Positions 1 to 64,000 of a stretch of DNA of 64,000 nt are shown here, one piece after another. A program made the translations under genes and the position numbers. The first letter of the stretch is position 1. Every line of letters begins with the position of its first letter. The notes under the pieces are model-generated. The model was given only the letters and a program-made list of their open reading frames with translations. It was not told where the DNA came from and did not search any database. The DNA is taken from assembly GCF_900112705.1 (NCBI RefSeq), contig NZ_FOMR01000005.1, positions 124,001 through 188,000 of the forward strand. Direction: 5' to 3'. This stretch comes from Lentibacillus persicus (GTDB taxonomy: Bacteria > Bacillota > Bacilli > Bacillales > Amphibacillaceae).

Positions 1-1
1 A

Positions 2-673
2 CATCTCAGTCCAACCGCTGCATTAGCTTTATTAGCGGAAATCCTGGCTATTTGTATTGGTATACCTTTTGGCATCCTTGCAGCTAAGAAAAAAGGTTCT
101 TATTTAGATCAGTCACTTATGGGATTTTCTTTATTAGGAATTTCAATCCCTAGTTTCTTATTAGCACTACTTTTAATTTTACTGATTAGTGTGCAATTGC
201 AATGGCTCCCTGTCGCAGGATACGCGCCCATTAGTGAAGGAATTGGAATGCATCTTAAATATTTGATATTACCCGCTATTTCTTTAGGCGTTATGCAAGC
301 TGCTCTAATTGCTCGTATGACACGTTCCTCAATGCTTGATGTTTTAAATGAAAATTATATAAAAACAGCTCTTTCCAAAGGAGCCAAAAATAGAAGTATT
401 GTTTACAAGCATGCTTTACGAAATGCATTCCTTCCAATACTAACTGTTATTGGCCAAACGTTCGGTGTTTTAGTTACGGGTGCAGCAGTGGTTGAGACAG
501 TGTTTAATATACCTGGCCTTGGACAATTAATAATCAATTCGATTGAACGTAGAGATTATTCAACTATACAGGGAGTAATTTTATTTATTACCTTTTCCTA
601 TGTAATTATTAATCTACTTATTGATTTGATTTATGGAATAATTGACCCAAGGGTTAGATTATCACAAAAATAA
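2..673 (+). CDS. Peptide ABC transporter permease, DppB/OppB type (5' truncated by window edge)
   Basis: Inner-membrane permease of a dipeptide/oligopeptide ABC importer. The frame is open from base 2, so the start lies outside the window and 223 residues are visible. Several hydrophobic helices are present. The EAA-type coupling loop, which contacts the ATPases, is seen around KTALSKGAKNRSIVYKHALR, followed by the usual C-terminal GVLVTGAAVVETVFNIPGLG segment. The downstream gene starts 13 bases after the stop, followed by two ATPases, so this is one operon. The matching binding protein is not in view and is probably upstream. The family is certain; the exact substrate (di-, oligopeptide or another solute carried by this family) cannot be told from sequence. 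Confidence 0.9.
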   Translation, partial: HLSPTAALALLAEILAICIGIPFGILAAKKKGSYLDQSLMGFSLLGISIPSFLLALLLILLISVQLQWLPVAGYAPISEGIGMHLKYLILPAISLGVMQAALIARMTRSSMLDVLNENYIKTALSKGAKNRSIVYKHALRNAFLPILTVIGQTFGVLVTGAAVVETVFNIPGLGQLIINSIERRDYSTIQGVILFITFSYVIINLLIDLIYGIIDPRVRLSQK

Positions 674-686
674 GTGGGGATGTTTT

Positions 687-1571
687 ATGGACACAGTTCG
701 TCAGAATGTTAATTTGACAGAGACTAAAAATAATTTAAAAAAGCAGCAAAGACGCTTGTTAATGCGGAAATTTCTTTCAAATAAGCCTGCAGTTACAGGT
801 TTAAGTATAATGTTGTTTTTAATAATTCTATCAACCGTTGGTGCGTGGCTAGTTCAGTACTCTCCGCTGGAAATGGATCCTACTAGTCGTTTAGAGGGTC
901 CTAGTGCTGAACATGTGTTGGGCACAGATAACTTTGGGAGAGATTTGTTATCAAGAGTCATATATGGTTCACAAGTATCGTTAATAGTGGGCTTTTCGGT
1001 AGCTCTTATTACATCCGTTTGTGGAATGATTATAGGGTTGTATGCAAGTTACTATAAAAGGTTAGATAATATTTTAATGAGGATATGTGATGGATTAATG
1101 TCCTTTCCTGCAATATTGTTGGCAATAGCGATCATGGCAGCATTAGGACCTAGTATAAATAATGTTATTCTAGCGTTAAGTATTGTATATACACCACATA
1201 TTGCTCGTGTTGTCAGATCCAGTGGAATAGTCGTTAGAAAGCAAACTTATATAGAAGCCATTGAATCTCAAGGTGCTTCTTCAACAAGGGTTATTTGGAA
1301 GCGTATGGCGCCAAATACATTATCACCTCTTATCGTACAGTCAACCTTTATATTTGCAAATGCAATTATTATCGAAGCAGCATTAAGTTTCCTTGGTGCG
1401 GGTGTTCCCGCGCCTCAACCCAGCTGGGGAAATATTTTGTATGACGGAAAACTGGTAATATTTAATGCATGGTGGATGACAGTATTTCCCGGAATTTGCA
1501 TTATATTGTCAACTCTTGGATTGAACCTTGCTGGTGATGGATTGAGAGATATTATAGATCCAAATTCTTAA
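687..1571 (+). CDS. Peptide ABC transporter permease, DppC/OppC type
   Basis: Second membrane subunit of the peptide ABC importer, 294 residues from the ATG at 687. An in-frame ATG at 642 lies inside the previous gene and lacks a ribosome site; 687 is preceded by GGGGA at a suitable distance. The N-terminal cytoplasmic stretch, one helix, a periplasmic loop with the family motif LGTDNFGRDLLSRVIYGS and the coupling loop EAIESQGASSTRVIWKRMAP are all visible. The C-terminus ends in the typical NLAGDGLRDIIDP. It forms a heterodimer with the upstream DppB-type subunit. Nothing unusual in length or motifs. Confidence 0.92.
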   Translation: MDTVRQNVNLTETKNNLKKQQRRLLMRKFLSNKPAVTGLSIMLFLIILSTVGAWLVQYSPLEMDPTSRLEGPSAEHVLGTDNFGRDLLSRVIYGSQVSLIVGFSVALITSVCGMIIGLYASYYKRLDNILMRICDGLMSFPAILLAIAIMAALGPSINNVILALSIVYTPHIARVVRSSGIVVRKQTYIEAIESQGASSTRVIWKRMAPNTLSPLIVQSTFIFANAIIIEAALSFLGAGVPAPQPSWGNILYDGKLVIFNAWWMTVFPGICIILSTLGLNLAGDGLRDIIDPNS

Positions 1572-1604
1572 CTAAAAAAGGATTGGAATTGAGGAGGATT
1601 TCAA

Positions 1605-2621
1605 ATGGGTGATCATAATTTTCTGAAAGTGGAAAATTTAAGTACTCACTTTAAGACTGAGCGTGGAAAAGTAACAGCGGTAGAAGGTATAACATTTGAT
1701 TTACGTGAGGGCGAAATACTTGGAATTGTGGGAGAATCGGGGTGTGGCAAAAGTGTAACGTCTCAATCCATTCTTAGATTGTTTGATGAAAAACATTTAG
1801 CTTCCCATGGGGGAAGGATTCTATTTAAAGGGAAAAATCTATTGGAGTTGTCAAATTCCGAGATGGAAGACATACGAGGAAATGAAATATCAATGATTTT
1901 TCAAGATCCTTTGAGTTCATTAAACCCTGTATTTACAGTGGGCCAACAAATAACAGAAGCAATCCTTCTACATCAAAAGCTATCAAGGAAGGAAGCCTTT
2001 AATCAAGCTATAGAGATGCTTAAGTTAACTGGTATACCTGCACCTGAAAAGAGAATTAATGAGTATCCTCATGAACTTTCGGGAGGGATGAGGCAACGTG
2101 TAATGATTGCTATGGCTCTAGCATGTAAGCCAAGCCTTTTAATTGCAGATGAGCCTACTACTGCTTTAGATGTAACAATTCAAGCGCAAATTTTGGAATT
2201 AATGCTTGACTTGAAGAAAGAATCAAATATGGGGATTATTTTTATCACCCATGATCTAGGTGTAGTTGCTGAAACATGTACACGAGTAGCGGTAATGTAC
2301 TTGGGGCAGGTGGTTGAAGAAACGGATATTGACAGTCTTTTTGAAAAACCCTTGCATCCTTATACGAAAGGGTTATTAAAGTCTATACCTAAAATTGATG
2401 GTGATCGAAATCGAAAATTGAATGAAGTAGAAGGGACAGTTCCATCATTAAATAATATTCCTAAGGGATGCCGATTTTCTACAAGATGCAAATTTGCTGA
2501 TGAGAAGTGCAGACAACAGATGCCAGAGTTAGAAAGTCATAATGACACACATAAAGTAAGGTGTTGGCATTATAAAGAAATTCTAGAAAGAGGTGATCAA
2601 TTTGCAACCACAAGTAACTGA
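1605..2621 (+). CDS. Peptide ABC transporter ATP-binding protein, DppD/OppD type
   Basis: ATPase subunit, 338 residues, starting after a strong GAGGAGG site. Walker A is GESGCGKS (about residues 45-52), the signature is LSGGMRQR, and Walker B is [12 protein letters not shown] followed by the switch histidine in ITHDLG. The C-terminal oligopeptide-transporter extension carries the conserved cysteines in [14 protein letters not shown]. The next ATPase overlaps its end, which suggests translational coupling and a DppD/DppF heterodimer. A very similar pair is encoded at 15986-17963, so the window carries two peptide importers. Confidence 0.94.
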
Positions 2622-3585
2622 AAAAAAACCCCTTCTTAATGTAAAAGGTCTCAAAAAATATTTTCCTGTTAAAACGCCCCTTGGAAGAACTGTAGAGCAT
2701 GTAAAAGCAGTAAATGATGTATCATTTAAATTATTTGAAGGAGAGACATACGGATTAGTTGGCGAATCAGGATGTGGTAAAAGTACAACAGGAAGGACAA
2801 TCCTCGGGTTGGATAATCCTACAGAAGGAGAATTGCTTTATAAAGACCAAAATATTCTTGATGACCCAAAAAAATCCTTTGTCAAACTCAAAAAAGATTT
2901 TCAAATGGTCTTTCAAGATCCTTTTTCATCTCTCAATCCACGCCAAAGAATTGGCAGTATCTTAGAAGAACCGTTGATTATACACAATATAGCATCTAAA
3001 CAAAAGAGAATGGATATGGTGATGGAAATTCTTCATAAGGTAGGACTTTCTAGTGATAATTACTACCATTATCCACATGAATTCTCTGGAGGACAGCGTC
3101 AAAGAATTGGTATTGCGCGAGCTTTAATTATAAATCCAAAAATAATTATTTGTGATGAACCTGTTTCTGCATTAGACGTCTCCACCCAATCTCAAATTAT
3201 TAATTTAATGCAGGAGCTTCAAAAAGAGTATAAATTAACATATTTATTCATTGCTCATGATATTAGTGTTGTTCGTCATATTTCGGATCGGATTGGAGTA
3301 ATGTACTTAGGGAAAATTGTTGAAGAAGCAGAAACTGAAGATTTAATTTCTAATCCTTCCCACCCTTATTCGCAGGCATTGTTATCAGCAGTACCATTAC
3401 CTGAACCAAGTATAAAAAAAGAGCGCATTATATTAAAAGGGGACATCCCATCCCCCTTGAACCCTCCCTCAGGATGTTTTTTTCATACTAGATGTCCTAT
3501 AGCAGAAGACATTTGTTCCGAAAAGGTACCGGTTCGTAAAGAAATTAGGCCAAACCATTTTGTTTCTTGTCATTTAGTAGATTAA
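2602..3585 (+). CDS. Peptide ABC transporter ATP-binding protein, DppF/OppF type
   Basis: Second ATPase subunit, about 327 residues. The likely start is TTG at 2602, because AAAGAGGTGAT sits at the right distance before it; GTG at 2593 is in frame but overlaps the ribosome site. Walker A GESGCGKS, signature FSGGQRQR, Walker B IIICDEPVSALD and switch histidine FIAHDIS are present, and the C-terminal CFFHTRCPIAEDIC motif of the family is intact. It overlaps the stop of the previous gene by 20 bases. It is the last gene of this operon; a hairpin with a T-run follows at 3654. Confidence 0.93.
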   Translation: MQPQVTEKKPLLNVKGLKKYFPVKTPLGRTVEHVKAVNDVSFKLFEGETYGLVGESGCGKSTTGRTILGLDNPTEGELLYKDQNILDDPKKSFVKLKKDFQMVFQDPFSSLNPRQRIGSILEEPLIIHNIASKQKRMDMVMEILHKVGLSSDNYYHYPHEFSGGQRQRIGIARALIINPKIIICDEPVSALDVSTQSQIINLMQELQKEYKLTYLFIAHDISVVRHISDRIGVMYLGKIVEEAETEDLISNPSHPYSQALLSAVPLPEPSIKKERIILKGDIPSPLNPPSGCFFHTRCPIAEDICSEKVPVRKEIRPNHFVSCHLVD

Positions 3586-3653
3586 ATTAAATTATAGAGG
3601 TGCCTGTCACGTCACGATTTTTTCATTTTATATCGAACGAAATTAGTGTGTAG

Positions 3654-3689
3654 GAGCCACTGGTTCGGATAGAGCTGGTGGCTCTTTTT
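3654..3689 (+). terminator. Hairpin with T-run after the peptide ABC operon
   Basis: GAGCCAC (3654-3660) pairs with GTGGCTC (3678-3684) and is followed by TTTTT, a rho-independent terminator form. The same arrangement (TATCGAAC, then GGTTC, then GGCTC and a T-run) occurs again at 4560-4615 before the DnaD-type gene. It may therefore be part of a repeated leader rather than only a terminator of the upstream operon. Confidence 0.6.
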
Positions 3690-3878
3690 ATATTTGGTCA
3701 AAAACGGCATCATTTTCCCCAACCCCAATCTGATAAAAAATATTTTTAAAATTCTACTATTCCCCTTTACTTTATCGAACAATTGTTCTATATTAAAGAT
3801 ACGATAATTATTGTCACAAACTCCCAGAAGGTTGCAGAAATTCTTTTACTTTTTATGCCACCAAATCAGCTTTCGAAA

Positions 3879-3909
3879 CGATAGTAATTATAAGAGATGT
3901 TCTATTAAT
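3879..3909 (+). promoter_or_regulatory. Candidate special promoter box pair upstream of the sigma-factor gene
   Basis: CGATAGTA (3879-3886) and TCTATTAAT (3901-3909) are separated by 14 bases. The leader of the DnaD-type gene has CGATAATA and TCTATTAAT separated by 13 bases (4677-4706). The pairing suggests a promoter class shared by the two genes, perhaps read by the sigma factor encoded here. This is an inference from two instances only. Confidence 0.35.
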
Positions 3910-3936
3910 CGATGCTAAATGAGGGGAGATTTTTAA

Positions 3937-4509
3937 ATGGGGGAAGATAGCGTTACGTTTGAAGAGATTTTTAAGCAGAATGAAAGAAGGATTCATTACC
4001 ATATTCACAAGCTGAACATAAGAGACCCGCATCAGGAGTTTTACTCAGAAGGTTTGGTTGCCATGTGGAATGCCTATGAGAAATATCAGCCGGACAAAGG
4101 CCCGATGGCGACCTATTTTAACTTTATCATCCGTAACCGTATGATCGACATGATTCGCAAGCGTCAAAAAGAACAGGAAACTGTAACGAAATACAAAGCG
4201 GAACATAAAACGGTTGCGGAAGACGGCAATTATTATCGCTACAACGACCGTGCCGCGTTGGTTTTGAATGTGGCCGAATCTGCCAGCACCCTGGAGAATG
4301 AAGCGTTTTGGCAAGACGTGCGCAGCCAGCTCTCGGAAAACCAATGGAAATGGGTGAGATTTTTCATAATAGAGGATATGTCTGTAAAAGATATCGCAGC
4401 ACAGGAAGGCGTCTCGGCCGAGGCAGTAAAAAGCTGGGGAAAAGAAGTCAGACGCAAACTGCGGGGGACAGAGGGACGTGATCGCCGTCCCCCTTTGCCA
4501 GGAGGGTAA
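3937..4509 (+). CDS. Sigma-70 family RNA polymerase sigma factor
   Basis: Small sigma-70-family protein of 190 residues, starting at ATG after GAGGGGAGA. The N-terminal half resembles region 2: the YSEGLVAMWNAYEKYQPDKG core and the basic NRMIDMIRKRQKEQE helix around residues 25-85. The C-terminal half has region 4, with the helix-turn-helix IEDMSVKDIAAQEGVSAEAV (about 145-165) and the basic VRRKLRG. The last dozen residues (TEGRDRRPPLPGG) are encoded by a GGGGGAC/GTCCCCC palindromic repeat (4463-4493), so the natural C-terminus was probably replaced by a repeat insertion. It neighbours a DnaD-domain gene behind a similar leader. The regulon is unknown; a role in a small mobile or phage-like module is possible. 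Confidence 0.8.
   Translation: MGEDSVTFEEIFKQNERRIHYHIHKLNIRDPHQEFYSEGLVAMWNAYEKYQPDKGPMATYFNFIIRNRMIDMIRKRQKEQETVTKYKAEHKTVAEDGNYYRYNDRAALVLNVAESASTLENEAFWQDVRSQLSENQWKWVRFFIIEDMSVKDIAAQEGVSAEAVKSWGKEVRRKLRGTEGRDRRPPLPGG
4463..4493. repeat. GGGGAC/GTCCCC palindromic repeat inside the sigma-factor reading frame
   Basis: GGGGGAC (4463-4469) and GTCCCCC (4487-4493) form the ends of a hairpin, with an inner GGGACG/CGTCCC pair. The same core occurs at 5541, 10546, 37556, 45556 and 52421. Here it supplies the C-terminal codons of a protein. A further GGGG..CCCC pair lies at 4533-4546. Confidence 0.65.
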
Positions 4510-4666
4510 GGGGATCTCTCAATAGCATTGTTGGGGTCTGTCCCCGGGCCTCCCGTATTTTATCGAACACCATATACGCATCAGCTGTCGGTTCAGTACC
4601 GGCGGCTCTTTTTTTAATGAAAAACTTTTTTCATAAATTTTTTCCCATTTTCACACCCCCTAATCG

Positions 4667-4706
4667 TTATCGATTTCGATAATAGCTATGAGGGGGGTCT
4701 ATTAAT
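4667..4706 (+). promoter_or_regulatory. Palindrome and promoter-like box pair upstream of the DnaD-type gene
   Basis: TTATCGATTTCGATAA (4667-4682) is a 16-base inverted repeat. It overlaps CGATAATA (4677-4684), which is followed after 13 bases by TCTATTAAT (4698-4706). The box pair matches the one before the sigma gene. The palindrome could be a repressor site. No standard sigma-A promoter of better quality was found nearby. Confidence 0.35.
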
Positions 4707-4749
4707 GATTTCTCTTGATTTGTATACATAAAATGGGAGGATGAACTGA

Positions 4750-5697
4750 GTGAATTACATAAAAGAGATCAATGCGTTTTATGATGCCCTTGAATGCAAC
4801 CCGTTGTCCGCATCGGCCGTTACGCTGTGGCACGCGCTGATGCACATTAATAATAAAGCGATGTGGAAAGCGTCATTTACCGTTGCGGGACCGGTTTTGC
4901 GGTTAAAGTCGGGGCTGACTGAGAGTTCATTTAAGCGCGCCAGAACAGAATTGAAAGAAAAAGGCTACATTGACTACGAATCCCGGGGGAACGGCCAGGC
5001 ACCAACGTATCGAATGGTTGGCCTGTCGCAGGGCAGGATGTATGATGCAAATTTTCATGCGGACGAAGCGGAAAGCCACTGTGACGATTTGCATGCGGAC
5101 CAACAGGTGAATCAGGGCGTGGACCAAGCGGTGAGCGGCGGTGCGACCCAACACATGAACCGGGAAGTGGACCACAATGTGGACCGGAGCGCGGCCCCAT
5201 TAGTTAAACAAAAGAAAGACAAAACAAAACGAAACGATACAAAACAATTAATGGCTACAGCAGACAACGAGACTTCAGCGGATATTTTTGCGTTTTATCA
5301 AAATAACTTTGGTCCTGTCAGTCCCTATGTGACCGATGCATTGCTGAATTGGGTGCGTGACGTCGGTGAGGCGCTTGTGCTCGACGCGATGAAGCGGGCG
5401 CTGGATCGGGATAAGCGAAACTGGGGCTATGTCAGAGCAATTCTGCAGGACTGGGCAGCCAAAGGCATCACCAGCGTGGAAGCCGTACAGGCCGAAGAAG
5501 CAGCCTTTCGCCGAAACAGGCAGCATCGGCCGAGTAGGGAGGGGACTGTCCCCCGGGAAGTAGTACCCGAATGGTTTAAAGAACAGAAACGGGAAGAAAA
5601 GCTAAAGCGGGAAGCGAAAAAAACCGAAGTACCGACGCGAAGTCCAGAGTCCGATCAGGAATTCGACCGGTTGTTGGCGAGTTTTCGGAGCGGATGA
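4750..5697 (+). CDS. DnaD-domain / replication-initiation type protein
   Basis: 315-residue protein starting at GTG 4750, nine bases after GGGAGG. Residues 1-100 look like a winged-helix replication-protein domain (LWHALMHINNKAMW, then a recognition-type SSFKRARTELKEKGYIDYES). A low-complexity, Asp/Gln/Val-rich linker spans about 110-160, followed by a basic stretch. Residues 175-255 match the DnaD C-terminal domain (FAFYQNNFGPVSPYVTDALL, DRDKRNWGYVRAILQDWAAK). The tail carries a GGGGACTGTCCCC insertion (5541-5553), coding REGTVPRE, and ends in SPESDQEFDRLLASFRSG. A degenerate second copy of the C-terminal third lies at 10681-11007. Such proteins act in replication initiation of phages, plasmids and Firmicutes chromosomes; the role here is not known. 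Confidence 0.78.
   Translation: MNYIKEINAFYDALECNPLSASAVTLWHALMHINNKAMWKASFTVAGPVLRLKSGLTESSFKRARTELKEKGYIDYESRGNGQAPTYRMVGLSQGRMYDANFHADEAESHCDDLHADQQVNQGVDQAVSGGATQHMNREVDHNVDRSAAPLVKQKKDKTKRNDTKQLMATADNETSADIFAFYQNNFGPVSPYVTDALLNWVRDVGEALVLDAMKRALDRDKRNWGYVRAILQDWAAKGITSVEAVQAEEAAFRRNRQHRPSREGTVPREVVPEWFKEQKREEKLKREAKKTEVPTRSPESDQEFDRLLASFRSG
5541..5553. repeat. GGGGAC/GTCCCC palindrome inside the DnaD-type gene
   Basis: GGGGACTGTCCCC is a perfect 6-bp inverted repeat with one central base. It belongs to the family listed at 4463 and is kept in frame within the C-terminal tail. The homologous fragment at 10681-11007 has different sequence at this point, which supports insertion after duplication. 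Confidence 0.6.
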
Positions 5698-6080
5698 TGG
5701 GGCTTCCTGGTTTTTAGTATTTTCCGGATGTGTCATATAAGGTTTGTGAGCTTTTCAGGTGGTTATACAAAAATTTTAAATTTGTCATATTCAGAAGGGA
5801 AACAGCCTTTTCTGTCGAATATATATTAAAGAGGGCACTAACTCAGGTTGTTATAAAACTATATTACATACGCAAACAGAGCACAGAGAGTGTTTAAGCC
5901 CTCATGAATTACAGGGAAGGACAGAAAAGAAGTTATATGACACAACCAATAAAATCGTTCTCGCTTTATCGTTAGTTCCCATCGTTGCCAAGTGATTGTA
6001 GGAATCTTTTAACATAGATTTCGTCAATAACTGATGATATACTACAATAGGAAATAAACTAGAATTCGGAGGGTTTACGT
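5698..6080. other. Intergenic region upstream of the sulfate operon
   Basis: No gene is supported. The only promoter-like element I can point to is TATACT at 6038-6043, preceded by TGA; no convincing -35 partner is present. I saw no S-box or T-box landmark that would stand up by eye. The sat ribosome site is GGAGGG at about 6068. Confidence 0.5.
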
Positions 6081-7232
6081 ATGGTCAATCAACCACATGG
6101 CGGCAGATTAATCAGCCGTGAGTTAACGGGGAAGGAACGTGACGAGGCAATCAGGAATGCTGAACAGCTTCAGTCGCTGACGGTCAATTCCTGGGTTGTT
6201 TCGGATATTGAACTGATTGGGATTGGCGGTTTCAGCCCACTGACAGGCTTTATGGGACAGGCAGACTATGAAAGTGTTGTCGAAAACACACGTCTGGCCG
6301 ATGGCACAATCTGGAGTATTCCGATTACACTGCCGGTTACTGAAGCCCAGGCAGAGACGTTTAATATCGGTGAACAGATTGCGCTTAAAGGCGAAGACGG
6401 CATTATTTATGGAACGATCGCGCTCGAGGAAAAATATACATATGATCAGGAAAAGGAAGCGCAGAATGTTTATGGCACAACGGATGACGGGCATCCCGGC
6501 GTGAAGAAAGTCTATGAGAAAGGCAATGTCTATCTTGGCGGAGCGATAACGCTCTTGAACCGTCCGGACCACAGCCAGTTTGAAGCTTACTACATGGATC
6601 CGGCTGAGACGCGTCAAATGTTTGACGATGCTGGTTGGAAAACGATCGTTGGTTTTCAGACACGTAATCCGGTTCACCGGGCGCATGAACATATCCAGAA
6701 AACGGCGCTGGAAGCAGTTGATGGTTTGCTGTTGAACCCGCTTGTCGGGGAAACGAAGTCTGATGACATCCCTGCCGATGTCCGGATGGAAAGCTATGAA
6801 ACGATCCTGAAAAACTATTACGTAAAAGATCGTGTCCGACTGGTCATCTATCCAGCCGCGATGCGTTATGCCGGCCCGAAAGAAGCGATTTTGCATGCGA
6901 TTGTGCGGAAGAACTATGGCTGCACGCATTTTATTGTCGGGCGCGACCATGCCGGTGTTGGTGATTACTACGGTACGTATGATGCCCAACAGCTGATTGC
7001 CCAGTACGAAGAGGAGCTTGGCATTCAGATTTTCAAATTTGAACATGCCTTCTACTGCACGGTTTGTGAGAACATGGCGTCGGCCAAAACGTGCCCGCAT
7101 GACAAGGAAAATCATGTCCATTTGAGTGGTACTAAGGTACGTGAACTGTTGCGCAACGGCGAACGGCCGCCAAAGGAATTTTCCCGTCCGGAAGTAGCGG
7201 ATGTGCTGATTAAAGGGATGAAGGAAAACTAA
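6081..7232 (+). CDS. sat: Sulfate adenylyltransferase (ATP sulfurylase)
   Basis: Converts sulfate and ATP to adenosine 5'-phosphosulfate and pyrophosphate, the first cytoplasmic step of sulfate activation. At 383 residues it matches monofunctional bacterial Sat. The N-terminal PUA-like domain covers about 1-160. The catalytic RNPVHRAH motif is at residues 195-202, and the GRDHAGVG motif lies near 290. A cysteine cluster [20 protein letters not shown] near 328-347 has the spacing of the zinc site seen in some Sat proteins. It starts the operon sat / SLC13 carrier / cysC / cysQ. Codon use is clearly more GC-rich than in the catabolic island that follows. Confidence 0.96.
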
Positions 7233-7292
7233 CGATTGTAATTTGTGTAACAGGTTTGTCCGTATATAGACTAAAAGGGGATCTGATATCCC

Positions 7293-9071
7293 ATGTCGTT
7301 TGAAATGTTGTTTGTGCTGCTGTTGATACTAACCATGCTTGCCGGGCTGATCTTTGAAGTCGCCCGGCCAGACATGGTTATATTTTCAGCTTTGGTCGTA
7401 CTGCTTCTGAGCGGTATACTGAGCGTTGATGAAGCCCTGAGCGGATTTTCCAATGAAGGTATGATGACGGTGGCGCTGCTCTTCATTGTGGCAGGTGCTG
7501 TGCAGAAAAGCGGTCTGATCGATCAGATGATGGGGAAATGGCTCGAGAACAGCCGTAGTCAGACAGGCTCCATGCTGCGTTTTTTTCTGCCGACATCCGC
7601 GTTTTCAGCTTTTTTGAACAATACACCGATCGTGGTGACGTTTACGCCGATTATTAAGAAATGGTGTGAAGACCGTGGCATAGCCCCGTCCAAGTTTCTG
7701 ATCCCGTTATCTTATGCCACTATTTTGGGCGGTACGATTACATTAATGGGAACGTCCACGAATTTGGTTGTCCACGGCTTATTGCTTGATTTCGGCATGG
7801 AGGGCTTTTCCTTATTCACGCTCGCTGTCGTCGGGATTCCGGCAGCTCTCATTGGCCTTATCTATTTATTTACGGTTGGTTACCATCTTTTACCGGATAA
7901 TAAAGGTTTCAGCCAGCAGATTAAGGAAGACTCGAAGGAATATATTGCGGAGATGCAGGTAACGCCAGCGTTTGAACACCTTGATAAAAGCGTTAAAGAC
8001 GCCGGGTTGCGTGACTTGAAGGGACTTTATCTGATCGAGATTATCCGCGGTGATGACCGCGTATCACCGGTTCGGTCAACGACAGTGATTCAGAACGGTG
8101 ACCGGCTGATTTTCACCGGGCTGATTTCAACGATTGCCGATCTGCAGAAAATAAAAGGTCTCAAACTGGAAACCGGGACGAATATTGATCTCGATGATTT
8201 AAAAAATGGGACGACAAATCTGGTCGAAGCCGTTGTTTCAGACCAGTCATCGCTCCTGACACAGTCGATCAAACAGGCGCAGTTCCGTTCCCAGTATGAT
8301 GCAGGCGTTATTGCGGTGCATCGGAACAATGAACGGATTCAGAGCAAGGTCGGGGATATTGTGCTGAAGCCCGGGGACTCCCTGCTGCTTCTGGCTGGTG
8401 CGGATTTTGTTGATAAATATCAGCAGTCGAATGATTTCTTCGTTGTGTCCTCATTGGATACACCGGCGACCCTGAATCAGAGTCCGGCAAAAGGCTGGTT
8501 TTCCATTTTGGTATTGCTTGCCATGATTATAACGGTGACGTTCGGCTGGCTGAGTATGTTTAAGGCGATGGCGCTTACCGTTCTCATCTTTATGGCGGGG
8601 AAAATTATTTCACCGCAGGAAGCCAAGAAGTATGTGCATTTCAATGTGCTGCTTTTGATTGCCAGTGCCCTGGGGATTGGTGTCGCGATGCGGAAGACGG
8701 GATTAGCTGAATGGATGGCATCCGGCTTGTTGGAAATTGGCGAACCGTTGGGACTCATGGCAATTTTATTTATCATCTATATCCTGACCAATGTGTTCAC
8801 CGAACTGATCACCAACAGTGCAGCCGCTGTCCTGATGCTGCCAATCGGCCTTGAGATGGCAGAAACACTTGGTTATGCACCAATGGGTTTTGCGGTTGTG
8901 ATCGCAATTGCTGCTTCGGCAAGCTTCATTACACCGATTGGGTATCAGACGAACCTGATTGTCTATGGCCCCGGCGGTTATAAATTCACCGATTACGTGA
9001 AAGTGGGTCTCCCGCTTAGCATCATCGTAATGATCACATCAGTCCTGATTATTTATAATGTATGGTTTTAG
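7293..9071 (+). CDS. SLC13-family anion:Na+ symporter with TrkA-C domains, probable sulfate transporter
   Basis: 592-residue inner-membrane carrier. The N-terminal half has the DASS/SLC13 pattern, with the SNT motif as STNLVVHG near residue 155 and FLNNTPIVV near 110. A cytoplasmic insert at about 210-375 contains two TrkA-C-like modules (VSPVRSTTVIQNGDRLIFTG and QSKVGDIVLKPGDSLLLLAG). The second membrane half repeats the pattern (TELITNSAAAVLMLP, PIGYQTNLIVYGPGGY). Lying between sat and cysC, it most likely imports sulfate. Related proteins also carry dicarboxylates, so the substrate rests on context. Confidence 0.85.
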   Translation: MSFEMLFVLLLILTMLAGLIFEVARPDMVIFSALVVLLLSGILSVDEALSGFSNEGMMTVALLFIVAGAVQKSGLIDQMMGKWLENSRSQTGSMLRFFLPTSAFSAFLNNTPIVVTFTPIIKKWCEDRGIAPSKFLIPLSYATILGGTITLMGTSTNLVVHGLLLDFGMEGFSLFTLAVVGIPAALIGLIYLFTVGYHLLPDNKGFSQQIKEDSKEYIAEMQVTPAFEHLDKSVKDAGLRDLKGLYLIEIIRGDDRVSPVRSTTVIQNGDRLIFTGLISTIADLQKIKGLKLETGTNIDLDDLKNGTTNLVEAVVSDQSSLLTQSIKQAQFRSQYDAGVIAVHRNNERIQSKVGDIVLKPGDSLLLLAGADFVDKYQQSNDFFVVSSLDTPATLNQSPAKGWFSILVLLAMIITVTFGWLSMFKAMALTVLIFMAGKIISPQEAKKYVHFNVLLLIASALGIGVAMRKTGLAEWMASGLLEIGEPLGLMAILFIIYILTNVFTELITNSAAAVLMLPIGLEMAETLGYAPMGFAVVIAIAASASFITPIGYQTNLIVYGPGGYKFTDYVKVGLPLSIIVMITSVLIIYNVWF

Positions 9072-9122
9072 CGAGGCAGGATTTAAACGCGCTGTCCCGC
9101 ATGTTGATAGGAGGAATGAAAC

Positions 9123-9725
9123 ATGGCACAATCCAAAAATATTGTATGGCATGACTCAAAAGTGACAAAAGAACATCGCCACGAGCTGAATAACCATAAG
9201 AGTGCCGTTATCTGGTTCACCGGTTTGTCCGGTTCCGGCAAGTCAACAATCTCAGTCGAATTGGAGAAAGAATTGTATAACCAGGGCGTACGCACCTATC
9301 GTCTGGATGGTGACAATATTCGTCACGGCTTGAATAAAAACCTTGGCTTCAGCCCGGAAGACCGTAAAGAAAACATCCGCCGCATCGGTGAAGTGTCCAA
9401 GCTGATGGTAGAGGCCGGCTTGTTTACATTGTCTGCCTTTATTTCCCCGTATCGCGAAGACCGGAATGAGGTGCGCGAGCTGATGGAAGACGGCGAGTTT
9501 ATCGAGGTATTTGTCGATGCCAGTGTGGCAACATGTGAATCCCGCGATCCAAAAGGGCTATACAAAAAAGCACGCGCCGGTGAAATAAAAGGCTTCACAG
9601 GCATTGACGCCCCGTACGAAGCACCGATCAACCCGGAAGTGACGGTGGATACGGACCAGCAAAGCCTTGAAGAGTCAGTCGAGACGATTGTTAAGTATTT
9701 AAAAGCGAAAGGATACCTGGCATAA
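9123..9725 (+). CDS. cysC: Adenylyl-sulfate kinase (APS kinase)
   Basis: Phosphorylates APS to PAPS with ATP. The protein has 200 residues, normal for CysC. The P-loop GLSGSGKS is at residues 34-41, the substrate loop [20 protein letters not shown] near 59-78, and FISPYREDR near 107. The stop codon overlaps the ATG of cysQ (TAATG), giving translational coupling. Together with Sat and CysQ it completes PAPS synthesis and PAP recycling. No APS or PAPS reductase is in the window. Confidence 0.96.
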
Positions 9726-10528
9726 TGGCTGACGTGAGCTTGAAGACACTGTTGGATATATCACTGGACGCCGGACGTGAGATTCTGGATGTGTATGAAA
9801 AAGATTTTGACGTGGAAACGAAGGCGGATGACTCACCCCTGACAGAAGCTGATCAGCGTGCACATCAGACAATTGTGCGCGGACTGCAGGAAGCGTATCC
9901 CGATGTGCCTGTTTTGAGTGAGGAAGGCAGCGATGTGCCATATGAAGATCGAAAGGACTGGCAGCAATTTTTCCTGGTGGATCCGCTTGATGGCACGAAA
10001 GAGTTTATTAAAAAAAACGGCGAATTCACGGTTAATATTGCCCTGATCGAGGACGGTTATCCGGTCCTGGGTGTCATTTATGCGCCAGCATTGGATACGT
10101 TCTACTTCGGCCGTGCCGAATTGGGTGCGTTTAAGCTTGAAAGTGCCTCCGCGATAGATGTGGCTGATGATGATGCCCTGATGGAGGCCAGTCTACAGTT
10201 GCCACTAGTCGAACCGGGCGATGTCGTTAACGTGGTGGCAAGCCGGTCACATATGTCAGAGGAGACCGAGGCATTTATTGAAGGACTGCGTGACGGTGAG
10301 CGTGACGTTGATGTGGTATCAGCAGGGAGCTCCCTGAAATTTTGCTTAGTTGCAGAAGGGAACGCCGACTATTATCCGCGCTACGCCCCAACAATGGAAT
10401 GGGACACTGGTGCCGGCCAGGCGGTCGTCGAGGCATCCGGCGGCCAAGTATTGCGCTATGAGGATAATAAGCGTTTTTATTACAACCGGGAGAATTTGAC
10501 GAATGGCTGGTTTTTGGTGAAAAGGTAG
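9725..10528 (+). CDS. cysQ: 3'(2'),5'-bisphosphate nucleotidase
   Basis: Inositol-monophosphatase-superfamily phosphatase of 267 residues that hydrolyses 3'-phosphoadenosine 5'-phosphate to AMP. This removes the inhibitory by-product of PAPS-using reactions. Metal-binding residues are visible as E66-E67 in LSEEGSD, D86-P-L-D89-G-T and the C-terminal WDTGAGQAVVEASGG. It is the last gene of the sulfate operon and overlaps cysC by one base. A strong inverted-repeat structure starts 18 bases after the stop. Confidence 0.93.
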   Translation: MADVSLKTLLDISLDAGREILDVYEKDFDVETKADDSPLTEADQRAHQTIVRGLQEAYPDVPVLSEEGSDVPYEDRKDWQQFFLVDPLDGTKEFIKKNGEFTVNIALIEDGYPVLGVIYAPALDTFYFGRAELGAFKLESASAIDVADDDALMEASLQLPLVEPGDVVNVVASRSHMSEETEAFIEGLRDGERDVDVVSAGSSLKFCLVAEGNADYYPRYAPTMEWDTGAGQAVVEASGGQVLRYEDNKRFYYNRENLTNGWFLVKR

Positions 10529-10545
10529 GTGTCTGAGGGGGACAA

Positions 10546-10600
10546 GGGGACGTGATCACTGTCCCCCGGGGGGACAAGGGGGACAGTGATCACGTCCCCC
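10546..10600. repeat. Inverted pair of GGGGAC/GTCCCC repeats at the end of the sulfate operon
   Basis: The segment 10546-10567 and the segment 10578-10600 are reverse complements of each other (core ACGTGATCACTGT against ACAGTGATCACGT), flanked by GGGG and CCCC runs. The transcript would fold into a very stable hairpin. It probably acts as the transcript end for cysQ although no T-run follows. It is the most elaborate copy of the palindrome family in the window. Confidence 0.7.
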
Positions 10601-10605
10601 GGGGG

Positions 10606-10667
10606 ATGGGCTGGCGCAACGAAACATGTGCCGGTGCAAGCAAGATATGGGCCGGAAGATCAAAGCG
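10606..10667. repeat. ATGGGC-type 20-21 bp periodic array, locus A
   Basis: ATGGGC, ATGTGC and ATGGGC begin at 10606, 10626 and 10647, i.e. at intervals of 20 and 21 bases. The first unit starts six bases after the end of the GGGGAC palindrome, the same offset as at 45592. The bases between are only loosely similar (often CGG then AA). No gene is seen in it. Confidence 0.55.
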
Positions 10668-10680
10668 AAACTGAGGCTGT

Positions 10681-11007
10681 GTTAAAGCAATTCTGCTGGA
10701 CTGGGCAGCCAAAGGCATCACCACCGTGGATTCTGCACAGGCCGAAGAAGCAGCCCTTCGCCGGAACAGGCAGCAGCAGACGGAATGGCGGAGGTCGAGT
10801 GGAGAGGTCGCTAGTGGGAGCGGCGATGGTGTGGGTGGCGCCAGTTGGCATGGCGCCGAATCCCGGGGAGTCACACCCGAATGTTTTAAAAAGCGCGATA
10901 TTGAAAAGAGGCAGAAGCGTGAAGCTAAGAAAGCCGAAGCACCGACGCGAAGTCCAGAAGCCGAGCAGGAGTTCCAGCGTTTGCTGGCGAGTTTTCGGAG
11001 CGGGTGA
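10681..11007 (+). pseudogene. 3' fragment of a second DnaD-domain gene
   Basis: The sequence is clearly homologous to the last part of the gene at 4750-5697. Shared protein segments are LDWAAKGIT, AQAEEAALRRNRQ and the tail APTRSPEAEQEFQRLLASFRSG split by a divergent middle. The N-terminal winged-helix and most of the DnaD domain are missing, and no start codon or ribosome site fits. The middle contains a glycine/serine-rich stretch in place of the REGTVPRE segment of the intact gene. It lies between two ATGGGC arrays and beside a GGGGAC repeat pair, so it may be the scar of a recombination or mobile event. Confidence 0.75.
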
Positions 11008-11066
11008 TGGGGTGTGTGATGGGGAGCGCCCCCATGGACGTTAACAGGAGCGGGAAGAAGCGTGAT

Positions 11067-11166
11067 ATGGGTGCGAACCCGGCAACATGGGCCGGAAACT
11101 GTTTATCATGGGCGCAGCCAAACAATATGGGCTTCAGAGCATGAACCCGAAAAAGGCAATATGAAG
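11067..11166. repeat. ATGGGC-type periodic array, locus B
   Basis: ATGGG or ATG-led units begin at 11067, 11087, 11108, 11127, 11141 and 11161 (intervals 20, 21, 19, 14, 20). The array begins 60 bases after the stop of the DnaD fragment. The last units have decayed to ATGAA. Confidence 0.5.
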
Positions 11167-11430
11167 GTTATATTGATGAGATACTCAATGCAAACGCCCC
11201 GAATGAAACCATTTTAAGAAACAGTTACCTTCGTCTTTGAAGAGAACATCACAGCAATTGCCGCGGCAGATGACATGATAGAATGAATTGGGCGCCTTAA
11301 TTCGCTTTTTTGCGTCCCATCCCTTTCGCCTGTCGAAGAAGATATGGAAGGGGTGGAGACTGTCACTTATGTCAACAGTATCAAATGGATTTAGTGACAG
11401 ATGTTATATTGTTTTAATTTCAGAAAGCAA

Positions 11431-11481
11431 AGGGAGTGTATTGCGAAGCGATAGTGCCCGCCGCACGCTTATACACTCCCT
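11431..11481 (-). terminator. Hairpin downstream of aroM
   Basis: AGGGAGTGTA (11431-11440) pairs with TACACTCCCT (11472-11481), with an inner AAGCG/CGCTT pair. On the minus strand it is followed by TTTGCTTTC, so it can serve as the end of the binding-protein/aroM transcript. The rest of 11167-11519 holds nothing else I can name. Confidence 0.6.
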
Positions 11482-11519
11482 AAACAGTAGGTAAAACTTA
11501 TAGCTGAGAATATTTAGTT

Positions 11520-12194
11520 TTAATATAATTCAGAAGCGGTCTTGAATACAATATTTCTAGATAACAAAACAGTTTTACTTGAATATTTTTTCACGATATC
11601 TTTCATCTTCTCAGTATACCCTATACAATCCAGAATAATTGTATTGATGTTATACTCTTCAAGTTCTTTTGCAGCCTTAATGAACGATAGCTCATCGAAT
11701 ACGTATGGCGAGCTTTCAACACAAATAGCATCAAAGCCTGCAGAATCCCACTTTTTTTCTATTACTTCAAATTGCTTTGCCAATGGCACGATGACGCCAA
11801 TTTGCCCTTTCTCTCTAAAAATACCTTGCGTAACATGATTTAATAAATAGTCAGGATATATGATAGGAATATGTGATTGAAACAGTTTAAATTCTCCTGT
11901 ACATGCGAGAATAATTAATTTAACTTGCTTTAGATTAAAGTCATCGATTATTTGTTGAATAATCGGGAGTGTTTTTTCTTTTGCCAGGGTAACTGATGTC
12001 CCATCTTTGAGTCTAGAAACAAGTGTACTTTGTCCGGTCTTGGGTTTTATTTGTTCTAAGTCGTTTCTATCAAAATTATCTAATACACCTCTTTGAATAA
12101 ATTCAACATCAGGTGGAAAAAACGTTTCAATTTCGGGTATTAAATCTGTCCTTGGAGCTTGCCCGATTGTAATAACGCCAATTTGTTTGTTCAT
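11520..12194 (-). CDS. AroM family protein
   Basis: 224-residue cytoplasmic protein. The N-terminal IGVITIGQAPRTDLIPEIE and the central LIILACTGEF are hallmarks of the AroM family, which belongs to the Asp/Glu/hydantoin-racemase-like fold. In that fold a pair of cysteines is often catalytic; here C is seen in ACTGEF, and further cysteines in AICVESSPYV and LDCIGYTEKM. The biochemical function of AroM is not established. It is encoded just after a peptide-binding lipoprotein, with a strong hairpin between, and across from DUF1177 and a peptidase. A role in handling an imported peptide or amino-acid derivative, perhaps a racemase, is inferred from context only. Confidence 0.82.
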   Translation of the reverse strand: MNKQIGVITIGQAPRTDLIPEIETFFPPDVEFIQRGVLDNFDRNDLEQIKPKTGQSTLVSRLKDGTSVTLAKEKTLPIIQQIIDDFNLKQVKLIILACTGEFKLFQSHIPIIYPDYLLNHVTQGIFREKGQIGVIVPLAKQFEVIEKKWDSAGFDAICVESSPYVFDELSFIKAAKELEEYNINTIILDCIGYTEKMKDIVKKYSSKTVLLSRNIVFKTASELY

Positions 12195-12214
12195 TAAAAT
12201 AACTCCTTTAAAGA

Positions 12215-12245
12215 AAGAGAAGTAGGTTCAACCCCTACTTCTCTT
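12215..12245 (-). terminator. Stem-loop between binding-protein gene and aroM
   Basis: AAGAGAAGTAGG (12215-12226) and CCTACTTCTCTT (12234-12245) form a perfect 12-bp stem. It lies between the stop of the solute-binding gene and the aroM start on the minus strand and has only a weak T-rich tail. It may be a partial terminator or a 3' stabiliser that keeps the binding protein in excess. Confidence 0.65.
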
Positions 12246-12251
12246 ACCAAA

Positions 12252-13868
12252 TTATTCTTCAAGTGAGATATTTACACCATTCGAGCTTACGATATAAATT
12301 GTTCCGTCAGCAGACAGGTTGAATCCTTGAACTTTCGAATTGATACCTGTTGCAATGTCTAAGTTATCAAATTCTATTGTTGCATAATCGTTCATGATCT
12401 CCGTAACAGCTTCTTGATATAATTCAGACCGTTCTTCTTGATCAGTTGTTTCTGATATTGCACGGTCTAGTAATTCATCAACTTTTTCGCTATCATATTC
12501 TTTACCGTTACCATTAGATCCATGTTGATTAGAGTGGAAACGCGGGTTAAGAAAGAAATATGGATCTGGGTACCAGGACCAGCCGCCAATGTTCATAGGT
12601 GCTTTGTTACCCGAAATCGTATCGGTTAAAGTCCCCCATTCAGAAACTTGAATGTTAACATCGATATTTAAATTTTCTTTCATTTGGTTTTGGAAGATTG
12701 TTGCATAATCAACACGCGTCTCTAGTACGTAAAGGTCAATTTCAAATCCACCTGCATATTTAGTTTCATCTAAAATGCTTTTCGCTTCTTCAGGGTCATA
12801 TTCAGCTTTTAAAGATTCAAAAGATTCATCATAACCCCATGAACTTTCAGGTAGAGGTCCATTTGCGACAGTTCCTCCACCCCACTGATGCACGCCTTCA
12901 ACAATCTCTTCAACATTAGTAGCTTTAGTAATAGCCTCTCTTACTTTAGGGTCAGCAGTAGGGCCTTGCTGATAGTTCATATCAAGGTAGGTGATGGAAA
13001 GACCAGGAGTTGATAATAATTCCAGGTTTTCATCTTGTTCGATAATTTCTCTGTTTTGCCCCTTAATGTCAGTAGCAATATCAATATCACCAGACCGTAA
13101 AGCATTTGTCATCATGGATTGATCAGAAATAAATTTAAAAGTTACACCATCAAGGTTAGGTTCCTCTCCCCAATAGTCTTCATGCTTAACTAAGTCTACT
13201 TGTTGGTCAGTTTGCCAGTCCTCAAGTTTAAATGGCCCTGTTCCGACAAGATGAGCCCCAAATTGGTCGCCCCAGCCCTCAACTTCTTCTTTCGGTACAA
13301 TAATGTTACCGGGATCAGTCAACATTGCTAGTAATGCCGAATTCGGCTCTTCCAAGTGAATAATTACTTCATGATCACCGGAAACTTCTACACTTTCGAC
13401 ACCATCTAAACGATTTTGTGCCGAGTTCTCTGCTGAACGCTCTAAACTGAATTTAACATCTTCAGCTGTCATTTTTTTCCCGTCTTGATATTCCCCTGCT
13501 TGAAAGTAGACATCGTCTCTTAATTTGAATGTATAGGACATCATATCATCTGCAGGTTCCCATTCCGTTGCCAGTGAGGGAACAAAATTTTGCAATTCTT
13601 TGTCGTATACAATTAACGTGTCAGCGATGGAACGCATAATTTGAGATTCATATTTTCCTGTGTAAAGGGTAGGATCCAGGGTTGCCGCATTTGATGATAA
13701 ACCGATGTTCAATACGCCACCACTAGAACCATTGCTTTCTCCTGATGCTTCTCCGCTACTATCAGTCTCTGCGTCAGAATCGGCTCCTGACGAACAGGCG
13801 ACTAATACCATGGATATAAAACCAAAGACAATAACAAAAAGCACTAACTTCCAATTATTTTTCTTCAT
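12252..13868 (-). CDS. Peptide-type ABC transporter solute-binding lipoprotein (family 5)
   Basis: 538-residue extracytoplasmic binding protein. Residues 1-25 are a lipoprotein signal with lipobox LVAC, giving a lipid-anchored Cys followed by a Ser/Gly/Asp/Glu-rich linker. The mature protein shows family-5 features such as LKDDVYFQ-type RDDVYFQAGEYQDGKKMTAEDV near 120, followed by ARSxENxAQNRLDG-like text, and ends in the usual helical region. It is transcribed away from the permease/ATPase genes at 14110-17963 and almost surely feeds that importer. Substrates of this family include peptides, nickel and opines; peptides or modified amino acids fit the neighbours. Confidence 0.92.
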   Translation of the reverse strand: MKKNNWKLVLFVIVFGFISMVLVACSSGADSDAETDSSGEASGESNGSSGGVLNIGLSSNAATLDPTLYTGKYESQIMRSIADTLIVYDKELQNFVPSLATEWEPADDMMSYTFKLRDDVYFQAGEYQDGKKMTAEDVKFSLERSAENSAQNRLDGVESVEVSGDHEVIIHLEEPNSALLAMLTDPGNIIVPKEEVEGWGDQFGAHLVGTGPFKLEDWQTDQQVDLVKHEDYWGEEPNLDGVTFKFISDQSMMTNALRSGDIDIATDIKGQNREIIEQDENLELLSTPGLSITYLDMNYQQGPTADPKVREAITKATNVEEIVEGVHQWGGGTVANGPLPESSWGYDESFESLKAEYDPEEAKSILDETKYAGGFEIDLYVLETRVDYATIFQNQMKENLNIDVNIQVSEWGTLTDTISGNKAPMNIGGWSWYPDPYFFLNPRFHSNQHGSNGNGKEYDSEKVDELLDRAISETTDQEERSELYQEAVTEIMNDYATIEFDNLDIATGINSKVQGFNLSADGTIYIVSSNGVNISLEE

Positions 13869-13892
13869 TGAATACCCCTTTCAAATAATTTG

Positions 13893-13924
13893 ATTCATAT
13901 AATGACACAACAATTCAAATAATG
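13893..13924. promoter_or_regulatory. Composite 32-bp repeat, copy 1 (candidate operator)
   Basis: ATTCATATAATG (13893-13904) and ATTCAAATAATG (13913-13924) start 20 bases apart. The whole 32-base block recurs in the same orientation at 14060-14091 with five differences by eye. A further related TTTCAAATAATT lies at 13879-13890. Copy 1 sits just upstream of the binding-protein gene on the minus strand. A regulator bound here could be the IclR or GAF-PucR protein of this island; that is a guess. Confidence 0.5.
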
Positions 13925-14059
13925 AATATATATTAAAATACCACAAAAGTTAATAAAGTGTAAATGTTTTTTTGGCAAAGTAGAAAAAAATATAAATTTT
14001 TTCATTTTTAATTATATTTATATTTACATAGATAATAAATCATGGTACCATTCATTTTA

Positions 14060-14091
14060 ATTCATATAGTAAAACAGCGATTCAAATAATG
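14060..14091. promoter_or_regulatory. Composite 32-bp repeat, copy 2 (candidate operator)
   Basis: ATTCATATAGTA (14060-14071) and ATTCAAATAATG (14080-14091) repeat the arrangement of copy 1 with the same 20-base spacing. The block ends five bases before the ribosome site of the permease gene, so a bound protein would block or control the divergent operon. The 135 bases between the two copies are almost pure A/T. Confidence 0.5.
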
Positions 14092-14109
14092 GGTCAAGGA
14101 GGGAGTTTT

Positions 14110-15072
14110 TTGCAAGCGTTTCTTATAAGAAGAATTTTACAATTAATACCGACATTATTTATTGTTTCGGTGATTGTTTTCTTGATAACTCGGATTCTGC
14201 CTGGGAACCCAGCAGCGGTTATGCTCGGGCCACAAGCTAGTGCTGAAGACATAGCGGCATACTCTGAGAAACTAGGGCTCAATGATCCAATGTACCAACA
14301 ATTTTTCGATTATTTAGTCAGCTTAATCACATTAGATTTTGGCAACTCGCTTTCCTATAATCAACCAATTATTGATTTAATTTTGGAACGTTTTCCTAAT
14401 ACGATTGTCTTGGCAATTAGTGCATTAATTATCGCAACGATTATTGGTGTGCCGGCTGGTATTATTGCAGCTAAGAAACAGAACACTATTGTAGATTATT
14501 CAGTTACCACACTGTCTTTGATAGGGGTTTCGATGCCAATTTTTTGGCTAGGGGTAATGTTAGTATTATATTTCAGTGTTAATTTGGGCTGGCTTCCGGC
14601 AACCGGTATGGGGTCACTTGAGAACGGCTTTTGGGATTTTCTGAGTCATCTTATTTTACCGAGTTTAGCGTTAGCGACAATACCTACAGCTCAATTTGCA
14701 AGAATAATACGGTCCAGCATGTTAGAAACTATTTCTCAAGATTACATTAAAACTGCTCGTTCAAAAGGTTTAAAAGAATCTATAGTTACTTATAAACATG
14801 CATTTAAAAATGCTTTAACACCTTTAATAACGGTAATGGGGTTGCAATTTTCCATGTTGTTAGGTGGAGCTGTATTAACCGAAACGATTTTTAGTTGGCC
14901 TGGTATGGGTTTATTAATTATAGATGCGATTGAAAAACGGGACTTTGTTGTTGTTCAAAGCACAGTTATTTTTATTGCGGTTATTTATGTCGTTATCAAC
15001 TTAATTGTAGATATTCTATATAAAGTTGTTAACCCGAAGGTAAACTTAGACTCCAATAATGGAGGTGCATAG
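14110..15072 (+). CDS. Peptide ABC transporter permease, DppB/OppB type
   Basis: About 320 residues from TTG 14110, chosen because AAGGAGGG ends six bases before it; an in-frame ATG at 14089 lies before that ribosome site and inside the candidate operator. The N-terminal helix FLIRRILQLIPTLFIVS, the GNPAAVMLG loop and the coupling loop KTARSKGLKESIVTYKHAFK are typical. It is first in a run of two permeases, two ATPases, DUF1177 and a peptidase. It is a paralogue of the gene at window start. Confidence 0.92.
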   Translation: MQAFLIRRILQLIPTLFIVSVIVFLITRILPGNPAAVMLGPQASAEDIAAYSEKLGLNDPMYQQFFDYLVSLITLDFGNSLSYNQPIIDLILERFPNTIVLAISALIIATIIGVPAGIIAAKKQNTIVDYSVTTLSLIGVSMPIFWLGVMLVLYFSVNLGWLPATGMGSLENGFWDFLSHLILPSLALATIPTAQFARIIRSSMLETISQDYIKTARSKGLKESIVTYKHAFKNALTPLITVMGLQFSMLLGGAVLTETIFSWPGMGLLIIDAIEKRDFVVVQSTVIFIAVIYVVINLIVDILYKVVNPKVNLDSNNGGA

Positions 15073-15076
15073 TGAG

Positions 15077-15970
15077 ATGGATACTGCTGAATCGATTGAA
15101 CAGGCAAAAGAACTTCAATATCAAAAAGCTAAAAAAGAACAATCCTTTCTGCGTAAGTTGTTAAGAAATAGATTTGCAGCGTTAGGTTTATTGGTTATAT
15201 TTCTATTAATCTTAACAGCTATTTTTGCCCCCTTTATTGCCACACATGACCCTTACGCTATGAACACGGCAAAAAGTTTGTTAAACGCAGGTGAATCTGG
15301 ACATCTTTTAGGTACCGATAGTTATGGACGTGATATATTCAGTCGTATCATATACGGATCACGTATATCGTTAATCGTTGGAATATCAGCTGTGTTATTT
15401 GGCGCCATATTCGGTTCGTTTTTAGGTTTGATTTCAGGTTACTTTGGCGGAAAAACTGATACGGTTATCATGCGATTTATGGACGGTATGATGGCGTTTC
15501 CTTTCATCTTATTGGCTATCGTCTTAATGACTGTTTTAGGCCAGGGTTTAGTTAACGTTATTATCGCGATCGGCATTTCAAATATTCCAGGATTTGCAAG
15601 AGTGGTTAGAGGTCAAGTATTAACTGTAAAGGAAATGGAGTATATTGAAGTGACCAGGTCATTAGGGGCGAAGCATGGAAGAATTATACTTAGGCATATC
15701 GTTCCCAATAGTATTGCCCCATTGATAGTTTATGCAACCATGGGTATTGCCGGAGCCATTATATCAGAAGCATCCTTAAGTTTCTTAGGTTTAGGTGTTC
15801 AACCTCCCACTGCTTCATGGGGGAGTATGTTGCAGGAAGGAAAAGATTATCTTGTACTGAGCCCGGAATTAGCAACTTTCTCAGGGTTAGCAATACTAAT
15901 TATTGTGCTTGGTATTAACCTGTTCGGCGATGGATTAAGGGACGCGCTTGATCCTAAGATGAAGTTATAG
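15077..15970 (+). CDS. Peptide ABC transporter permease, DppC/OppC type
   Basis: 297 residues from ATG 15077, preceded by GGAGGTG at 15061-15067; the first in-frame ATG (15059) lies upstream of that site. The protein has the cytoplasmic N-terminus KKEQSFLRKLLRNRFAALG, the LLGTDSYGRDIFSRIIYGS motif and the coupling loop EVTRSLGAKHGRIILRHIVP. It forms the channel together with the upstream permease. Nothing is missing relative to the family. Confidence 0.92.
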   Translation: MDTAESIEQAKELQYQKAKKEQSFLRKLLRNRFAALGLLVIFLLILTAIFAPFIATHDPYAMNTAKSLLNAGESGHLLGTDSYGRDIFSRIIYGSRISLIVGISAVLFGAIFGSFLGLISGYFGGKTDTVIMRFMDGMMAFPFILLAIVLMTVLGQGLVNVIIAIGISNIPGFARVVRGQVLTVKEMEYIEVTRSLGAKHGRIILRHIVPNSIAPLIVYATMGIAGAIISEASLSFLGLGVQPPTASWGSMLQEGKDYLVLSPELATFSGLAILIIVLGINLFGDGLRDALDPKMKL

Positions 15971-15985
15971 TTAGGTGGTGAAGGT

Positions 15986-17017
15986 ATGTCTGAACAATTA
16001 TTAAGTGTACAAGGTGTACAAGTCGAATTTAAATCAGGATCAATTATTACGAAAGCTGTAAATGGGGTCAGTTTTAACCTGGGGGAGAATGAAAGTTTAG
16101 GAATTGTGGGTGAATCCGGCTCCGGTAAAAGTGTTACAGCAACTTCCCTGCTTCGTCTAATTCCTAACCCTCCAGGTAAAATCACCAATGGAAAGGTTAT
16201 TTTTAAAGATAAAAATTTATTAGAGCTTTCGAATGAACAAATAAGAAAGATTCGCGGAAATGAAATTTCGATGATTTTTCAAGATCCGTCTACAAGCTTA
16301 AACCCTGTGTTTAAAGTAGGGGATCAAATAATTGAATCAATTCGAACGCATAAAAATATCTCAAAAAAAGAAGCAAGAAAAAAAGCAATAGAAATGCTTG
16401 ATTTAGTGGGTATTCCAGCGCCGGAGAAAAGGATTAATATGTATCCGCATGAATTTTCCGGGGGGATGCGCCAAAGGGTCATGATTGCAATAGCATTATC
16501 ATGTGATCCTAAACTATTAATTGCGGATGAACCTACTACTGCATTAGATGTAACAGTCCAAGCTCAAATTCTTAACTTAATGAAAGATTTACAAGAACAA
16601 CTCAACATGTCGATTATTATGATTACTCATGATTTAGGGGTTGTTTGGGAAACGTGTGATAAAGTTCTTGTCATGTATGCAGGTAAAGTTGTCGAGTCCG
16701 GAAGTGTGAAAGAAGTATATGAAAATCCGTTGCATCCCTATACGTGGGGTCTATTGGATTCTCAAATTACGGAATCACATGATAGTTTATCACCGCTGGC
16801 AACTATACCCGGCAGTCCCCCGGACTTGAGCCATGAAATTAAAGGCTGTCCCTTTGCGGACCGTTGCCCATTTGCTCAAGAACTCTGTTACGAGAAAGCC
16901 CCCGAGTTAAAGGAACCTATCGAGGGACATGCAGTCGCCTGTCATTTCCAAACTGAGGAGCATAAATTAGAGCGAAGGGAGGATGTATACTTCAATGGAA
17001 CCACTGCTAGAAGTTAA
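15986..17017 (+). CDS. Peptide ABC transporter ATP-binding protein, DppD/OppD type
   Basis: 343-residue ATPase with Walker A GESGSGKS, signature FSGGMRQR, Walker [13 protein letters not shown] and ITHDLG, plus the C-terminal CPFADRCPFAQELC cysteine motif of oligopeptide ATPases. It follows the permeases by 15 bases after GGTGGTGAAGG. It overlaps the start region of the next ATPase. Confidence 0.94.
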   Translation: MSEQLLSVQGVQVEFKSGSIITKAVNGVSFNLGENESLGIVGESGSGKSVTATSLLRLIPNPPGKITNGKVIFKDKNLLELSNEQIRKIRGNEISMIFQDPSTSLNPVFKVGDQIIESIRTHKNISKKEARKKAIEMLDLVGIPAPEKRINMYPHEFSGGMRQRVMIAIALSCDPKLLIADEPTTALDVTVQAQILNLMKDLQEQLNMSIIMITHDLGVVWETCDKVLVMYAGKVVESGSVKEVYENPLHPYTWGLLDSQITESHDSLSPLATIPGSPPDLSHEIKGCPFADRCPFAQELCYEKAPELKEPIEGHAVACHFQTEEHKLERREDVYFNGTTARS

Positions 17018-17963
17018 AGACTTAAAAAAGTACTTTCCAGTAGCTAATAATGCCCCATTTAAAAAGTCTACTCAAAGTGTAAAAGCTGTAGATGGTGTGA
17101 ATTTCAATGTCTATCCGGGAGAAACTTTGGGAGTTGTTGGAGAATCAGGATGTGGCAAATCAACGATGGCCCGTCTTGTTAATCAGTTGATTAAACCAAC
17201 TGATGGGGTTGTCAATTTTAAAAAAGAAAATTTAATTGGCATGGATTCAAATACTTTGAGAAGTACGCGAAAAAAAATTCAAATGATTTTTCAGGACCCA
17301 TACGCGTCTCTTGATCCCCGAATTAAGGTGGAGGAATTAATAGCAGAGCCCTTAGCTATTCATAAAGTGGGTAACAAAGAAAGTAGAAGAGCCCGTGTCG
17401 AAGAGTTGCTTGAAATTGTCGGACTTAATAAGCGCTTTGCTGACCGTTATCCTCATGAATTTTCCGGGGGACAACGACAACGTATAAATATTGCAAGAGC
17501 CTTAACTTTAAATCCCGAACTCATCATATGTGATGAGCCTGTTTCAGCTTTAGATGTGTCGGTACAAGCACAAGTCATTAATCTTTTAAAGAAACTGCAA
17601 GATGAGTTTAACTTAACTTATATTTTTATTTCACATGATTTAAATGTTGTCCGTTACATGTGCGACCGTATCGCGGTTATGTATTTAGGAAAAATTGTAG
17701 AAGTTGGGACCTATGAGGAAATATACTCGAACCCTCAACATCCATATACGAAAGCATTGTTCTCTGCGGTGCCTAAAGAGAGTCCATTTGAAGATAAAGA
17801 ACGGGTTATTTTAAAAGGGACCGTACCCAGCCCGTTGAATCCGCCTTCAGGGTGCAGCTTTCACGAACGGTGCCCGGTGGCGATTGATATGTGCCAATCT
17901 CAAGAGCCTGAAGTAGTGACCGCAAGTAATAAACATCAAGCTTCTTGCCATTTAGTTAACTAA
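16995..17963 (+). CDS. Peptide ABC transporter ATP-binding protein, DppF/OppF type
   Basis: About 322 residues from ATG 16995; ATG 16983 is in frame but directly abuts the AAGGGAGG site, so 16995 is preferred although the spacing of 12 is long. Walker A GESGCGKS, signature FSGGQRQR, Walker B LIICDEPVSALD and FISHDLN are present. The C-terminal CSFHERCPVAIDMC motif completes the family pattern. It closes the importer; DUF1177 starts 16 bases later. Confidence 0.92.
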   Translation: MEPLLEVKDLKKYFPVANNAPFKKSTQSVKAVDGVNFNVYPGETLGVVGESGCGKSTMARLVNQLIKPTDGVVNFKKENLIGMDSNTLRSTRKKIQMIFQDPYASLDPRIKVEELIAEPLAIHKVGNKESRRARVEELLEIVGLNKRFADRYPHEFSGGQRQRINIARALTLNPELIICDEPVSALDVSVQAQVINLLKKLQDEFNLTYIFISHDLNVVRYMCDRIAVMYLGKIVEVGTYEEIYSNPQHPYTKALFSAVPKESPFEDKERVILKGTVPSPLNPPSGCSFHERCPVAIDMCQSQEPEVVTASNKHQASCHLVN

Positions 17964-17979
17964 CTTAGGAGGAATTGAA

Positions 17980-18924
17980 ATGTCGTTAAAGCACGTTCTA
18001 GAAATGTTTGAATTAATGGATGATATAACAGTTACGGGAGAAACAGTTAAAGAATACCTATCACAGATTAGTAATAATGGGGAAATTGACGTTCGTACCA
18101 TTGAAGGTGAAAAAGGAAAAACAGATTTTGTTAAGGTACATATTCCAGGAAAAAATGGCAAATCTAACGGCGGCAATGCGTCGACACTTGGAATAATTGG
18201 GCGTTTAGGTGGGATAGGAGCTCGTCCGGAAATGGTAGGTTTCGTTTCAGATGGTGATGGGGCACTGTCGAGTATGGCAGCGGCTGCCAAGTTACTGGAT
18301 ATGACTAATAAGGGTGACCAATTAGAAGGTGATGTGATATTGACGACCCATATTTGTCCCGTCGCCCCTACGCAACCACATGAACCTGTACCTTTTATGG
18401 ACTCTCCAGTGGACATTTTAACGATGAATCAATATGAAGTGGATAACGAAATGGATGCAATCCTCTCAATTGATACAACAAAAGGTAATCAAATTATAAA
18501 TCACCGGGGTTTTGCAATCACGCCGACAGTTAAAGAAGGTTATATCTTAAAAGTAAGCGATGATCTGCTTCATATTTATACACAATCAGTTGGTCAGCTT
18601 CCCGTAACAATGCCAATTACAATGCAGGATATCACTCCATACGGAAATGATATTTATCATGTTAATAGTATTCTTCAACCTTCAGTAGCAACAGATAAGC
18701 CGGTTGTAGGTATAGCAATTACGACTGAAACAGCTGTTGCAGGGTGTGGTACAGGTGCCAGCCGCCCGACAGATATCGAGGAAGTCGTCCGTTACTGTAT
18801 TGAAACAGCAAAATTTTATGGCGAATCAAAATGTGAATTTTACAATGAAAAAGAATTTAATCATTTAGAAGCATTATATGGTAAGATGACACATTTGCAA
18901 CAATCAGTAAAGCCAGTTAATTAA
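17980..18924 (+). CDS. DUF1177 family protein
   Basis: 314 residues, soluble, with AGGAGG ribosome site. I recognise it as DUF1177 from the N-terminal LKHVLEMFELMDDITVTGE, the glycine-rich ASTLGIIGRLGGIGARPEMV and the HICPVAPTQPHEPVPFMDSP segment, which is rich in possible metal or ligand residues (C, H, H). A second conserved-looking cysteine lies in AVAGCGTGASRPTD. The function of the family is not established. It sits between the peptide importer and a zinc peptidase, and across from AroM, so an enzymatic step on the imported compound is a reasonable inference. Confidence 0.82.
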   Translation: MSLKHVLEMFELMDDITVTGETVKEYLSQISNNGEIDVRTIEGEKGKTDFVKVHIPGKNGKSNGGNASTLGIIGRLGGIGARPEMVGFVSDGDGALSSMAAAAKLLDMTNKGDQLEGDVILTTHICPVAPTQPHEPVPFMDSPVDILTMNQYEVDNEMDAILSIDTTKGNQIINHRGFAITPTVKEGYILKVSDDLLHIYTQSVGQLPVTMPITMQDITPYGNDIYHVNSILQPSVATDKPVVGIAITTETAVAGCGTGASRPTDIEEVVRYCIETAKFYGESKCEFYNEKEFNHLEALYGKMTHLQQSVKPVN

Positions 18925-18939
18925 GGAGTTGTTTTTAAT

Positions 18940-20214
18940 ATGTCCACAAAAAATGAACTAAAAGATCGTTTAATCAAAGAAGTAGAAAATGATAAAGATG
19001 AATTAATAGAATTATGCAGTCGATTGATCAAGATTCCGAGTGAAAACCCGCCAGGTGATTCAACAGAAATAACCACATTTATTGACCAATATTTGAAAAA
19101 TGCAGGAGCCGAAACAACTTGGCATGAATCTGCTGAAAAAATGTATAATTTAGTTTCGACAATTGGTGATGAAGGAGGAGATGGGAAACACTTAATTTAT
19201 TGCGGTCATTCAGACGTAGTGCCAACAGGCGATCCCGCAAAGTGGGATTTCAATCCTATTTCAGGTGAAATTGTAGATGGTTGGTTGCTTGGAAGAGGTG
19301 CCAGTGATATGAAAGCTGGTTTAGGTGGTCTCATTTATACATTTGCGCTTTTGAAAAGACTCAACATTGATCTTCCTGGTAAATTGTCACTAGCGGTAGT
19401 TCCAGATGAGGAAACTGGTGGGGAGTATGGTGTTCCATGGCTATTGGAAAATCAAATTATTGATGGAAATGGCTGCTTGATTGCAGAACCTTCATCTCGC
19501 TACAATCCTACAATCGGCCAAAAGGGTTCATATTGGTTTAAATTAAAAGTGTTTGGTGAACCAGGTCACGGAAGTTTGTCACCACTAGCAGGCAATAATG
19601 CAATTACAAATATGATAGATGCGATAAATGAAGTCCGTAAGTTGTGGGATTTAAATATTGAGGTTCCTAGCGAAGTACAACCTTTAATAGATAAATCCAA
19701 AAAATATATGCGCGAAGTAGAAAAAGACCGAGCGCCCTTTCAGAAAGTCTTGGAGCATGTGACGGTAAATATCGGAAAAATCCAAGGCGGTACAAAATCT
19801 AACATGATTCCTGAAAGTTGTGAAGTAGAAGTTGATTGTAGACTTCCATTTGGTATCACACAAGACGATGTGACTGCATTTTTACATGAAAAGCTCGATG
19901 CGTTAGGAATTGATTATGAGATCAGCCGATTTGGGTTCCGCAGTGATGCGAACTACACAAGTGCGGAAGATCCAGTATGTAAATCGATTGTCGACAATAT
20001 TACATACGCAACAGGTCATGAAGCATATGGTGTCATGCAATGGGCCAGCAGTGATGCACGACATTTCAGGAATCACAATATCCCCGTTCTTCAATATGGA
20101 CCAGCTTACTTACCTAGTATTCATGGGTATAACGAAAAAGTTAAAGTAGAGGATATTGAGAGATGCTGTAAAGTATACATTGCTGCAGTTATTGACTATC
20201 TATATGAGAGATAA
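18940..20214 (+). CDS. M20 family metallopeptidase, ArgE/DapE type
   Basis: 424-residue zinc hydrolase. Metal-site residues are seen in YCGHSDVVPTGD (His), GRGASDMKAGLGG (Asp), VVPDEETGGEYG (catalytic and metal Glu) and the C-terminal RHFRNHNIPVLQYGP region. The dimerisation lid runs about residues 190-310 (GQKGSYWFKLKVFGEPGHGS). The family removes N-acyl groups or cleaves dipeptides. Its place right after DUF1177 in the importer operon suggests it acts on the imported peptide or acylated amino acid. A perfect inverted repeat follows the stop. Confidence 0.9.
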   Translation: MSTKNELKDRLIKEVENDKDELIELCSRLIKIPSENPPGDSTEITTFIDQYLKNAGAETTWHESAEKMYNLVSTIGDEGGDGKHLIYCGHSDVVPTGDPAKWDFNPISGEIVDGWLLGRGASDMKAGLGGLIYTFALLKRLNIDLPGKLSLAVVPDEETGGEYGVPWLLENQIIDGNGCLIAEPSSRYNPTIGQKGSYWFKLKVFGEPGHGSLSPLAGNNAITNMIDAINEVRKLWDLNIEVPSEVQPLIDKSKKYMREVEKDRAPFQKVLEHVTVNIGKIQGGTKSNMIPESCEVEVDCRLPFGITQDDVTAFLHEKLDALGIDYEISRFGFRSDANYTSAEDPVCKSIVDNITYATGHEAYGVMQWASSDARHFRNHNIPVLQYGPAYLPSIHGYNEKVKVEDIERCCKVYIAAVIDYLYER

Positions 20215-20231
20215 GTTATTATTAATAAAGG

Positions 20232-20261
20232 TACAGGTGTTTGTATTACCAAACACCTGTA
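20232..20261. terminator. Perfect 12-bp inverted repeat after the M20 gene
   Basis: TACAGGTGTTTG (20232-20243) and CAAACACCTGTA (20250-20261) with a six-base loop. No T-run follows, so it may be a weak terminator, a 3' stabiliser, or an operator for the IclR-type gene that starts 35 bases later. Confidence 0.55.
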
Positions 20262-20295
20262 TCAATTACAAAGTTAAACCAGGGGTAATATACAT

Positions 20296-21102
20296 ATGTT
20301 AAAAACTGTAAGTCTTTCTTTAGAAATATTAAAAATGTTTACGAAAGAAAAACCAACTTGGGGAGGTAGAGAGTTAGCTGCCGAAATTAATGAGAATCAC
20401 TCGAAGGTTTATCGTATTTTAGAAACATTAGAATCTCAAAATTTTTTAATCAAACACAAGGAAACAAAGACATATTCATTAGGACTAGCTGTTTGGGAAC
20501 TTGGGAATACGCTGGCTGAAAGTATACAGATGAAAGAACTTATACATCCTATTTTAGAAAAAGTTAATAGTGTTACAAATGAATCGGTCTTCTTAACCTT
20601 CCTGGATGGCGACGAAGGCTTAACCATTGACGCTGTAGAAGCTAGAGCAACTGTACGGTTTTCGGTTTCAATAGGGAGCAGAACACCATTATATACTGGT
20701 GCCTCCTATCGTTCAATATTGGCTCATATGCCACCAGCGTTTATTGATAGATATTTAAAGAATCAATTCACTAAATATACAGAAAAAACTATGATTGATC
20801 CTGAAGCCATAAGAGAAGACTTAAAATTAATCAGGGAAAATGGGTATGCGATTAGTGAAGGTGAGTATACAAAAGACGTGATTGCTGTTGCCATTCCTGT
20901 TTTTTATAAGGATATGATAATTGGCTCCTTGACGGCATCAGGACCTACATACCGTATATCGAATGACCATATTAAATTATTTGTCACAGAATTACTGAAA
21001 GCAAAAGAAGAGCTCAATTTAATAATTGAAAAGTATGGTTTTTATTTTGATCATAGTAATATGGGAAGGGGAATTGATTATGAGTTTAGTCGATACAGCT
21101 AA
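20296..21102 (+). CDS. IclR family transcriptional regulator
   Basis: 268 residues. An N-terminal winged helix-turn-helix covers about 1-60 (TWGGRELAAEINENHSKVYR, with recognition helix SKVYRILETLESQNFL). A C-terminal IclR effector domain runs from about 75 to 250 (LTIDAVEARATVRFSVSIGS, GASYRSILAHMPP, GYAISEGEYTKDVIAVAIPV). Such proteins sense small metabolites and control nearby catabolic genes. Its stop overlaps the start of the next peptidase gene by 23 bases, so the two are cotranscribed. Confidence 0.9.
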   Translation: MLKTVSLSLEILKMFTKEKPTWGGRELAAEINENHSKVYRILETLESQNFLIKHKETKTYSLGLAVWELGNTLAESIQMKELIHPILEKVNSVTNESVFLTFLDGDEGLTIDAVEARATVRFSVSIGSRTPLYTGASYRSILAHMPPAFIDRYLKNQFTKYTEKTMIDPEAIREDLKLIRENGYAISEGEYTKDVIAVAIPVFYKDMIIGSLTASGPTYRISNDHIKLFVTELLKAKEELNLIIEKYGFYFDHSNMGRGIDYEFSRYS

Positions 21103-21997
21103 GAATGTTATATTACAAAATTTAAGATTTGAGACAGGTGAGACTGTTCTCATAATCACGGATGATGACAAAAAGGAAATTGCAGATTTATTTTACCAGG
21201 CAAGTAAAGAACTTTCCGATGAAGCTGTTATTATAAAAATGCCAACACGAAATAAATCTGGCGAAGAGCCACCTCAAATGATTAGTGGCTTAATGAAGAT
21301 GGCAGATGTAGTGTTATGTGTTACAAAACACTCTCTAACTCATACAAAGGCTAGAAAAGAAGCATCCGAAGTGGGTGCCAGAGTTGCAACCATGCCTGGA
21401 GTAACTATGAACATGCTTGAAAACGGCGCCATTTCAGCTGATTATAATGAAGTTCAAGAGCTCACTGAAAAGTATTGTCAAATATTAAATAGTGGTGAGA
21501 ACGTAAAAATTGCAAAAGATGATTATGAATTAACGTTCTCTATCAAGGAAAGAAAGAGTATTAGCAGTACAGGGGTATTTAAAAAGCCTGGTGAGTCTGG
21601 CAATGTACCATCAGGTGAAAGTTATATAGCTCCAATTGAGGATTCTGCAAACGGTAATATTGTGATTGATGGCGCTGTAAGTAACATAGGCGTACTTGAT
21701 GAACCGATTAAATTAAAAATTGAATCAGGAAGGTTAATAGATGCAACTGGTAAAAACGGGAAGAAATTATTGGAGTTACTAGGTGATGGAGATGGACGGA
21801 CGATTGCCGAATTTGGTATAGGTACAAATAAAAAAGCTCGTTTAATCGGTAATGTATTAGAAGATGAAAAGGTTTTTGGGACGGTACATATTGCATTTGG
21901 CAGCAACAAATCTTTCGGCGGTGTCACTGAAGCGGGCGTACATATTGATTGTATAATTAAAAGTCCGGATGTGTGGATAGATTCGCAGAAAATTTGA
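21080..21997 (+). CDS. Aminopeptidase-like protein (COG2309 / M29-related, short form)
   Basis: About 305 residues from ATG 21080, preceded by AAGGGGAATT; an in-frame ATG at 21026 lies inside the IclR gene. The C-terminal GTVHIAFGSNKSFGGVTEAG and VHIDCIIKSPDVWID carry the conserved His/Asp residues of the M29 aminopeptidase/NicX group, and IAEFGIGTNKKARLIG precedes them. The N-terminal half (FETGETVLIITDDDKKEIAD) is the family's Rossmann-like domain. Relatives include aminopeptidases T/S and 2,5-dihydroxypyridine dioxygenase, so the reaction is not certain. Context favours peptide cleavage. Confidence 0.75.
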   Translation: MSLVDTAKNVILQNLRFETGETVLIITDDDKKEIADLFYQASKELSDEAVIIKMPTRNKSGEEPPQMISGLMKMADVVLCVTKHSLTHTKARKEASEVGARVATMPGVTMNMLENGAISADYNEVQELTEKYCQILNSGENVKIAKDDYELTFSIKERKSISSTGVFKKPGESGNVPSGESYIAPIEDSANGNIVIDGAVSNIGVLDEPIKLKIESGRLIDATGKNGKKLLELLGDGDGRTIAEFGIGTNKKARLIGNVLEDEKVFGTVHIAFGSNKSFGGVTEAGVHIDCIIKSPDVWIDSQKI

Positions 21998-22293
21998 ATG
22001 TGGTATATCTTAAATACAAGTGCCACAATAAACTAATGAGGCTATCATTATAAATTTTAGATTTATTCTTACATCTGTTTATGTGGTATATTTATATTAA
22101 CTAGTTCAACTAAGAGTGTTGAGATGGGAAAAAATAACAAAGAGATATAACTAATCTACAGAGAAGAATTGTAACTTAATAACTGTTTTTTATTTTTTAT
22201 ATTTTAAACTCTGCGGCAATCAATAAAAAATCATGCAATCGCTTTCATTACAAAAAGAGGTATTTTTGAGAAACTCCCTATAGAGGCCAATCG
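21998..22293. other. AT-rich intergenic region
   Basis: About 300 bases with no gene, no clear hairpin and no promoter I would defend. It separates the IclR/aminopeptidase transcript from the GAF-PucR regulator gene. Confidence 0.5.
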
Positions 22294-24102
22294 ATGAGTC
22301 TTAAATTTAAAATTCGCGGGGGCGGGGTTATTATGAAAAAAGATAATCAGTTGATAAGTTTAATAGAATCATCTCAAACATTAACCTCAACCCTTGACTT
22401 GGATGTTGTATTACAAAGACTAATCACAGAAGTAATGTATATTATCGATTATGCAGACGCAGGTGTTTTATATCTCTATGATGCTAAATCAGGAAAGCTA
22501 AAGGTGGGCAGCGTGGCTGGGTTCGATATGACATACATGAAACATATATTTTTAGAACCAAATGAAGCAATGAGCGGAAAAACTTTCATTTCAAAACAAG
22601 CAAGTATTTTCACCTTCAAAGAAGACACTACCAAAGGTATGTCAAACTTATATGAAAATAACCAATTGTTATACCAAAAAGCATTAGGAGAATTAAATTA
22701 TCCGACAAGCACGATTTGCGCGCCATTGATGTCAAAAGATGAATGCATCGGTGTACTGACTATTGATAGTTTTAGTAATCAGGTTCATTTTACCAAGGAT
22801 GACTTACAAATTCTTGAAATATTTGCGTCTCAGTCAGTAATTGCCATTGAAAATGCTACACTTTTCTCACAGAATCAGCGCTTTCAAAGTATTAACCATG
22901 AATTAATGAAAGTGAACGTAAAACATGAAGGCGTTAATAAAATAACACAAACGCTTTCTGAAATAGTTCAAAAAGAAGTTTGTTTATTTAATGAGTTTTA
23001 TGATGTGCTATCCAGCTCATCTAATGAAAGTAAAATATATTCTTCTGAACTGAAAACGAAATACTTTTATTTATTGGAAGAAGTCGCTAAACAAAAAGAA
23101 GTCGAAAATTATACATTAGAACTGAATGAGACTGTTAACTGTTATTTTTTTCCGATTAAAGTTGATAAGAGCATTATCGGTATTCTAACCATTTTTTTGG
23201 GGAATGATGACACATTAGATCCGATCGACTTATTTGCTATAGAACAAGTTCATTCGGTGTTTGCATTGGAATTGACACGAGAGCAAGGCGTAATCGATAC
23301 CCATATAAAATATGAAAGTTATTTATTGGAGCAAGTTCTTTCAAACCGTTTCGAGGCGTTTAATAAAAACTTTAATAAAAATAGTGAGACAGCAAATGAT
23401 ACGCAATATGTGTTTGTCAAATTAGAATTAAATAACTTATTTATACCGATTGAACAGCTCACAAGGAATATCAAGCAATTTAGACGTCTTATATACAGAG
23501 AATTAAGCAATTTTAGGTTAAAAGCATTTGTTTTAGAGCAGTCAATGATTTTTAAAATTTTAATCGTAAATAACTACGAACTTAATGAAACTGCAATTAC
23601 CCATGAAATAGAAAGGTTATTTAGAAAAATAACAAATCGATCAAAGGAACTAGATCTCTTTACATTTTGGGTTGGAATTGGGCGTGAATTTTTACGGATA
23701 GAAGATATTCATAGTTCAGTCCGAGATGCCGATCGATGTGTCCAATTTCTAAAGCATCGTAACAACTTAGATAGCATCATTTCATATAAACGATTGGGTG
23801 TATATCGTTTGTTCTTAAATCAGGATAAAGAAGAGTTAAATGAATTTGTGCAGGATTTAATCGGTCCTATCCTATTATATGATAAGGAAAATGGAACACA
23901 ACTGTTGGAAACGGCAAAAGTTTATTTGGAAATGAATGGAAACTTACGTGAGACTGCTGAATTGTGCTTTGTCCACATAAACACTGTAAAATACCGGCTA
24001 AATAAAGTAAGAGAACTCTTAGGGCAGGAGTCTTTAACAGGGGTTCAACGGTTCGAATTACAACTTGCTATTTATTCTCAAGGTTTTCTTGAGAATAACT
24101 AA
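22294..24102 (+). CDS. GAF-domain transcriptional regulator, PucR/CdaR type
   Basis: Up to 602 residues. The start is uncertain: ATG 22294 has AGAGG eight bases before it, while ATG 22333 (MKKDNQLISLIESSQ) matches where such proteins usually begin. Residues about 30-200 form a GAF sensor (ADAGVLYLYDAKSGKLKVGS, CAPLMSKDECIGVLTIDSF). The middle is a long helical/GGDEF-like part, and the C-terminus ends in the PucR helix-turn-helix (GNLRETAELCFVHINTVKYR). These proteins usually activate purine, sugar-acid or amino-acid catabolism. Followed by a strong terminator. It probably controls the genes from 24306 onward and perhaps the ABC system. Confidence 0.85.
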   Translation: MSLKFKIRGGGVIMKKDNQLISLIESSQTLTSTLDLDVVLQRLITEVMYIIDYADAGVLYLYDAKSGKLKVGSVAGFDMTYMKHIFLEPNEAMSGKTFISKQASIFTFKEDTTKGMSNLYENNQLLYQKALGELNYPTSTICAPLMSKDECIGVLTIDSFSNQVHFTKDDLQILEIFASQSVIAIENATLFSQNQRFQSINHELMKVNVKHEGVNKITQTLSEIVQKEVCLFNEFYDVLSSSSNESKIYSSELKTKYFYLLEEVAKQKEVENYTLELNETVNCYFFPIKVDKSIIGILTIFLGNDDTLDPIDLFAIEQVHSVFALELTREQGVIDTHIKYESYLLEQVLSNRFEAFNKNFNKNSETANDTQYVFVKLELNNLFIPIEQLTRNIKQFRRLIYRELSNFRLKAFVLEQSMIFKILIVNNYELNETAITHEIERLFRKITNRSKELDLFTFWVGIGREFLRIEDIHSSVRDADRCVQFLKHRNNLDSIISYKRLGVYRLFLNQDKEELNEFVQDLIGPILLYDKENGTQLLETAKVYLEMNGNLRETAELCFVHINTVKYRLNKVRELLGQESLTGVQRFELQLAIYSQGFLENN

Positions 24103-24124
24103 ATAAAAAGAATGTCGTTTAGTT

Positions 24125-24165
24125 AAAAGGGACAAAACATTACCCGATGTTTTGTCCCTTTTTAA
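24125..24165 (+). terminator. Strong rho-independent terminator
   Basis: AAAAGGGACAAAACAT (24125-24140) pairs perfectly with ATGTTTTGTCCCTTTT (24147-24162) around the loop TACCCG, followed by a further T and A/T-rich sequence. It ends the regulator transcript, so the DUF3100 genes need their own promoter in the 140 bases that follow. Confidence 0.9.
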
Positions 24166-24305
24166 TATATTATTAATATTACAAATATTATATAATTTAA
24201 GAAAAAGGAGGTGGTAAAAGTATCTTACCGAATGATACTAAATTTTAATGGCCTGATAGGTGTAACAATGACTCAATTAACCAGTAAAATTGAGGAGGAA
24301 ACTTA

Positions 24306-25133
24306 ATGAGTAATGAGACAATATTTGGTCTGTGGAAGGATTGGCGTCTTCACGCTGTGGTTTTTCTCATTGTAATCATTTCGGAAGCGATCGGTACGTT
24401 CAGTTTTTCTTTAGGGCCGGGAGTTATAATGATTCTGCCAATTATTTATGCCATCGTTTTTGGCATCATGATGTATTTCACGCCTTTTATTAATAAAAAA
24501 CAGTCTAAGAAAGCTGATACACTAATTCTTTTGTCAGTTACTGTATTTTTGGGAAAAATCGGTTTAACGGTGGGGCCAGCTTTACCAGATATTATTGCAG
24601 CTGGACCGGCTTTACTATTACAAGAAATTGGTAACTTGGGAACAATTCTGTTCGCATTACCTGTTGCTGTGTGGCTGGGATTGAAACGTGAATCAATCGG
24701 CATGACCCACTCGGTAGCGCGTGAACCGAACGTTGGGTTAATAATGGATAAATATGGCATGGGCTCACCTGAAGGAAGAGGAGTTATGTCAATTTACATC
24801 TTTGGCACCGTATTTGGCGCCGTATTTATGGGGTTGATTGCTGGATTAATTGCGAGTATGACACCGCTTCACCCCTTATCCTTTGCGATGGCATCAGGTA
24901 TAGGGAGCGGGACCATGATGGCAGCCGCCAGCGGTTCGCTTATTGAATTATACCCTGCCTTGGAGAATGATATTGCTGCATTTGCAGGAGCCAGTAACTT
25001 GCTGTCACTATCAACAGGGCTATATGTCAGTATTTTTATCGGCTTACCACTTACAGAAAAGTTATATAAATTAATGACTAATAAGCGTAACAAAACACCT
25101 GAAATTCCAGTGCAAAAGAAATCTGTTAAATAG
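24306..25133 (+). CDS. DUF3100 family membrane protein
   Basis: 275 residues with about eight hydrophobic segments. I recognise the DUF3100 pattern (SLGPGVIMILPIIYAIVFGI, GLKRESIGMTHSVAREPNVG, and ASGIGSGTMMAAASGSLIE). The function is not established; conserved glycine/serine-rich helices suggest a transporter. The next gene, another small membrane protein, follows after ten bases, so the two may form a complex. They head a run of amino-acid catabolic genes, suggesting uptake or export of an amino-acid-derived compound. GAGGAGG ribosome site. Confidence 0.8.
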   Translation: MSNETIFGLWKDWRLHAVVFLIVIISEAIGTFSFSLGPGVIMILPIIYAIVFGIMMYFTPFINKKQSKKADTLILLSVTVFLGKIGLTVGPALPDIIAAGPALLLQEIGNLGTILFALPVAVWLGLKRESIGMTHSVAREPNVGLIMDKYGMGSPEGRGVMSIYIFGTVFGAVFMGLIAGLIASMTPLHPLSFAMASGIGSGTMMAAASGSLIELYPALENDIAAFAGASNLLSLSTGLYVSIFIGLPLTEKLYKLMTNKRNKTPEIPVQKKSVK

Positions 25134-25143
25134 GGGGGGAATT

Positions 25144-25599
25144 ATGTTGTTAAAAAATATTAACGAATGGATATTGTTGTTCATAATTATTGGTGTTATT
25201 TCGTTAGTTGGTAACTTTGTTGGCTACAACATCATGTCGTTAAATGCAATTGCAGGGATATCCGTGCTCATAATCATCAGTTTAATCAGTCTAGTGTTGA
25301 ATAAAGTAGTTCCCGTTAATTTTCCAACTATAGGGTATGTTTCTATTATTGCCGTCCTTATATCTACACCTTGGACCCCTGGCTCTGATTTAATTTTGTC
25401 CTGGACGAATGAAGTGGAATTACTTGCATTGGCAACACCGGTCCTTGCATATGCCGGGATTTCAATCGGGCGCTCGTGGACCGATTTTTTGAAGATCGGT
25501 TGGAAATCAATTGTTGTGGCGAGTGTTGTGATGATAGGTACATTTATTGGTTCGGCAATTATTGCGGAAATAATCCTAAATATACAAGGAATAATATAA
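25144..25599 (+). CDS. Small membrane protein, partner of DUF3100
   Basis: 151 residues, four or five hydrophobic helices and almost no soluble part. Start at ATG 25144 after AGGGGGGAATT. I do not recognise a named domain. It lies ten bases after the DUF3100 gene and shares its character (VGYNIMSLNAIAGISVLIII, ALATPVLAYAGISIG), so a two-subunit membrane carrier is the simplest reading. Function unknown. Confidence 0.7.
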   Translation: MLLKNINEWILLFIIIGVISLVGNFVGYNIMSLNAIAGISVLIIISLISLVLNKVVPVNFPTIGYVSIIAVLISTPWTPGSDLILSWTNEVELLALATPVLAYAGISIGRSWTDFLKIGWKSIVVASVVMIGTFIGSAIIAEIILNIQGII

Positions 25600-25644
25600 C
25601 ACAGCTACAGAATAAGAGATTAAAGTGTAAAGGGAGTGTATACG

Positions 25645-26733
25645 ATGAGGAATACAAAAATAAATATTGAGAGAAGAAAGAATAAAAAAACGAAACCAGC
25701 ACCAGAAAATCTTGGGTTTGGAACAGTATATTCTGATCACATGTTTATAATGGATTATTCGACAGAAAAAGGTTGGCATAGTCCAAAGATTACACCATAT
25801 GGACCAATTTCATTAGATCCAGGAACATCAGTATTCCAATATGCCCAATCAGTGTTTGATGGTTTTAAAGCGTATAGAACGGAAGACAATCGTATATTAA
25901 TTTTTAGACCTGAGGAAAATTTAAAAAGACTAAATGCTTCGTGTGATCGGTTATGCATCCCTTCCATAGATGAAGAATTCGTTTTGAAGGCTGTAAAACA
26001 ACTCGTGGATATTGATCAAGATTGGATTCCGACATTAAAGGGGACTTCTCTTTATATACGTCCATATATCATAGCGACCGATGTCAGTCTTTCCGTAACA
26101 CCGTCAAAAACTTATAAATTTATTATGATACTATCCCCTGTCGGTGCTTACTATTCTGAAGGCTTTAATCCAGTAGGAATCAATGTAGAAGAGACATATG
26201 CCCGTGCGGTTAAAGGCGGAACAGGCGCAGCAAAAACTGCAGGAAATTATTCACCTGGTTATAAAGCACAGGAGAAAGCAAGTGAAAAGGGTAATGCCCA
26301 AGTGTTATGGCTTGACGCTATTGAAAAAAAATATATAGAGGAAGTCGGCAGCATGAATGTGTTTTTCAAAATTAATAATGAAGTCATTACACCACCGTTA
26401 AATGGAACGATCCTTAGTGGGATTACTCGAATGTCAGTCATTGAATTACTGAAGTATTGGAATGTTCCGGTTTATGAGCGGGATATTACGATAGAAGAAG
26501 TACACCAGGCTTATGTGAACGGCGGTCTGGAAGAAGTATTCGGCGCTGGTACTGCAGCGGTTATTGCTCCAATTGGTCAATTGAATTGGGGGGATCAAGA
26601 AATGGTAATTAATAATAAACAAACAGGCGGGTTATCTCAGAAGTTATTTGATACGTTAATTGGAATCCAAACGGGAAAGTTAGAAGATCCGTTTAATTGG
26701 ACAGTAGAAGTCGAAAAAGAATTAACACTATAA
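25645..26733 (+). CDS. ilvE: Branched-chain amino acid aminotransferase (class IV, BCAT type)
   Basis: PLP enzyme of about 362 residues from ATG 25645; GTG 25636 is in frame but sits on the AAGGGAG site. The size and the motif GGTGAAKTAGNYSPGYKAQ near residues 193-211 are those of the long BCAT form, with the PLP-binding lysine in AAKTAGNY. VFDGFKAYR and LWLDAIEKKYIEEVGSMNVF are further class-IV marks. It transfers the amino group of Leu/Ile/Val or related amino acids to 2-oxoglutarate. In this catabolic run it likely serves degradation rather than synthesis; no ilv or leu biosynthetic gene is nearby. Confidence 0.88.
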   Translation: MRNTKINIERRKNKKTKPAPENLGFGTVYSDHMFIMDYSTEKGWHSPKITPYGPISLDPGTSVFQYAQSVFDGFKAYRTEDNRILIFRPEENLKRLNASCDRLCIPSIDEEFVLKAVKQLVDIDQDWIPTLKGTSLYIRPYIIATDVSLSVTPSKTYKFIMILSPVGAYYSEGFNPVGINVEETYARAVKGGTGAAKTAGNYSPGYKAQEKASEKGNAQVLWLDAIEKKYIEEVGSMNVFFKINNEVITPPLNGTILSGITRMSVIELLKYWNVPVYERDITIEEVHQAYVNGGLEEVFGAGTAAVIAPIGQLNWGDQEMVINNKQTGGLSQKLFDTLIGIQTGKLEDPFNWTVEVEKELTL

Positions 26734-26782
26734 AGCTAGGCTGAAGAATGTTTGATGAATAGAGGGTTAGAGGGGGCAGGCA

Positions 26783-27781
26783 ATGATGTTCATCCAATTA
26801 GAAGATATTAAACAAGCCAAAGAAAATTTAGCAGGTGTCATTAAGGATACACCTCTGCAATATTCAAAGACACTTTCAAATCGATGTGGCAATGCGATTT
26901 ACCTCAAACCTGAAAATTTACAAAAAACAGGTTCGTTCAAGATTCGAGGAGCTTATAATAAGATTGCCAGTTTGTCAAACGCGGCTAAGAAAAAAGGGGT
27001 GGTAGCTTTTTCGGCTGGCAACCATGGAGCTGGAACGGCTTATGCAGCGAAGGCATTAGGTGTGCAAGCCACTGTTGTATTGCCGGAAAATCCGGTTCCA
27101 AGCAAAAAAAATGCAATCATTGACTATGGTGCAAAAGCAGTCGAATGGGGAACTGACTCCATAGCTATGTATGAAAGAGTGTTAAGATTCCATGAAGAAG
27201 ACGGCATGGAAATCATCCACCCCTTCGAAGACTACTTTACAATTGCCGGGCAAGGAACCATTGGAATTGAAATTATAAAAGAACTGCCGGATGTAGATGC
27301 AGTGATTGTTCCAGTGAGCGGCGGGGGATTAATTTCAGGTGTTGCCGCTTGTTTAAAAGAAATGAAGCCCACTACGGAAGTGATCGGTGTTAACAGTGAA
27401 GGCGCGCAAGCCATGTTTTATTCCTTACAAAAAGGCAAACCCTCGGAAGTAAATGAAGTAAATACGATCGCAGATGGGCTTATGGCGAAAAGACCGGGGG
27501 AACTGACGTTTCGGCATACTCAAAAATATGTCGATCGTTTAGTATTAGTAACCGAAAAGGAAATCGCCGAAACTGTAGCGATTTTAGCCGAACGTGCAAA
27601 GTTGGTAGTTGAACCTTCTGGAGCAGCCTCTTTAGCTGCCATATTATATAACCATGTTAATTTAAAGAATAAAAAAGCAGTGGTATTAGTAAGTGGCGGT
27701 AATGTTAATTTCAGACTTTATTCTCAGTTACTCACAGAATACGCTAATAAAGTTTTCGATAAGGAGCGGTTGTTGAAATGA
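26783..27781 (+). CDS. Threonine/serine dehydratase (PLP fold type II, catabolic form)
   Basis: 332 residues, no C-terminal ACT-like domain, so the short catabolic type. The PLP lysine lies in KTGSFKIRGAYNKI (about residues 50-63). The phosphate loop is SGGGLISGVA, and SAGNHGAGTAYAAKALG is the substrate loop. It converts threonine to 2-oxobutanoate or serine to pyruvate; related serine racemases and 3-hydroxyaspartate dehydratases share these motifs. ATG 26786 is an equally possible start. Its end overlaps the next gene by ATGA. Confidence 0.9.
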   Translation: MMFIQLEDIKQAKENLAGVIKDTPLQYSKTLSNRCGNAIYLKPENLQKTGSFKIRGAYNKIASLSNAAKKKGVVAFSAGNHGAGTAYAAKALGVQATVVLPENPVPSKKNAIIDYGAKAVEWGTDSIAMYERVLRFHEEDGMEIIHPFEDYFTIAGQGTIGIEIIKELPDVDAVIVPVSGGGLISGVAACLKEMKPTTEVIGVNSEGAQAMFYSLQKGKPSEVNEVNTIADGLMAKRPGELTFRHTQKYVDRLVLVTEKEIAETVAILAERAKLVVEPSGAASLAAILYNHVNLKNKKAVVLVSGGNVNFRLYSQLLTEYANKVFDKERLLK

Positions 27782-29001
27782 TTACACGAATTCGGAATAT
27801 AAGGCTAATTACAAGTGGCCCCGACGGTGTTATTGATAATGGATTTATCACTTTTAATGAGTCTGAAATTATCGATCTGGGGTTTGAAGATTCTATTAAT
27901 GCCACTAAAGTTGATATCGAAATTGATGGTAACAAAAGCACGATTCTCCCGGGTTTAATGGATTGCCATGTTCATTTAGGCATGGATTGTTCTCCGGATC
28001 CATTTAAACAGATTGCACAAGATGACATAGCTGTAACTGCATATAGGACACATCAGCAAGGACAACAGTTTATAGAGGCTGGTATCACTTCTGTAAGGAA
28101 CCTTGGGACACGATATAATGTGGATATCTCGTACCGCAATGCAATAGAAGAAGGTATAGTAAAGGGCCCAAGAGTTTTTGCTGCAGGGCAGCCTATTGTG
28201 ATGACCGGGGGTCATGGGCATCCAATGGCAACTGAAGCTGATGGCAAAGCGGAGGTTAAGAAAGCAGCTCGTCAAAGGCTAAAAGCTGGTGCAGATTTAT
28301 TAAAGCTAATGGCCACTGGGGGAGTACTAACAAAAGGTACCGAACCAGGTTCCATTCAATTAAGTGAAGAAGAAATTCGTTCCGCCAGTATCGAAGCCAA
28401 GCATGTGTCCAGAACCACATCTGCTCATGCAATTGGTTGTGAAGGCGTTAAAAATGCCGTCCGAGGAGGCGTAACCACAATTGAACATGGGACAATACTT
28501 GATGACGAGGCAATCGAGTTGATGTTAGAACATGGAACATATCTTGTACCTACGCTGATTGCCGCATCGTTAATTGCAAACAAAAAAGACGTTGTTCCCG
28601 AGTATATGATCAGAAAAACAAAAACTATGGTGGAAATGCATAAGGAAAGCTTTCGGAAGGCCTATCAAGCAGGTGTGAAAATTGCTTCTGGCAGTGACGC
28701 GGGCACCCCTTTTAATTATCCGGGTCTCTTGGTGGATGAGTTATCTATTATGATTGAAGAAGGTTTAACACCTTATGAAGCTATTACGGCTTCTACGATA
28801 ACAGCTGCTCAATGTGTAAAAAAGGATAGTCAAATCGGTTCCCTTGAAAAAGGAAAGTTAGCAGATTTAATTCTCGTTGATGGAAATCCGTTAGAAGATA
28901 TCTTTGCTTTAAAGAATATTCAAAGAGTATATAGGGGTGGAGAACTTATGTTTAAGAAGCCTGAAATACACAATGCCCCCGTAGGCGAAGTTAGTGGCTA
29001 A
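27778..29001 (+). CDS. Amidohydrolase family protein (imidazolonepropionase/prolidase-like)
   Basis: 407-residue metal hydrolase of the amidohydrolase superfamily. Metal ligands appear as HVH in LMDCHVHLGMD, a lysine likely carboxylated in LLKLMATGGV, His in TSAHAIGC and TTIEHGT, and Asp in ASGSDAGTPFN. These residues occur in the correct order. COG1228-type members include prolidases acting on Xaa-Pro and related dipeptides, which fits this operon; the true substrate is unknown. Starts within the stop of the dehydratase gene (ATGA). Confidence 0.87.
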   Translation: MITRIRNIRLITSGPDGVIDNGFITFNESEIIDLGFEDSINATKVDIEIDGNKSTILPGLMDCHVHLGMDCSPDPFKQIAQDDIAVTAYRTHQQGQQFIEAGITSVRNLGTRYNVDISYRNAIEEGIVKGPRVFAAGQPIVMTGGHGHPMATEADGKAEVKKAARQRLKAGADLLKLMATGGVLTKGTEPGSIQLSEEEIRSASIEAKHVSRTTSAHAIGCEGVKNAVRGGVTTIEHGTILDDEAIELMLEHGTYLVPTLIAASLIANKKDVVPEYMIRKTKTMVEMHKESFRKAYQAGVKIASGSDAGTPFNYPGLLVDELSIMIEEGLTPYEAITASTITAAQCVKKDSQIGSLEKGKLADLILVDGNPLEDIFALKNIQRVYRGGELMFKKPEIHNAPVGEVSG

Positions 29002-29047
29002 GGGGTGTAAAAAGCTTTGTGATTTGTCCTTATAAGGAGTGTGTTGA

Positions 29048-29932
29048 ATGAAGGTCGGAATTATAGGTGGCGGAGCGATTGGATTACTTTGCGCATATTA
29101 TTTTGCAAAAAGTAAATGGGAGGTAACGGTATACACAAGACGTTTCGAGCAGGCACAAGAATTAAATCGCTCAGGCTTAAAGATAAGGGAGACTACTAAT
29201 CGAGCGAAAGTGAAGGCAGAATTATTACTTGAAACAAAAAAGATTGATGCAGATCTTATTATAATCGCGGTGAAGCAATATAGTTTATCAGAAATTGTTG
29301 GCCAATTAAAAACACTCGTGGAGAAAAAACAAAACATGTTATTTGTCCAAAATGGGATGGGTCACATCGATTTAATTCGTGATCTTGACCATAAAAACAT
29401 CTTTATTGGCGTTATTGAACATGGTGTATTAAAACATTCAGACTCTGAAATCGATCATGTTGGAAAGGGCACCACAAAAGTTGCTCCTTTTCAGGGAAAA
29501 ATTGCAGCCCTTTCTGGCCAATTGGAAGGAGTCAAACAACCTCATTTTCCATTTGAGTATTGGGATGATTGGTATCAAATTTTAGCTGATAAGCTGCTGG
29601 TGAATGCAGTTATTAATCCCTTAACCGCATTATATCAAGTTAAAACTGGCAGCCTTGTCGAAAACGTTCACTTTCAAAAAAATATGAAACGTTTGTTTGA
29701 AGAAGCGGTAAATATACTTGGATTGAAAAATAAGGAAGAGCAGTGGCGGAATATTCTTAGAGTTTGTCATAATACAGCAGGAAATCGTTCATCAATGTTG
29801 AGGGACATTGAGTCAGGGAAACAGACTGAAATTGATGCAATTAGTGGTTATCTGATAGAGCGGGCAGAAGATCAAAACAAAGATTTGCCCTATACACGTT
29901 TTGTATATGAAAGTATAAAGGGCATGTCATAA
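29048..29932 (+). CDS. Ketopantoate reductase-like protein (PanE/ApbA family)
   Basis: 294 residues. N-terminal NAD(P)H-binding Rossmann motif GGGAIG (residues 7-12 within GIIGGGAIGLLCAYYFAKS), conserved VKQY and FVQNGMGH segments, and the C-terminal helical domain with KLLVNAVINPLTALYQVK and TEIDAISGYLIE. PanE makes pantoate, but the absence of panB/panC and the catabolic setting (downstream SSS carrier resembling PanF) leave another 2-oxoacid as substrate possible. It would fit reduction of the 2-oxoacid made by the aminotransferase. Function beyond family is an inference. Confidence 0.85.
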   Translation: MKVGIIGGGAIGLLCAYYFAKSKWEVTVYTRRFEQAQELNRSGLKIRETTNRAKVKAELLLETKKIDADLIIIAVKQYSLSEIVGQLKTLVEKKQNMLFVQNGMGHIDLIRDLDHKNIFIGVIEHGVLKHSDSEIDHVGKGTTKVAPFQGKIAALSGQLEGVKQPHFPFEYWDDWYQILADKLLVNAVINPLTALYQVKTGSLVENVHFQKNMKRLFEEAVNILGLKNKEEQWRNILRVCHNTAGNRSSMLRDIESGKQTEIDAISGYLIERAEDQNKDLPYTRFVYESIKGMS

Positions 29933-30001
29933 AGTATACAGATACTGAAGTATTCCAGTTAGAGCGAGTGGTTTAAAAATGCATGTAAGGAGCCATGCCC
30001 C

Positions 30002-31228
30002 GTGATTAATCCAAAACGATTGGAAAAAAGAATCTATACTCTTGCAGATATTGGTGCGACAAAGGAAGGCGGCGTCACCCGCTTAGCACTTACGAAGGAA
30101 TATAAAGAAGCTATTAATCTTATAACACAATGGATGGAAGAAGCAGGTATGCACGTTTTTTTAGATGCTGCGGGAAACCTTATTGGCAGAAAAGAAGGGC
30201 ACAAAACAAAAAAGCCTCCAATTGTTTTGGGCTCTCATATTGATTCGGTTAAGAACGGGGGAAAATTTGATGGCGTCATCGGAGTGATTGGAGGTATTGA
30301 AGTTGTGCAACATCTTACTGAAGAAAAATTTAATCTCAAACGGACAATTGAAGTCATAGCTTTTTGTGAGGAAGAGGGTACTCGATTTTTATCAGGTGGT
30401 ATGTTTGGCAGTCGTGCAATGGTTGGTGACATTAAGAATTCAGAGATGGAGGCTAAAGACAAGGATGGAATCACGCGTGAACAGGGGTTTAAAGATTTTG
30501 GCTTAGATCCGAACAATATAAAACAAGCAGTGAGAAACAAAAACGCAATTGAAATCTATTTGGAAATGCATATAGAGCAAGGTCCAGTATTGACACAAAA
30601 AGAGACCCCTCTTGGTATTGTTACCGGGATCACAGGTGTATCCTTGATGGAAATCATCGTCGAAGGAGAGCAAAATCATGCAGGTGGTACACCGATGAAC
30701 GCTCGAAAGGACGCATTATTGGCAGCGAGTGAAATTGCGCTGACAATTGAAGAAATTTTTAATAACTATGGCGGAGTTTCAGTTGGGACCATTACAAGAA
30801 TGCATGCTCAACCTGATCAAGTAAATATTATACCTGGGCGTGCCACTATGACACTGGACGTTCGCGATATTGAAATTGAAAGACGAGATAAAATATTAAA
30901 GGAAATAGAAAATCGTGCAGAAAACGTTGGCCAAGAGAGAGGGGTAACATTTCAGTTTAGACCAGTCCTGCATGCTGAACCGACAATGTGTGCTGAAGAA
31001 ATAATCAGTACAATGCAGACAGAAAGTAAAAAAATGAAATTGAAGTATCATAACATGCCAAGCGGCGGAGGACATGATGCCCAAATAATATCTAAAATTG
31101 CGGATATTGGAATGATCTTTGTCCGCTCAAAAGGAGGGAGTCATAACCCTAATGAGTTTGCAAGTATTAAGGACATCACAGATGGGACAAAACTTCTTTC
31201 CGCCACAGTATTAAAGTATATGAAATAA
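30002..31228 (+). CDS. M20 family N-carbamoyl-amino-acid / allantoate-type hydrolase
   Basis: 408-residue zinc amidohydrolase, starting at GTG 30002 nine bases after AAGGAG. The motifs GSHIDSVKNGGKFDGVIGV, CEEEGTRFLSG, YLEMHIEQGPVL, NHAGGTPMNARKDAL and SGGGHDAQ are those of HyuC/AmaB/AllC enzymes. These remove carbamoyl or ureido groups from amino acids. No hydantoinase or allantoinase is beside it. It therefore adds N-carbamoyl or similarly blocked amino acids to the likely diet of this locus. Confidence 0.9.
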   Translation: MINPKRLEKRIYTLADIGATKEGGVTRLALTKEYKEAINLITQWMEEAGMHVFLDAAGNLIGRKEGHKTKKPPIVLGSHIDSVKNGGKFDGVIGVIGGIEVVQHLTEEKFNLKRTIEVIAFCEEEGTRFLSGGMFGSRAMVGDIKNSEMEAKDKDGITREQGFKDFGLDPNNIKQAVRNKNAIEIYLEMHIEQGPVLTQKETPLGIVTGITGVSLMEIIVEGEQNHAGGTPMNARKDALLAASEIALTIEEIFNNYGGVSVGTITRMHAQPDQVNIIPGRATMTLDVRDIEIERRDKILKEIENRAENVGQERGVTFQFRPVLHAEPTMCAEEIISTMQTESKKMKLKYHNMPSGGGHDAQIISKIADIGMIFVRSKGGSHNPNEFASIKDITDGTKLLSATVLKYMK

Positions 31229-31300
31229 TTTTGGGGAAAACTTTCCTATAAACAGTGTTTAAAGTACTTTCTCGGCAGAATGTAAGGGAGGTGACAACGC

Positions 31301-32011
31301 TTGGCAGTAGAACAATTTACAATAGATAGTTATAAAAAAACAGGGAGTGCAAATATCACGAGAATTGAAGGAAATAAGATTATATTGGACAAAACAATTT
31401 TTTACCCATCTGGCGGTGGCCAAGAACATGATACAGGTTATTTCATACAAGATGATGGGGCATTCAAAGTTGAAAAGGTAAAAAGAGAAAACGGCGAAAT
31501 CATTCATTATGTAGAACCACATAACAACTTGAAATTATCCTCCGTAAATATGCAACTTGACTGGGAACGCAGATACAAGTTTATGCGTCATCACACAATG
31601 CTGCATGTTTTAAGTTCTGTTCTTAATCGAAATTATAATGCCCTATGTACTGGAAACCAGATAAATGTACATAAATCGAGGATTGACTTTAATAATGTTG
31701 CCCATTTAACAGATAATGATTGGCGTGACGTTATTAAGGAAACCAATCGCGAAATTCAAAGTGCTCATAAGGTAAGCTCACGTCTTCTACCAAGGGAATT
31801 GGCTAGTGATGTTTCTAACATGGCTAAAACAGTCATAAATTTAATTCCTTCATCAGTTAGAGAGATTCGTCTTGTGAAAATCGGAGAAATTGATGAACAA
31901 CCTTGTGGGGGAACCCATGTGAAAAATACGAAGGAAATCGGAGAGATATTCCTCGAAAAGGTTAAAAGTAAAGGGAAAGGAATTACTCGCCTGGATGTCA
32001 GAGCTGTTTAG
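31301..32011 (+). CDS. Free-standing alanyl-tRNA editing protein (AlaX)
   Basis: 236 residues; TTG 31301 is chosen because the full AAGGGAGGTGA site ends six bases before it. The zinc editing site is intact: HTMLH within MRHHTMLHVLSS and CGGTHVKN near the C-terminus. The N-terminal glycine-rich PSGGGQEHDTG stretch is typical of AlaX. AlaX hydrolyses mischarged Ser- or Gly-tRNA(Ala). It is unusual to find it inside an amino-acid/peptide catabolic run; it may protect translation when such amino acids accumulate. The role is inferred from context. Confidence 0.85.
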   Translation: MAVEQFTIDSYKKTGSANITRIEGNKIILDKTIFYPSGGGQEHDTGYFIQDDGAFKVEKVKRENGEIIHYVEPHNNLKLSSVNMQLDWERRYKFMRHHTMLHVLSSVLNRNYNALCTGNQINVHKSRIDFNNVAHLTDNDWRDVIKETNREIQSAHKVSSRLLPRELASDVSNMAKTVINLIPSSVREIRLVKIGEIDEQPCGGTHVKNTKEIGEIFLEKVKSKGKGITRLDVRAV

Positions 32012-32311
32012 AAATGCTTGATATGGAATCATCTATCTATTCTGCTAAAGCCTGCACTTTTTCCATCTACTAAGATAAGCACTGCCAATGTTAATAGTTA
32101 ACATCACATAACATCCCCTCAAATGATAACGCATAAGAGGGGAGAACTTTTAATCTTGGATAGAGAACTTGTAGGCTATGAAAACACCTATAGAAACCAT
32201 CTGTCAGAATTATTTATCTTTGTTGACAAGTCAAGATATTTGTTTTAGGATATCTACAACCTTAATTATTTAGAATATTAAAAATCTGAAATAAGAAAAG
32301 AGGGACATTAT
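32012..32311. other. Intergenic region with a dispersed repeat
   Basis: No gene is seen. Bases 32132-32184 match 52512-52564 in the same orientation with identical length (53 bases, about 44 identical by eye). Shared cores are CATAAGAGGGG, GATAGAGAACTT and TAGGCTATGAAAA. The AAAGAGGGACATTAT before 32312 carries the ribosome site of the next gene. Confidence 0.6.
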
Positions 32312-32614
32312 ATGGTGAAAGAAAAAATGAAAGACGATGCGAGGTTTAAACAGTGTAACAAGGAATTTATGTATACGTTTACTTTTTTTGTTTTTAATAT
32401 TCTTTTAGTTTTCGGATTAACCTTCCCTTTAGGTTATAACGTCGATGCTAGTGAAATAAAACTTGTACTGGGTTTTCCGCAATGGTATTTTTATGGCGTA
32501 ATCGTATCGTTTATTTTGCTATCAATTTCCACTTTTCTGATGGTCAGGTTTCTTTTTAAAGAAATGTCGCTGGAAGGATACGAGGATGCGGAGGGGCTAA
32601 ACGATGAGATTTGA
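32312..32614 (+). CDS. YhdT/DUF997-type small membrane subunit
   Basis: 100 residues with two hydrophobic helices (FTFFVFNILLVFGLTFPLGY and FYGVIVSFILLSISTFLMV). It overlaps the following sodium:solute symporter by 11 bases. Small DUF997 proteins regularly precede PanF-type symporters and are thought to be accessory subunits. Function beyond that is not known. Confidence 0.8.
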   Translation: MVKEKMKDDARFKQCNKEFMYTFTFFVFNILLVFGLTFPLGYNVDASEIKLVLGFPQWYFYGVIVSFILLSISTFLMVRFLFKEMSLEGYEDAEGLNDEI

Positions 32615-34097
32615 TATTACCATTCCTATTATCCTTTATTTACTAGCTACTTTACTTGTCGGGATTTATTTTCGCAGATATTTAAAAAAGGGAAAAGGCA
32701 ATTTTCATGAAAAGTTTTTTATTGGTGGCAGAAATTTGGGCCCACTGGTATTAGCTTTCACGATGGTCGCTTCCACCGCTAGTGCAGGAACTTTCATAGG
32801 CGCAACCGGTGTAGGTTATGAACAAGGTTTTAGCTGGCCATTAATAATAGCCTCTCAAACCGCTATGGGCGTGTATGTACTAGGCGTTTTAGGTAAAAAG
32901 TTTGCAATTGTTTCTAGAAGAATAGGTGCTGTAACTATGACGGATTTTCTAAAAGCCAGGTATGAAAGTAAGCCGGTAGTTTTGATAAGCGCATTAGGGA
33001 TATTAGTATTTATTAGTGCCTATATGGTTGCACAATTTGCTGGCGGAGCAAGGATACTGGAAGCTGCTACAGGTTTTCCATATCATTGGGGATTACTTAT
33101 ATTTGGAGGTATAGTTGTTCTGCTTACTGTATTCGGAGGGTTTAGAGGCGTTGCAGTTACGGATGCAATTCAAGGTGTTGCTATGCTCTTTGGCGGTATT
33201 ATAATTTGGGTGATAATTATGATTCAAACTGATGGTTTTACTGCAATAGTAAGTCAGTTATCAGTTGATCACCCGGAATTGGTAACAATACCTGGAGGTA
33301 GTGGCGCTACGCCACCTTTGCTATTTTCCTATATGCTGTTATTTGGTATCGCTATGCTCGGGTTGCCGCATGTTGCAGTGCGTGGTATGGCTTTTAAAGA
33401 CTCTAAATCGATGCATAAAGGTATGGTTTATGCAGTTATTATTATGGGGCTCTTTTCTGTTGGTTTTGCGTCAATCGGGCCTATGCTTCGAATATTGGTG
33501 CCAGATGTGACACAGCCAGATTTGGCAATGCTTTTGTATTTGGTAGAGGCAGTGCCCGGTTGGCTTGCTGGATTAATAATGGCAGCCCCTTTAGCAGCTA
33601 TCATATCTACTGTAAACTCTATGTTGTTAGTTGTCAGCTCGACAATTGTTAAGGATATATATATGAACTATGTTAATCCTAAGGCTTCTGAAAGAACTAT
33701 TACAAAGCTGTCCTACTTTTCTACTTTGATAATTGGTATTGTTGTCGTTTTGATTTCAATTACGCCCCCCGATTTTATTCAATTTATTGTAGTATTTTCA
33801 ATTGGCGGACTAGAAGCAACATTGTTTGCAGTGATAGTTTTCGGTTTATATTGGAAGCGTGCTAATCAGTGGGGAGCTCTTACTTCTATGCTTGTTGGAT
33901 TCACTGCATACTTAATTATAGTAATAGCCTTTGATGAAATGTTGTTTGGCATGCATGCGGTTGCAACCTCTTTATTCTTGAGCGTAGTCAGTATGATTGC
34001 TGTTAGTTATTTAACTAAGAGACCAAATAAAGAAGTAATTAACAAAATTTGGGGAGCTGAACCGACACAACAGGTTCAAAAATCTGTAGCCAAGTAA
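32604..34097 (+). CDS. Sodium:solute symporter (SSS family, PanF-like)
   Basis: 497 residues and about thirteen hydrophobic segments. Family marks include FIGGRNLGPLVLAFTMVAST, GATGVGYEQGFSWPL, TVFGGFRGVAVTDAIQGVAM and LAAIISTVNSMLLVVSSTIV. With the small YhdT-like subunit it resembles the Na+/pantothenate symporter PanF. Downstream D-aminoacylase and the creatininase-family enzyme suggest it may bring in an N-acylated or cyclic amino-acid derivative instead. Substrate unresolved. Confidence 0.88.
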   Translation: MRFDITIPIILYLLATLLVGIYFRRYLKKGKGNFHEKFFIGGRNLGPLVLAFTMVASTASAGTFIGATGVGYEQGFSWPLIIASQTAMGVYVLGVLGKKFAIVSRRIGAVTMTDFLKARYESKPVVLISALGILVFISAYMVAQFAGGARILEAATGFPYHWGLLIFGGIVVLLTVFGGFRGVAVTDAIQGVAMLFGGIIIWVIIMIQTDGFTAIVSQLSVDHPELVTIPGGSGATPPLLFSYMLLFGIAMLGLPHVAVRGMAFKDSKSMHKGMVYAVIIMGLFSVGFASIGPMLRILVPDVTQPDLAMLLYLVEAVPGWLAGLIMAAPLAAIISTVNSMLLVVSSTIVKDIYMNYVNPKASERTITKLSYFSTLIIGIVVVLISITPPDFIQFIVVFSIGGLEATLFAVIVFGLYWKRANQWGALTSMLVGFTAYLIIVIAFDEMLFGMHAVATSLFLSVVSMIAVSYLTKRPNKEVINKIWGAEPTQQVQKSVAK

Positions 34098-34135
34098 TGC
34101 AGCTCTAGAAGAACTTAATATAGGAGTTGAATGTA

Positions 34136-35710
34136 ATGCTAGATATATTAATTAAAAACGGATATGTGGTTGATGGAACGAATAACCCCTGGACAAAATT
34201 AGATGTAGCTATTCAAAACGGAAAGATTGTAGAAATGAAAAAAACTATTAATGATAGAGCTATAAAAGAAATAGATGCTACAGGAAAAGTTGTGTCCCCC
34301 GGTTTTATAGATACACACGTGCATTCTGATCTATTATGTATCTATCCTGAAATTCATCAGATAAAATTAAAGCAAGGCGTGACGACAGAATTATTAGGAC
34401 AAGACGGGATTTCCGTTGCACCAGTCAACCATAATACAAAGGAGTTATGGCAGAAACAGTTAAAAGGGCTGAACGGGGATATTGGTGATTGGGATTGGTT
34501 GAGTGTTGCTGACTACTTAACCCATCTAAGAGAATCAAATATATTGGGTAATATGGCGTATCTGGTCCCACATGGGAATGTAAGAACTTTGGTCATGGGT
34601 TTTGAAAAGCGAGAAGCCACACGGCAGGAAATGACAGAGATGAGAAAGCATGTAGAGGAAGGTCTGGAACAGGGCGCTTTGGGCTTTTCATCAGGCCTTG
34701 TATATCCTCCTAACGTTTTTTCTAACACTGAAGAAATAATAGAGATTTGTAAAGGTGTAGCCGAGTATGATGGCTGTTTTGTAGTACATATGAGAAACGA
34801 AAGCTTTAATATTCTAGAGGCTGTCGATGAAATGATACAAGTAGCAATAGAATCCGGAGTCAGATTGCATCTATCCCATTTAAAGGTTATTGGTGTTAAA
34901 AACCGCCAATATTACCCACAGATAATAGAGAAGATAGAAAAAGCACGTTCTCTGGGGATTGAAGTTACGTTTGATCAATATCCCTATACGGCGGGCTCTA
35001 CAGTTTTTAATGCTATTCTGCCTCCGTGGACACATGATGGAGGTACAGAAGAAATGCTTGCACGGCTGAAGGATCCGAATACACGCAAGAAGATAAAATA
35101 TGAATTGGAAGAAAGCAGAGACTTTGAAAATTGGGTTTACAATTGTGGCTGGGAGAATATTATCGTTTCCTCTGTGGGCAGTGATAATAATAAAAAGTTT
35201 GAAGGAAAAAGTGTCAGCGAGATAGCTGAATTAAGAGAAACAACTGCCGCAGATGCAGCATTTGACCTTTTGATTGAAGAAAAAGGAAATATTACAATGG
35301 TTGTCCATTGGGGCCTTGAGGAAGATATGGAAAGTGCGATGGAAAGCCCTTATCACATTGTTGGGTCTGACAGCATATTTGGTGGGAAACCGCATCCAAG
35401 GCTATCCGGCACTCAACCAAGGGTACTCTCTCGGTATGTAAGAGAAAAAGGCATTCTACGGTTGGAAGAAGCAATCCATCATATGACTGGGGCTGCTGCA
35501 CAATTACTCCGTTTAGACAAAAGAGGAATTTTACAAAAGGATTATTGGGCGGATGTGGTAGTGTTTGATCCGGATGAAGTTGCCGACAAATCAACATATG
35601 ATGAGCCAAATAATGAACCTGTAGGAATCGACTACGTTATTGTTAATGGTCAAATATGTGTTGAAGAAGGCGAATGTCATTTAACCGGTAACGGCAGTGT
35701 TTTAGCCTAG
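34136..35710 (+). CDS. D-aminoacylase / N-acyl-D-amino-acid deacylase family
   Basis: About 524 residues from ATG 34136, nine bases after TAGGAG; TTG 34127 lies too close to that site. Metal motif HVHSD is seen in GFIDTHVHSDLL (about residues 62-73), followed by GVTTELLGQDGIS. VHMRNE, LHLSHLKV and GSDSIFGGKPHPR carry further ligands of the N-acyl-D-amino-acid amidohydrolase group. It releases free D-amino acids from N-acylated forms. The DadA-like oxidase at 52556 could process the product, though it is far away. A stem-loop follows the gene. Confidence 0.9.
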   Translation: MLDILIKNGYVVDGTNNPWTKLDVAIQNGKIVEMKKTINDRAIKEIDATGKVVSPGFIDTHVHSDLLCIYPEIHQIKLKQGVTTELLGQDGISVAPVNHNTKELWQKQLKGLNGDIGDWDWLSVADYLTHLRESNILGNMAYLVPHGNVRTLVMGFEKREATRQEMTEMRKHVEEGLEQGALGFSSGLVYPPNVFSNTEEIIEICKGVAEYDGCFVVHMRNESFNILEAVDEMIQVAIESGVRLHLSHLKVIGVKNRQYYPQIIEKIEKARSLGIEVTFDQYPYTAGSTVFNAILPPWTHDGGTEEMLARLKDPNTRKKIKYELEESRDFENWVYNCGWENIIVSSVGSDNNKKFEGKSVSEIAELRETTAADAAFDLLIEEKGNITMVVHWGLEEDMESAMESPYHIVGSDSIFGGKPHPRLSGTQPRVLSRYVREKGILRLEEAIHHMTGAAAQLLRLDKRGILQKDYWADVVVFDPDEVADKSTYDEPNNEPVGIDYVIVNGQICVEEGECHLTGNGSVLA

Positions 35711-35741
35711 AAATATAAGAAGCATGTGAACGATGTATTTG

Positions 35742-35772
35742 AACGACCAACGAGCTTGAATTGTTGGTCGTT
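35742..35772. terminator. Stem-loop after the D-aminoacylase gene
   Basis: AACGACCAAC (35742-35751) and GTTGGTCGTT (35763-35772) form a perfect 10-bp stem with an 11-base loop. The following bases are TAAATTAGG, so the T-run is poor; it may be a partial terminator before the creatininase-family gene. Confidence 0.6.
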
Positions 35773-35873
35773 TAAATTAGGCAACAAAAGTTTCCACGAG
35801 TATGGTTATCAATATAGGATTATATCAAATTCCATCCATTATGTTTACCTATAAAAGAGGGGAGATAGTCATA

Positions 35874-36659
35874 ATGAATTATGCTAATGAAATACAACTT
35901 GAACGTTTAACATCACCCAAAATTAAAGAACTGATTGATGGTGGAATGAAAACCGCCATTGTACCAACAGCAGCCATTGAGCAACATGGCCCCCATTTAC
36001 CCTTATTGGTTGACGCTGCACATGCAACTTGGCAAGGGACCGAGGTAGCCAAGCGTATGGGAAATGCGCTGGTAGCACCTACTATACGGGTGGGCAGTTC
36101 TGAACACCATACTGAATTTCCAGGTACGATTTCTTTAAGAAAATCCACTTTTGAATCTATTTGTGAGGATTATTGTATAAGTCTTAAACAACATGGTTTC
36201 GATACGATCTGTTTATTTTCGTGTCATGGCGGTAATTTTAGTATACTTGGGGATATGGAGCATCGGTTAAACTCATTAGTTGGTCAAGGAACCAACGTGA
36301 TTACTTTTTCGGATTTAAGTCGACTTATCAAAACTTGGCGTGAAACGGCAGAAAAGTGGTCAGGTTTAGGTGACAGGGCAGGTGGCCATGCCGGAATTGC
36401 TGAAACATCATTTACACTTTCACTTCATCCGGAATTAGTACATCGAGATGAAATTGAACCAGGCTACAGCGGAGATATCCTGCAACATGAAACACAAACA
36501 ACACTCTTCGAAGGGGGTATCCATAACTTAGCATCTAATGGTATTATTGGTGACCCAACCGGTGCGAACGCTGAATTGGGAGAATTATGTCTTAAAGCAT
36601 ATGCGAAAGTTCTTGTTCAATACTTCCGCTCACGGATGGTGAACGTTGGAAAAGCATGA
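35874..36659 (+). CDS. Creatininase family protein
   Basis: 261 residues from ATG 35874, preceded by GAGGGGAGA; the longer reading from 35802 lacks a ribosome site. The metal motif EQHGPHLPLLVDA (about 33-45), SSEHHTEFPGTIS, FSCHGGN and GGHAGIAET contain the His, Asp and Glu residues of the creatininase fold. The family hydrolyses cyclic or linear amides, including creatinine and various heterocycles. A second member is at 58331 in a TRAP operon. The substrate is unknown. Confidence 0.88.
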   Translation: MNYANEIQLERLTSPKIKELIDGGMKTAIVPTAAIEQHGPHLPLLVDAAHATWQGTEVAKRMGNALVAPTIRVGSSEHHTEFPGTISLRKSTFESICEDYCISLKQHGFDTICLFSCHGGNFSILGDMEHRLNSLVGQGTNVITFSDLSRLIKTWRETAEKWSGLGDRAGGHAGIAETSFTLSLHPELVHRDEIEPGYSGDILQHETQTTLFEGGIHNLASNGIIGDPTGANAELGELCLKAYAKVLVQYFRSRMVNVGKA

Positions 36660-36697
36660 GAGGAGTTAATTTAATTGGTTAGCAGCTAACCTTCTTA

Positions 36698-37470
36698 ATG
36701 AAAAGAGTGTCGAGAGCAAATATTAGTACTTGGTGTGGAGCGGCCGTATTTATTGGATGGATGGGTATGGGCTTTACAGTTGGACTTTCAGGGTTTTTTA
36801 AATTTGCGCTTCCTGGTATTTTGCTTAGTCTTCTTTTAATTATCGTTTTAGCCGCTCCATTAAGAAGACAGAGACTTTATACACTGGCGGATTTATTTGG
36901 TGAACGATTCGGTGGTCGATCCGGCATTATTCCTTTGCCATTTTCGATTGGAGTTATTGCATCCGGCTATTGGCGGTGTAGTATTTATTGGGTTAATGGC
37001 TGCACTTATGACCGGTGCAACGTCATTTATTTTACAGGGGAGTTCCAATTTATCGAGGGATATCTATCAGCGATTAATGAAACCGGATGCAAACAATAAA
37101 GAGCTAATGTTTGTTTCCAGATTAACGGTCGTCATTATTACAGTCCTGGAATTAATTGTTGCGTATTTTGTTACAGATATAGCAACTGCTTACCAATGGG
37201 CACTCCGGCTTTCTGCAACGATTCTTGTGCTGCCTTTCTTAGCGATTATGTTCTGGAGCAAAGTAACAAAAAGCGGAGCGTTCTGGAGTATGATTCTTGC
37301 ATAATTTCAACGTTGGGGTGGCCATTTTTAAACGTGGAAATTGATCATACCGTATTGGTTTCACTGTCTCCCTGCTCAGCCTTGTCATTATAAGTTTGCT
37401 CACCAAGCATGATAAAACTGAACAAGTTAGATCCGTTACTCAGAGGCGTGACCTCCTCCCCCGCAATGGA
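36698..37470 (+). pseudogene. Decayed sodium:solute symporter gene
   Basis: N-terminal SSS sequence (STWCGAAVFIGWMGMGFTVG, LYTLADLFGERFGGR) runs in one frame to about 36955. C-terminal sequence (LMAALMTGATSFILQGSSNL, SRDIYQRLM) then continues in another, so helices of the middle are deleted. After a stop at 37304, further remnant (FTVSLLSLVIISLLTKHDKT) continues in a third frame to about 37470. It follows the creatininase-family gene and was probably its transporter. The live peptide/amide importers elsewhere in the window may have replaced it. Confidence 0.85.
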
Positions 37471-37555
37471 TACACACGGAAAAAGCCTAAGCAGTGCTTT
37501 ATTGGAAATGGAAATTTGATAAGAGAGGCTGTTGTTTTTATAGGACTGCCAGGAG

Positions 37556-37586
37556 GTGGGACAGAAGGTCAGGCACTCTGTCCCCC
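37556..37586. repeat. GGGAC palindromic repeat
   Basis: GGTGGGACAGAAGGTCAGG followed by CACTCTGTCCCCC forms a hairpin of the same family as 45556 and 52421 (ends GGGACA and TGTCCC). It lies just after the decayed symporter gene. Confidence 0.65.
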
Positions 37587-37588
37587 AA

Positions 37589-37642
37589 GCATAAACGGAC
37601 CTCCCACTTGTTTATAAATGGGGATTTCGTTTATGCTTTTTT
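37589..37642 (+). terminator. Hairpin with T-run after the symporter remnant
   Basis: GCATAAACG (37589-37597) pairs with CGTTTATGC (37628-37636), with an inner CCCA/TGGG pair, followed by six T residues. The remaining stretch to 37790 holds nothing recognisable. Confidence 0.7.
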
Positions 37643-37790
37643 GGCAATTTTTGAATGCTGAATGTCTTAGGGTCGCTAGCGCACTGAACAAGGGTATCTT
37701 CTGTAATGGGACATACAAAAATAAGTTGCTTACTTGACGATTATGGAGTGAGTTTCATTGGGCCACTGTAATGAAAAGACCTTTCATCTT

Positions 37791-39287
37791 TTATCTATAG
37801 ATTTCTAATTCTCGGTTTAAATCTCTAGTACGTGAATACACTTTCTTATAAACATCATATAATGCATTATATTTTTCTACGTTTTCTTCTATAGGATCAT
37901 AATATTTTTCATAAGTAATAAATACCTTGGCACATTCTTCTAAGGAATTGTACCATCCGCAACCATAGGCAGCTAAAATAGCCGCTCCTAATGACGGTCC
38001 CTGATCATTAGATAATTTTATTACTCTAGTATTAAATATGTCGGCCTGCATTTGGAGCCACAAATTATTTTTTGACCCTCCACCAATGGAAATGATAGAG
38101 TTAACCTCAATATTATTTTCCCTTAATAGGTCTAAAGATTCTTTTAGTGAAAATGTAACGCCTTCCATTATCGCTCGAACAAAGTGTTTTTTCTCATGGA
38201 ATGTATCCATACCTATGAAACTGGCTCGAATACTTGCATCTGCATAAGGAGTTCTTTCACCAACTAAATACGGAGTAAATATGAGTCCTTGCGCACCAAT
38301 TAAAGTAGAGTCTAATTCCTTAAATAGGCTTTCTAAAGGATCATCTATCCTAAATGCCTGTTGAAACCACTGTAAACTATACCCTGCAGAGAGTGTAACA
38401 CCCATGCTATAAAAAGCGTTTTGTTTCCCATGGTTAAAATAGTGTAATTTTCCTTTATAATCCTTATTGCCGGACTCGTCATAGGAAAGCATAACACCCG
38501 ATGTGCCGATACTGCATAAAGCTTTTCCATTTGTCAATACTCCACTACCAATAGCACCACAGGCATTGTCTGCTCCTCCCGCAAAAACTTTCGTCGTACT
38601 CGATAAACCTGTTTCATCTGCGAAATGAGAGGTTATCGTCCCACAGAATTCATGTGATTCAACCAAAGGGGGGCATATATCTTTATTAACTCCAAATGTT
38701 TCGCAAATTTCCTCACTCCATTTTTTATTAGCTACATCTAGCAATAGTGTTCCAGCAGCATCCGAGTAGTCTGTTTGAATATTACCGGTTAGACGAAAGC
38801 GGAGATAGTCTTTCGGTAATAAAAAATACTTAATCCTATCAAAGATTCCTTTCTCGTTTTTTTTCACCCATAACAATTTCGGCAGGGTAAAGCCCTCTAG
38901 TGCTCGATTTTTAGTTATATCTAATAACTTTTCCTTTCCTAAAGTATTATGGATCTCCCGACATTGGGGCGCTGTTCTCGTATCATTCCAAAGAATAGCA
39001 TTTCGTAGCACGTTTAAATCGTCATCTATAAGTACTAAGCCGTGCATCTGCCCAGAAAAGCTTATACCCTCAATTTTTTCCGCTTTTCCATTTAATTTAG
39101 AAACCAACTCTGAAACCAGCTCTACAGTTTTTTTATACCATAAGTGTGGATCTTGCTCACTATACCCTGGTTTCTCATTGATTAATGGATAAGTTTTGGA
39201 GATACTCTGATATGTAACCCCGCCTCTATCAACCAAGACCCCTTTGACTGAACTTGTCCCTAAATCGATTCCGAGTACGTAGCCCAT
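37791..39287 (-). CDS. xylB: Xylulokinase
   Basis: 498-residue FGGY-family kinase that phosphorylates D-xylulose to D-xylulose 5-phosphate. N-terminal ATP-site LGIDLGTSSVKG, the xylulokinase-type SGQMHG near residue 80, ILWNDTRT, and the C-terminal ISIGGGSKNNLWLQMQADIF are present. GGGTKS-like ADP loop and length are normal. It is transcribed away from the AraC-type regulator. With D-lyxose isomerase (44958), which makes D-xylulose from D-lyxose, it gives a complete route into the pentose phosphate pathway. Confidence 0.93.
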   Translation of the reverse strand: MGYVLGIDLGTSSVKGVLVDRGGVTYQSISKTYPLINEKPGYSEQDPHLWYKKTVELVSELVSKLNGKAEKIEGISFSGQMHGLVLIDDDLNVLRNAILWNDTRTAPQCREIHNTLGKEKLLDITKNRALEGFTLPKLLWVKKNEKGIFDRIKYFLLPKDYLRFRLTGNIQTDYSDAAGTLLLDVANKKWSEEICETFGVNKDICPPLVESHEFCGTITSHFADETGLSSTTKVFAGGADNACGAIGSGVLTNGKALCSIGTSGVMLSYDESGNKDYKGKLHYFNHGKQNAFYSMGVTLSAGYSLQWFQQAFRIDDPLESLFKELDSTLIGAQGLIFTPYLVGERTPYADASIRASFIGMDTFHEKKHFVRAIMEGVTFSLKESLDLLRENNIEVNSIISIGGGSKNNLWLQMQADIFNTRVIKLSNDQGPSLGAAILAAYGCGWYNSLEECAKVFITYEKYYDPIEENVEKYNALYDVYKKVYSRTRDLNRELEIYR

Positions 39288-39386
39288 TTTTTATCCTCCT
39301 CGTTTAAAGTTCTGCATTGAGTTTCAAAAATTTTAATTTATTGGTAAGATTAAAATAAGATATTCTAACATAAGGGGTGATGAATA

Positions 39387-40271
39387 ATGTTACGTGATGA
39401 TCAATTACGAGTCTTTTGGATTTCCAGAATAGATTACGAAAAAAACTCTGGTGTAAAGAAACACTATCACAGCGATATCTTTCAGCTTTTATTTATTATG
39501 GACGGTGAAGGGGTAATCGAAATAAACGGACAAGAGTATCCGCTTATGCCCAAATATGCTTACTTTATTTCAAAAGAAAACGAACATCATTTCTATTTTA
39601 AAAAACCCTCGTCCACTATTGATATAAAATTTGACATTATTAGCTCCGACCTTGAAGAATTGATAAAAACCCAAAAGATTCAAATTCCTTATTTTATGAG
39701 TGATTCTTCCAAAATAAAGGAACTATTTAAAACATCCATCCATAATAAGCAGAATGATAAGCTAACTCCATATCTAGTAGATGTTTTATTTAAAAACATT
39801 CTGCTATTGCTTGTTCAAGAAACACAGGAAATTCAAAACTCGTCACACGATTCAGCACCTGCTATGTTACAGAGAAATACTAATGATTTTCCCATTCAAA
39901 AGTTTCTTATTGAAAATTTACACCAGAAAATATCATTGGACGATATATCCAAACATTTTAACTACCACCCGCATTACATTATTGATTTGTTCAAACAAAA
40001 ATTAAACACCACACCCATGAAATATTTACAATTATTAAGAATTGAAAAGGCTAAAGAATTCCTGGAATTTAGCAACCTTTCTATTTCTGAAATTGCAGAT
40101 AAAATCGGTTTATCAACACCTTACTTTTCTCGATTATTCCATAGCATGGAGGGGACTTCTCCAACTGATTACCGTGACCAAACCCGCACTGTCGTTGGAA
40201 AGCCGATCATTCTTGATGAAAACTTTATTTCCTCGTTACCGAAACAACCGCCAATCTCTAACCAAAAATAA
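39387..40271 (+). CDS. AraC family transcriptional regulator
   Basis: 294 residues. An N-terminal cupin-type sensing domain covers about 1-110 (YHSDIFQLLFIMDGEGVIEI). The C-terminal double helix-turn-helix lies at about 175-275 (ISLDDISKHFNYHPHYIIDL, then LSISEIADKIGLSTPYFSRL). It lies between xylB and the TRAP operon, diverging from xylB, and is the natural regulator of the pentose genes. AAGGGGTGAT precedes the ATG. Its stop is only two bases from the stop of the convergent dctM-type gene. Confidence 0.9.
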   Translation: MLRDDQLRVFWISRIDYEKNSGVKKHYHSDIFQLLFIMDGEGVIEINGQEYPLMPKYAYFISKENEHHFYFKKPSSTIDIKFDIISSDLEELIKTQKIQIPYFMSDSSKIKELFKTSIHNKQNDKLTPYLVDVLFKNILLLLVQETQEIQNSSHDSAPAMLQRNTNDFPIQKFLIENLHQKISLDDISKHFNYHPHYIIDLFKQKLNTTPMKYLQLLRIEKAKEFLEFSNLSISEIADKIGLSTPYFSRLFHSMEGTSPTDYRDQTRTVVGKPIILDENFISSLPKQPPISNQK

Positions 40272-40273
40272 GG

Positions 40274-41554
40274 TTAGTTAAAAAGATTTGGAATAAATAG
40301 AGTTAATTGAGGAACGAAAGCTATAATCAATACTGTGATAATCATGACTATATAAAAAGGTAAAAGTGCTTTAACCACACTTTCAATAGGAACATTAGCT
40401 ACGGAACTACCTACAAACAATGCTCCGCCTACTGGTGGAGTAACCAGCCCTATAGCCATACAGACCATCATTAAAATTCCATAGTGGATAGGATCCATAC
40501 CAATACTTGTAGCTATTGGTAATAATATTGGTGTCGTAATCAAAATAATTGGCGCAACATCTAAAATAGTACCAAGCAAAATTAGAATAAATATAATAAT
40601 CAATGTTATAACTATAGGATTTTCAGTTAAGGACAATAAACTATTCGATATCATTGCTGGGACTCGTAGCAGAGCCAATAACCATGCAAATCCACTTGAA
40701 GCGGCTATTAAAAATAAGACCATTGCAAGTGTTTTAAACGTGCGTTGCAGAATAGGAACTATCTCAGAGATATGAGCATCCCGATTGAAAACGAAACTAA
40801 GAATAAAAGCGTAAATAACCGCAATTGCAGCTGACTCAGTTACTGTAAATATACCTGTCATAATTCCGCCTATTATAATGATAGGCGTCATTAAAGCCGG
40901 GATACCTTTCCAGGATGCAATGAAAAAGTCCTTTATTGTTGCTGGCTTTTCTGCCGGGTAGTTTCTTTTAATAGCTATAATGTAGGTGAGCATCATCAAA
41001 CCAAGACCTAACAGAATGCCAGGTATAATCCCACCCAGAAATAAAGAGCTAATAGAAACTCCGCCCCCCGCAACCAGTGCATAGATAATCATATTGTGAC
41101 TTGGAGGAATGACAATCCCTTGTGTGGAAGAAGTGACAGTTACAGCAACAGAATAATCTGTATCATATCCTTTCTTTTTCATCATAGGGATGAGGACAGA
41201 ACCGTTAGCGGAAGCATCAGCTAATGCAGAACCAGAAATACCGCCAAACAACATGCTTGAACTAACATTTACAATTCCTAATCCACCCCTGAATCTTCCG
41301 ACTATCGTATCGGCTAGTTTTATCAATCGATCTGTTATCCCGCCAGTATTCATAATTTCTCCAGCTAATATAAAGAATGGGATGGCCAAAAGGGGAAAAC
41401 TATTAATTCCACCAACCATTCGTTGAACAAGGATAGACAGCGAAATATCCAGTATAAAGCATACAACAATGGAAGTTACCCCCATCGCCAGTGCAACTGG
41501 AACACCGAGTATTAATAGTATAATAAATACTCCTATTAATGTAGCTACAGCCAT
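40274..41554 (-). CDS. TRAP transporter large permease, DctM type
   Basis: 426 residues, about twelve hydrophobic helices. Typical DctM segments are LAIPFFILAGEIMNTGGITD, GGISGSALADASANGSVLIP, GIVIPPSHNMIIYAL and GLVTPPVGGALFVGS. It provides the Na+-coupled translocation step. Its ATG overlaps the stop of the DctQ gene (TAATG). It is the last gene of the operon dehydrogenase / HIT / dctP / dctQ / dctM. The likely substrate is a pentose or pentitol because of the neighbours. Confidence 0.93.
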   Translation of the reverse strand: MAVATLIGVFIILLILGVPVALAMGVTSIVVCFILDISLSILVQRMVGGINSFPLLAIPFFILAGEIMNTGGITDRLIKLADTIVGRFRGGLGIVNVSSSMLFGGISGSALADASANGSVLIPMMKKKGYDTDYSVAVTVTSSTQGIVIPPSHNMIIYALVAGGGVSISSLFLGGIIPGILLGLGLMMLTYIIAIKRNYPAEKPATIKDFFIASWKGIPALMTPIIIIGGIMTGIFTVTESAAIAVIYAFILSFVFNRDAHISEIVPILQRTFKTLAMVLFLIAASSGFAWLLALLRVPAMISNSLLSLTENPIVITLIIIFILILLGTILDVAPIILITTPILLPIATSIGMDPIHYGILMMVCMAIGLVTPPVGGALFVGSSVANVPIESVVKALLPFYIVMIITVLIIAFVPQLTLFIPNLFN

Positions 41555-42045
41555 TATTCAACCTCCTCATTTTCATGATTGGGTCCCTTCCATTTTCCTG
41601 AAAATTCAAACAAAAGATACAAAACTACTAATAAACCGGATATTGGGATAGATGCATATAGAACTGCTGAAGGCATACTCAAACCGGACATAGTTGAATC
41701 CTTCATATCATAGGAAAAAATCAACCCTTGAACAAGCATAAAAAATCCAAATAGAATTGCTAGTACTCGCTGCATGTAAATCAATACTTTTTGCACTTTA
41801 TCTGGCATCATGGAAACAAATAAATTTATCTTTATATGGGTATTATCTTGTATTCCAATTGCAATCCCAATAAAACCAATCCATACCATTAGCAATAGGG
41901 ATAAAGGTTGTATCCAAGGTGGTGTGAAATTCAGAACAAATCTAGAGAATACTTGGTAACCTATTATAACTGTCATAATAACAATCATTGATAATATCGC
42001 GTATTCGACTATTTTTCTAATTTTGATGAGAGCTTTTTCGATCAA
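41554..42045 (-). CDS. TRAP transporter small permease, DctQ type
   Basis: 163 residues with four hydrophobic helices and the family pattern VFSRFVLNFTPPWIQPLSLL followed by MVWIGFIGIAIG. It pairs with DctM. A perfect hairpin separates it from the binding-protein gene upstream in the transcript. Confidence 0.92.
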   Translation of the reverse strand: MIEKALIKIRKIVEYAILSMIVIMTVIIGYQVFSRFVLNFTPPWIQPLSLLLMVWIGFIGIAIGIQDNTHIKINLFVSMMPDKVQKVLIYMQRVLAILFGFFMLVQGLIFSYDMKDSTMSGLSMPSAVLYASIPISGLLVVLYLLFEFSGKWKGPNHENEEVE

Positions 42046-42081
42046 CTGAATCCCCTCCAGTTATCTGACTTCTTGTAAAAT

Positions 42082-42113
42082 GGGTAAAGGGTCAAAAATG
42101 CTCCCCTTTACCC
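42082..42113 (-). terminator. Stem-loop between dctP- and dctQ-type genes
   Basis: GGGTAAAGGG (42082-42091) and CCCTTTACCC (42104-42113) form a perfect 10-bp stem, just after the binding-protein stop on the minus strand. It lacks a T-run, so it more likely protects the 3' end of the binding-protein message or reduces read-through. Confidence 0.65.
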
Positions 42114-42130
42114 ACACCCTAAACTAGTCG

Positions 42131-43207
42131 TTATCTTGCATTTTCAATTACTTGGAATAACTCACCATATTCTGAATCGTACTCATCATATAGTGGTTCT
42201 ACTTTTTCTCTGAACTTTGCACGTTCTTCTTCAGTTAATTCGACTACATTATTACCCGCTTCCACTACTTTATCCATTGCTTCTTGTGAGTATTTATCGT
42301 ATTCTTCAAGTTGGATTTTTTCAGCTTCTAAAGCTGCGTCTTTAATTATTTGTTGATCCTCTTCAGACAATTTGTCCCAAGAATCTTTACTCATAAACAT
42401 TACTCCGGGGATTCTTAAGTGCTCTGAAAGTGTAAAATTTTCCGCTACTTCATAATGACCATCAGCAACGTAAGTGCTTACATTATTTTCCCCGCCTTCA
42501 ATAACGCCTGTTTGTAGACCACTGTAAACTTCAGATGCAGCAAGTGGAGTAGGAGAGGTACCTAATTTCCCAAACGCATCAATTAAAATGTCATTTTGCA
42601 TGACACGAATTTTTTTGCCCTCAATATCTTCAATAGTTTCAATGGGATCCATTGTATAGAAACTTCTAGCCCCGGCATCAAATATAGAAAGACCAATTAA
42701 ATCAGCACTTTCTAAATTGGCAAATAATTTATCTCTTAATGAATTATCTAATGCATTCCACATGTGCTCTCTGCTGTCAAATAGAAATGGAAAACTGAAG
42801 ACGCCAAAATCTCCTGCAAATTCAGTTAATGGACCTGCATTTGCTCTGCCGATATCAATAATACCTACTTGTGTTTGTTCAATAGTTGTTTTCTCGTCTC
42901 CTAATTGTCCACCGGTATATACCTCAATTTTTATCCTTCCATCGGACAATTCTTCTACCTTTTTAGCAAATTCTTTTTCTGCAATAGAGTCGGGATAGTC
43001 ATCAACTTGTGGCTCTGAAAGTCGTAAAGTTATTTCTGCTTCTCCAGAACTTTCGGCTTCTGTTCCACTTTCACTATTGTTTTCGACATCACTACTATCA
43101 TCTGCGTTGTTATCTGATGCTGCCCCGTCTGATGAACACCCAATTAAAGTAATAACCGCTAACAATGATAGTAAAAATAAAAATATCTTTCCATTCATTT
43201 TAAACAT
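42131..43207 (-). CDS. TRAP transporter solute-binding lipoprotein, DctP type
   Basis: 358 residues. Signal sequence with lipobox LIGC near residue 24, then an acidic Asn/Ser/Glu-rich linker. The DctP fold is recognisable from GGQLGDEKTTIEQTQVGIID, the arginine-containing KIRVMQNDILIDAFGKLG and ASEVYSGLQTGVIEGGENN. It captures the solute outside the cell. The start overlaps the last bases of the HIT gene, so translation is coupled. Confidence 0.92.
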   Translation of the reverse strand: MFKMNGKIFLFLLSLLAVITLIGCSSDGAASDNNADDSSDVENNSESGTEAESSGEAEITLRLSEPQVDDYPDSIAEKEFAKKVEELSDGRIKIEVYTGGQLGDEKTTIEQTQVGIIDIGRANAGPLTEFAGDFGVFSFPFLFDSREHMWNALDNSLRDKLFANLESADLIGLSIFDAGARSFYTMDPIETIEDIEGKKIRVMQNDILIDAFGKLGTSPTPLAASEVYSGLQTGVIEGGENNVSTYVADGHYEVAENFTLSEHLRIPGVMFMSKDSWDKLSEEDQQIIKDAALEAEKIQLEEYDKYSQEAMDKVVEAGNNVVELTEEERAKFREKVEPLYDEYDSEYGELFQVIENAR

Positions 43208-43643
43208 GATACTCCTCCTCTATTATTAACTTTTTATTTATCTGACTTATTATTTCTTTGTACTCAAACTCGTGTAGTTTCTTTTTATGTTTTGGGTTAT
43301 TAGTAAAGGCTTCTCCCCAATTTTTCTCTCCAACATATTTAGGAACAATATGAACATGGAGATGTGAAACCAAATCGCCAAATATTCCATAGTTAATTTT
43401 GTCAGGATCATAAATATCACTTATTAATTTCGCTGATAAGGACAGCTCTTTCATAAATAGATCACGTTCAATTGCGGTTAACTCATACACCTCCCTTTTG
43501 TGATCTTTAAATGCAAGAATACATCTTCCTTCGTGGGTTTGATCTCTGTTCAGGTATAAAGTAGAAGCTTCAAAATCTGCTATTTTTATCATTAATTCCT
43601 CTAATTTATCGTTTTTTTCACAATAGAAACAGGTATTATTCAT
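43200..43643 (-). CDS. HIT family hydrolase/transferase
   Basis: 147-residue histidine-triad protein. The active site HLHVHIVPK (His-x-His-x-His) is at about residues 96-104. CFYCEKND near the N-terminus gives a CxxC zinc-type pair as in the GalT/Hint-related branch. HIT proteins hydrolyse nucleotide conjugates or transfer nucleotidyl groups. One inside a TRAP pentose operon, overlapping the binding-protein start, is unusual. A nucleotide-sugar or AMP-conjugate substrate is possible but not shown. Confidence 0.85.
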   Translation of the reverse strand: MNNTCFYCEKNDKLEELMIKIADFEASTLYLNRDQTHEGRCILAFKDHKREVYELTAIERDLFMKELSLSAKLISDIYDPDKINYGIFGDLVSHLHVHIVPKYVGEKNWGEAFTNNPKHKKKLHEFEYKEIISQINKKLIIEEEYHV

Positions 43644-43652
43644 ACGGTGTTA

Positions 43653-44687
43653 TCAATCCTTTACTTCACAATCGATCATGACGTGAATAGTATCCCCTTT
43701 GTGTGTATTACGGGTTTCAAAGGCTTTATCTACGTCTTTCAATGAATAAGTGTGGGTGATGGTTTCTTTTGTATTAACAAGTCCATCTAATACGAGTTTT
43801 AAACCTTCATCAAAATATCTTCTATTATCTATATCTCTTTTTGGTTCAGTTGAAAAGATATCAAGTCTTTTCTTATGAACTTTAAAGAAGTCAATTGGCT
43901 TATGACATGTGCCAATGCAACCATACATAACAATTCTTCCATTTTGCGCAGCAGCATCAATGGCATCAACCATTCCAGAACCTTCTAATAGACAAGGAAT
44001 AACTATATCAAAACCTTCAGGAAAGTCTTCACCAACAATATCCATTGTATTAGCATCAGATGATGGCATTTTATAAGTGTGCGTGGCGCCATATTTTTTA
44101 GCCAGCTCTAACTTTTCATCAAATAAATCTGTTACGACTAAATTTTTAGGACTGTAAAGTTTCACTACTTGTGTTAATGCAAGGCCACTAACACCCTGTC
44201 CCATAATTAATACATTTTTATTAGGAGAGATATCTGCATTTTCAGCTGCGGATAACAGGGCTGGAAGTACTTCAATTAATGACCCTTCAACCAATGGCAG
44301 CTCCTTAGGTAGTACTTTTATGGAGAAAGGTTTGCAACATACATACTCAGCAAAGGCTCCCCAAACGTAACGAAGTGCTACATGATCTCCCTCTTCTAAC
44401 CCAATAACATTTTCTCCGACCTTATCTATGACTCCAGCAACTTCATGGCCTAGACGCGTTGGATATGATACAAATTCAGGTTCCCTGTTTCCACGGAAAA
44501 CCTCGACATCACTGCCACAAATACCGACCCATTTTATCTTTATTCTTACCTCCCCCTCGGAAGGCTCAGGAATTTTCGCACGTTTTACCTCAATTTTCTC
44601 ACTGTCAGTCATGACCGCACAAAGTTGTGTGTCAGGCCCCTCGTAATCGACCAAATTCATCTCAGGTGTTGTCATTTTAGTTACCAT
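43653..44687 (-). CDS. Zinc-type alcohol/polyol dehydrogenase (MDR family)
   Basis: 344 residues. The catalytic zinc ligands appear in GICGSDVEVFRG (Cys) and RLGHEVAG (His-Glu). The NAD-binding motif is GQGVSGLALTQVV near 160, followed by VTDLFDEKLELAKKYGA. The lobe that carries four cysteines for structural zinc in most members is missing: GDHVALRYVWGAFAEYVCC follows directly. In this locus it likely oxidises a pentitol (for example D-arabitol or xylitol) to D-xylulose, or a related polyol. First gene of the TRAP operon, start after AAGGAG. Confidence 0.87.
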   Translation of the reverse strand: MVTKMTTPEMNLVDYEGPDTQLCAVMTDSEKIEVKRAKIPEPSEGEVRIKIKWVGICGSDVEVFRGNREPEFVSYPTRLGHEVAGVIDKVGENVIGLEEGDHVALRYVWGAFAEYVCCKPFSIKVLPKELPLVEGSLIEVLPALLSAAENADISPNKNVLIMGQGVSGLALTQVVKLYSPKNLVVTDLFDEKLELAKKYGATHTYKMPSSDANTMDIVGEDFPEGFDIVIPCLLEGSGMVDAIDAAAQNGRIVMYGCIGTCHKPIDFFKVHKKRLDIFSTEPKRDIDNRRYFDEGLKLVLDGLVNTKETITHTYSLKDVDKAFETRNTHKGDTIHVMIDCEVKD

Positions 44688-44716
44688 AAATAATTCTCCT
44701 TTTTCTTAGTGGCATT

Positions 44717-44734
44717 TTTGTAAGCGCCTACATT
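44717..44734. promoter_or_regulatory. Catabolite-responsive element (cre) before the pentose operon
   Basis: TTTGTAAGCGCCTACATT fits the cre consensus WWTGNAARCGNWWWCAWW with one mismatch. It lies 30-47 bases upstream of the dehydrogenase ATG and downstream of the candidate promoter at 44760-44787. CcpA bound here would act as a block to transcription when preferred sugars are present. Confidence 0.75.
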
Positions 44735-44759
44735 GCATACTTCTATCATACTTGTAACC

Positions 44760-44787
44760 TTTATAAAGTACTATAGCTAGAATTCAA
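44760..44787 (-). promoter_or_regulatory. Candidate promoter of the TRAP operon
   Basis: Read on the minus strand: TTGAAT (44787-44782), 16-base spacer, TATAAA (44765-44760). The spacing is close to ideal for sigma-A. One inverted-repeat arm (44794-44807) lies just upstream of its -35. Confidence 0.5.
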
Positions 44788-44793
44788 TTATGC

Positions 44794-44874
44794 TTAACCA
44801 AAACTCAGATAAGAAATTTGTCGAATTGGAATATAATAGTGATACCAGGTGAATAAGATTTGAGTTTTGGTTAA
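44794..44874. promoter_or_regulatory. Inverted-repeat operator pair between divergent pentose genes
   Basis: TTAACCAAAACTCA (44794-44807) and TGAGTTTTGGTTAA (44861-44874) are perfect 14-bp inverted repeats, 53 bases apart. One arm abuts the -35 of the TRAP operon; the other overlaps a possible -35 (TTGGTT, 44867-44872) for the lyxose isomerase gene, with TGTTAT 17 bases on. This placement fits a shared activator or looping regulator, most simply the AraC-type protein at 39387. Confidence 0.6.
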
Positions 44875-44957
44875 ATATATACATATATTTGTTATATGAA
44901 AATATGCTAAGCTAGTTTAAAATTTCTTTTAGAAGCTATAAAAGGAGGGGATAATAA

Positions 44958-45500
<543 letters not shown>

Positions 45501-45555
45501 ACTCCTATAGTTAAAAAAGTGAACAAGAAGCTATTCAAAGACGTAATTATTGGTA

Positions 45556-45586
45556 GTGAGACAAAGTGTCTGACACTTTGTCCCAC
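45556..45586. repeat. GGGAC palindromic repeat
   Basis: GTGAGACAAAGTGTC (45556-45570) and GACACTTTGTCCCAC (45572-45586) are almost perfect inverted arms around one base. It is closely similar to the copy at 52421-52451. Confidence 0.75.
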
Positions 45587-45591
45587 CTCAT

Positions 45592-45655
45592 ATGTGCGCC
45601 AACAGAAAAATATGTGCCGGAAAGCGGAAAATATGGGCCGCAGTGCACGCATGCG
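45592..45655. repeat. ATGGGC-type 20-21 bp periodic array, locus C
   Basis: ATGTGC, ATGTGC, ATGGGC and ATGCGG begin at 45592, 45612, 45633 and 45651 (intervals 20, 21, 18). The first unit starts six bases after the end of the palindrome, as in locus A. Confidence 0.55.
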
Positions 45656-45698
45656 GAAACAATGATCAATGGAAAAAAGAATAAAGCATGACCGAATT

Positions 45699-45731
45699 AA
45701 CTCCGCCTTTAATCAGTTGCGGAGTTTTTTT
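45699..45731 (+). terminator. Rho-independent terminator of the lyxose isomerase transcript
   Basis: AACTCCGC (45699-45706) pairs with GCGGAGTT (45719-45726), and the second arm runs into a seven-base T-run (45725-45731). Confidence 0.88.
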
Positions 45732-45836
45732 ATATGTGCTTACAACATTATGGAAATTGTTTATTTAACCGCTCCAAAAGGGAAGTTGAGGAAGTAGGAT
45801 AAATAATATAACAAAAATACCGTTGAATGTAAGCCG

Positions 45837-45865
45837 TTGCAAAACTTGTACATACAAGTTACAAT
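45837..45865 (+). promoter_or_regulatory. Trehalose operon promoter
   Basis: TTGCAA (45837-45842), 17-base spacer, TACAAT (45860-45865): a good sigma-A promoter. The spacer is filled exactly by the first TreR-type operator. A second, weaker start may lie further on (TGGTAAGAT, 45896-45904, an extended -10 form). Confidence 0.75.
45843..45860. promoter_or_regulatory. TreR operator 1
   Basis: AACTTGTACATACAAGTT is a palindrome matching the known Bacillus TreR site type (TTGTATATACAA core). It sits between the -35 and -10, so binding of TreR would exclude RNA polymerase. Confidence 0.85.
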
Positions 45866-45876
45866 GAAATCGTTAC

Positions 45877-45894
45877 AACATGTATATACAAGTT
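45877..45894. promoter_or_regulatory. TreR operator 2
   Basis: AACATGTATATACAAGTT, 34 bases after operator 1 start to start (about three helical turns), just downstream of the -10. Two operators in this arrangement are what is known for the Bacillus trehalose operon. Confidence 0.85.
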
Positions 45895-45921
45895 GTGGTA
45901 AGATAGTTATACTTGCAATCG

Positions 45922-46270
45922 ATGGTCAGTAATCCGCCCGACTACGGCGGTTAACTGACTCTAAATGCCCGATTCGGTTCGGGGCTGCAGGATGCAGGTC
46001 ACAAAGGCGTTGCCACAGGACAAGGAAAACTGCGACAGCGATACTTCGCACGAAGAAAAAGTGCTTTTCTTTTTCGAGGACGTGGCGAACTTAGCCTTTG
46101 TTCTCCTGTTTTCAGCGGCGAAAACCATTCCGCTGAATGAAGTTTCACTTTTCCCCGCATGTAATGGTCAGTAATCCGCCAGACTACGGCGGTTAACTGA
46201 CCCTAAATGCCCGATTCGGTTCAACTAACATTCAGCGGGGAAACCATTCCGCTGAATGAAGTTTCACTTT
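45922..46270. repeat. Duplicated hairpin modules in the treP leader
   Basis: Module A is 59 bases long and occurs at 45922-45980 and 46164-46222 with two differences; it contains a near-palindrome (GTCAGTAATCCGCC against GGCGGTTAACTGAC). Module B occurs at 46111-46151 and 46231-46270; its second copy has a perfect stem CATTCAGCGG/CCGCTGAATG (46229-46238, 46249-46258). In copy 2 modules A and B are 8 bases apart; in copy 1 they are 130 bases apart because of an insertion. The whole lies between the tre promoter and the treP start. Confidence 0.8.
45995..46108. repeat. MITE-like hairpin insertion inside the treP leader
   Basis: Left arm CAGG (45995), ACAAAGGC (46001-46008), GCCAC (46012-46016) is mirrored on the right by GTGGC (46082-46086), GCCTTTGT (46094-46101), CCTG (46105-46108). 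An inner imperfect hairpin of CGAAGAAAAAG against TTCTTTTTCG type lies at about 46049-46075. It separates modules A and B of copy 1 only, so it looks inserted. The 69-codon open frame across it has no ribosome site. Confidence 0.55.
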
Positions 46271-46295
46271 ACAGCTAATTGAGGGAGGATTTTTT

Positions 46296-48248
46296 GTGGC
46301 TGATGATAGATTGATCGTTTATTCTCCGATGTCAGGTAAGGTTGTTCAACTGGAAGATGTGCCTGACCCGACATTTTCCCAAAAGATGATGGGGGACGGG
46401 CTGGCGCTTGATCCCACTGAAGGAAAAGTGACCGCGCCTGTCGATGGTCAAATTGTTCAAGTGTTTCCGACCAAGCATGCCGTTGGTCTTCAGACGGCTT
46501 CCGGTGTGGAAGTGCTCATCCATATAGGCTTGGAAACTGTAGCTTTGGATGGCGAGGGATTTGAAGCCCATGTCTCAAGCGGCGATCAGGTGAGTGTCGG
46601 TGATACGCTGATCACCTTTGATCTTGATTTCATTAAAGAAAAAGCAGCCAGTGCTGTTTCCCCGATCATTATAACGAATGGTGATGTGCTTGAAACTTTA
46701 GAAAAAACAGATGCCGTGGATACCACGGCTGGCGAGACGGCGCTGTTTGAAGCGGCCGTAAAAGGCGAAGAAAAATCTGAGGAAGGAACCAGTCCGACTG
46801 AAACTGACGATATGCGGACTGAAAAGGAATCTATCAGCAGCGTGGAATATGGTGAGGAAGCCAAAGAGATTGTCGCCGCGGTTGGCGGTCTTGATAATAT
46901 TAAGGCTGCGACGCATTGTGTGACGCGGTTGAGGTTCGCGTTGAATGATGAGAATGAAGTCAATCAGGATGCATTGGAAAAGATCGATCTCGTTGCGGGA
47001 ACGTTTGCCGCAAATGGGCAGTTCCAGGTCGTGATTGGCCAAGGTACGGTTGATAAAGTGTACAAGGCCATGGTCGACGAAACAGGCATCAGTGAAGCAA
47101 CGAAAGAAGATGTGAAAGAAGCGGGAGGGGAAAAGCAAAATCTTCTGCAGCGCGGTGTGAAAGTTCTTGCTGACATTTTCATACCGATTTTGCCGGCCAT
47201 CGTAACTGCTGGTTTACTTCTTGGTCTGAATAATATTTTAGTTAATCCGATTTTTACTGACGTTCCATTGATTGAATTATATCCACAATGGGCCGGCGTG
47301 GCCGATATGATCAATATTATAGCCAATACGGCGTTTACATTTCTGCCGGCATTGATCGGCTGGTCGGCTGCCAAACGATTCGGCGGGAATCCGCTGCTTG
47401 GTATTGTGCTTGGTTTGATTCTTGTTCACCCGGCATTGACGCCTGCCAGTGAATACGCTCAGGCACAAGCTGAAGGGAACGCACCGACATGGAATCTGTT
47501 CGGTTTCGATGTCAATATGATGGGCTACCAGGGTCAGGTGCTGCCGGTATTGGTTGCGGCATGGGTGATGGCTAAAATAGAAATCTGGCTTCGCAAACGG
47601 GTTATTGATTCATTGCAATTACTGATTGTCGCACCTGTCGCTTTATTGGTTACCGGTTTTCTTGCATTCATTGTGATTGGTCCCGTGACGTTTACGATTG
47701 GTGAGTGGATAACAGGTGGCATTGTCAGTGTATTCGAGGCATTTCCATTAATTGGCGGTATGTTGTATGGGGCATTATATGCACCGCTTGTTATAACGGG
47801 AATGCACCATACGTTTTTGGCAGTCGATTTGCAGTTGATTGGCAGTACGGGCACGACATTCCTGTGGCCGGTTGTGGCGCTGTCGAATATCGCCCAGGGT
47901 GCTGCCGCGCTCGCTATGATGCTTGTTGTCAGAGAAGAAAAAACAAAAGGGCTGGCAGGTACGTCGAGTCTATCCGCATTTCTCGGCGTAACCGAACCAG
48001 CGATGTTTGGTGTTAACTTACGGTTCAGATATCCGTTTTTGGCAGCATTGATTGGCACGGCTCTTGCCGGTGCTTTTATCACGATGCAAAATGTCCAGGC
48101 AACGTCGATCGGTGTCGGCGGTCTTCCGGCATTCTTGTCCATCGTTGGAGCGAACTGGGGCGCGTTCTTTATCGGCATGGCGATCGTTTTGGTCGTGCCG
48201 TTTATCATCACATACCTTGTTGCCAAACGAAAATTAAATAACCATTAA
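46296..48248 (+). CDS. treP: Trehalose PTS permease, EIIA-EIIB-EIIC order
   Basis: 650 residues starting at GTG after AGGGAGG. Residues 1-150 are a glucose-type EIIA domain with His61 (TKHAVG) and the phosphorylated-type His76 (LIHIGLETV). After an acidic linker, the EIIB domain (about 185-260) carries the phospho-cysteine Cys208 (ATHCVTRLRF). The rest is the EIIC membrane domain (MHHTFLAVDLQLIG, TEPAMFGVNLRFRYPF). It takes up trehalose as trehalose 6-phosphate. Bacillus subtilis TreP lacks EIIA and other fusions carry it at the C-terminus, so the N-terminal EIIA is notable. The substrate is inferred from the TreR sites and the next gene. Confidence 0.92.
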   Translation: MADDRLIVYSPMSGKVVQLEDVPDPTFSQKMMGDGLALDPTEGKVTAPVDGQIVQVFPTKHAVGLQTASGVEVLIHIGLETVALDGEGFEAHVSSGDQVSVGDTLITFDLDFIKEKAASAVSPIIITNGDVLETLEKTDAVDTTAGETALFEAAVKGEEKSEEGTSPTETDDMRTEKESISSVEYGEEAKEIVAAVGGLDNIKAATHCVTRLRFALNDENEVNQDALEKIDLVAGTFAANGQFQVVIGQGTVDKVYKAMVDETGISEATKEDVKEAGGEKQNLLQRGVKVLADIFIPILPAIVTAGLLLGLNNILVNPIFTDVPLIELYPQWAGVADMINIIANTAFTFLPALIGWSAAKRFGGNPLLGIVLGLILVHPALTPASEYAQAQAEGNAPTWNLFGFDVNMMGYQGQVLPVLVAAWVMAKIEIWLRKRVIDSLQLLIVAPVALLVTGFLAFIVIGPVTFTIGEWITGGIVSVFEAFPLIGGMLYGALYAPLVITGMHHTFLAVDLQLIGSTGTTFLWPVVALSNIAQGAAALAMMLVVREEKTKGLAGTSSLSAFLGVTEPAMFGVNLRFRYPFLAALIGTALAGAFITMQNVQATSIGVGGLPAFLSIVGANWGAFFIGMAIVLVVPFIITYLVAKRKLNNH

Positions 48249-48274
48249 TCATGGAACCGACTGGAGGAAATCAT

Positions 48275-49933
48275 ATGACTGAAACATGGTGGAAACGCGC
48301 AAGCGTCTACCAAATTTATCCGAAAAGCTTTCAGGACACGACGGGAAGTGGCACGGGAGACCTTCAAGGCATTATTAAACGGCTCGATTATTTGCAGCAT
48401 CTCGGGGTCGATGTCTTGTGGCTCACCCCGATTTATCAGTCCCCGCAACGGGATAACGGTTATGATATCAGCGATTATTACGCGATCAACCCGTCGTACG
48501 GGACGATGGGGGATTTTGAACAGTTGTTGGAAGAAACCCATAAACGCGGCATGAAGCTGATCATGGATTTGGTGATTAACCATACGTCGACAGACCACGA
48601 ATGGTTTAAACAAGCGTCATCGTCCAGCGAAAATGCATACCGTGATTTTTATATTTGGAAAGATCCGGTAGAAGGCGGGAAACCGAATAATTGGCAATCC
48701 AAATTTGGCGGTCCTGCCTGGGAATATGACGAGAAATCGGGCCAGTATTATCTCCATTTATTTGATGTCACGCAAGCAGACTTAAATTGGGAGAACGACG
48801 ACCTACGGCAAAAACTTTACGATATGATCACGTTTTGGGCGGAGAAAGGAATCGATGGTTTCCGGCTTGATGTGATTAACCTTATTTCGAAGGACCAGCG
48901 TTTTCCGAACGATGCGACGGGAGACGGGCGGAAGTTTTATACAGACGGGCCGAAAATCCATACGTATCTCCATGAAATGAATCAGAAGGCTCTGGCACCT
49001 TATGATTTAATGACCGTCGGTGAAATGTCGTCAACAACGCTTGAGAGCTGTGTGTTGTATACGAAGCCCGAGCGGCAGGAGTTGAACATGACGTTTCAGT
49101 TTCATCATTTAAAAGTTGATTACCCAAATGGTGAAAAGTGGACCGAAGCCCCGTTTGACTTTATCCAGTTAAAAAAAATCCTTTCCGACTGGCAGGTGGG
49201 CATGCATGAAGGCGGGGGCTGGAACGCGTTGTTCTGGTGTAATCATGACCAGCCCCGGGCTGTATCGCGGTTTGGGGATGACGAAATATATCGGGTAGAA
49301 TCGGCGAAAATGCTTGCAACGGTCATTCACATGATGCAAGGCACCCCGTATATTTATCAGGGTGAAGAAATCGGCATGACGAACCCAAACTTCACCTCAC
49401 TGGACCAATACCGCGATGTCGAATCACTCAACGCGTACACGAATTTGGAGGAAAATGGTGTGCCGCATGAAACGATTATGGCGATTTTACGTCAGAAGTC
49501 GAGGGATAATTCCCGGACGCCGATGCAATGGTCTGATCAGGCGAATGCCGGGTTTACTGACGGCGTACCTTGGATTGAGCCGGCGGCTAACTATCCGCAG
49601 ATAAATGTAGACGAAGCGGTCAATGATCCCGGCTCGATTTATTATCATTACAGGGCGTTAATCCGCCTGCGTAAGGAATATGATATCATCACGTATGGGG
49701 ATTATGCGCTCTTGCTTGAAGAACATCCGAGGGTTTTTGCGTATACACGGAATTGGAACGGGGAGAAATTGATTGTCGTCAACAATTTTTATGCTGAAGA
49801 AACAGCGGTTAAACTTCCTGTTGACACCACGGGTGACGTGACTTTACTTTTGTCCAATTACCCGGATTCTGCCAAGTCCCCGGATCAACTGCATTTACGG
49901 CCGTATGAATCGGTTGTCTATCATGTGACATAA
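48275..49933 (+). CDS. treC: Alpha,alpha-phosphotrehalase (GH13)
   Basis: 552 residues from ATG 48275 after GGAGGAAATCAT; the in-frame ATG 48251 has no such site. GH13 motifs are VNHTS-type region VINHTSTDH, nucleophile Asp in DGFRLDVINLIS, acid Glu in VGEMSS, and CNHDQPRAVSRFGDD. It splits trehalose 6-phosphate into glucose and glucose 6-phosphate. The position between treP and treR makes it the phosphotrehalase; on sequence alone it is hard to tell from oligo-1,6-glucosidase (see 50715). Called treA in Bacillus. Confidence 0.88.
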   Translation: MTETWWKRASVYQIYPKSFQDTTGSGTGDLQGIIKRLDYLQHLGVDVLWLTPIYQSPQRDNGYDISDYYAINPSYGTMGDFEQLLEETHKRGMKLIMDLVINHTSTDHEWFKQASSSSENAYRDFYIWKDPVEGGKPNNWQSKFGGPAWEYDEKSGQYYLHLFDVTQADLNWENDDLRQKLYDMITFWAEKGIDGFRLDVINLISKDQRFPNDATGDGRKFYTDGPKIHTYLHEMNQKALAPYDLMTVGEMSSTTLESCVLYTKPERQELNMTFQFHHLKVDYPNGEKWTEAPFDFIQLKKILSDWQVGMHEGGGWNALFWCNHDQPRAVSRFGDDEIYRVESAKMLATVIHMMQGTPYIYQGEEIGMTNPNFTSLDQYRDVESLNAYTNLEENGVPHETIMAILRQKSRDNSRTPMQWSDQANAGFTDGVPWIEPAANYPQINVDEAVNDPGSIYYHYRALIRLRKEYDIITYGDYALLLEEHPRVFAYTRNWNGEKLIVVNNFYAEETAVKLPVDTTGDVTLLLSNYPDSAKSPDQLHLRPYESVVYHVT

Positions 49934-49945
49934 TGGGGTTTAGCG

Positions 49946-50659
49946 ATGAAAAAGAAATATCAGAAAATATATGACGATTTGGTGGAAAAAATAAAAGGTG
50001 GTGATTATCCGGCTTCGTCGATGCTGCCGTCAGAAAACAAGCTGGCTGATCACTACAATACCTCGCGTGAAACGATTCGGAAAGCGTTAAATCTTTTGTC
50101 GTATAACGGCTATATCCAAAAGATACGGGGAAAAGGCTCAGTCGTCATTGATCTCAATAAATTTTCTTTCCCGGTTTCCGGCATTGTCAGTTTTCAGGAG
50201 TTGAACGAGGACCTGCATCTTTCCAGCAGGACGATTGTGGAAAAACTCGCTTACCTCGATGATGCGGAAGAAATCTCCACCATACTTCGGAGTGGTACTG
50301 AAAACGTCTGGCAGGTTAACAGGGTTCGTGAAATTTCCGGTGAGCGTATCATTTTGGATAAAGATTATTTTACTGAGCGTTTCGTCCCAAAATTATCAAA
50401 AGCCATTTGTGAACGCTCGATTTATCAGTATATTGAAGAAGAACTTGGCCTTCCGATTGCTTTTGGGCAAAAAGAAATGGTTGTGGAAGCACCGACGCCT
50501 GAAGACAGGACATTATTGGATATGGAAGGCTTTTCAAGCATTGTGGTGATCCGGAGTCATGTGTATTTGGACGATACCAGTCTGTTTCAATACTCCGAAT
50601 CGCGTCACAGGCCTGATAAATTCCGCTTTGTCGATTTTGCACGGCGGGTAACAAACTGA
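49946..50659 (+). CDS. treR: Trehalose operon repressor TreR (GntR family)
   Basis: 237 residues. The N-terminal winged helix covers about 1-70 (LPSENKLADHYNTSRETIRK), followed by a UTRA effector domain (80-235). KIRGKGSVVID is the usual wing. It binds trehalose 6-phosphate as inducer in Bacillus; the two operators at 45843 and 45877 are its expected targets. It is the third gene of the operon, 13 bases after treC. Confidence 0.92.
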   Translation: MKKKYQKIYDDLVEKIKGGDYPASSMLPSENKLADHYNTSRETIRKALNLLSYNGYIQKIRGKGSVVIDLNKFSFPVSGIVSFQELNEDLHLSSRTIVEKLAYLDDAEEISTILRSGTENVWQVNRVREISGERIILDKDYFTERFVPKLSKAICERSIYQYIEEELGLPIAFGQKEMVVEAPTPEDRTLLDMEGFSSIVVIRSHVYLDDTSLFQYSESRHRPDKFRFVDFARRVTN

Positions 50660-50714
50660 TAAACAACGCCTTATCTGTTTTCGTGAGGCGGTGTTTGGAT
50701 TTGGAGGGTGTTCA

Positions 50715-52397
50715 ATGCACCATAATTGGTGGAAAGAAAGTGTCGTTTACCAAATATACCCGAGAAGTTTTAATGACAGTAATGGGGATGGTATCGGCGA
50801 TTTGCAGGGTATTACGGAAAAAGTGGACTACCTTAAGGATCTTGGGGTGGATGTGGTTTGGCTGTCTCCGGTCTATCAGTCGCCCAATGATGATAACGGC
50901 TATGACATTTCCGATTATCAGGCGATTATGGCTGAATTCGGCACAATGGCCGATTGGGAAGAGCTGCTTGCGGCTTTGCATCAGCGGGGCATGAAACTCA
51001 TCATGGATCTGGTCGTGAACCACTCGTCTGATGAACACGTGTGGTTTCAGGAGGCGAAAAAGTCAAAAGACAATCCGTATCGTGACTATTACATATGGCG
51101 TCCGGGAAAAAATGGCCGCGAGCCGAACAATTGGAAATCCAACTTTGGCGGCTCAGCCTGGGAATATGATCCCAATACGGACGAGTATTATTTACACCTG
51201 TTCAGTAAAAAACAGCCCGATCTGAACTGGGAAAACCCGAAACTCCGTCAAGAAGTGTACGACATGATGAAATGGTGGCTGGACAAAGGCATTGACGGGT
51301 TCCGCATGGATGTTATTAACTTTATTTCCAAAGTCCCCGGTCTCCCGGACGGTGTGGTAAAATCAGGCGAGACATATGCTTCCGGAAGCCGGTATTATCG
51401 GAACGGACCGCGGATTCATGAATTTTTACACGAAATGAACAATGAAGCATTGGCTGGCTATGACGTCATGACGGTCGGTGAAATGCCCGGGGTCGATGTT
51501 GAAGAGGCAAAAAAATATACCGATCCATCGCGAAACGAACTGGATATGGTGTTTCAGTTTGAGCATATGGGACTTGACGCTGGACCCAATGGCAAATGGG
51601 ACGTTAAGCCATTAAAGCTGACCGATTTAAAAGCGAACATTTCGAAGTGGCAGGAAGGCTTGAACGGCATCGGGTGGAATAGTCTTTATTTGAACAATCA
51701 CGACCAGCCCCGGATGGTCTCCCGGTTTGGGGATGACGGTGAACACCGTATTGAATCAGCCAAAATGCTCGCAACGTTCTTGCATATGCTGCAAGGAACG
51801 CCTTATATTTACCAAGGCGAAGAAATCGGGATGACGAACGTCCGGTTTGATTCGATCGAGGATTATCGCGATATTGAAATATTGAATATGTATCAGGAAA
51901 AAGTGGTCGAAAACGGTGAAGATCCTAATAAAGTGATGGAATCAATCTATGCGAAGGGCCGGGATAACGCCAGAACACCATTCCAATGGGATGATTCAAA
52001 GAACGCCGGGTTTACAACCGGTGAACCGTGGATGAAAGTGAACCCGAATTACCGGACGATTAATGCAAAACAGGCAAGGGATGACGCCAATTCCATTTAT
52101 CATTATTACCGTAAGCTGATCCGGCTCAGAAAACGGCATCCGGTGATTGTATACGGAGATTATCAATTAATTCTGCCGGAAGATGAGCAGGTTTACGCTT
52201 ATCTTCGTTCGTATCATGATGAAAAATTGCTCGTCATAACGAACTTCAGCGGTGACCATGTTCCGTTTGAACTTCCGGCAGATGCAGCATTTACAGCCGA
52301 AGAAAGCTTGATCGGTAACTACGGTGATTTCCCTGCCGACAGTTATACGCGTGTTACATTGAAGCCGTATGAAGCAAGAGTGTATAAAGGAAAATAA
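50715..52397 (+). CDS. Second GH13 alpha-glucosidase (oligo-1,6-glucosidase / MalL type)
   Basis: 560 residues from ATG 50715, preceded by GGAGGGTG; GTG 50691 is in frame but upstream of that site. Motifs mirror treC: VVNHSSDEH, DGFRMDVINFIS (nucleophile Asp), VGEMPG (acid Glu) and NNHDQPRMVSRFGDD. It is more like oligo-1,6-glucosidase/alpha-glucosidase in the substrate loops (VPGLPDGVVKSG), but this is a judgement by eye. It would widen the operon to isomaltose-type or maltose-type sugars. A GGGGAC hairpin ends the transcript. Confidence 0.88.
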   Translation: MHHNWWKESVVYQIYPRSFNDSNGDGIGDLQGITEKVDYLKDLGVDVVWLSPVYQSPNDDNGYDISDYQAIMAEFGTMADWEELLAALHQRGMKLIMDLVVNHSSDEHVWFQEAKKSKDNPYRDYYIWRPGKNGREPNNWKSNFGGSAWEYDPNTDEYYLHLFSKKQPDLNWENPKLRQEVYDMMKWWLDKGIDGFRMDVINFISKVPGLPDGVVKSGETYASGSRYYRNGPRIHEFLHEMNNEALAGYDVMTVGEMPGVDVEEAKKYTDPSRNELDMVFQFEHMGLDAGPNGKWDVKPLKLTDLKANISKWQEGLNGIGWNSLYLNNHDQPRMVSRFGDDGEHRIESAKMLATFLHMLQGTPYIYQGEEIGMTNVRFDSIEDYRDIEILNMYQEKVVENGEDPNKVMESIYAKGRDNARTPFQWDDSKNAGFTTGEPWMKVNPNYRTINAKQARDDANSIYHYYRKLIRLRKRHPVIVYGDYQLILPEDEQVYAYLRSYHDEKLLVITNFSGDHVPFELPADAAFTAEESLIGNYGDFPADSYTRVTLKPYEARVYKGK

Positions 52398-52420
52398 AAT
52401 GAAAAGATATCCAGCAGGAA

Positions 52421-52451
52421 GGGGGACAAAGTGTCAGACACTCTGTCCCCC
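52421..52451 (+). terminator. GGGGAC hairpin at the end of the trehalose operon
   Basis: GGGGGACAAAGTGTC (52421-52435) against GACACTCTGTCCCCC (52437-52451), one mismatch, followed by TTTCTG. It belongs to the dispersed palindrome family and could act as transcript terminator here. Confidence 0.7.
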
Positions 52452-52491
52452 TTTCTGTATAAGTCTAGGCGTCTGTCACCCCCCGGATTAC

Positions 52492-52564
52492 AAGGGCTGG
52501 AGAGCGGTCAACATAAGAGGGGTTAACGTCTGCTCTTTGATAGAGAACTTATAGGCTATGAAAA
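52492..52564. repeat. Dispersed repeat related to 32132-32184 and 61542-61575
   Basis: AAGGGCTGGAGAGCGGTCAA (52492) matches ATGGGCTTGAGAGAGGTCGC at 61542 in the array of locus D. The next 53 bases (52512-52564) match 32132-32184. Its end overlaps the last codons of the DadA-like gene. Confidence 0.55.
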
Positions 52565-53803
52565 TCGTTCTGGTAAAAATGCTGATATATCGTATTCTGT
52601 TTCACCATTACAAACTAAATCGGATATGATTTCGCCTGTGACAGGTGCCATCGATAACCCGACCATACCATGGCCGGTAGCAATAAATACATTATTAAAA
52701 TCCGGTATGCTTCCGATGACTGGTAAACCGTCTGGGGTCATTGGGCGCATGCCGGTCCATTCTACTTCTGTCTCCCCGTAAAGCTTCTCACTCAGGTATT
52801 TGGAAACCGATTCTCTGAGACTCTTTACTCTTTTTTTATCCAGATTCGTATTTATACCTGACAGTTCCATGGTGCCGCCAATTCTGACCTGATCTTTAAA
52901 AGGGCTGATACCTGCTTTGGAGTCACCCAGGTATATTGGGCGATTAAATGTTAAATTAGGATTGGATATGGTGATACTATAGCCCTTTCCGGCTTGCAAC
53001 GGTAGGGAATAATTAAGTTGTTTTGCTAGAGAACCCGACCACACACCAGAGGTAACAACACATATATCGGCTTCTATCAATCCTTCATTCGTTTGGACTG
53101 CTTTAAATGTACTTCCTTCATATTCTACATTCGTTACCTCAGTATTGGAATGTAATTCTGCTCCTGATGACTTCAGCCAATCGTAGAATGCTGCTGTCAC
53201 AGTGTCAGGGCGAACATGACGCTGTTCATTAAGGAAAATGCCGCCAGTTATATCACGCGTGATATTAGGTTCAAGCTTTTTAACCTCTTCTTTTGTTAGC
53301 ATTGTCGGTTTATTATGGCCATAGTTAGTCCAATTAGATTCGAATTTATCAAAGCTTTGTTGTAGCTGTTGGTCATCAAAGAAAGTAAACAAAAATCCAT
53401 TACGATGTATTTCCATATCTAATCCTTCACGTTCCAGCGAGTCATATAAAGATAGCGTGGATTTACTTAGAGTAAGAAGGGCGTCTTTTCCATAATTAAA
53501 GTCACGTTTGTTACAGTACTTCATAAATTGAGCTAACCAGCCGGACAGTTGTGGGCCGGCAGTAGGCTTAATATATAACGGGCTATCTTTCTTCATTAGC
53601 CATTTTAGTGAATCTCCCACGAGACCAGGAGCTGGGACTGGTTCATGGAGTGTCGGGCAAATCCAACCCTGGTTCCCCCATGAGCTTGCATTCCCGAACT
53701 GATCTTTCTCAAGGAGAGTCACTTCAAGTCCTTTTTTACGTAAATAAAATGCACAGGAAAGTCCGATAACGCCTCCGCCAATTACAATAGCTTTCTGTGT
53801 CAT
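52556..53803 (-). CDS. FAD-dependent D-amino acid dehydrogenase-like oxidoreductase (DadA type)
   Basis: 415 residues. N-terminal FAD motif GGGVIGLSCAFYLRKKG, then LLEKDQFGNASSWGNQGWIC, typical of DadA/glycine-oxidase-like proteins of the DAO fold. The C-terminal WTGMRPMTPDGLPVIG and ATGHGMVGLSMAPVTGEII complete it. It oxidises D-amino acids (or secondary amines) to 2-oxoacids. It is coupled by an ATGA overlap to the 44-aa peptide and lies after an SSS symporter, so uptake and oxidation of one compound is likely. Confidence 0.9.
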   Translation of the reverse strand: MTQKAIVIGGGVIGLSCAFYLRKKGLEVTLLEKDQFGNASSWGNQGWICPTLHEPVPAPGLVGDSLKWLMKKDSPLYIKPTAGPQLSGWLAQFMKYCNKRDFNYGKDALLTLSKSTLSLYDSLEREGLDMEIHRNGFLFTFFDDQQLQQSFDKFESNWTNYGHNKPTMLTKEEVKKLEPNITRDITGGIFLNEQRHVRPDTVTAAFYDWLKSSGAELHSNTEVTNVEYEGSTFKAVQTNEGLIEADICVVTSGVWSGSLAKQLNYSLPLQAGKGYSITISNPNLTFNRPIYLGDSKAGISPFKDQVRIGGTMELSGINTNLDKKRVKSLRESVSKYLSEKLYGETEVEWTGMRPMTPDGLPVIGSIPDFNNVFIATGHGMVGLSMAPVTGEIISDLVCNGETEYDISAFLPERFS

Positions 53804-53934
53804 ATATTTACGCCTTCCCGGTTATCTTTTTCATTTCCCTTTCTGGCATGGTTAATCCAGCCAATAATGGTAGCTCCAGCCGCTGCGTATACAATGCCGG
53901 CTGAAATATAAAAGATAATATCCCATATTGTCAT
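53800..53934 (-). CDS. Symporter small accessory protein (44 aa)
   Basis: A 44-residue reading frame with one transmembrane helix (FYISAGIVYAAAGATIIGWI, about residues 8-27) and a charged tail (NHARKGNEKDNREGVNI). Its TGA overlaps the ATG of the dadA-like gene (ATGA), and the SSS symporter gene lies just upstream in the same transcript. GGGAGAG precedes the start. Short one-helix proteins of this kind accompany SSS symporters in Bacillaceae. Function as an accessory subunit is an inference from position and form. Confidence 0.75.
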   Translation of the reverse strand: MTIWDIIFYISAGIVYAAAGATIIGWINHARKGNEKDNREGVNI

Positions 53935-53987
53935 TTACATTCTCTCCCATTCTTTATTTTGTGTTTGTCACGGACTCTTTTGCTTTA

Positions 53988-55403
53988 TTATTCTTTTAAG
54001 TTTTCATAAATTTTCTCAGATGCAAATATACCGGTCGGTGTTTTTGATTTTGTCAGCACATGAACTGCCCAGAATACAATAAGGTTTGCAAAAATACCGG
54101 CAACAATTGCTGGCAATCCCCAAGGCTCCCCGAGGAGATGATTCCAGACTAATGTGGTGATTAATCCGATCACTATTGCTGGGGGCCCTGCATATGTCGA
54201 AACCTTTCTATCCAGGGCTTTTCCCCAGACAACAGCTATTACAATAGGCGGTATGATGGAGGGGGCCCATAGGGAATAGGTGTACATTAATAAATCCAAT
54301 ACTTTAGGTAAGCTTAATGCGGCAGCTATTCCACCTGTACCAACTACTATGGTAGAAATCTTGGACCAGAAGAGGAGTTTTTTGTCATCTGCATTTTTAT
54401 TAATAAAACGTTGATAAATATCACGTGTAAAAATCACTGCGGAGGTGTTCAAGAGTGAGTCACCACTGGACATAATAGCGCCCATCATTGCGGCGAAAAC
54501 GAGTCCTACAATCCCTACCGGTAAGAAGTTCAGTATGACTTCATTTAGAACTGTGTCCGGGTCGATACTTGGTAATAGAATGACGCCTGCTAAGCCAATC
54601 ATTGTTACAACAACAGTATAAAAACCATAGTAAACACCAAATAATGTTACACCCCACTTGGTGTCTTTCGGCGTTTTGGTAGTCAAATAGCGTTGGACAT
54701 ACATGGGAGCGATTGCCTCGCCTAATAAAAATGTAAGGAAAAACGCAATAAAAGCACCAATTGACCACCCGCCGGTAAAGTCAAAATAACTAGGGTCGAG
54801 ATTAGCCTGCAGACCGCTAATACCTCCTACTTCATTAAAGCTGAGTATCGCTGCAGTGGTTATCCCAATTGCCAGAATAATAAACTGTAATGCATCGGTA
54901 TAAATAACTGCGAACATACCACCTGCCCATGTATACAGAACAACAATGGCAGAAGCGATAATCGTAAGCGGAACAAGGTCAAACCCGGTCATAGTATGCA
55001 AAATTAAACCCATAGCCAGTATTTGAACTCCATAGACCCCAATACTATAGATGAAAGTGAAAATACCAGATATCCCTAATCCTAATCGACCATAATAATA
55101 CCCCATGATATCGCCAATAGTATAAACATTTCCCATCGCTCGCATTTTGGGCGCAATAAATAAACCTGTCAGAATCTGATTTGCTACAAAACCCACTGCA
55201 GCAGCGATAATTACAATTCCTATATCATACGCATAAGAAACCCTTCCGATGGTTGCTCCACCACCTGTAGCAGTTGCGGCCATCGTCGCAAAAAGCAGTA
55301 CGATAGGAATTTTTCTTCCTGCGACAGCGTAATCTTCGAAGCCATTTACTTTGCGGTAAGAATAATATCCAATCACTAGTATGATTAGGAAAAAGACTAC
55401 CAT
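53988..55403 (-). CDS. Sodium:solute symporter (SSS family)
   Basis: 471 residues, about thirteen hydrophobic helices. Marks include FEDYAVAGRKIPIVLLFATM, ATGGGATIGRVSYAYDIG and GAIMSSGDSLLNTSAVIFTR. ATG 55403 is the first ATG after an in-frame TAG; no well-placed ribosome site is seen for it, so the true start may be an upstream non-ATG codon or the sequence may hold a small error. Substrate is probably the compound oxidised by the DadA-like enzyme (a D-amino acid or N-methylated amine). Confidence 0.87.
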   Translation of the reverse strand: MVVFFLIILVIGYYSYRKVNGFEDYAVAGRKIPIVLLFATMAATATGGGATIGRVSYAYDIGIVIIAAAVGFVANQILTGLFIAPKMRAMGNVYTIGDIMGYYYGRLGLGISGIFTFIYSIGVYGVQILAMGLILHTMTGFDLVPLTIIASAIVVLYTWAGGMFAVIYTDALQFIILAIGITTAAILSFNEVGGISGLQANLDPSYFDFTGGWSIGAFIAFFLTFLLGEAIAPMYVQRYLTTKTPKDTKWGVTLFGVYYGFYTVVVTMIGLAGVILLPSIDPDTVLNEVILNFLPVGIVGLVFAAMMGAIMSSGDSLLNTSAVIFTRDIYQRFINKNADDKKLLFWSKISTIVVGTGGIAAALSLPKVLDLLMYTYSLWAPSIIPPIVIAVVWGKALDRKVSTYAGPPAIVIGLITTLVWNHLLGEPWGLPAIVAGIFANLIVFWAVHVLTKSKTPTGIFASEKIYENLKE

Positions 55404-55703
55404 TATTGCTATATCATAGCCTGTTACATTCCTCTAAATCCCCCTTATTACTTGATAAAATTAGTAGCTTTGCAAATTAATATGTTATCTATTTGGCAAT
55501 TATGAATTATTTTATGAGATAGGTTTTATTTAGGGATGTGGGGTTGGGACTGGCAATCGAATATTCAATTGATAATTCAGTCGGTGAAGTCTATTACCCG
55601 CTTGAAAAATCACCGCAAATCTTAAGAGTAACTTTTCTCAGTTATTGCCCGGCACCAGCTAACATTTTTAAAATAATACGACATAACCAAAATTAAAAAA
55701 GTA

Positions 55704-55732
55704 TTGACAATTATGTAAATGAGCATTAATAT
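55704..55732 (+). promoter_or_regulatory. Promoter of the GntR/TRAP operon
   Basis: TTGACA (55704-55709), exactly 17 bases, TAATAT (55727-55732): near-consensus sigma-A promoter. Confidence 0.85.
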
Positions 55733-55745
55733 ATTACATAATCAA

Positions 55746-55763
55746 ACTTTGTTATAACAAAGT
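55746..55763. promoter_or_regulatory. Operator palindrome before the GntR gene
   Basis: ACTTTGTTATAACAAAGT is a perfect 18-bp palindrome just downstream of the -10 and before the AAGGAGG site. The gene behind encodes a GntR protein, so autoregulation is likely. Confidence 0.75.
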
Positions 55764-55782
55764 GTGTTGAAGGAGGGTGTTC

Positions 55783-56517
55783 TTGGCTGGGAAAACGCTT
55801 TCTGGAGTTATATTTGAAGACTTATACAATAAAATAAAATCTAATTATTATTCAGTTGGAGATGTATTACCAACAGAAGAGGAACTTCAGGAGATGTATG
55901 GCGTAAGCAGGGCTCCAATTAGAACTGCCATGTCGCAGCTCAAAAATGAAGGCTTTATTCACAGGAAGCCAGGCATCGGGACCATAGTTGCGGAGAATAC
56001 TATTTTTTCCGATTGGACGCCGATGGGCGGGTTTAGTTCACATTTCCGCTCCCACGAAGGTGAGCTTGTATGTAACACAGTTGATGTTTCTAAATCCATT
56101 GTAAATGAAGAAATAACGGGAACCTTAAAGCTTCCTGAGGGTGAACCAATCATTCAAGTGATTAGGGTAAGAAAAGAAAATAATTCGCCGATATTTCTTT
56201 TGAAACATTATTATCCAGATTCGGTTGACATGGAAAAAATAAAAGAAGCGGGCGATATTCTATACATGAGACAGTTTGCAACACATGTGTTGGGTATCAA
56301 TTTTGAATACGTTTCCGAAGAATTAACAGCTGTAAAGGCAGATTATCAGCAAAGTGTTCTGTTGGAGACCAACCCTGGTGATGCGCTTCTTAGAATAAAA
56401 AGAACCTCTTTTGACAAAGATTACAACCCAGTTGAGTATGTTGAATACTTTGTAAAAAGTAACCATTGGCCTTATCAAGTTATTTTTTCAAAAGGTGGTG
56501 GGCCATTTGAAAACTGA
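55783..56517 (+). CDS. GntR family transcriptional regulator (UTRA domain)
   Basis: 244 residues from TTG 55783, six bases after AAGGAGG; GTG 55777 is in frame but overlaps that site. Winged helix at about 5-75 (LPTEEELQEMYGVSRAPIRT, HRKPGIGTIV), then a UTRA effector domain of the HutC type (EPIIQVIRVRKENNSPIFLL). It heads the TRAP/creatininase/M20 operon and probably represses it until the imported compound is present. Confidence 0.92.
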   Translation: MAGKTLSGVIFEDLYNKIKSNYYSVGDVLPTEEELQEMYGVSRAPIRTAMSQLKNEGFIHRKPGIGTIVAENTIFSDWTPMGGFSSHFRSHEGELVCNTVDVSKSIVNEEITGTLKLPEGEPIIQVIRVRKENNSPIFLLKHYYPDSVDMEKIKEAGDILYMRQFATHVLGINFEYVSEELTAVKADYQQSVLLETNPGDALLRIKRTSFDKDYNPVEYVEYFVKSNHWPYQVIFSKGGGPFEN

Positions 56518-56531
56518 ATGGAGGTGTGAAG

Positions 56532-57041
56532 GTGGAAAAACGAAAGGATTTTGCTAAAATACTCCGTTATATTGTTGTTGTGTTACTGCTTGCGATTGTA
56601 TTTATTACACTCCTTCAGGTGTTCTTTCGGTTTGTATTGGATAGTCCGTTGGTTTGGACGGACGAGCTCTCCAGGTTTTTACTGATATGGATGGTGTTTT
56701 TGGGAGCGGGGATTGTCTCGTTTGATGATAAACATTTGGCGGTCAATGTTCTGCAGGAAAACATGCCACCACGTATAAAGCTAATTAGCGATTTAATCGT
56801 TAGGTCCGTCATCGTTATCTTTTTGGGCATTCTTATTTATACATCAATCGATATCGTGGCAGCAGCGCATTATAATCGCTCGGGAGCACTCGAAATTCCA
56901 TTCTCTTATTGGCGTGTTTCCATTACGGTTGGATCGATTTTAATGATTGGTTACACCGTACTGAGAAGTGTGTTGGATATAAGGGATTTCCGCTCCGGAA
57001 CGTATGGTGACGACTCAAGTAAGGAGGGGACGGAGACATGA
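56532..57041 (+). CDS. TRAP transporter small permease, DctQ type
   Basis: 169 residues from GTG 56532, six bases after GGAGG; GTG 56526 abuts the site. Four hydrophobic helices, with the family pattern FRFVLDSPLVWTDELSRFLL and MVFLGAGIVSF. It overlaps the large permease by ATGA. Confidence 0.92.
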   Translation: MEKRKDFAKILRYIVVVLLLAIVFITLLQVFFRFVLDSPLVWTDELSRFLLIWMVFLGAGIVSFDDKHLAVNVLQENMPPRIKLISDLIVRSVIVIFLGILIYTSIDIVAAAHYNRSGALEIPFSYWRVSITVGSILMIGYTVLRSVLDIRDFRSGTYGDDSSKEGTET

Positions 57042-58312
57042 TATTTTTAGTCGTAGTATTAATGGTGGTCTTAATTGTAGCCGGTATGCCCGTTGCCTTC
57101 GCGCTGGGGTTAAGTTCACTTGTGTATTTGATGATTGAAGGCATTGATTTGGCCATGGTTGCCCAAAGTATGGTTAGGGGAGTGGACTCGTTCACATTAT
57201 TAGCTGTTCCGTTTTTCCTTCTTGTAGGTGAGCTAATGAACTCTGGCGGGATCACCAATCGAATCATCGATGTCGCCCGCGTTTTTGTAGGGCACCTTAA
57301 AGGAGGGCTGGCTCAGGTTAATATTTTGGCCAGTGTGCTCTTCTCAGGTATTTCCGGATCTGCGACAGCCGATACGGTTGCATTGGGTTCTGTATTGATT
57401 CCATCGATGGAACGTGAAGGGTATGATAAACGGTTTGCCGCTGCTATAACAGCTGCCTCTTCCATCGTAGGACCGATTATTCCGCCTAGTATTACACTCA
57501 TTATTTTCGGAATTGTTACGCAGCAGCCCATTGGTCCGCTGCTGATTGCCGGGTTGATACCTGGGTTGTTACTGGCTGTTTCGCTTATGGTTTACACCTA
57601 TTTTACGGCCAGCAAACGAAATTACCCAAGATATGAGCGAGCAAGCATCAAACAAGCTGGAAGTGCATTCAGATCAGGGATTGTAGCTTTATTATTGCCT
57701 GTCATTATCGTCGTTGGAATTGTCTCTGGTGCATTTACGCCAACTGAAGCCGCAGCTGTTGCTGTGTTATATGGTGTTGTTATTACATTTTTCTACTATA
57801 AAAATGTTAATGTTCGGTCGTTTACGCGCATCCTTAAGAATGCGAGCTTTGATTCAGCAAATGTTTTGTTCACACTTGCTGCAGCCACAGTGTTCGCATG
57901 GGTCGTAACAGTTTCAGGGATATCCGATACATTGGCAGATTTCATCCTTGGTTTCTCGGAAAACTCTTATGTAATTCTTACGTTGATGGTTATTTTTATG
58001 CTTCTTATTGGATTATTTATGCTGCCGTCTGAAGCAATTATCGTATTTGCTCCAATTTTGACACCAATTGCGATTCAAGTAGGCGTAGATCCTGTTCACT
58101 TTGGTGTTGTAATGGTGCTGACACTGACAATTGGAGGTGCTTCTCCGCCAGTCGGCATACTTTTATATATCGTCGCGGATATTGCCAAACTAAAATATAC
58201 CAAATTGGTTAGGGAAATGGCTCCCATGTACATTCCCTTAGTGGCTACAGCGTTTATAACAGCCTTTTTCCCATCGCTGTCTCTAATATTAATCGAAACA
58301 TTTATGGAATAA
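57038..58312 (+). CDS. TRAP transporter large permease, DctM type
   Basis: 424 residues, about twelve helices. Segments LLAVPFFLLVGELMNSGGIT, GISGSATADTVALGSVLIPS, GPIIPPSITLIIFG and GGASPPVGILLYI are typical. It forms the Na+-coupled carrier with DctQ; the binding protein follows after the creatininase-family gene. Confidence 0.94.
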   Translation: MIFLVVVLMVVLIVAGMPVAFALGLSSLVYLMIEGIDLAMVAQSMVRGVDSFTLLAVPFFLLVGELMNSGGITNRIIDVARVFVGHLKGGLAQVNILASVLFSGISGSATADTVALGSVLIPSMEREGYDKRFAAAITAASSIVGPIIPPSITLIIFGIVTQQPIGPLLIAGLIPGLLLAVSLMVYTYFTASKRNYPRYERASIKQAGSAFRSGIVALLLPVIIVVGIVSGAFTPTEAAAVAVLYGVVITFFYYKNVNVRSFTRILKNASFDSANVLFTLAAATVFAWVVTVSGISDTLADFILGFSENSYVILTLMVIFMLLIGLFMLPSEAIIVFAPILTPIAIQVGVDPVHFGVVMVLTLTIGGASPPVGILLYIVADIAKLKYTKLVREMAPMYIPLVATAFITAFFPSLSLILIETFME

Positions 58313-58330
58313 ACAACTAGGAGTGATAGC

Positions 58331-59134
58331 ATGAGCAACAATAAACACGCATTGCACTTAATGACTTGGAAAGAAGTTGATCAAGCTTTTAAAAACGATC
58401 CCGTTGTTATTGTACCTTTAGGATCTATGGAAGAACATGGCCCACACTCGATTACCGGGGATTATCTTGCGGCTGTGGAGTTAGCAAAAAGAGTCGCTGA
58501 GCAGTCAGGCAGTTATTACATTCCGCCTGTTCCTTTTGGCAATTCCGAATACTTTAGAGGTTATCCCGGTACGATTTCGCTGTCGCAAGAAACCGTTCTC
58601 CGTATTTTGGAGGAAATTTTCCGCAGCTTAACCGAGCACGGTGTTACGAAAATTCTAGTATTCAATGGCCATGCTGGTAATAGTTCGGCAGTCGATCAGG
58701 TTGCCCGGAAGGTAAAAAGAGAAAGCAATATTATGATAGCTGCCGTTAACTTATGGCAATGGCTCAGTAAAGATAATAAAGAGACAATCTACCAGGAAGA
58801 AGACCCATCAGGGCATGGCGGCGAGCCGCTGTCTTCCATCATGAGTTACTTATATCCCGAGGAAATGCGGATGGATTTACTGGAAGAATGGGAAATGAAA
58901 GATCATTGGGAATCGTTCTCTGTTGAAAGCTTTAATAAAGTAAGCACAGAGACGACCTCAGCGAATCTCTTTTTCGACATGGAGGAGATAGCGCCCGAAG
59001 GTATTGTAGGCAATCCTGCCAACGCGTCATACGAGCGTGGTGAAAAGATTATAGATACGTTGACAACGTATGGTGTGGAGTTGGCTCAAAAAATTAAAGC
59101 TTCTAATATGGTGCAGAAAAAGAACAACACGTAA
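58331..59134 (+). CDS. Creatininase family protein
   Basis: 267 residues. Metal motif MEEHGPHSITGDYLA near residues 33-47, NSEYFRGYPGTISLS, VFNGHAGN and GHGGEPLSSIM provide the His/Asp/Glu set of the creatininase fold. It is embedded between permease and binding-protein genes of a TRAP operon, so it should act on the imported compound, perhaps opening a cyclic amide. The other member at 35874 is a clear but diverged relative. Confidence 0.9.
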   Translation: MSNNKHALHLMTWKEVDQAFKNDPVVIVPLGSMEEHGPHSITGDYLAAVELAKRVAEQSGSYYIPPVPFGNSEYFRGYPGTISLSQETVLRILEEIFRSLTEHGVTKILVFNGHAGNSSAVDQVARKVKRESNIMIAAVNLWQWLSKDNKETIYQEEDPSGHGGEPLSSIMSYLYPEEMRMDLLEEWEMKDHWESFSVESFNKVSTETTSANLFFDMEEIAPEGIVGNPANASYERGEKIIDTLTTYGVELAQKIKASNMVQKKNNT

Positions 59135-59167
59135 ATCACGTCATTTTAAAATTTTAGGAGGTAAACG

Positions 59168-60172
59168 ATGAAAAAATTAGTATTGGGTATTGTTTTAAGC
59201 TTAGTTTTCTTAGCTGCTTGCGGGGGTGAAGAGTCATCGTCGGATGATGGAGGTTCCAATGAAACATTTAGCATTTCTTACAGCACATGGGCTAATGAAG
59301 GTGAACCGGCTTATTTAGGTATGGAGCGTTTTAAAGAGATTGTTGAAGAGGAAACAGATGGTAATGTGGAAATTGAATTGCATCCGGGCAATCAGCTTGG
59401 TTCAACTGTTGAACAAATGGAGCAGGTGAAGCTTGGGACAATCGAAATGATGTCGAGTGGTGACCCTGGGATGGACGAGATTGAATATTTGGCGTTGCCG
59501 TATTTAATGGATTCGAACGCGCATTGGACAGCAGTCCTTCAATCTGAAATCGGACAGGAATGGAACGATCAATTGATTAATGAACAAGGTGTGCGTACTA
59601 TCGGCACACTGCCGCGTGGGCCGCGTGTGGTTTCCTCCAACGTTAAAATAACCAAGCCTGAAGATATGGAAGGGATGAAAATTAGAGCGCCGGCAGTTGA
59701 TTATTATGTCCAAACATTTGAAGCACTGGGAGCCAATCCAACGCCAATGGATTTCGGTGAAGTCTATAGTGGCTTACAAAACGGGGTAGTAGAAGGACAG
59801 GAAAACCCGCTGGAAACAATTTATTCGGCTGGTTTCCATGAAGTTCAGGATTATGTTATTAATACAAACCATATGTACAAACCAGCATTCGTAACGATAA
59901 ATGACGAGTTTTTCCAAAGCCTGCCAAGTGACTATCAGGACATTTTGCTGAGCGCTGCTGAAGAAGGACAAGCGCATGCACAGGAAAAACTGGAAGAAAA
60001 TGCAGAAGAAATGAAGTCTGAAATGGAAGAAGAAGGCGTAACTTTCGTAGACCCGGATATCGAAGCCTTTAAGGAAGCAACACAATCTGTAAGGGACGAA
60101 TTAGGTACCGAAATCTGGGGCGAAGAAACGTATAATGAAGTTGTAGAGATGGGTCAACAAGATCTGGAATAG
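59168..60172 (+). CDS. TRAP transporter solute-binding lipoprotein, DctP type
   Basis: 334 residues. Signal sequence with lipobox LAAC at about 15-18, acidic Ser/Asp linker, then the DctP fold (HPGNQLGSTVEQMEQVKLGT, KIRAPAVDYYVQTFEALGA, GEVYSGLQNGVVEGQENP). The conserved arginine that holds a carboxylate lies in MKIRAPA. The operon is GntR / DctQ / DctM / creatininase / DctP / M20. A hairpin follows. Confidence 0.93.
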   Translation: MKKLVLGIVLSLVFLAACGGEESSSDDGGSNETFSISYSTWANEGEPAYLGMERFKEIVEEETDGNVEIELHPGNQLGSTVEQMEQVKLGTIEMMSSGDPGMDEIEYLALPYLMDSNAHWTAVLQSEIGQEWNDQLINEQGVRTIGTLPRGPRVVSSNVKITKPEDMEGMKIRAPAVDYYVQTFEALGANPTPMDFGEVYSGLQNGVVEGQENPLETIYSAGFHEVQDYVINTNHMYKPAFVTINDEFFQSLPSDYQDILLSAAEEGQAHAQEKLEENAEEMKSEMEEEGVTFVDPDIEAFKEATQSVRDELGTEIWGEETYNEVVEMGQQDLE

Positions 60173-60183
60173 TTTATTACCAC

Positions 60184-60213
60184 GGTCGACTAGCTAAAAT
60201 AGGTTAGTCGACC
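60184..60213 (+). terminator. Stem-loop between dctP and the M20 gene
   Basis: GGTCGACTA (60184-60192) and TAGTCGACC (60205-60213) form a perfect 9-bp stem. Only a weak T-rich tail follows, so partial read-through into the M20 gene is likely. The same arrangement after the binding-protein gene is seen at 42082 and 12215. Confidence 0.65.
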
Positions 60214-60247
60214 TCCAAATTTGTATGAAAGCAAGGAGGATATAGGA

Positions 60248-61423
60248 TTGCGGATACATGAGATGACAGAAGAGATACAGACAGAAATGGTGAAAATCAG
60301 GCGACACCTCCATAAAAACCCGGAACTGAGCATGCAAGAATACAATACAACTAATCTAGTAATGGATGTCCTGAAAGATACGGCTATCGATTTGCAAAAG
60401 TTGAAGGGGGACACCGGGGTCGTAGGTGTACTAAGAGGGGAAGGAGAAGGTCCTACCCTTGGCCTAAGAGGTGATATGGACGCCCTGCCAATTAAAGAAG
60501 CAACAGGGTTGGCGTTTTCCTCCGACAAAGAGGGCATCATGCACGCTTGTGGCCATGATTTGCACACTTCCGTACTGCTTGGTACAGCGCTGGTGTTGAA
60601 TAAAAAGCGGGAACAATTGAATGGAAATATTAAATTTATTTTTCAGCCCGGTGAAGAGGTAATGCAGGGGGCAAATTATGTGATTGATCAGGGTGTCTTG
60701 GATGCTGAACCAAAAGTGGACAAGATTATTTGCTTGCATACGTGGCCTCAAGTGGACGCTGGAAAAATTGGCGTGCGAAAAGGGCCGATTATGGCGGCAA
60801 CAGATACTTTTGATATCCGGGTCGATGGCTCAGGAGGCCACGCCGCTCACCCTCATAAGAGTACGGACCCGATTCCCGTTGCAGGCCAGATTGTCAGCGG
60901 TTTGCAATCGATTATCTCGCGTCGTATCTCCCCTCTAGATTCGGCAGTTGTCACGTTAGGGCAGATACATGGTGGTGAAGCCAATAATATTATGGCCAGT
61001 GAAGTGAGACTCTCTGGAACCGTGAGATCATTGGACCCCGAGGTAAGAGATCAAATTAAAAACAATATAGCAGAGGTTAGTGAAAACATAGCCAAAGCCC
61101 ATGATACCCAAGCAGAAGTAACGTTTCACCCTGGAAGTCCGCCTGTTATTAATGATGAAAGCCTGGTGGATATTATGGATACAGCGGTGAGAAAAGAACT
61201 CGGCGATGATAACCTGGTTTATCTTCCTGAACCATCCTTGGGAGGCGAGGATTTTTCATTTTATCTCGAACATGTTGATGGTATGTTATTCAGAATCGGT
61301 ACGAAGAATGATCAAGAACAATCAACACGTTCCTTGCATAACCCTGGGATTATTTTCGATGAAAAGGCCATACCAGCTGGCATAACCGCGATGAGCTCGT
61401 TTGCTGTGGAATTCTTAAAATAA
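60248..61423 (+). CDS. M20 family amidohydrolase (hippurate/N-acyl-amino-acid hydrolase type)
   Basis: 391 residues from TTG 60248, seven bases after AAGGAGGA; TTG 60221 lies upstream of that site. Metal residues appear in MHACGHDLHTSVLLGTAL, QPGEEVMQGANYVID, CLHTWP and GGEDFSFYLE, with the dimer lid GSGGHAAHPHKSTDPI. It removes acyl groups from amino acids. It is the last gene of the TRAP operon and probably finishes the breakdown of the imported compound. A rho-independent terminator follows. Confidence 0.92.
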   Translation: MRIHEMTEEIQTEMVKIRRHLHKNPELSMQEYNTTNLVMDVLKDTAIDLQKLKGDTGVVGVLRGEGEGPTLGLRGDMDALPIKEATGLAFSSDKEGIMHACGHDLHTSVLLGTALVLNKKREQLNGNIKFIFQPGEEVMQGANYVIDQGVLDAEPKVDKIICLHTWPQVDAGKIGVRKGPIMAATDTFDIRVDGSGGHAAHPHKSTDPIPVAGQIVSGLQSIISRRISPLDSAVVTLGQIHGGEANNIMASEVRLSGTVRSLDPEVRDQIKNNIAEVSENIAKAHDTQAEVTFHPGSPPVINDESLVDIMDTAVRKELGDDNLVYLPEPSLGGEDFSFYLEHVDGMLFRIGTKNDQEQSTRSLHNPGIIFDEKAIPAGITAMSSFAVEFLK

Positions 61424-61444
61424 AATAGCCGCTTTAATTATGAT

Positions 61445-61488
61445 AGAAACATTCTTGCCTGAATAAGGGGTGAGAATGTTTCTTTTTT
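61445..61488 (+). terminator. Terminator of the TRAP/M20 operon
   Basis: AGAAACATTCT (61445-61455) and AGAATGTTTCT (61473-61483) with a T-run to 61488. Confidence 0.88.
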
Positions 61489-61501
61489 GAGGGGGGGCGA
61501 T

Positions 61502-61575
61502 ATGCACAAGAAAACGGGAACATGGGCGCAAGTGCCGTTACATGGGCTTGAGAGAGGTCGCCATAGGAGGGTGCG
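61502..61575. repeat. ATGGGC-type 20-21 bp periodic array, locus D
   Basis: ATGCAC, ATGGGC, ATGGGC and ATAGGA begin at 61502, 61522, 61542 and 61563 (intervals 20, 20, 21). A run of seven G precedes it at 61491-61497. The third unit resembles 52492. Confidence 0.55.
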
Positions 61576-61728
61576 GAGGGGGATGGGGCAATGTTAAAAA
61601 CATGCGCCACAGTAAAGGATTAGTTGGTTACCTGTCATTGCCTGAATATTTTAGAATCTGAGTATGTTGTAAAGTAAATCACCATATTATCCCATGCCTT
61701 TCTCAAAATTATTTGAGCATCTATAAAA

Positions 61729-61757
61729 AGATGCCCCTTCTTAAAAAAGGGGCATCT
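61729..61757 (-). terminator. Terminator of the minus-strand M20 gene
   Basis: AGATGCCCCTT (61729-61739) and AAGGGGCATCT (61747-61757), perfect stem; on the minus strand it is followed by TTTTTATAG. Confidence 0.88.
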
Positions 61758-61804
61758 AATTAAAGTATGAAACCATCTGCTAGCACATACTTTTACCATT
61801 AAGT

Positions 61805-62986
61805 TTAGTTATGCTTCTTCCAGTAATCAATAACAGATGAAGATAATACTTTGGCTCCGTTCAATAATGCCATTTCATCTATATCGAATTTGGGGTGATG
61901 GTAGGGATAGACCAAACCTTTTTCTTCATTGGCAGAACCCGTGAAAAAATAGGTTCCTGGCGTTTTCTGTAAGAAGTAAGAAAAATCCTCTGCTCCCATG
62001 TTTGGTTCCATCTCGATAATATTTTCTTCTGGTAGAACATCTTTTGCTGCATTCACCATTAGCTGATTGGTCGACTTATCATTCTTGGTCGCCGGGTAGC
62101 CGAATTGATAATCAAGATGGTAATCCGCGCCATATGACTTACATGTATTTTCCGTTATTTGATTGACCAAGTCATGAATTTGTGTTCGCACGTCTTCATC
62201 AAACGTTCTTACAGTCGCTTCAAGTCTGGCGCTATTTGGAATGACATTTCCTTTTTCTCCTGCGTGAAATGATCCCACTGTAAGGACCGCCGGTTTAAGC
62301 GGATCGACTTTACGGCTAATAATTTGCTGTAAATTACTAATCAGTTGACTTCCGATGGCGATCACATCTGCAGAATCTTGCGGGAAAGCCGCATGGCCGC
62401 CAGCGCCCTTGATTTCGATCACGAAATCATCTGAAGACCCTAATACATATTGGTCATTATGCCAGATATGGCCTACTGGGATATAATTCTCCATATGGGT
62501 AGCAAAAATAACGTCCACCCCTTCAAGCGCTCCAGCTTCCACCATGGAAGCTGCGCCGCCGGGATCTTGTTCTTCCGCATGTTGATGGATAAATATAATA
62601 TTGCCTTCAAGCTCCTCTTTGATGCTAGAAAATGCTTTTGACATGCCTAAAGCAATGGCGGTATGTGCGTCGTGCCCACACGCGTGCATCACACCCTCAT
62701 ATTTGGACTTATATGGCACATCGTTTTCCTCAATAATAGGCAATGCATCAAAATCCGCCCGTATTGCTACATTCTTACCCGGCTTGCCGCCTCTTAATGT
62801 GGCGACAACACCATTGCCGCCAACGTTTGTTTTAACGTCAAGTCCTAAATCGCGTTGGAAATCTGCGATGAACTTGGCAGTATTTACTTCCTGAAATGAT
62901 AACTCCGGATACATATGAAGCCATCTTCTTATGTCTATCATTTCATCATATAGATTTTCGAGTTCATCAAATATTTGACGTTTCAT
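61805..62986 (-). CDS. M20 family amidohydrolase
   Basis: 393 residues. Metal-site motifs MHACGHDAHTAIALGMS, HQHAEEQDPGGAASMVEAGA, ATHMEN and MGAEDFSYFLQ, with lid GAGGHAAFPQDSADVI. It resembles N-acyl-amino-acid and indole-acetyl-amino-acid hydrolases, and is a paralogue of the gene at 60248 transcribed toward it. It follows a betaine-type ABC permease by 29 bases, so it probably shares an operon with it and acts on what that system imports. Confidence 0.91.
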   Translation of the reverse strand: MKRQIFDELENLYDEMIDIRRWLHMYPELSFQEVNTAKFIADFQRDLGLDVKTNVGGNGVVATLRGGKPGKNVAIRADFDALPIIEENDVPYKSKYEGVMHACGHDAHTAIALGMSKAFSSIKEELEGNIIFIHQHAEEQDPGGAASMVEAGALEGVDVIFATHMENYIPVGHIWHNDQYVLGSSDDFVIEIKGAGGHAAFPQDSADVIAIGSQLISNLQQIISRKVDPLKPAVLTVGSFHAGEKGNVIPNSARLEATVRTFDEDVRTQIHDLVNQITENTCKSYGADYHLDYQFGYPATKNDKSTNQLMVNAAKDVLPEENIIEMEPNMGAEDFSYFLQKTPGTYFFTGSANEEKGLVYPYHHPKFDIDEMALLNGAKVLSSSVIDYWKKHN

Positions 62987-63015
62987 TTAATCATTCACCT
63001 GTTCTTTCTATATCA

Positions 63016-63660
63016 TTACGGCGCCATTCTTGCTTTCGTTTTAGCTTCAAATCTACCAAGTACAGCGTCCGCGATAATTGCTATTAAAGTTGCTGGTATT
63101 GCCCCTGCATAGATTTTTATTTCGGATTGAAGACTGATGCCTGAAATAATTTCATCGCCCAGACCACCTGCTCCGATATATGGACCGATACATGCGACTG
63201 CAACGGCTATAACAGAACCAACGCGCAGGCCAGCCATTAAAAATGGTAAAGACAATGGCACTTCAATTTTTCTCAGAAGCTGTCCGGGGGTCATACCGAT
63301 ACCTTTTCCAGCTTCTGTTACACTCTTATCCACCTCTTTAATCCCAACGTATGTATTTCTTACGATTGGAAGCAGTGAATAAAAGAAAAGCCCGATGACC
63401 ATTGTTTGAAAACCTAGTCCGAAATAAAGCATTAGGATGGCCAGCATTGCAAGACTTGGAATGAGCTGCAGAATATTGGTCGACGACAGTATAAAAGGTG
63501 CAATTTTTTCAAATTTTGCCGCCAATATCCCTAGGGGCACCCCCACAAGAAGTGCCAGCGCTATACCGTAGATAACCATCAAAATGTGCGTCCAAGTCAT
63601 CGACAAAAGCTCACTTTGGTTTTCAACTACATAAGTGCCTAATTCGGTAAGAAAATTCAT
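63016..63660 (-). CDS. ABC transporter permease, glycine betaine/choline type (OpuCB-like)
   Basis: 214 residues with five or six helices. The coupling loop is EAGKGIGMTPGQLLRKIEVP, followed by LSLPFLMAGLRVGSVIAVAV and IGAGGLGDEIISGI, typical of OpuCB/OpuCD. It forms the channel of a quaternary-ammonium-type importer. A binding protein is encoded just upstream and an M20 hydrolase just downstream in the same transcript, which is not the standard osmoprotection arrangement. Confidence 0.91.
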   Translation of the reverse strand: MNFLTELGTYVVENQSELLSMTWTHILMVIYGIALALLVGVPLGILAAKFEKIAPFILSSTNILQLIPSLAMLAILMLYFGLGFQTMVIGLFFYSLLPIVRNTYVGIKEVDKSVTEAGKGIGMTPGQLLRKIEVPLSLPFLMAGLRVGSVIAVAVACIGPYIGAGGLGDEIISGISLQSEIKIYAGAIPATLIAIIADAVLGRFEAKTKARMAP

Positions 63661-63677
63661 TTAATCACCTTTTTCAA

Positions 63678-64000
63678 TTATTCCAGCATTCCTTTTTCCT
63701 TCAAAAATTCCTCTGCTACTTCTGCGGTGCTGCGCTCATTGATATCCACTTCACGGATGAGTGCCGTCATTTCTTTCGTACTGATTGAATCAACAATTGA
63801 ATCAAGGACGTCACTGACTTCTGGATAATTTTCCAGCAATTCATTTCTTGCTACGATTGAAGCATCATAAGGCGCGAAGAAGTTTTGATCATCTTCCAAG
63901 ATGACCAGATTATTTTCCAAGATATGCGGATCAACTGTGTATGCCGTAATGGCGTCAAGGTCGCCGCCTGCTATCCCCTCATACATTAATGAAATTTCCA
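63678..64000 (-). CDS. ABC transporter substrate-binding protein, glycine betaine type (OpuCC-like), truncated by window edge
   Basis: Only the C-terminal 107 residues or so are visible; the frame is open to the window end. GDLDAITAYTVDPHI is the usual hinge/ligand region of OpuCC/ProX-type proteins, and FFAPYDASIVARNELLENYP and TSKEM-like text (STKEMTALIREVDINERSTA) complete the fold. It starts before the permease gene with a 17-base gap. Relatives bind glycine betaine, choline, carnitine or other quaternary amines. Confidence 0.88.
   Translation of the reverse strand, partial: EISLMYEGIAGGDLDAITAYTVDPHILENNLVILEDDQNFFAPYDASIVARNELLENYPEVSDVLDSIVDSISTKEMTALIREVDINERSTAEVAEEFLKEKGMLE

Follow-up and report, generated by a model that had tools for sequence, protein, structure and literature searches.

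Introduction

UviA is UV-inducible, and its promoter differs from the element TGCCMCY-N16-CGATWRTA described here; YvrJ is linked to SigO. PMC4885068 places UviA with TcdR, BotR and TetR, sigma factors that control toxin and bacteriocin genes in clostridia. A sigma-I promoter consensus for the Bacillales, ACCCCC--AA-15N-CGAA, is given in PMC4711584 and also in PMC6056542. Within the titles and opening abstract lines of the open-licence literature, we found no description of the sigma factor, the promoter-like element or the array of sites reported below; wider print may hold one. The same titles and abstract openings had nothing on this system under SOS-regulated sigma factors, under DUF2922, DUF1659 or YvrJ, or under Lentibacillus sigma factors.

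We analysed a stretch of 64,000 nucleotides (the window) from Lentibacillus persicus, a salt-loving bacterium whose genome (G000, the source genome) comprises 3.31 Mb in 23 contigs. A sigma-factor gene and a gene for a DnaD-type protein lie between what we take, from the naming of their open reading frames, to be an oligopeptide-transport operon (upstream, with an oppF-type gene) and a sulfate-assimilation cluster. The sequence-only reading of this locus is confirmed in part: our results point to a probable damage-triggered, self-activating sigma factor with a DnaD-type gene as a target, and to an unexplained array of paired promoter-like sites in some relatives.

The two genes

3937..4509, + strand: sigma-70 family factor, 190 aa, regions 2 and 4 (Pfam and NCBIfam profiles)
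4750..5697, + strand: DnaD-type protein, 315 aa, GTG start (TIGR01446, PHROG_186)

The sigma protein consists of regions 2 and 4 with no other large part, as is characteristic of the small (ECF-like) sigma-70 class, and it matches the profile of that class well above the cut-off (TIGR02937 sigma70-ECF, 3.9e-19, 68.9 bits, cut-off 42.9). Region 2 is recognized by Pfam Sigma70_r2 (9e-13) and region 4 at ~1e-4, under the Pfam cut-off. The protein falls outside two narrower families: PRK06759, its best NCBIfam match (76.8 bits, cut-off 133), and sigma-I, for which TIGR02895 covers residues 28-91 only (3.1e-8, 33.6 bits, cut-off 185); a true sigI is found elsewhere in the source genome (272.8 bits). 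The closest solved structure by sequence search is 3mzy, named a sigma-H factor (2.7e-9). With the window sigma included, the source genome has three intact members of the family.

By its sequence, the DnaD-type protein is clearly phage-like and of the helicase-loader type. It matches TIGR01446 DnaD_dom (2.4e-18) and PHROG_186, DnaD-like helicase loader (1e-47), and is 40% identical to a protein of Aeribacillus phage AP45, the best among 96 matching phage records. The 3' half of its gene has a nearby duplicate. A selfish or phage-derived module had been suggested for the locus, in which case both genes should have close phage relatives. For the sigma gene such an origin is unsupported: tblastn gave no match among 50,697 phage records, a viral-contig scan found no close relative, and the two plasmid matches have 27-31% identity. 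Its matches to phage sigma-factor profiles (PHROG_351, 8.5e-14; PHROG_1740, 1.4e-11) are taken as general sigma-70 similarity. A role in anti-phage defence was also considered and rejected, there being only one short match (E 0.0028).

A promoter-like element in both leaders

3652..3686, + strand: intrinsic terminator behind the upstream oligopeptide-transport-type operon (terminator scan; fold -26.6 kcal/mol, z -6.7)
3856..3886, + strand: proposed sigma-dependent autoregulatory promoter, TGCCACC-N16-CGATAGTA (comparison of relatives' leaders)
3901..3909, + strand: TCTATTAAT in the proposed 5' leader of the sigma gene, conserved weakly
4583..4607, + strand: intrinsic terminator behind the sigma gene, between the sigma and DnaD-type genes (terminator scan, fold)
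4654..4684, + strand: proposed sigma-dependent promoter of the DnaD-type gene, CACCCCC-N16-CGATAATA (comparison of relatives' leaders)
4698..4706, + strand: copy of TCTATTAAT in the leader of the DnaD-type gene

It had been proposed that the two genes share a duplicated leader made up of TATCGAAC, a hairpin and the boxes CGATARTA and TCTATTAAT. The similarity of the two leaders is real, and the boxes and hairpins are where they were described, with CGATARTA and TCTATTAAT 14 bases apart before the sigma gene and 13 before the DnaD-type gene, as reported. Both hairpins are strong and carry T-runs, and because each follows a preceding gene (the oppF-type gene and the sigma gene, respectively), we read them as ordinary terminators and reject them as a common regulatory leader. 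TATCGAAC is present at 3631-3638 and 4561-4568; the window has five copies where 1.76 would be expected, a number found in 4 of 100 shuffles, so it is unremarkable. Folding did not support 5' RNA structure in either leader (z -0.39 and -0.04).

Comparison of the upstream stretches of relatives gave a consensus of a -35-like TGCCMCY, N16, then CGATWRTA. On this reading CGATARTA supplies the -10 part of a promoter-like unit (CGATAGTA at 3879-3886 for the sigma gene, CGATAATA at 4677-4684 for the DnaD-type gene), and its partner is a -35-like box 16 bases upstream rather than TCTATTAAT, with which it had been paired. From element to start codon there are 50 bases for the sigma gene and 65 for the DnaD-type gene. 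Across 82 sigma leaders (window and truncated relatives included), the relaxed element pattern was found in 39, compared to a mean of 0.8 and a maximum of 3 over 60 shuffles.

The pairing of CGATARTA with TCTATTAAT is real in the window, which has two such pairs (gap 10-16) compared to 0 in 100 shuffles, but these two are the only ones in the 3.31 Mb genome. TCTATTAAT lies 13-15 bases past the -10 half and is retained mostly in Lentibacillus relatives. Among the 34 sigma leaders that carry the element, it is exact in only 3, one being that of the window and the other two both from G010 (letter shuffles 0), and present with two mismatches in 7 (letter shuffles 2.0); at other sites, 0 of 90 are exact and 3 of 90 have one mismatch (shuffled 0.7). 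The partner that recurs with CGATARTA is the upstream box; TCTATTAAT was rejected as a second promoter box and is considered a minor feature.

On a tree of 69 near-full-length sigma relatives, 32 are preceded by the element in its relaxed form, and the label clusters, requiring 12 changes where shuffled labels require 23 (none of 500 shuffles needed so few). The earlier proposal that the sigma factor controls itself is thus the best reading of these leaders. By eye, other branches of the tree have different leaders. The sigma protein has matches at E 1e-3 or better in 144 of 146 family genomes, many of them weak and maybe to other sigma factors. For an element-bearing relative in two close species (G007 and G011), dN is 0.034 and dS 0.43, which we count in favour of the circuit proposed below. 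Region-2-only fragments beside some full sigma genes, considered as candidate partners of the RsoA type, have a dN/dS of 0.32, based on very few changes, and look at least partly decayed.

A LexA-type box upstream of the sigma gene

3766..3794, + strand: sigma-A-like promoter TTTACT-N17-TATATT, upstream of the sigma gene (consensus scan 9/12; similar layout in relatives)
3776..3788, + strand: LexA (DinR)-type box CGAACAATTGTTC, filling the spacer of the sigma-A-like promoter (motif scan)

The sequence-only reading had overlooked this box, as well as the wider array of sites treated below; a copy of TATCGAAC at 3773 is part of it. The source genome's own lexA gene, identified by TIGR00498 (8.3e-74), has two such boxes upstream. 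Among the 82 sigma leaders, GAACN4GTTC is found in 15 and lacking in 67 (shuffle mean 0.07, maximum 1), and in 13 of the 15 a TATAAT-like hexamer follows, as judged by eye. Fourteen of the 69 relatives on the tree have the box, 10 of them together with the element. None of 30 leaders of DnaD relatives contains it. Genome-wide, CGAACNNNNGTTC is not enriched (10 sites in the source genome compared to 20 for a control pattern), and therefore the box counts through its position and recurrence only. Overlap with a promoter and recurrence among the sigma relatives, as found here, constitute the sequence criterion for the LexA (SOS) regulon. We infer that the box is a candidate LexA binding site and that the sigma gene is probably under LexA control, triggered by DNA damage.

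Probable target genes in the source genome

With the strict pattern YRCCMCY-N16-CGATWRTA, the source genome has 5 sites, compared to 0 for the reversed pattern used as a control. Two of them precede the sigma and DnaD-type genes of the window; a third lies before a truncated second DnaD-type gene (C10:119886), and the remaining two before DUF1659-DUF2922 operons, one of which includes a YvrJ gene; the DUF1659, DUF2922 and YvrJ assignments are backed by Pfam. All five are correctly oriented, with a start codon (ATG or GTG) 22-65 bases further on; in the two DUF1659 genes the ATG is 22 bases past the element and a GTG comes earlier, at 13. When 3 mismatches were allowed, 22 sites were obtained with both pattern and control, and therefore weak sites cannot be claimed in this genome. 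This relaxed scan revealed one decayed divergent pair (C12:309825/309882).

The same promoter-like element before both window genes suggests that they probably belong to one regulon, as had been proposed. Among DnaD relatives, the relaxed pattern is present in 4 of 30 leaders (shuffle mean 0.37, maximum 3). By the position of the element, the DnaD gene is a direct target in the source genome, in Oceanobacillus polygoni (L084) and in G040, where the site is at 3676921 and the DnaD match runs from 3676992. In G002, G006 and G010 it belongs to an operon that follows a sigma gene with the element (loci L025, L027 and L032).

Paired sites in related genomes

At least one strict site occurs in 86 of 146 family genomes, but the reversed control reaches 3 at most per genome and counts of 1-3 are therefore background. 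Nine genomes have 16-85 strict sites: G003 (85), G010 (65), G008 (52), G007 (48), G011 (37), G040 (36), G005 (27), G012 (23) and G004 (16). We took 53 site-centred stretches in listing order (33 from G003, 17 from G007, 3 from G005) and analysed 52, omitting one longer stretch. Most lie between genes: 48 of the 52 loci are outside open reading frames of at least 100 aa, though such frames make up 76% of the stretches. Neighbouring genes showed no direction preference (-- 14, ++ 13, +- 11, -+ 10), and the 48 intergenic loci comprise 30 divergent pairs, 5 convergent pairs and 13 single sites. Some array sites do precede genes, DUF1659 genes in particular. Of the 73 sites on G003 contig C1, 54 form 27 pairs, 24 of them divergent; in G010, 46 of 65 sites form 23 pairs (22 divergent), and in G040, 16 of 36 form 8 pairs (7 divergent).

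For 51 distinct divergent pairs, the gaps from -35 to -35 are 9 bases (1 pair), 16-24 (28, half at 19-20), 27-33 (12, five at 30), 37-41 (6, three at 40) and 100-109 (4). The 47 gaps of 41 bases or fewer have a best period of 10-10.5 bp (R 0.52 compared to 0.13 in jittered copies, none of 20,000 reaching this value). Distances between loci are more regular than under random placement on G003 C1 (46 loci, CV 0.52 compared to 0.98, with no CV this low in 20,000 trials) and in G010 (CV 0.69, p 0.004), and not significantly so in G040 (CV 0.86, p 0.25); these figures are approximate, as the null allows any position for a site, the pattern misses weak sites and some copies are related to one another. 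Such relatedness among the pairs and sites of one genome also makes the p-values for spacing, gap period and -35 letter (below) too favourable, to an unknown degree. In a logo of 66 sites, which were chosen by the search pattern, only positions outside the pattern are independent: a T-tract, an AT-rich upstream stretch and purines after the -10. Some array places are common to different genomes (L157/L165, L107/L172, L108/L167).

The array could serve as emergency origins or for transcription across the whole genome, or it could be a dispersed repeat. Tentatively, the relatives' sigma family may fire a chromosome-wide array of paired promoters that does not serve neighbouring genes, providing origins or a wave of transcription at times of damage, of which the source genome would keep a remnant. 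As origins, back-to-back polymerases would open the AT-rich centre of a helically phased pair after damage, and the DnaD-type loader would serve it; as a wave, genome-wide transcription after DNA damage would help to locate lesions. The origin version is weakened because in G004 and G009, which have sites, the DnaD matches are only weak (E 1e-4 to 1e-9), and because G003, with the most sites, shows a frame of 204 aa that matches residues 1-99, together with a 37% match.

It is possible, if on balance doubtful, that the divergent pairs are instead a dispersed non-autonomous repeat (MITE- or REP-like) with a captured promoter, the even spacing being an insertion preference. The intergenic position of the loci is what a repeat would give; some loci are 75-86% identical over ~90-220 bases around the pair, and a separate hairpin repeat follows 4 of 90 sites at a distance of 15-16 bases and occurs elsewhere without a site. 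The periodic gaps argue against a repeat, as does the variation of spacers and centres across the sites read while promoter positions are kept, although choosing sites by the pattern itself fixes the positions within it. One site specific to G011 aligns with a decayed copy in G007 rather than an empty site, and no empty sites were seen in the compared parts of two genomes (180 and 200 kb). At three aligned G007/G011 places the motif is unchanged except for one -35 base, a weak point since the flanks clearly differ at only one.

Which sigma factor reads the element

In each of the nine genomes with at least 16 strict sites, the element stands before a sigma relative. Its form is strict in six (G004, G005, G007, G010, G011 and G040); in G003, G008 and G012 it is only a variant, which differs in spacing or in a single base. 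Of the 80 unique sites read in G003 and G007, 78 have A at position 5 of the -35 box, whereas C stands there in 14 of 15 sites read in G010 and 21 of 27 in G005; each time the letter matches the one before the genome's own sigma genes. G004 is a mismatch, having C before its sigma gene yet A in 10 of 16 sites, and G040 is mixed (10 C and 6 A among 16 read).

Conceivably, the host's ordinary sigma-I reads the element and the small sigma gene is merely one of its targets. The published consensus (PMC4711584) resembles CACCCCC..CGAT, and the lone genome of the 12 in the genus without full sigma-I (G002) has 0 strict sites. However, the element has N16 and CGAT, and so falls outside the sigma-I class with its 15N and CGAA. 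Full sigma-I exceeds the cut-off in all but one of the 12 genus genomes; as read by eye, the promoters of these 11 true sigI genes have CACCCAWAAA and then CGAA (9) or CGTA (2), and not TGCCMCY-N16-CGATWRTA. The number of strict sites ranges from 0 to 85 whereas sigma-I is near constant, and G001, with sigma-I and no intact element-bearing sigma relative, has 3 sites. We regard control by sigma-I as improbable.

The differing sigI promoters and the genome-specific -35 letter favour the small sigma family, though no particular paralogue in it. We infer that the window sigma, rather than a paralogue, may be the reader among the three intact family members of the source genome. That the two leaders are alike by chance or local duplication and have no function is highly improbable, since, although few-copy short repeats often arise by chance and the 3' half of the DnaD-type gene is duplicated nearby, the shuffles (0 in 100), the 5 genomic sites compared to 0 in the control and recurrence in other genera all argue against it.

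Discussion

We consider it likely that the locus encodes a two-stage circuit, in which a LexA-box promoter yields a pulse of sigma factor that amplifies itself and activates the DnaD-type gene. In the first stage, DNA damage would remove LexA, and the sigma-A-like promoter would produce the pulse. In the second, sigma with core RNA polymerase would read TGCCMCY-N16-CGATWRTA, and the element before its own gene would provide positive feedback. The DnaD-type gene requires a promoter of its own because a terminator divides it from the sigma gene. The likely output after damage would be a putative phage-type helicase loader, together with the small proteins of the DUF1659-DUF2922 operons.

If this is true, a new sigma factor joins the DNA-damage response of a bacterial family, and its promoter sequence makes the regulon directly readable in genomes. 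An array of promoter pairs that are phased, regularly spaced and lack obvious genes would be a chromosome feature of a new type, and it would allow a direct test of whether dispersed transcription serves bacteria to restart replication or to repair damaged DNA.

Among known systems, phage replication modules resemble the locus in the DnaD-type protein, which belongs to PHROG_186; here the neighbours are transport and sulfate genes, and the sigma gene is without a close viral relative. The SigI-RsgI system shares a C-rich -35 followed by a CGA-type -10, and the window sigma has a weak region-2 match to SigI (TIGR02895), but this match is confined to residues 28-91, the -10 is CGATWRTA, and the element differs from the sigI promoters of the genus. 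SigO-RsoA of Bacillus subtilis is similar in the YvrJ-family gene of one target operon and in the region-2-only fragments near some full sigma genes; unlike that system, the window sigma has regions 2 and 4 in one protein, and the fragments look at least partly decayed. Compared by description rather than sequence, the UviA/TcdR group is similar in that a small alternative sigma factor serves few target genes. Unlike that group, the sigma relatives described here are mostly chromosomal, within one bacterial family, and have a DnaD-type gene as a target.

Repeats, gene remnants and sigma fragments

The window holds two copies of the DnaD-type gene's 3' half (5413-5702 and 10663-11012), with identities of 88% and 75%; the second copy is a broken fragment lying beyond the sulfate-assimilation genes. 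Elsewhere in the same genome, we observed an apparent divergent pair of sites in decayed form (G000:C12:309825-309912, L217), perhaps the leftover of an earlier array.

Dispersed through the stretches from two close species (G007:C5 and G011:C3; L287-L305) was a hairpin repeat, TTTTCTGC-N4-GCAGAAAA, often accompanied by TTTTCGGC..GCCGAAAA and sometimes placed 15 bases downstream of a site. Tracts of short repeats, with units that include ATGTGCCGG and CTCCGGAACATAT, were seen at the end of L005 and in L002, which lies between sigma and DnaD paralogues. In the window, short direct repeats (45922-46270) adjoin an RNA recognized by Rfam:

45984-46110, minus strand, Bacillaceae-1 RNA (Rfam)

Six stretches (L014, L017, L020, L022, L024 and L036) carried sigma fragments of 66-82 aa containing region 2 only, four of them with a full sigma gene directly downstream, and some possess their own element or their own LexA-type box. 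These fragments may represent either products of decay or a partner like RsoA, which accompanies SigO in Bacillus subtilis.
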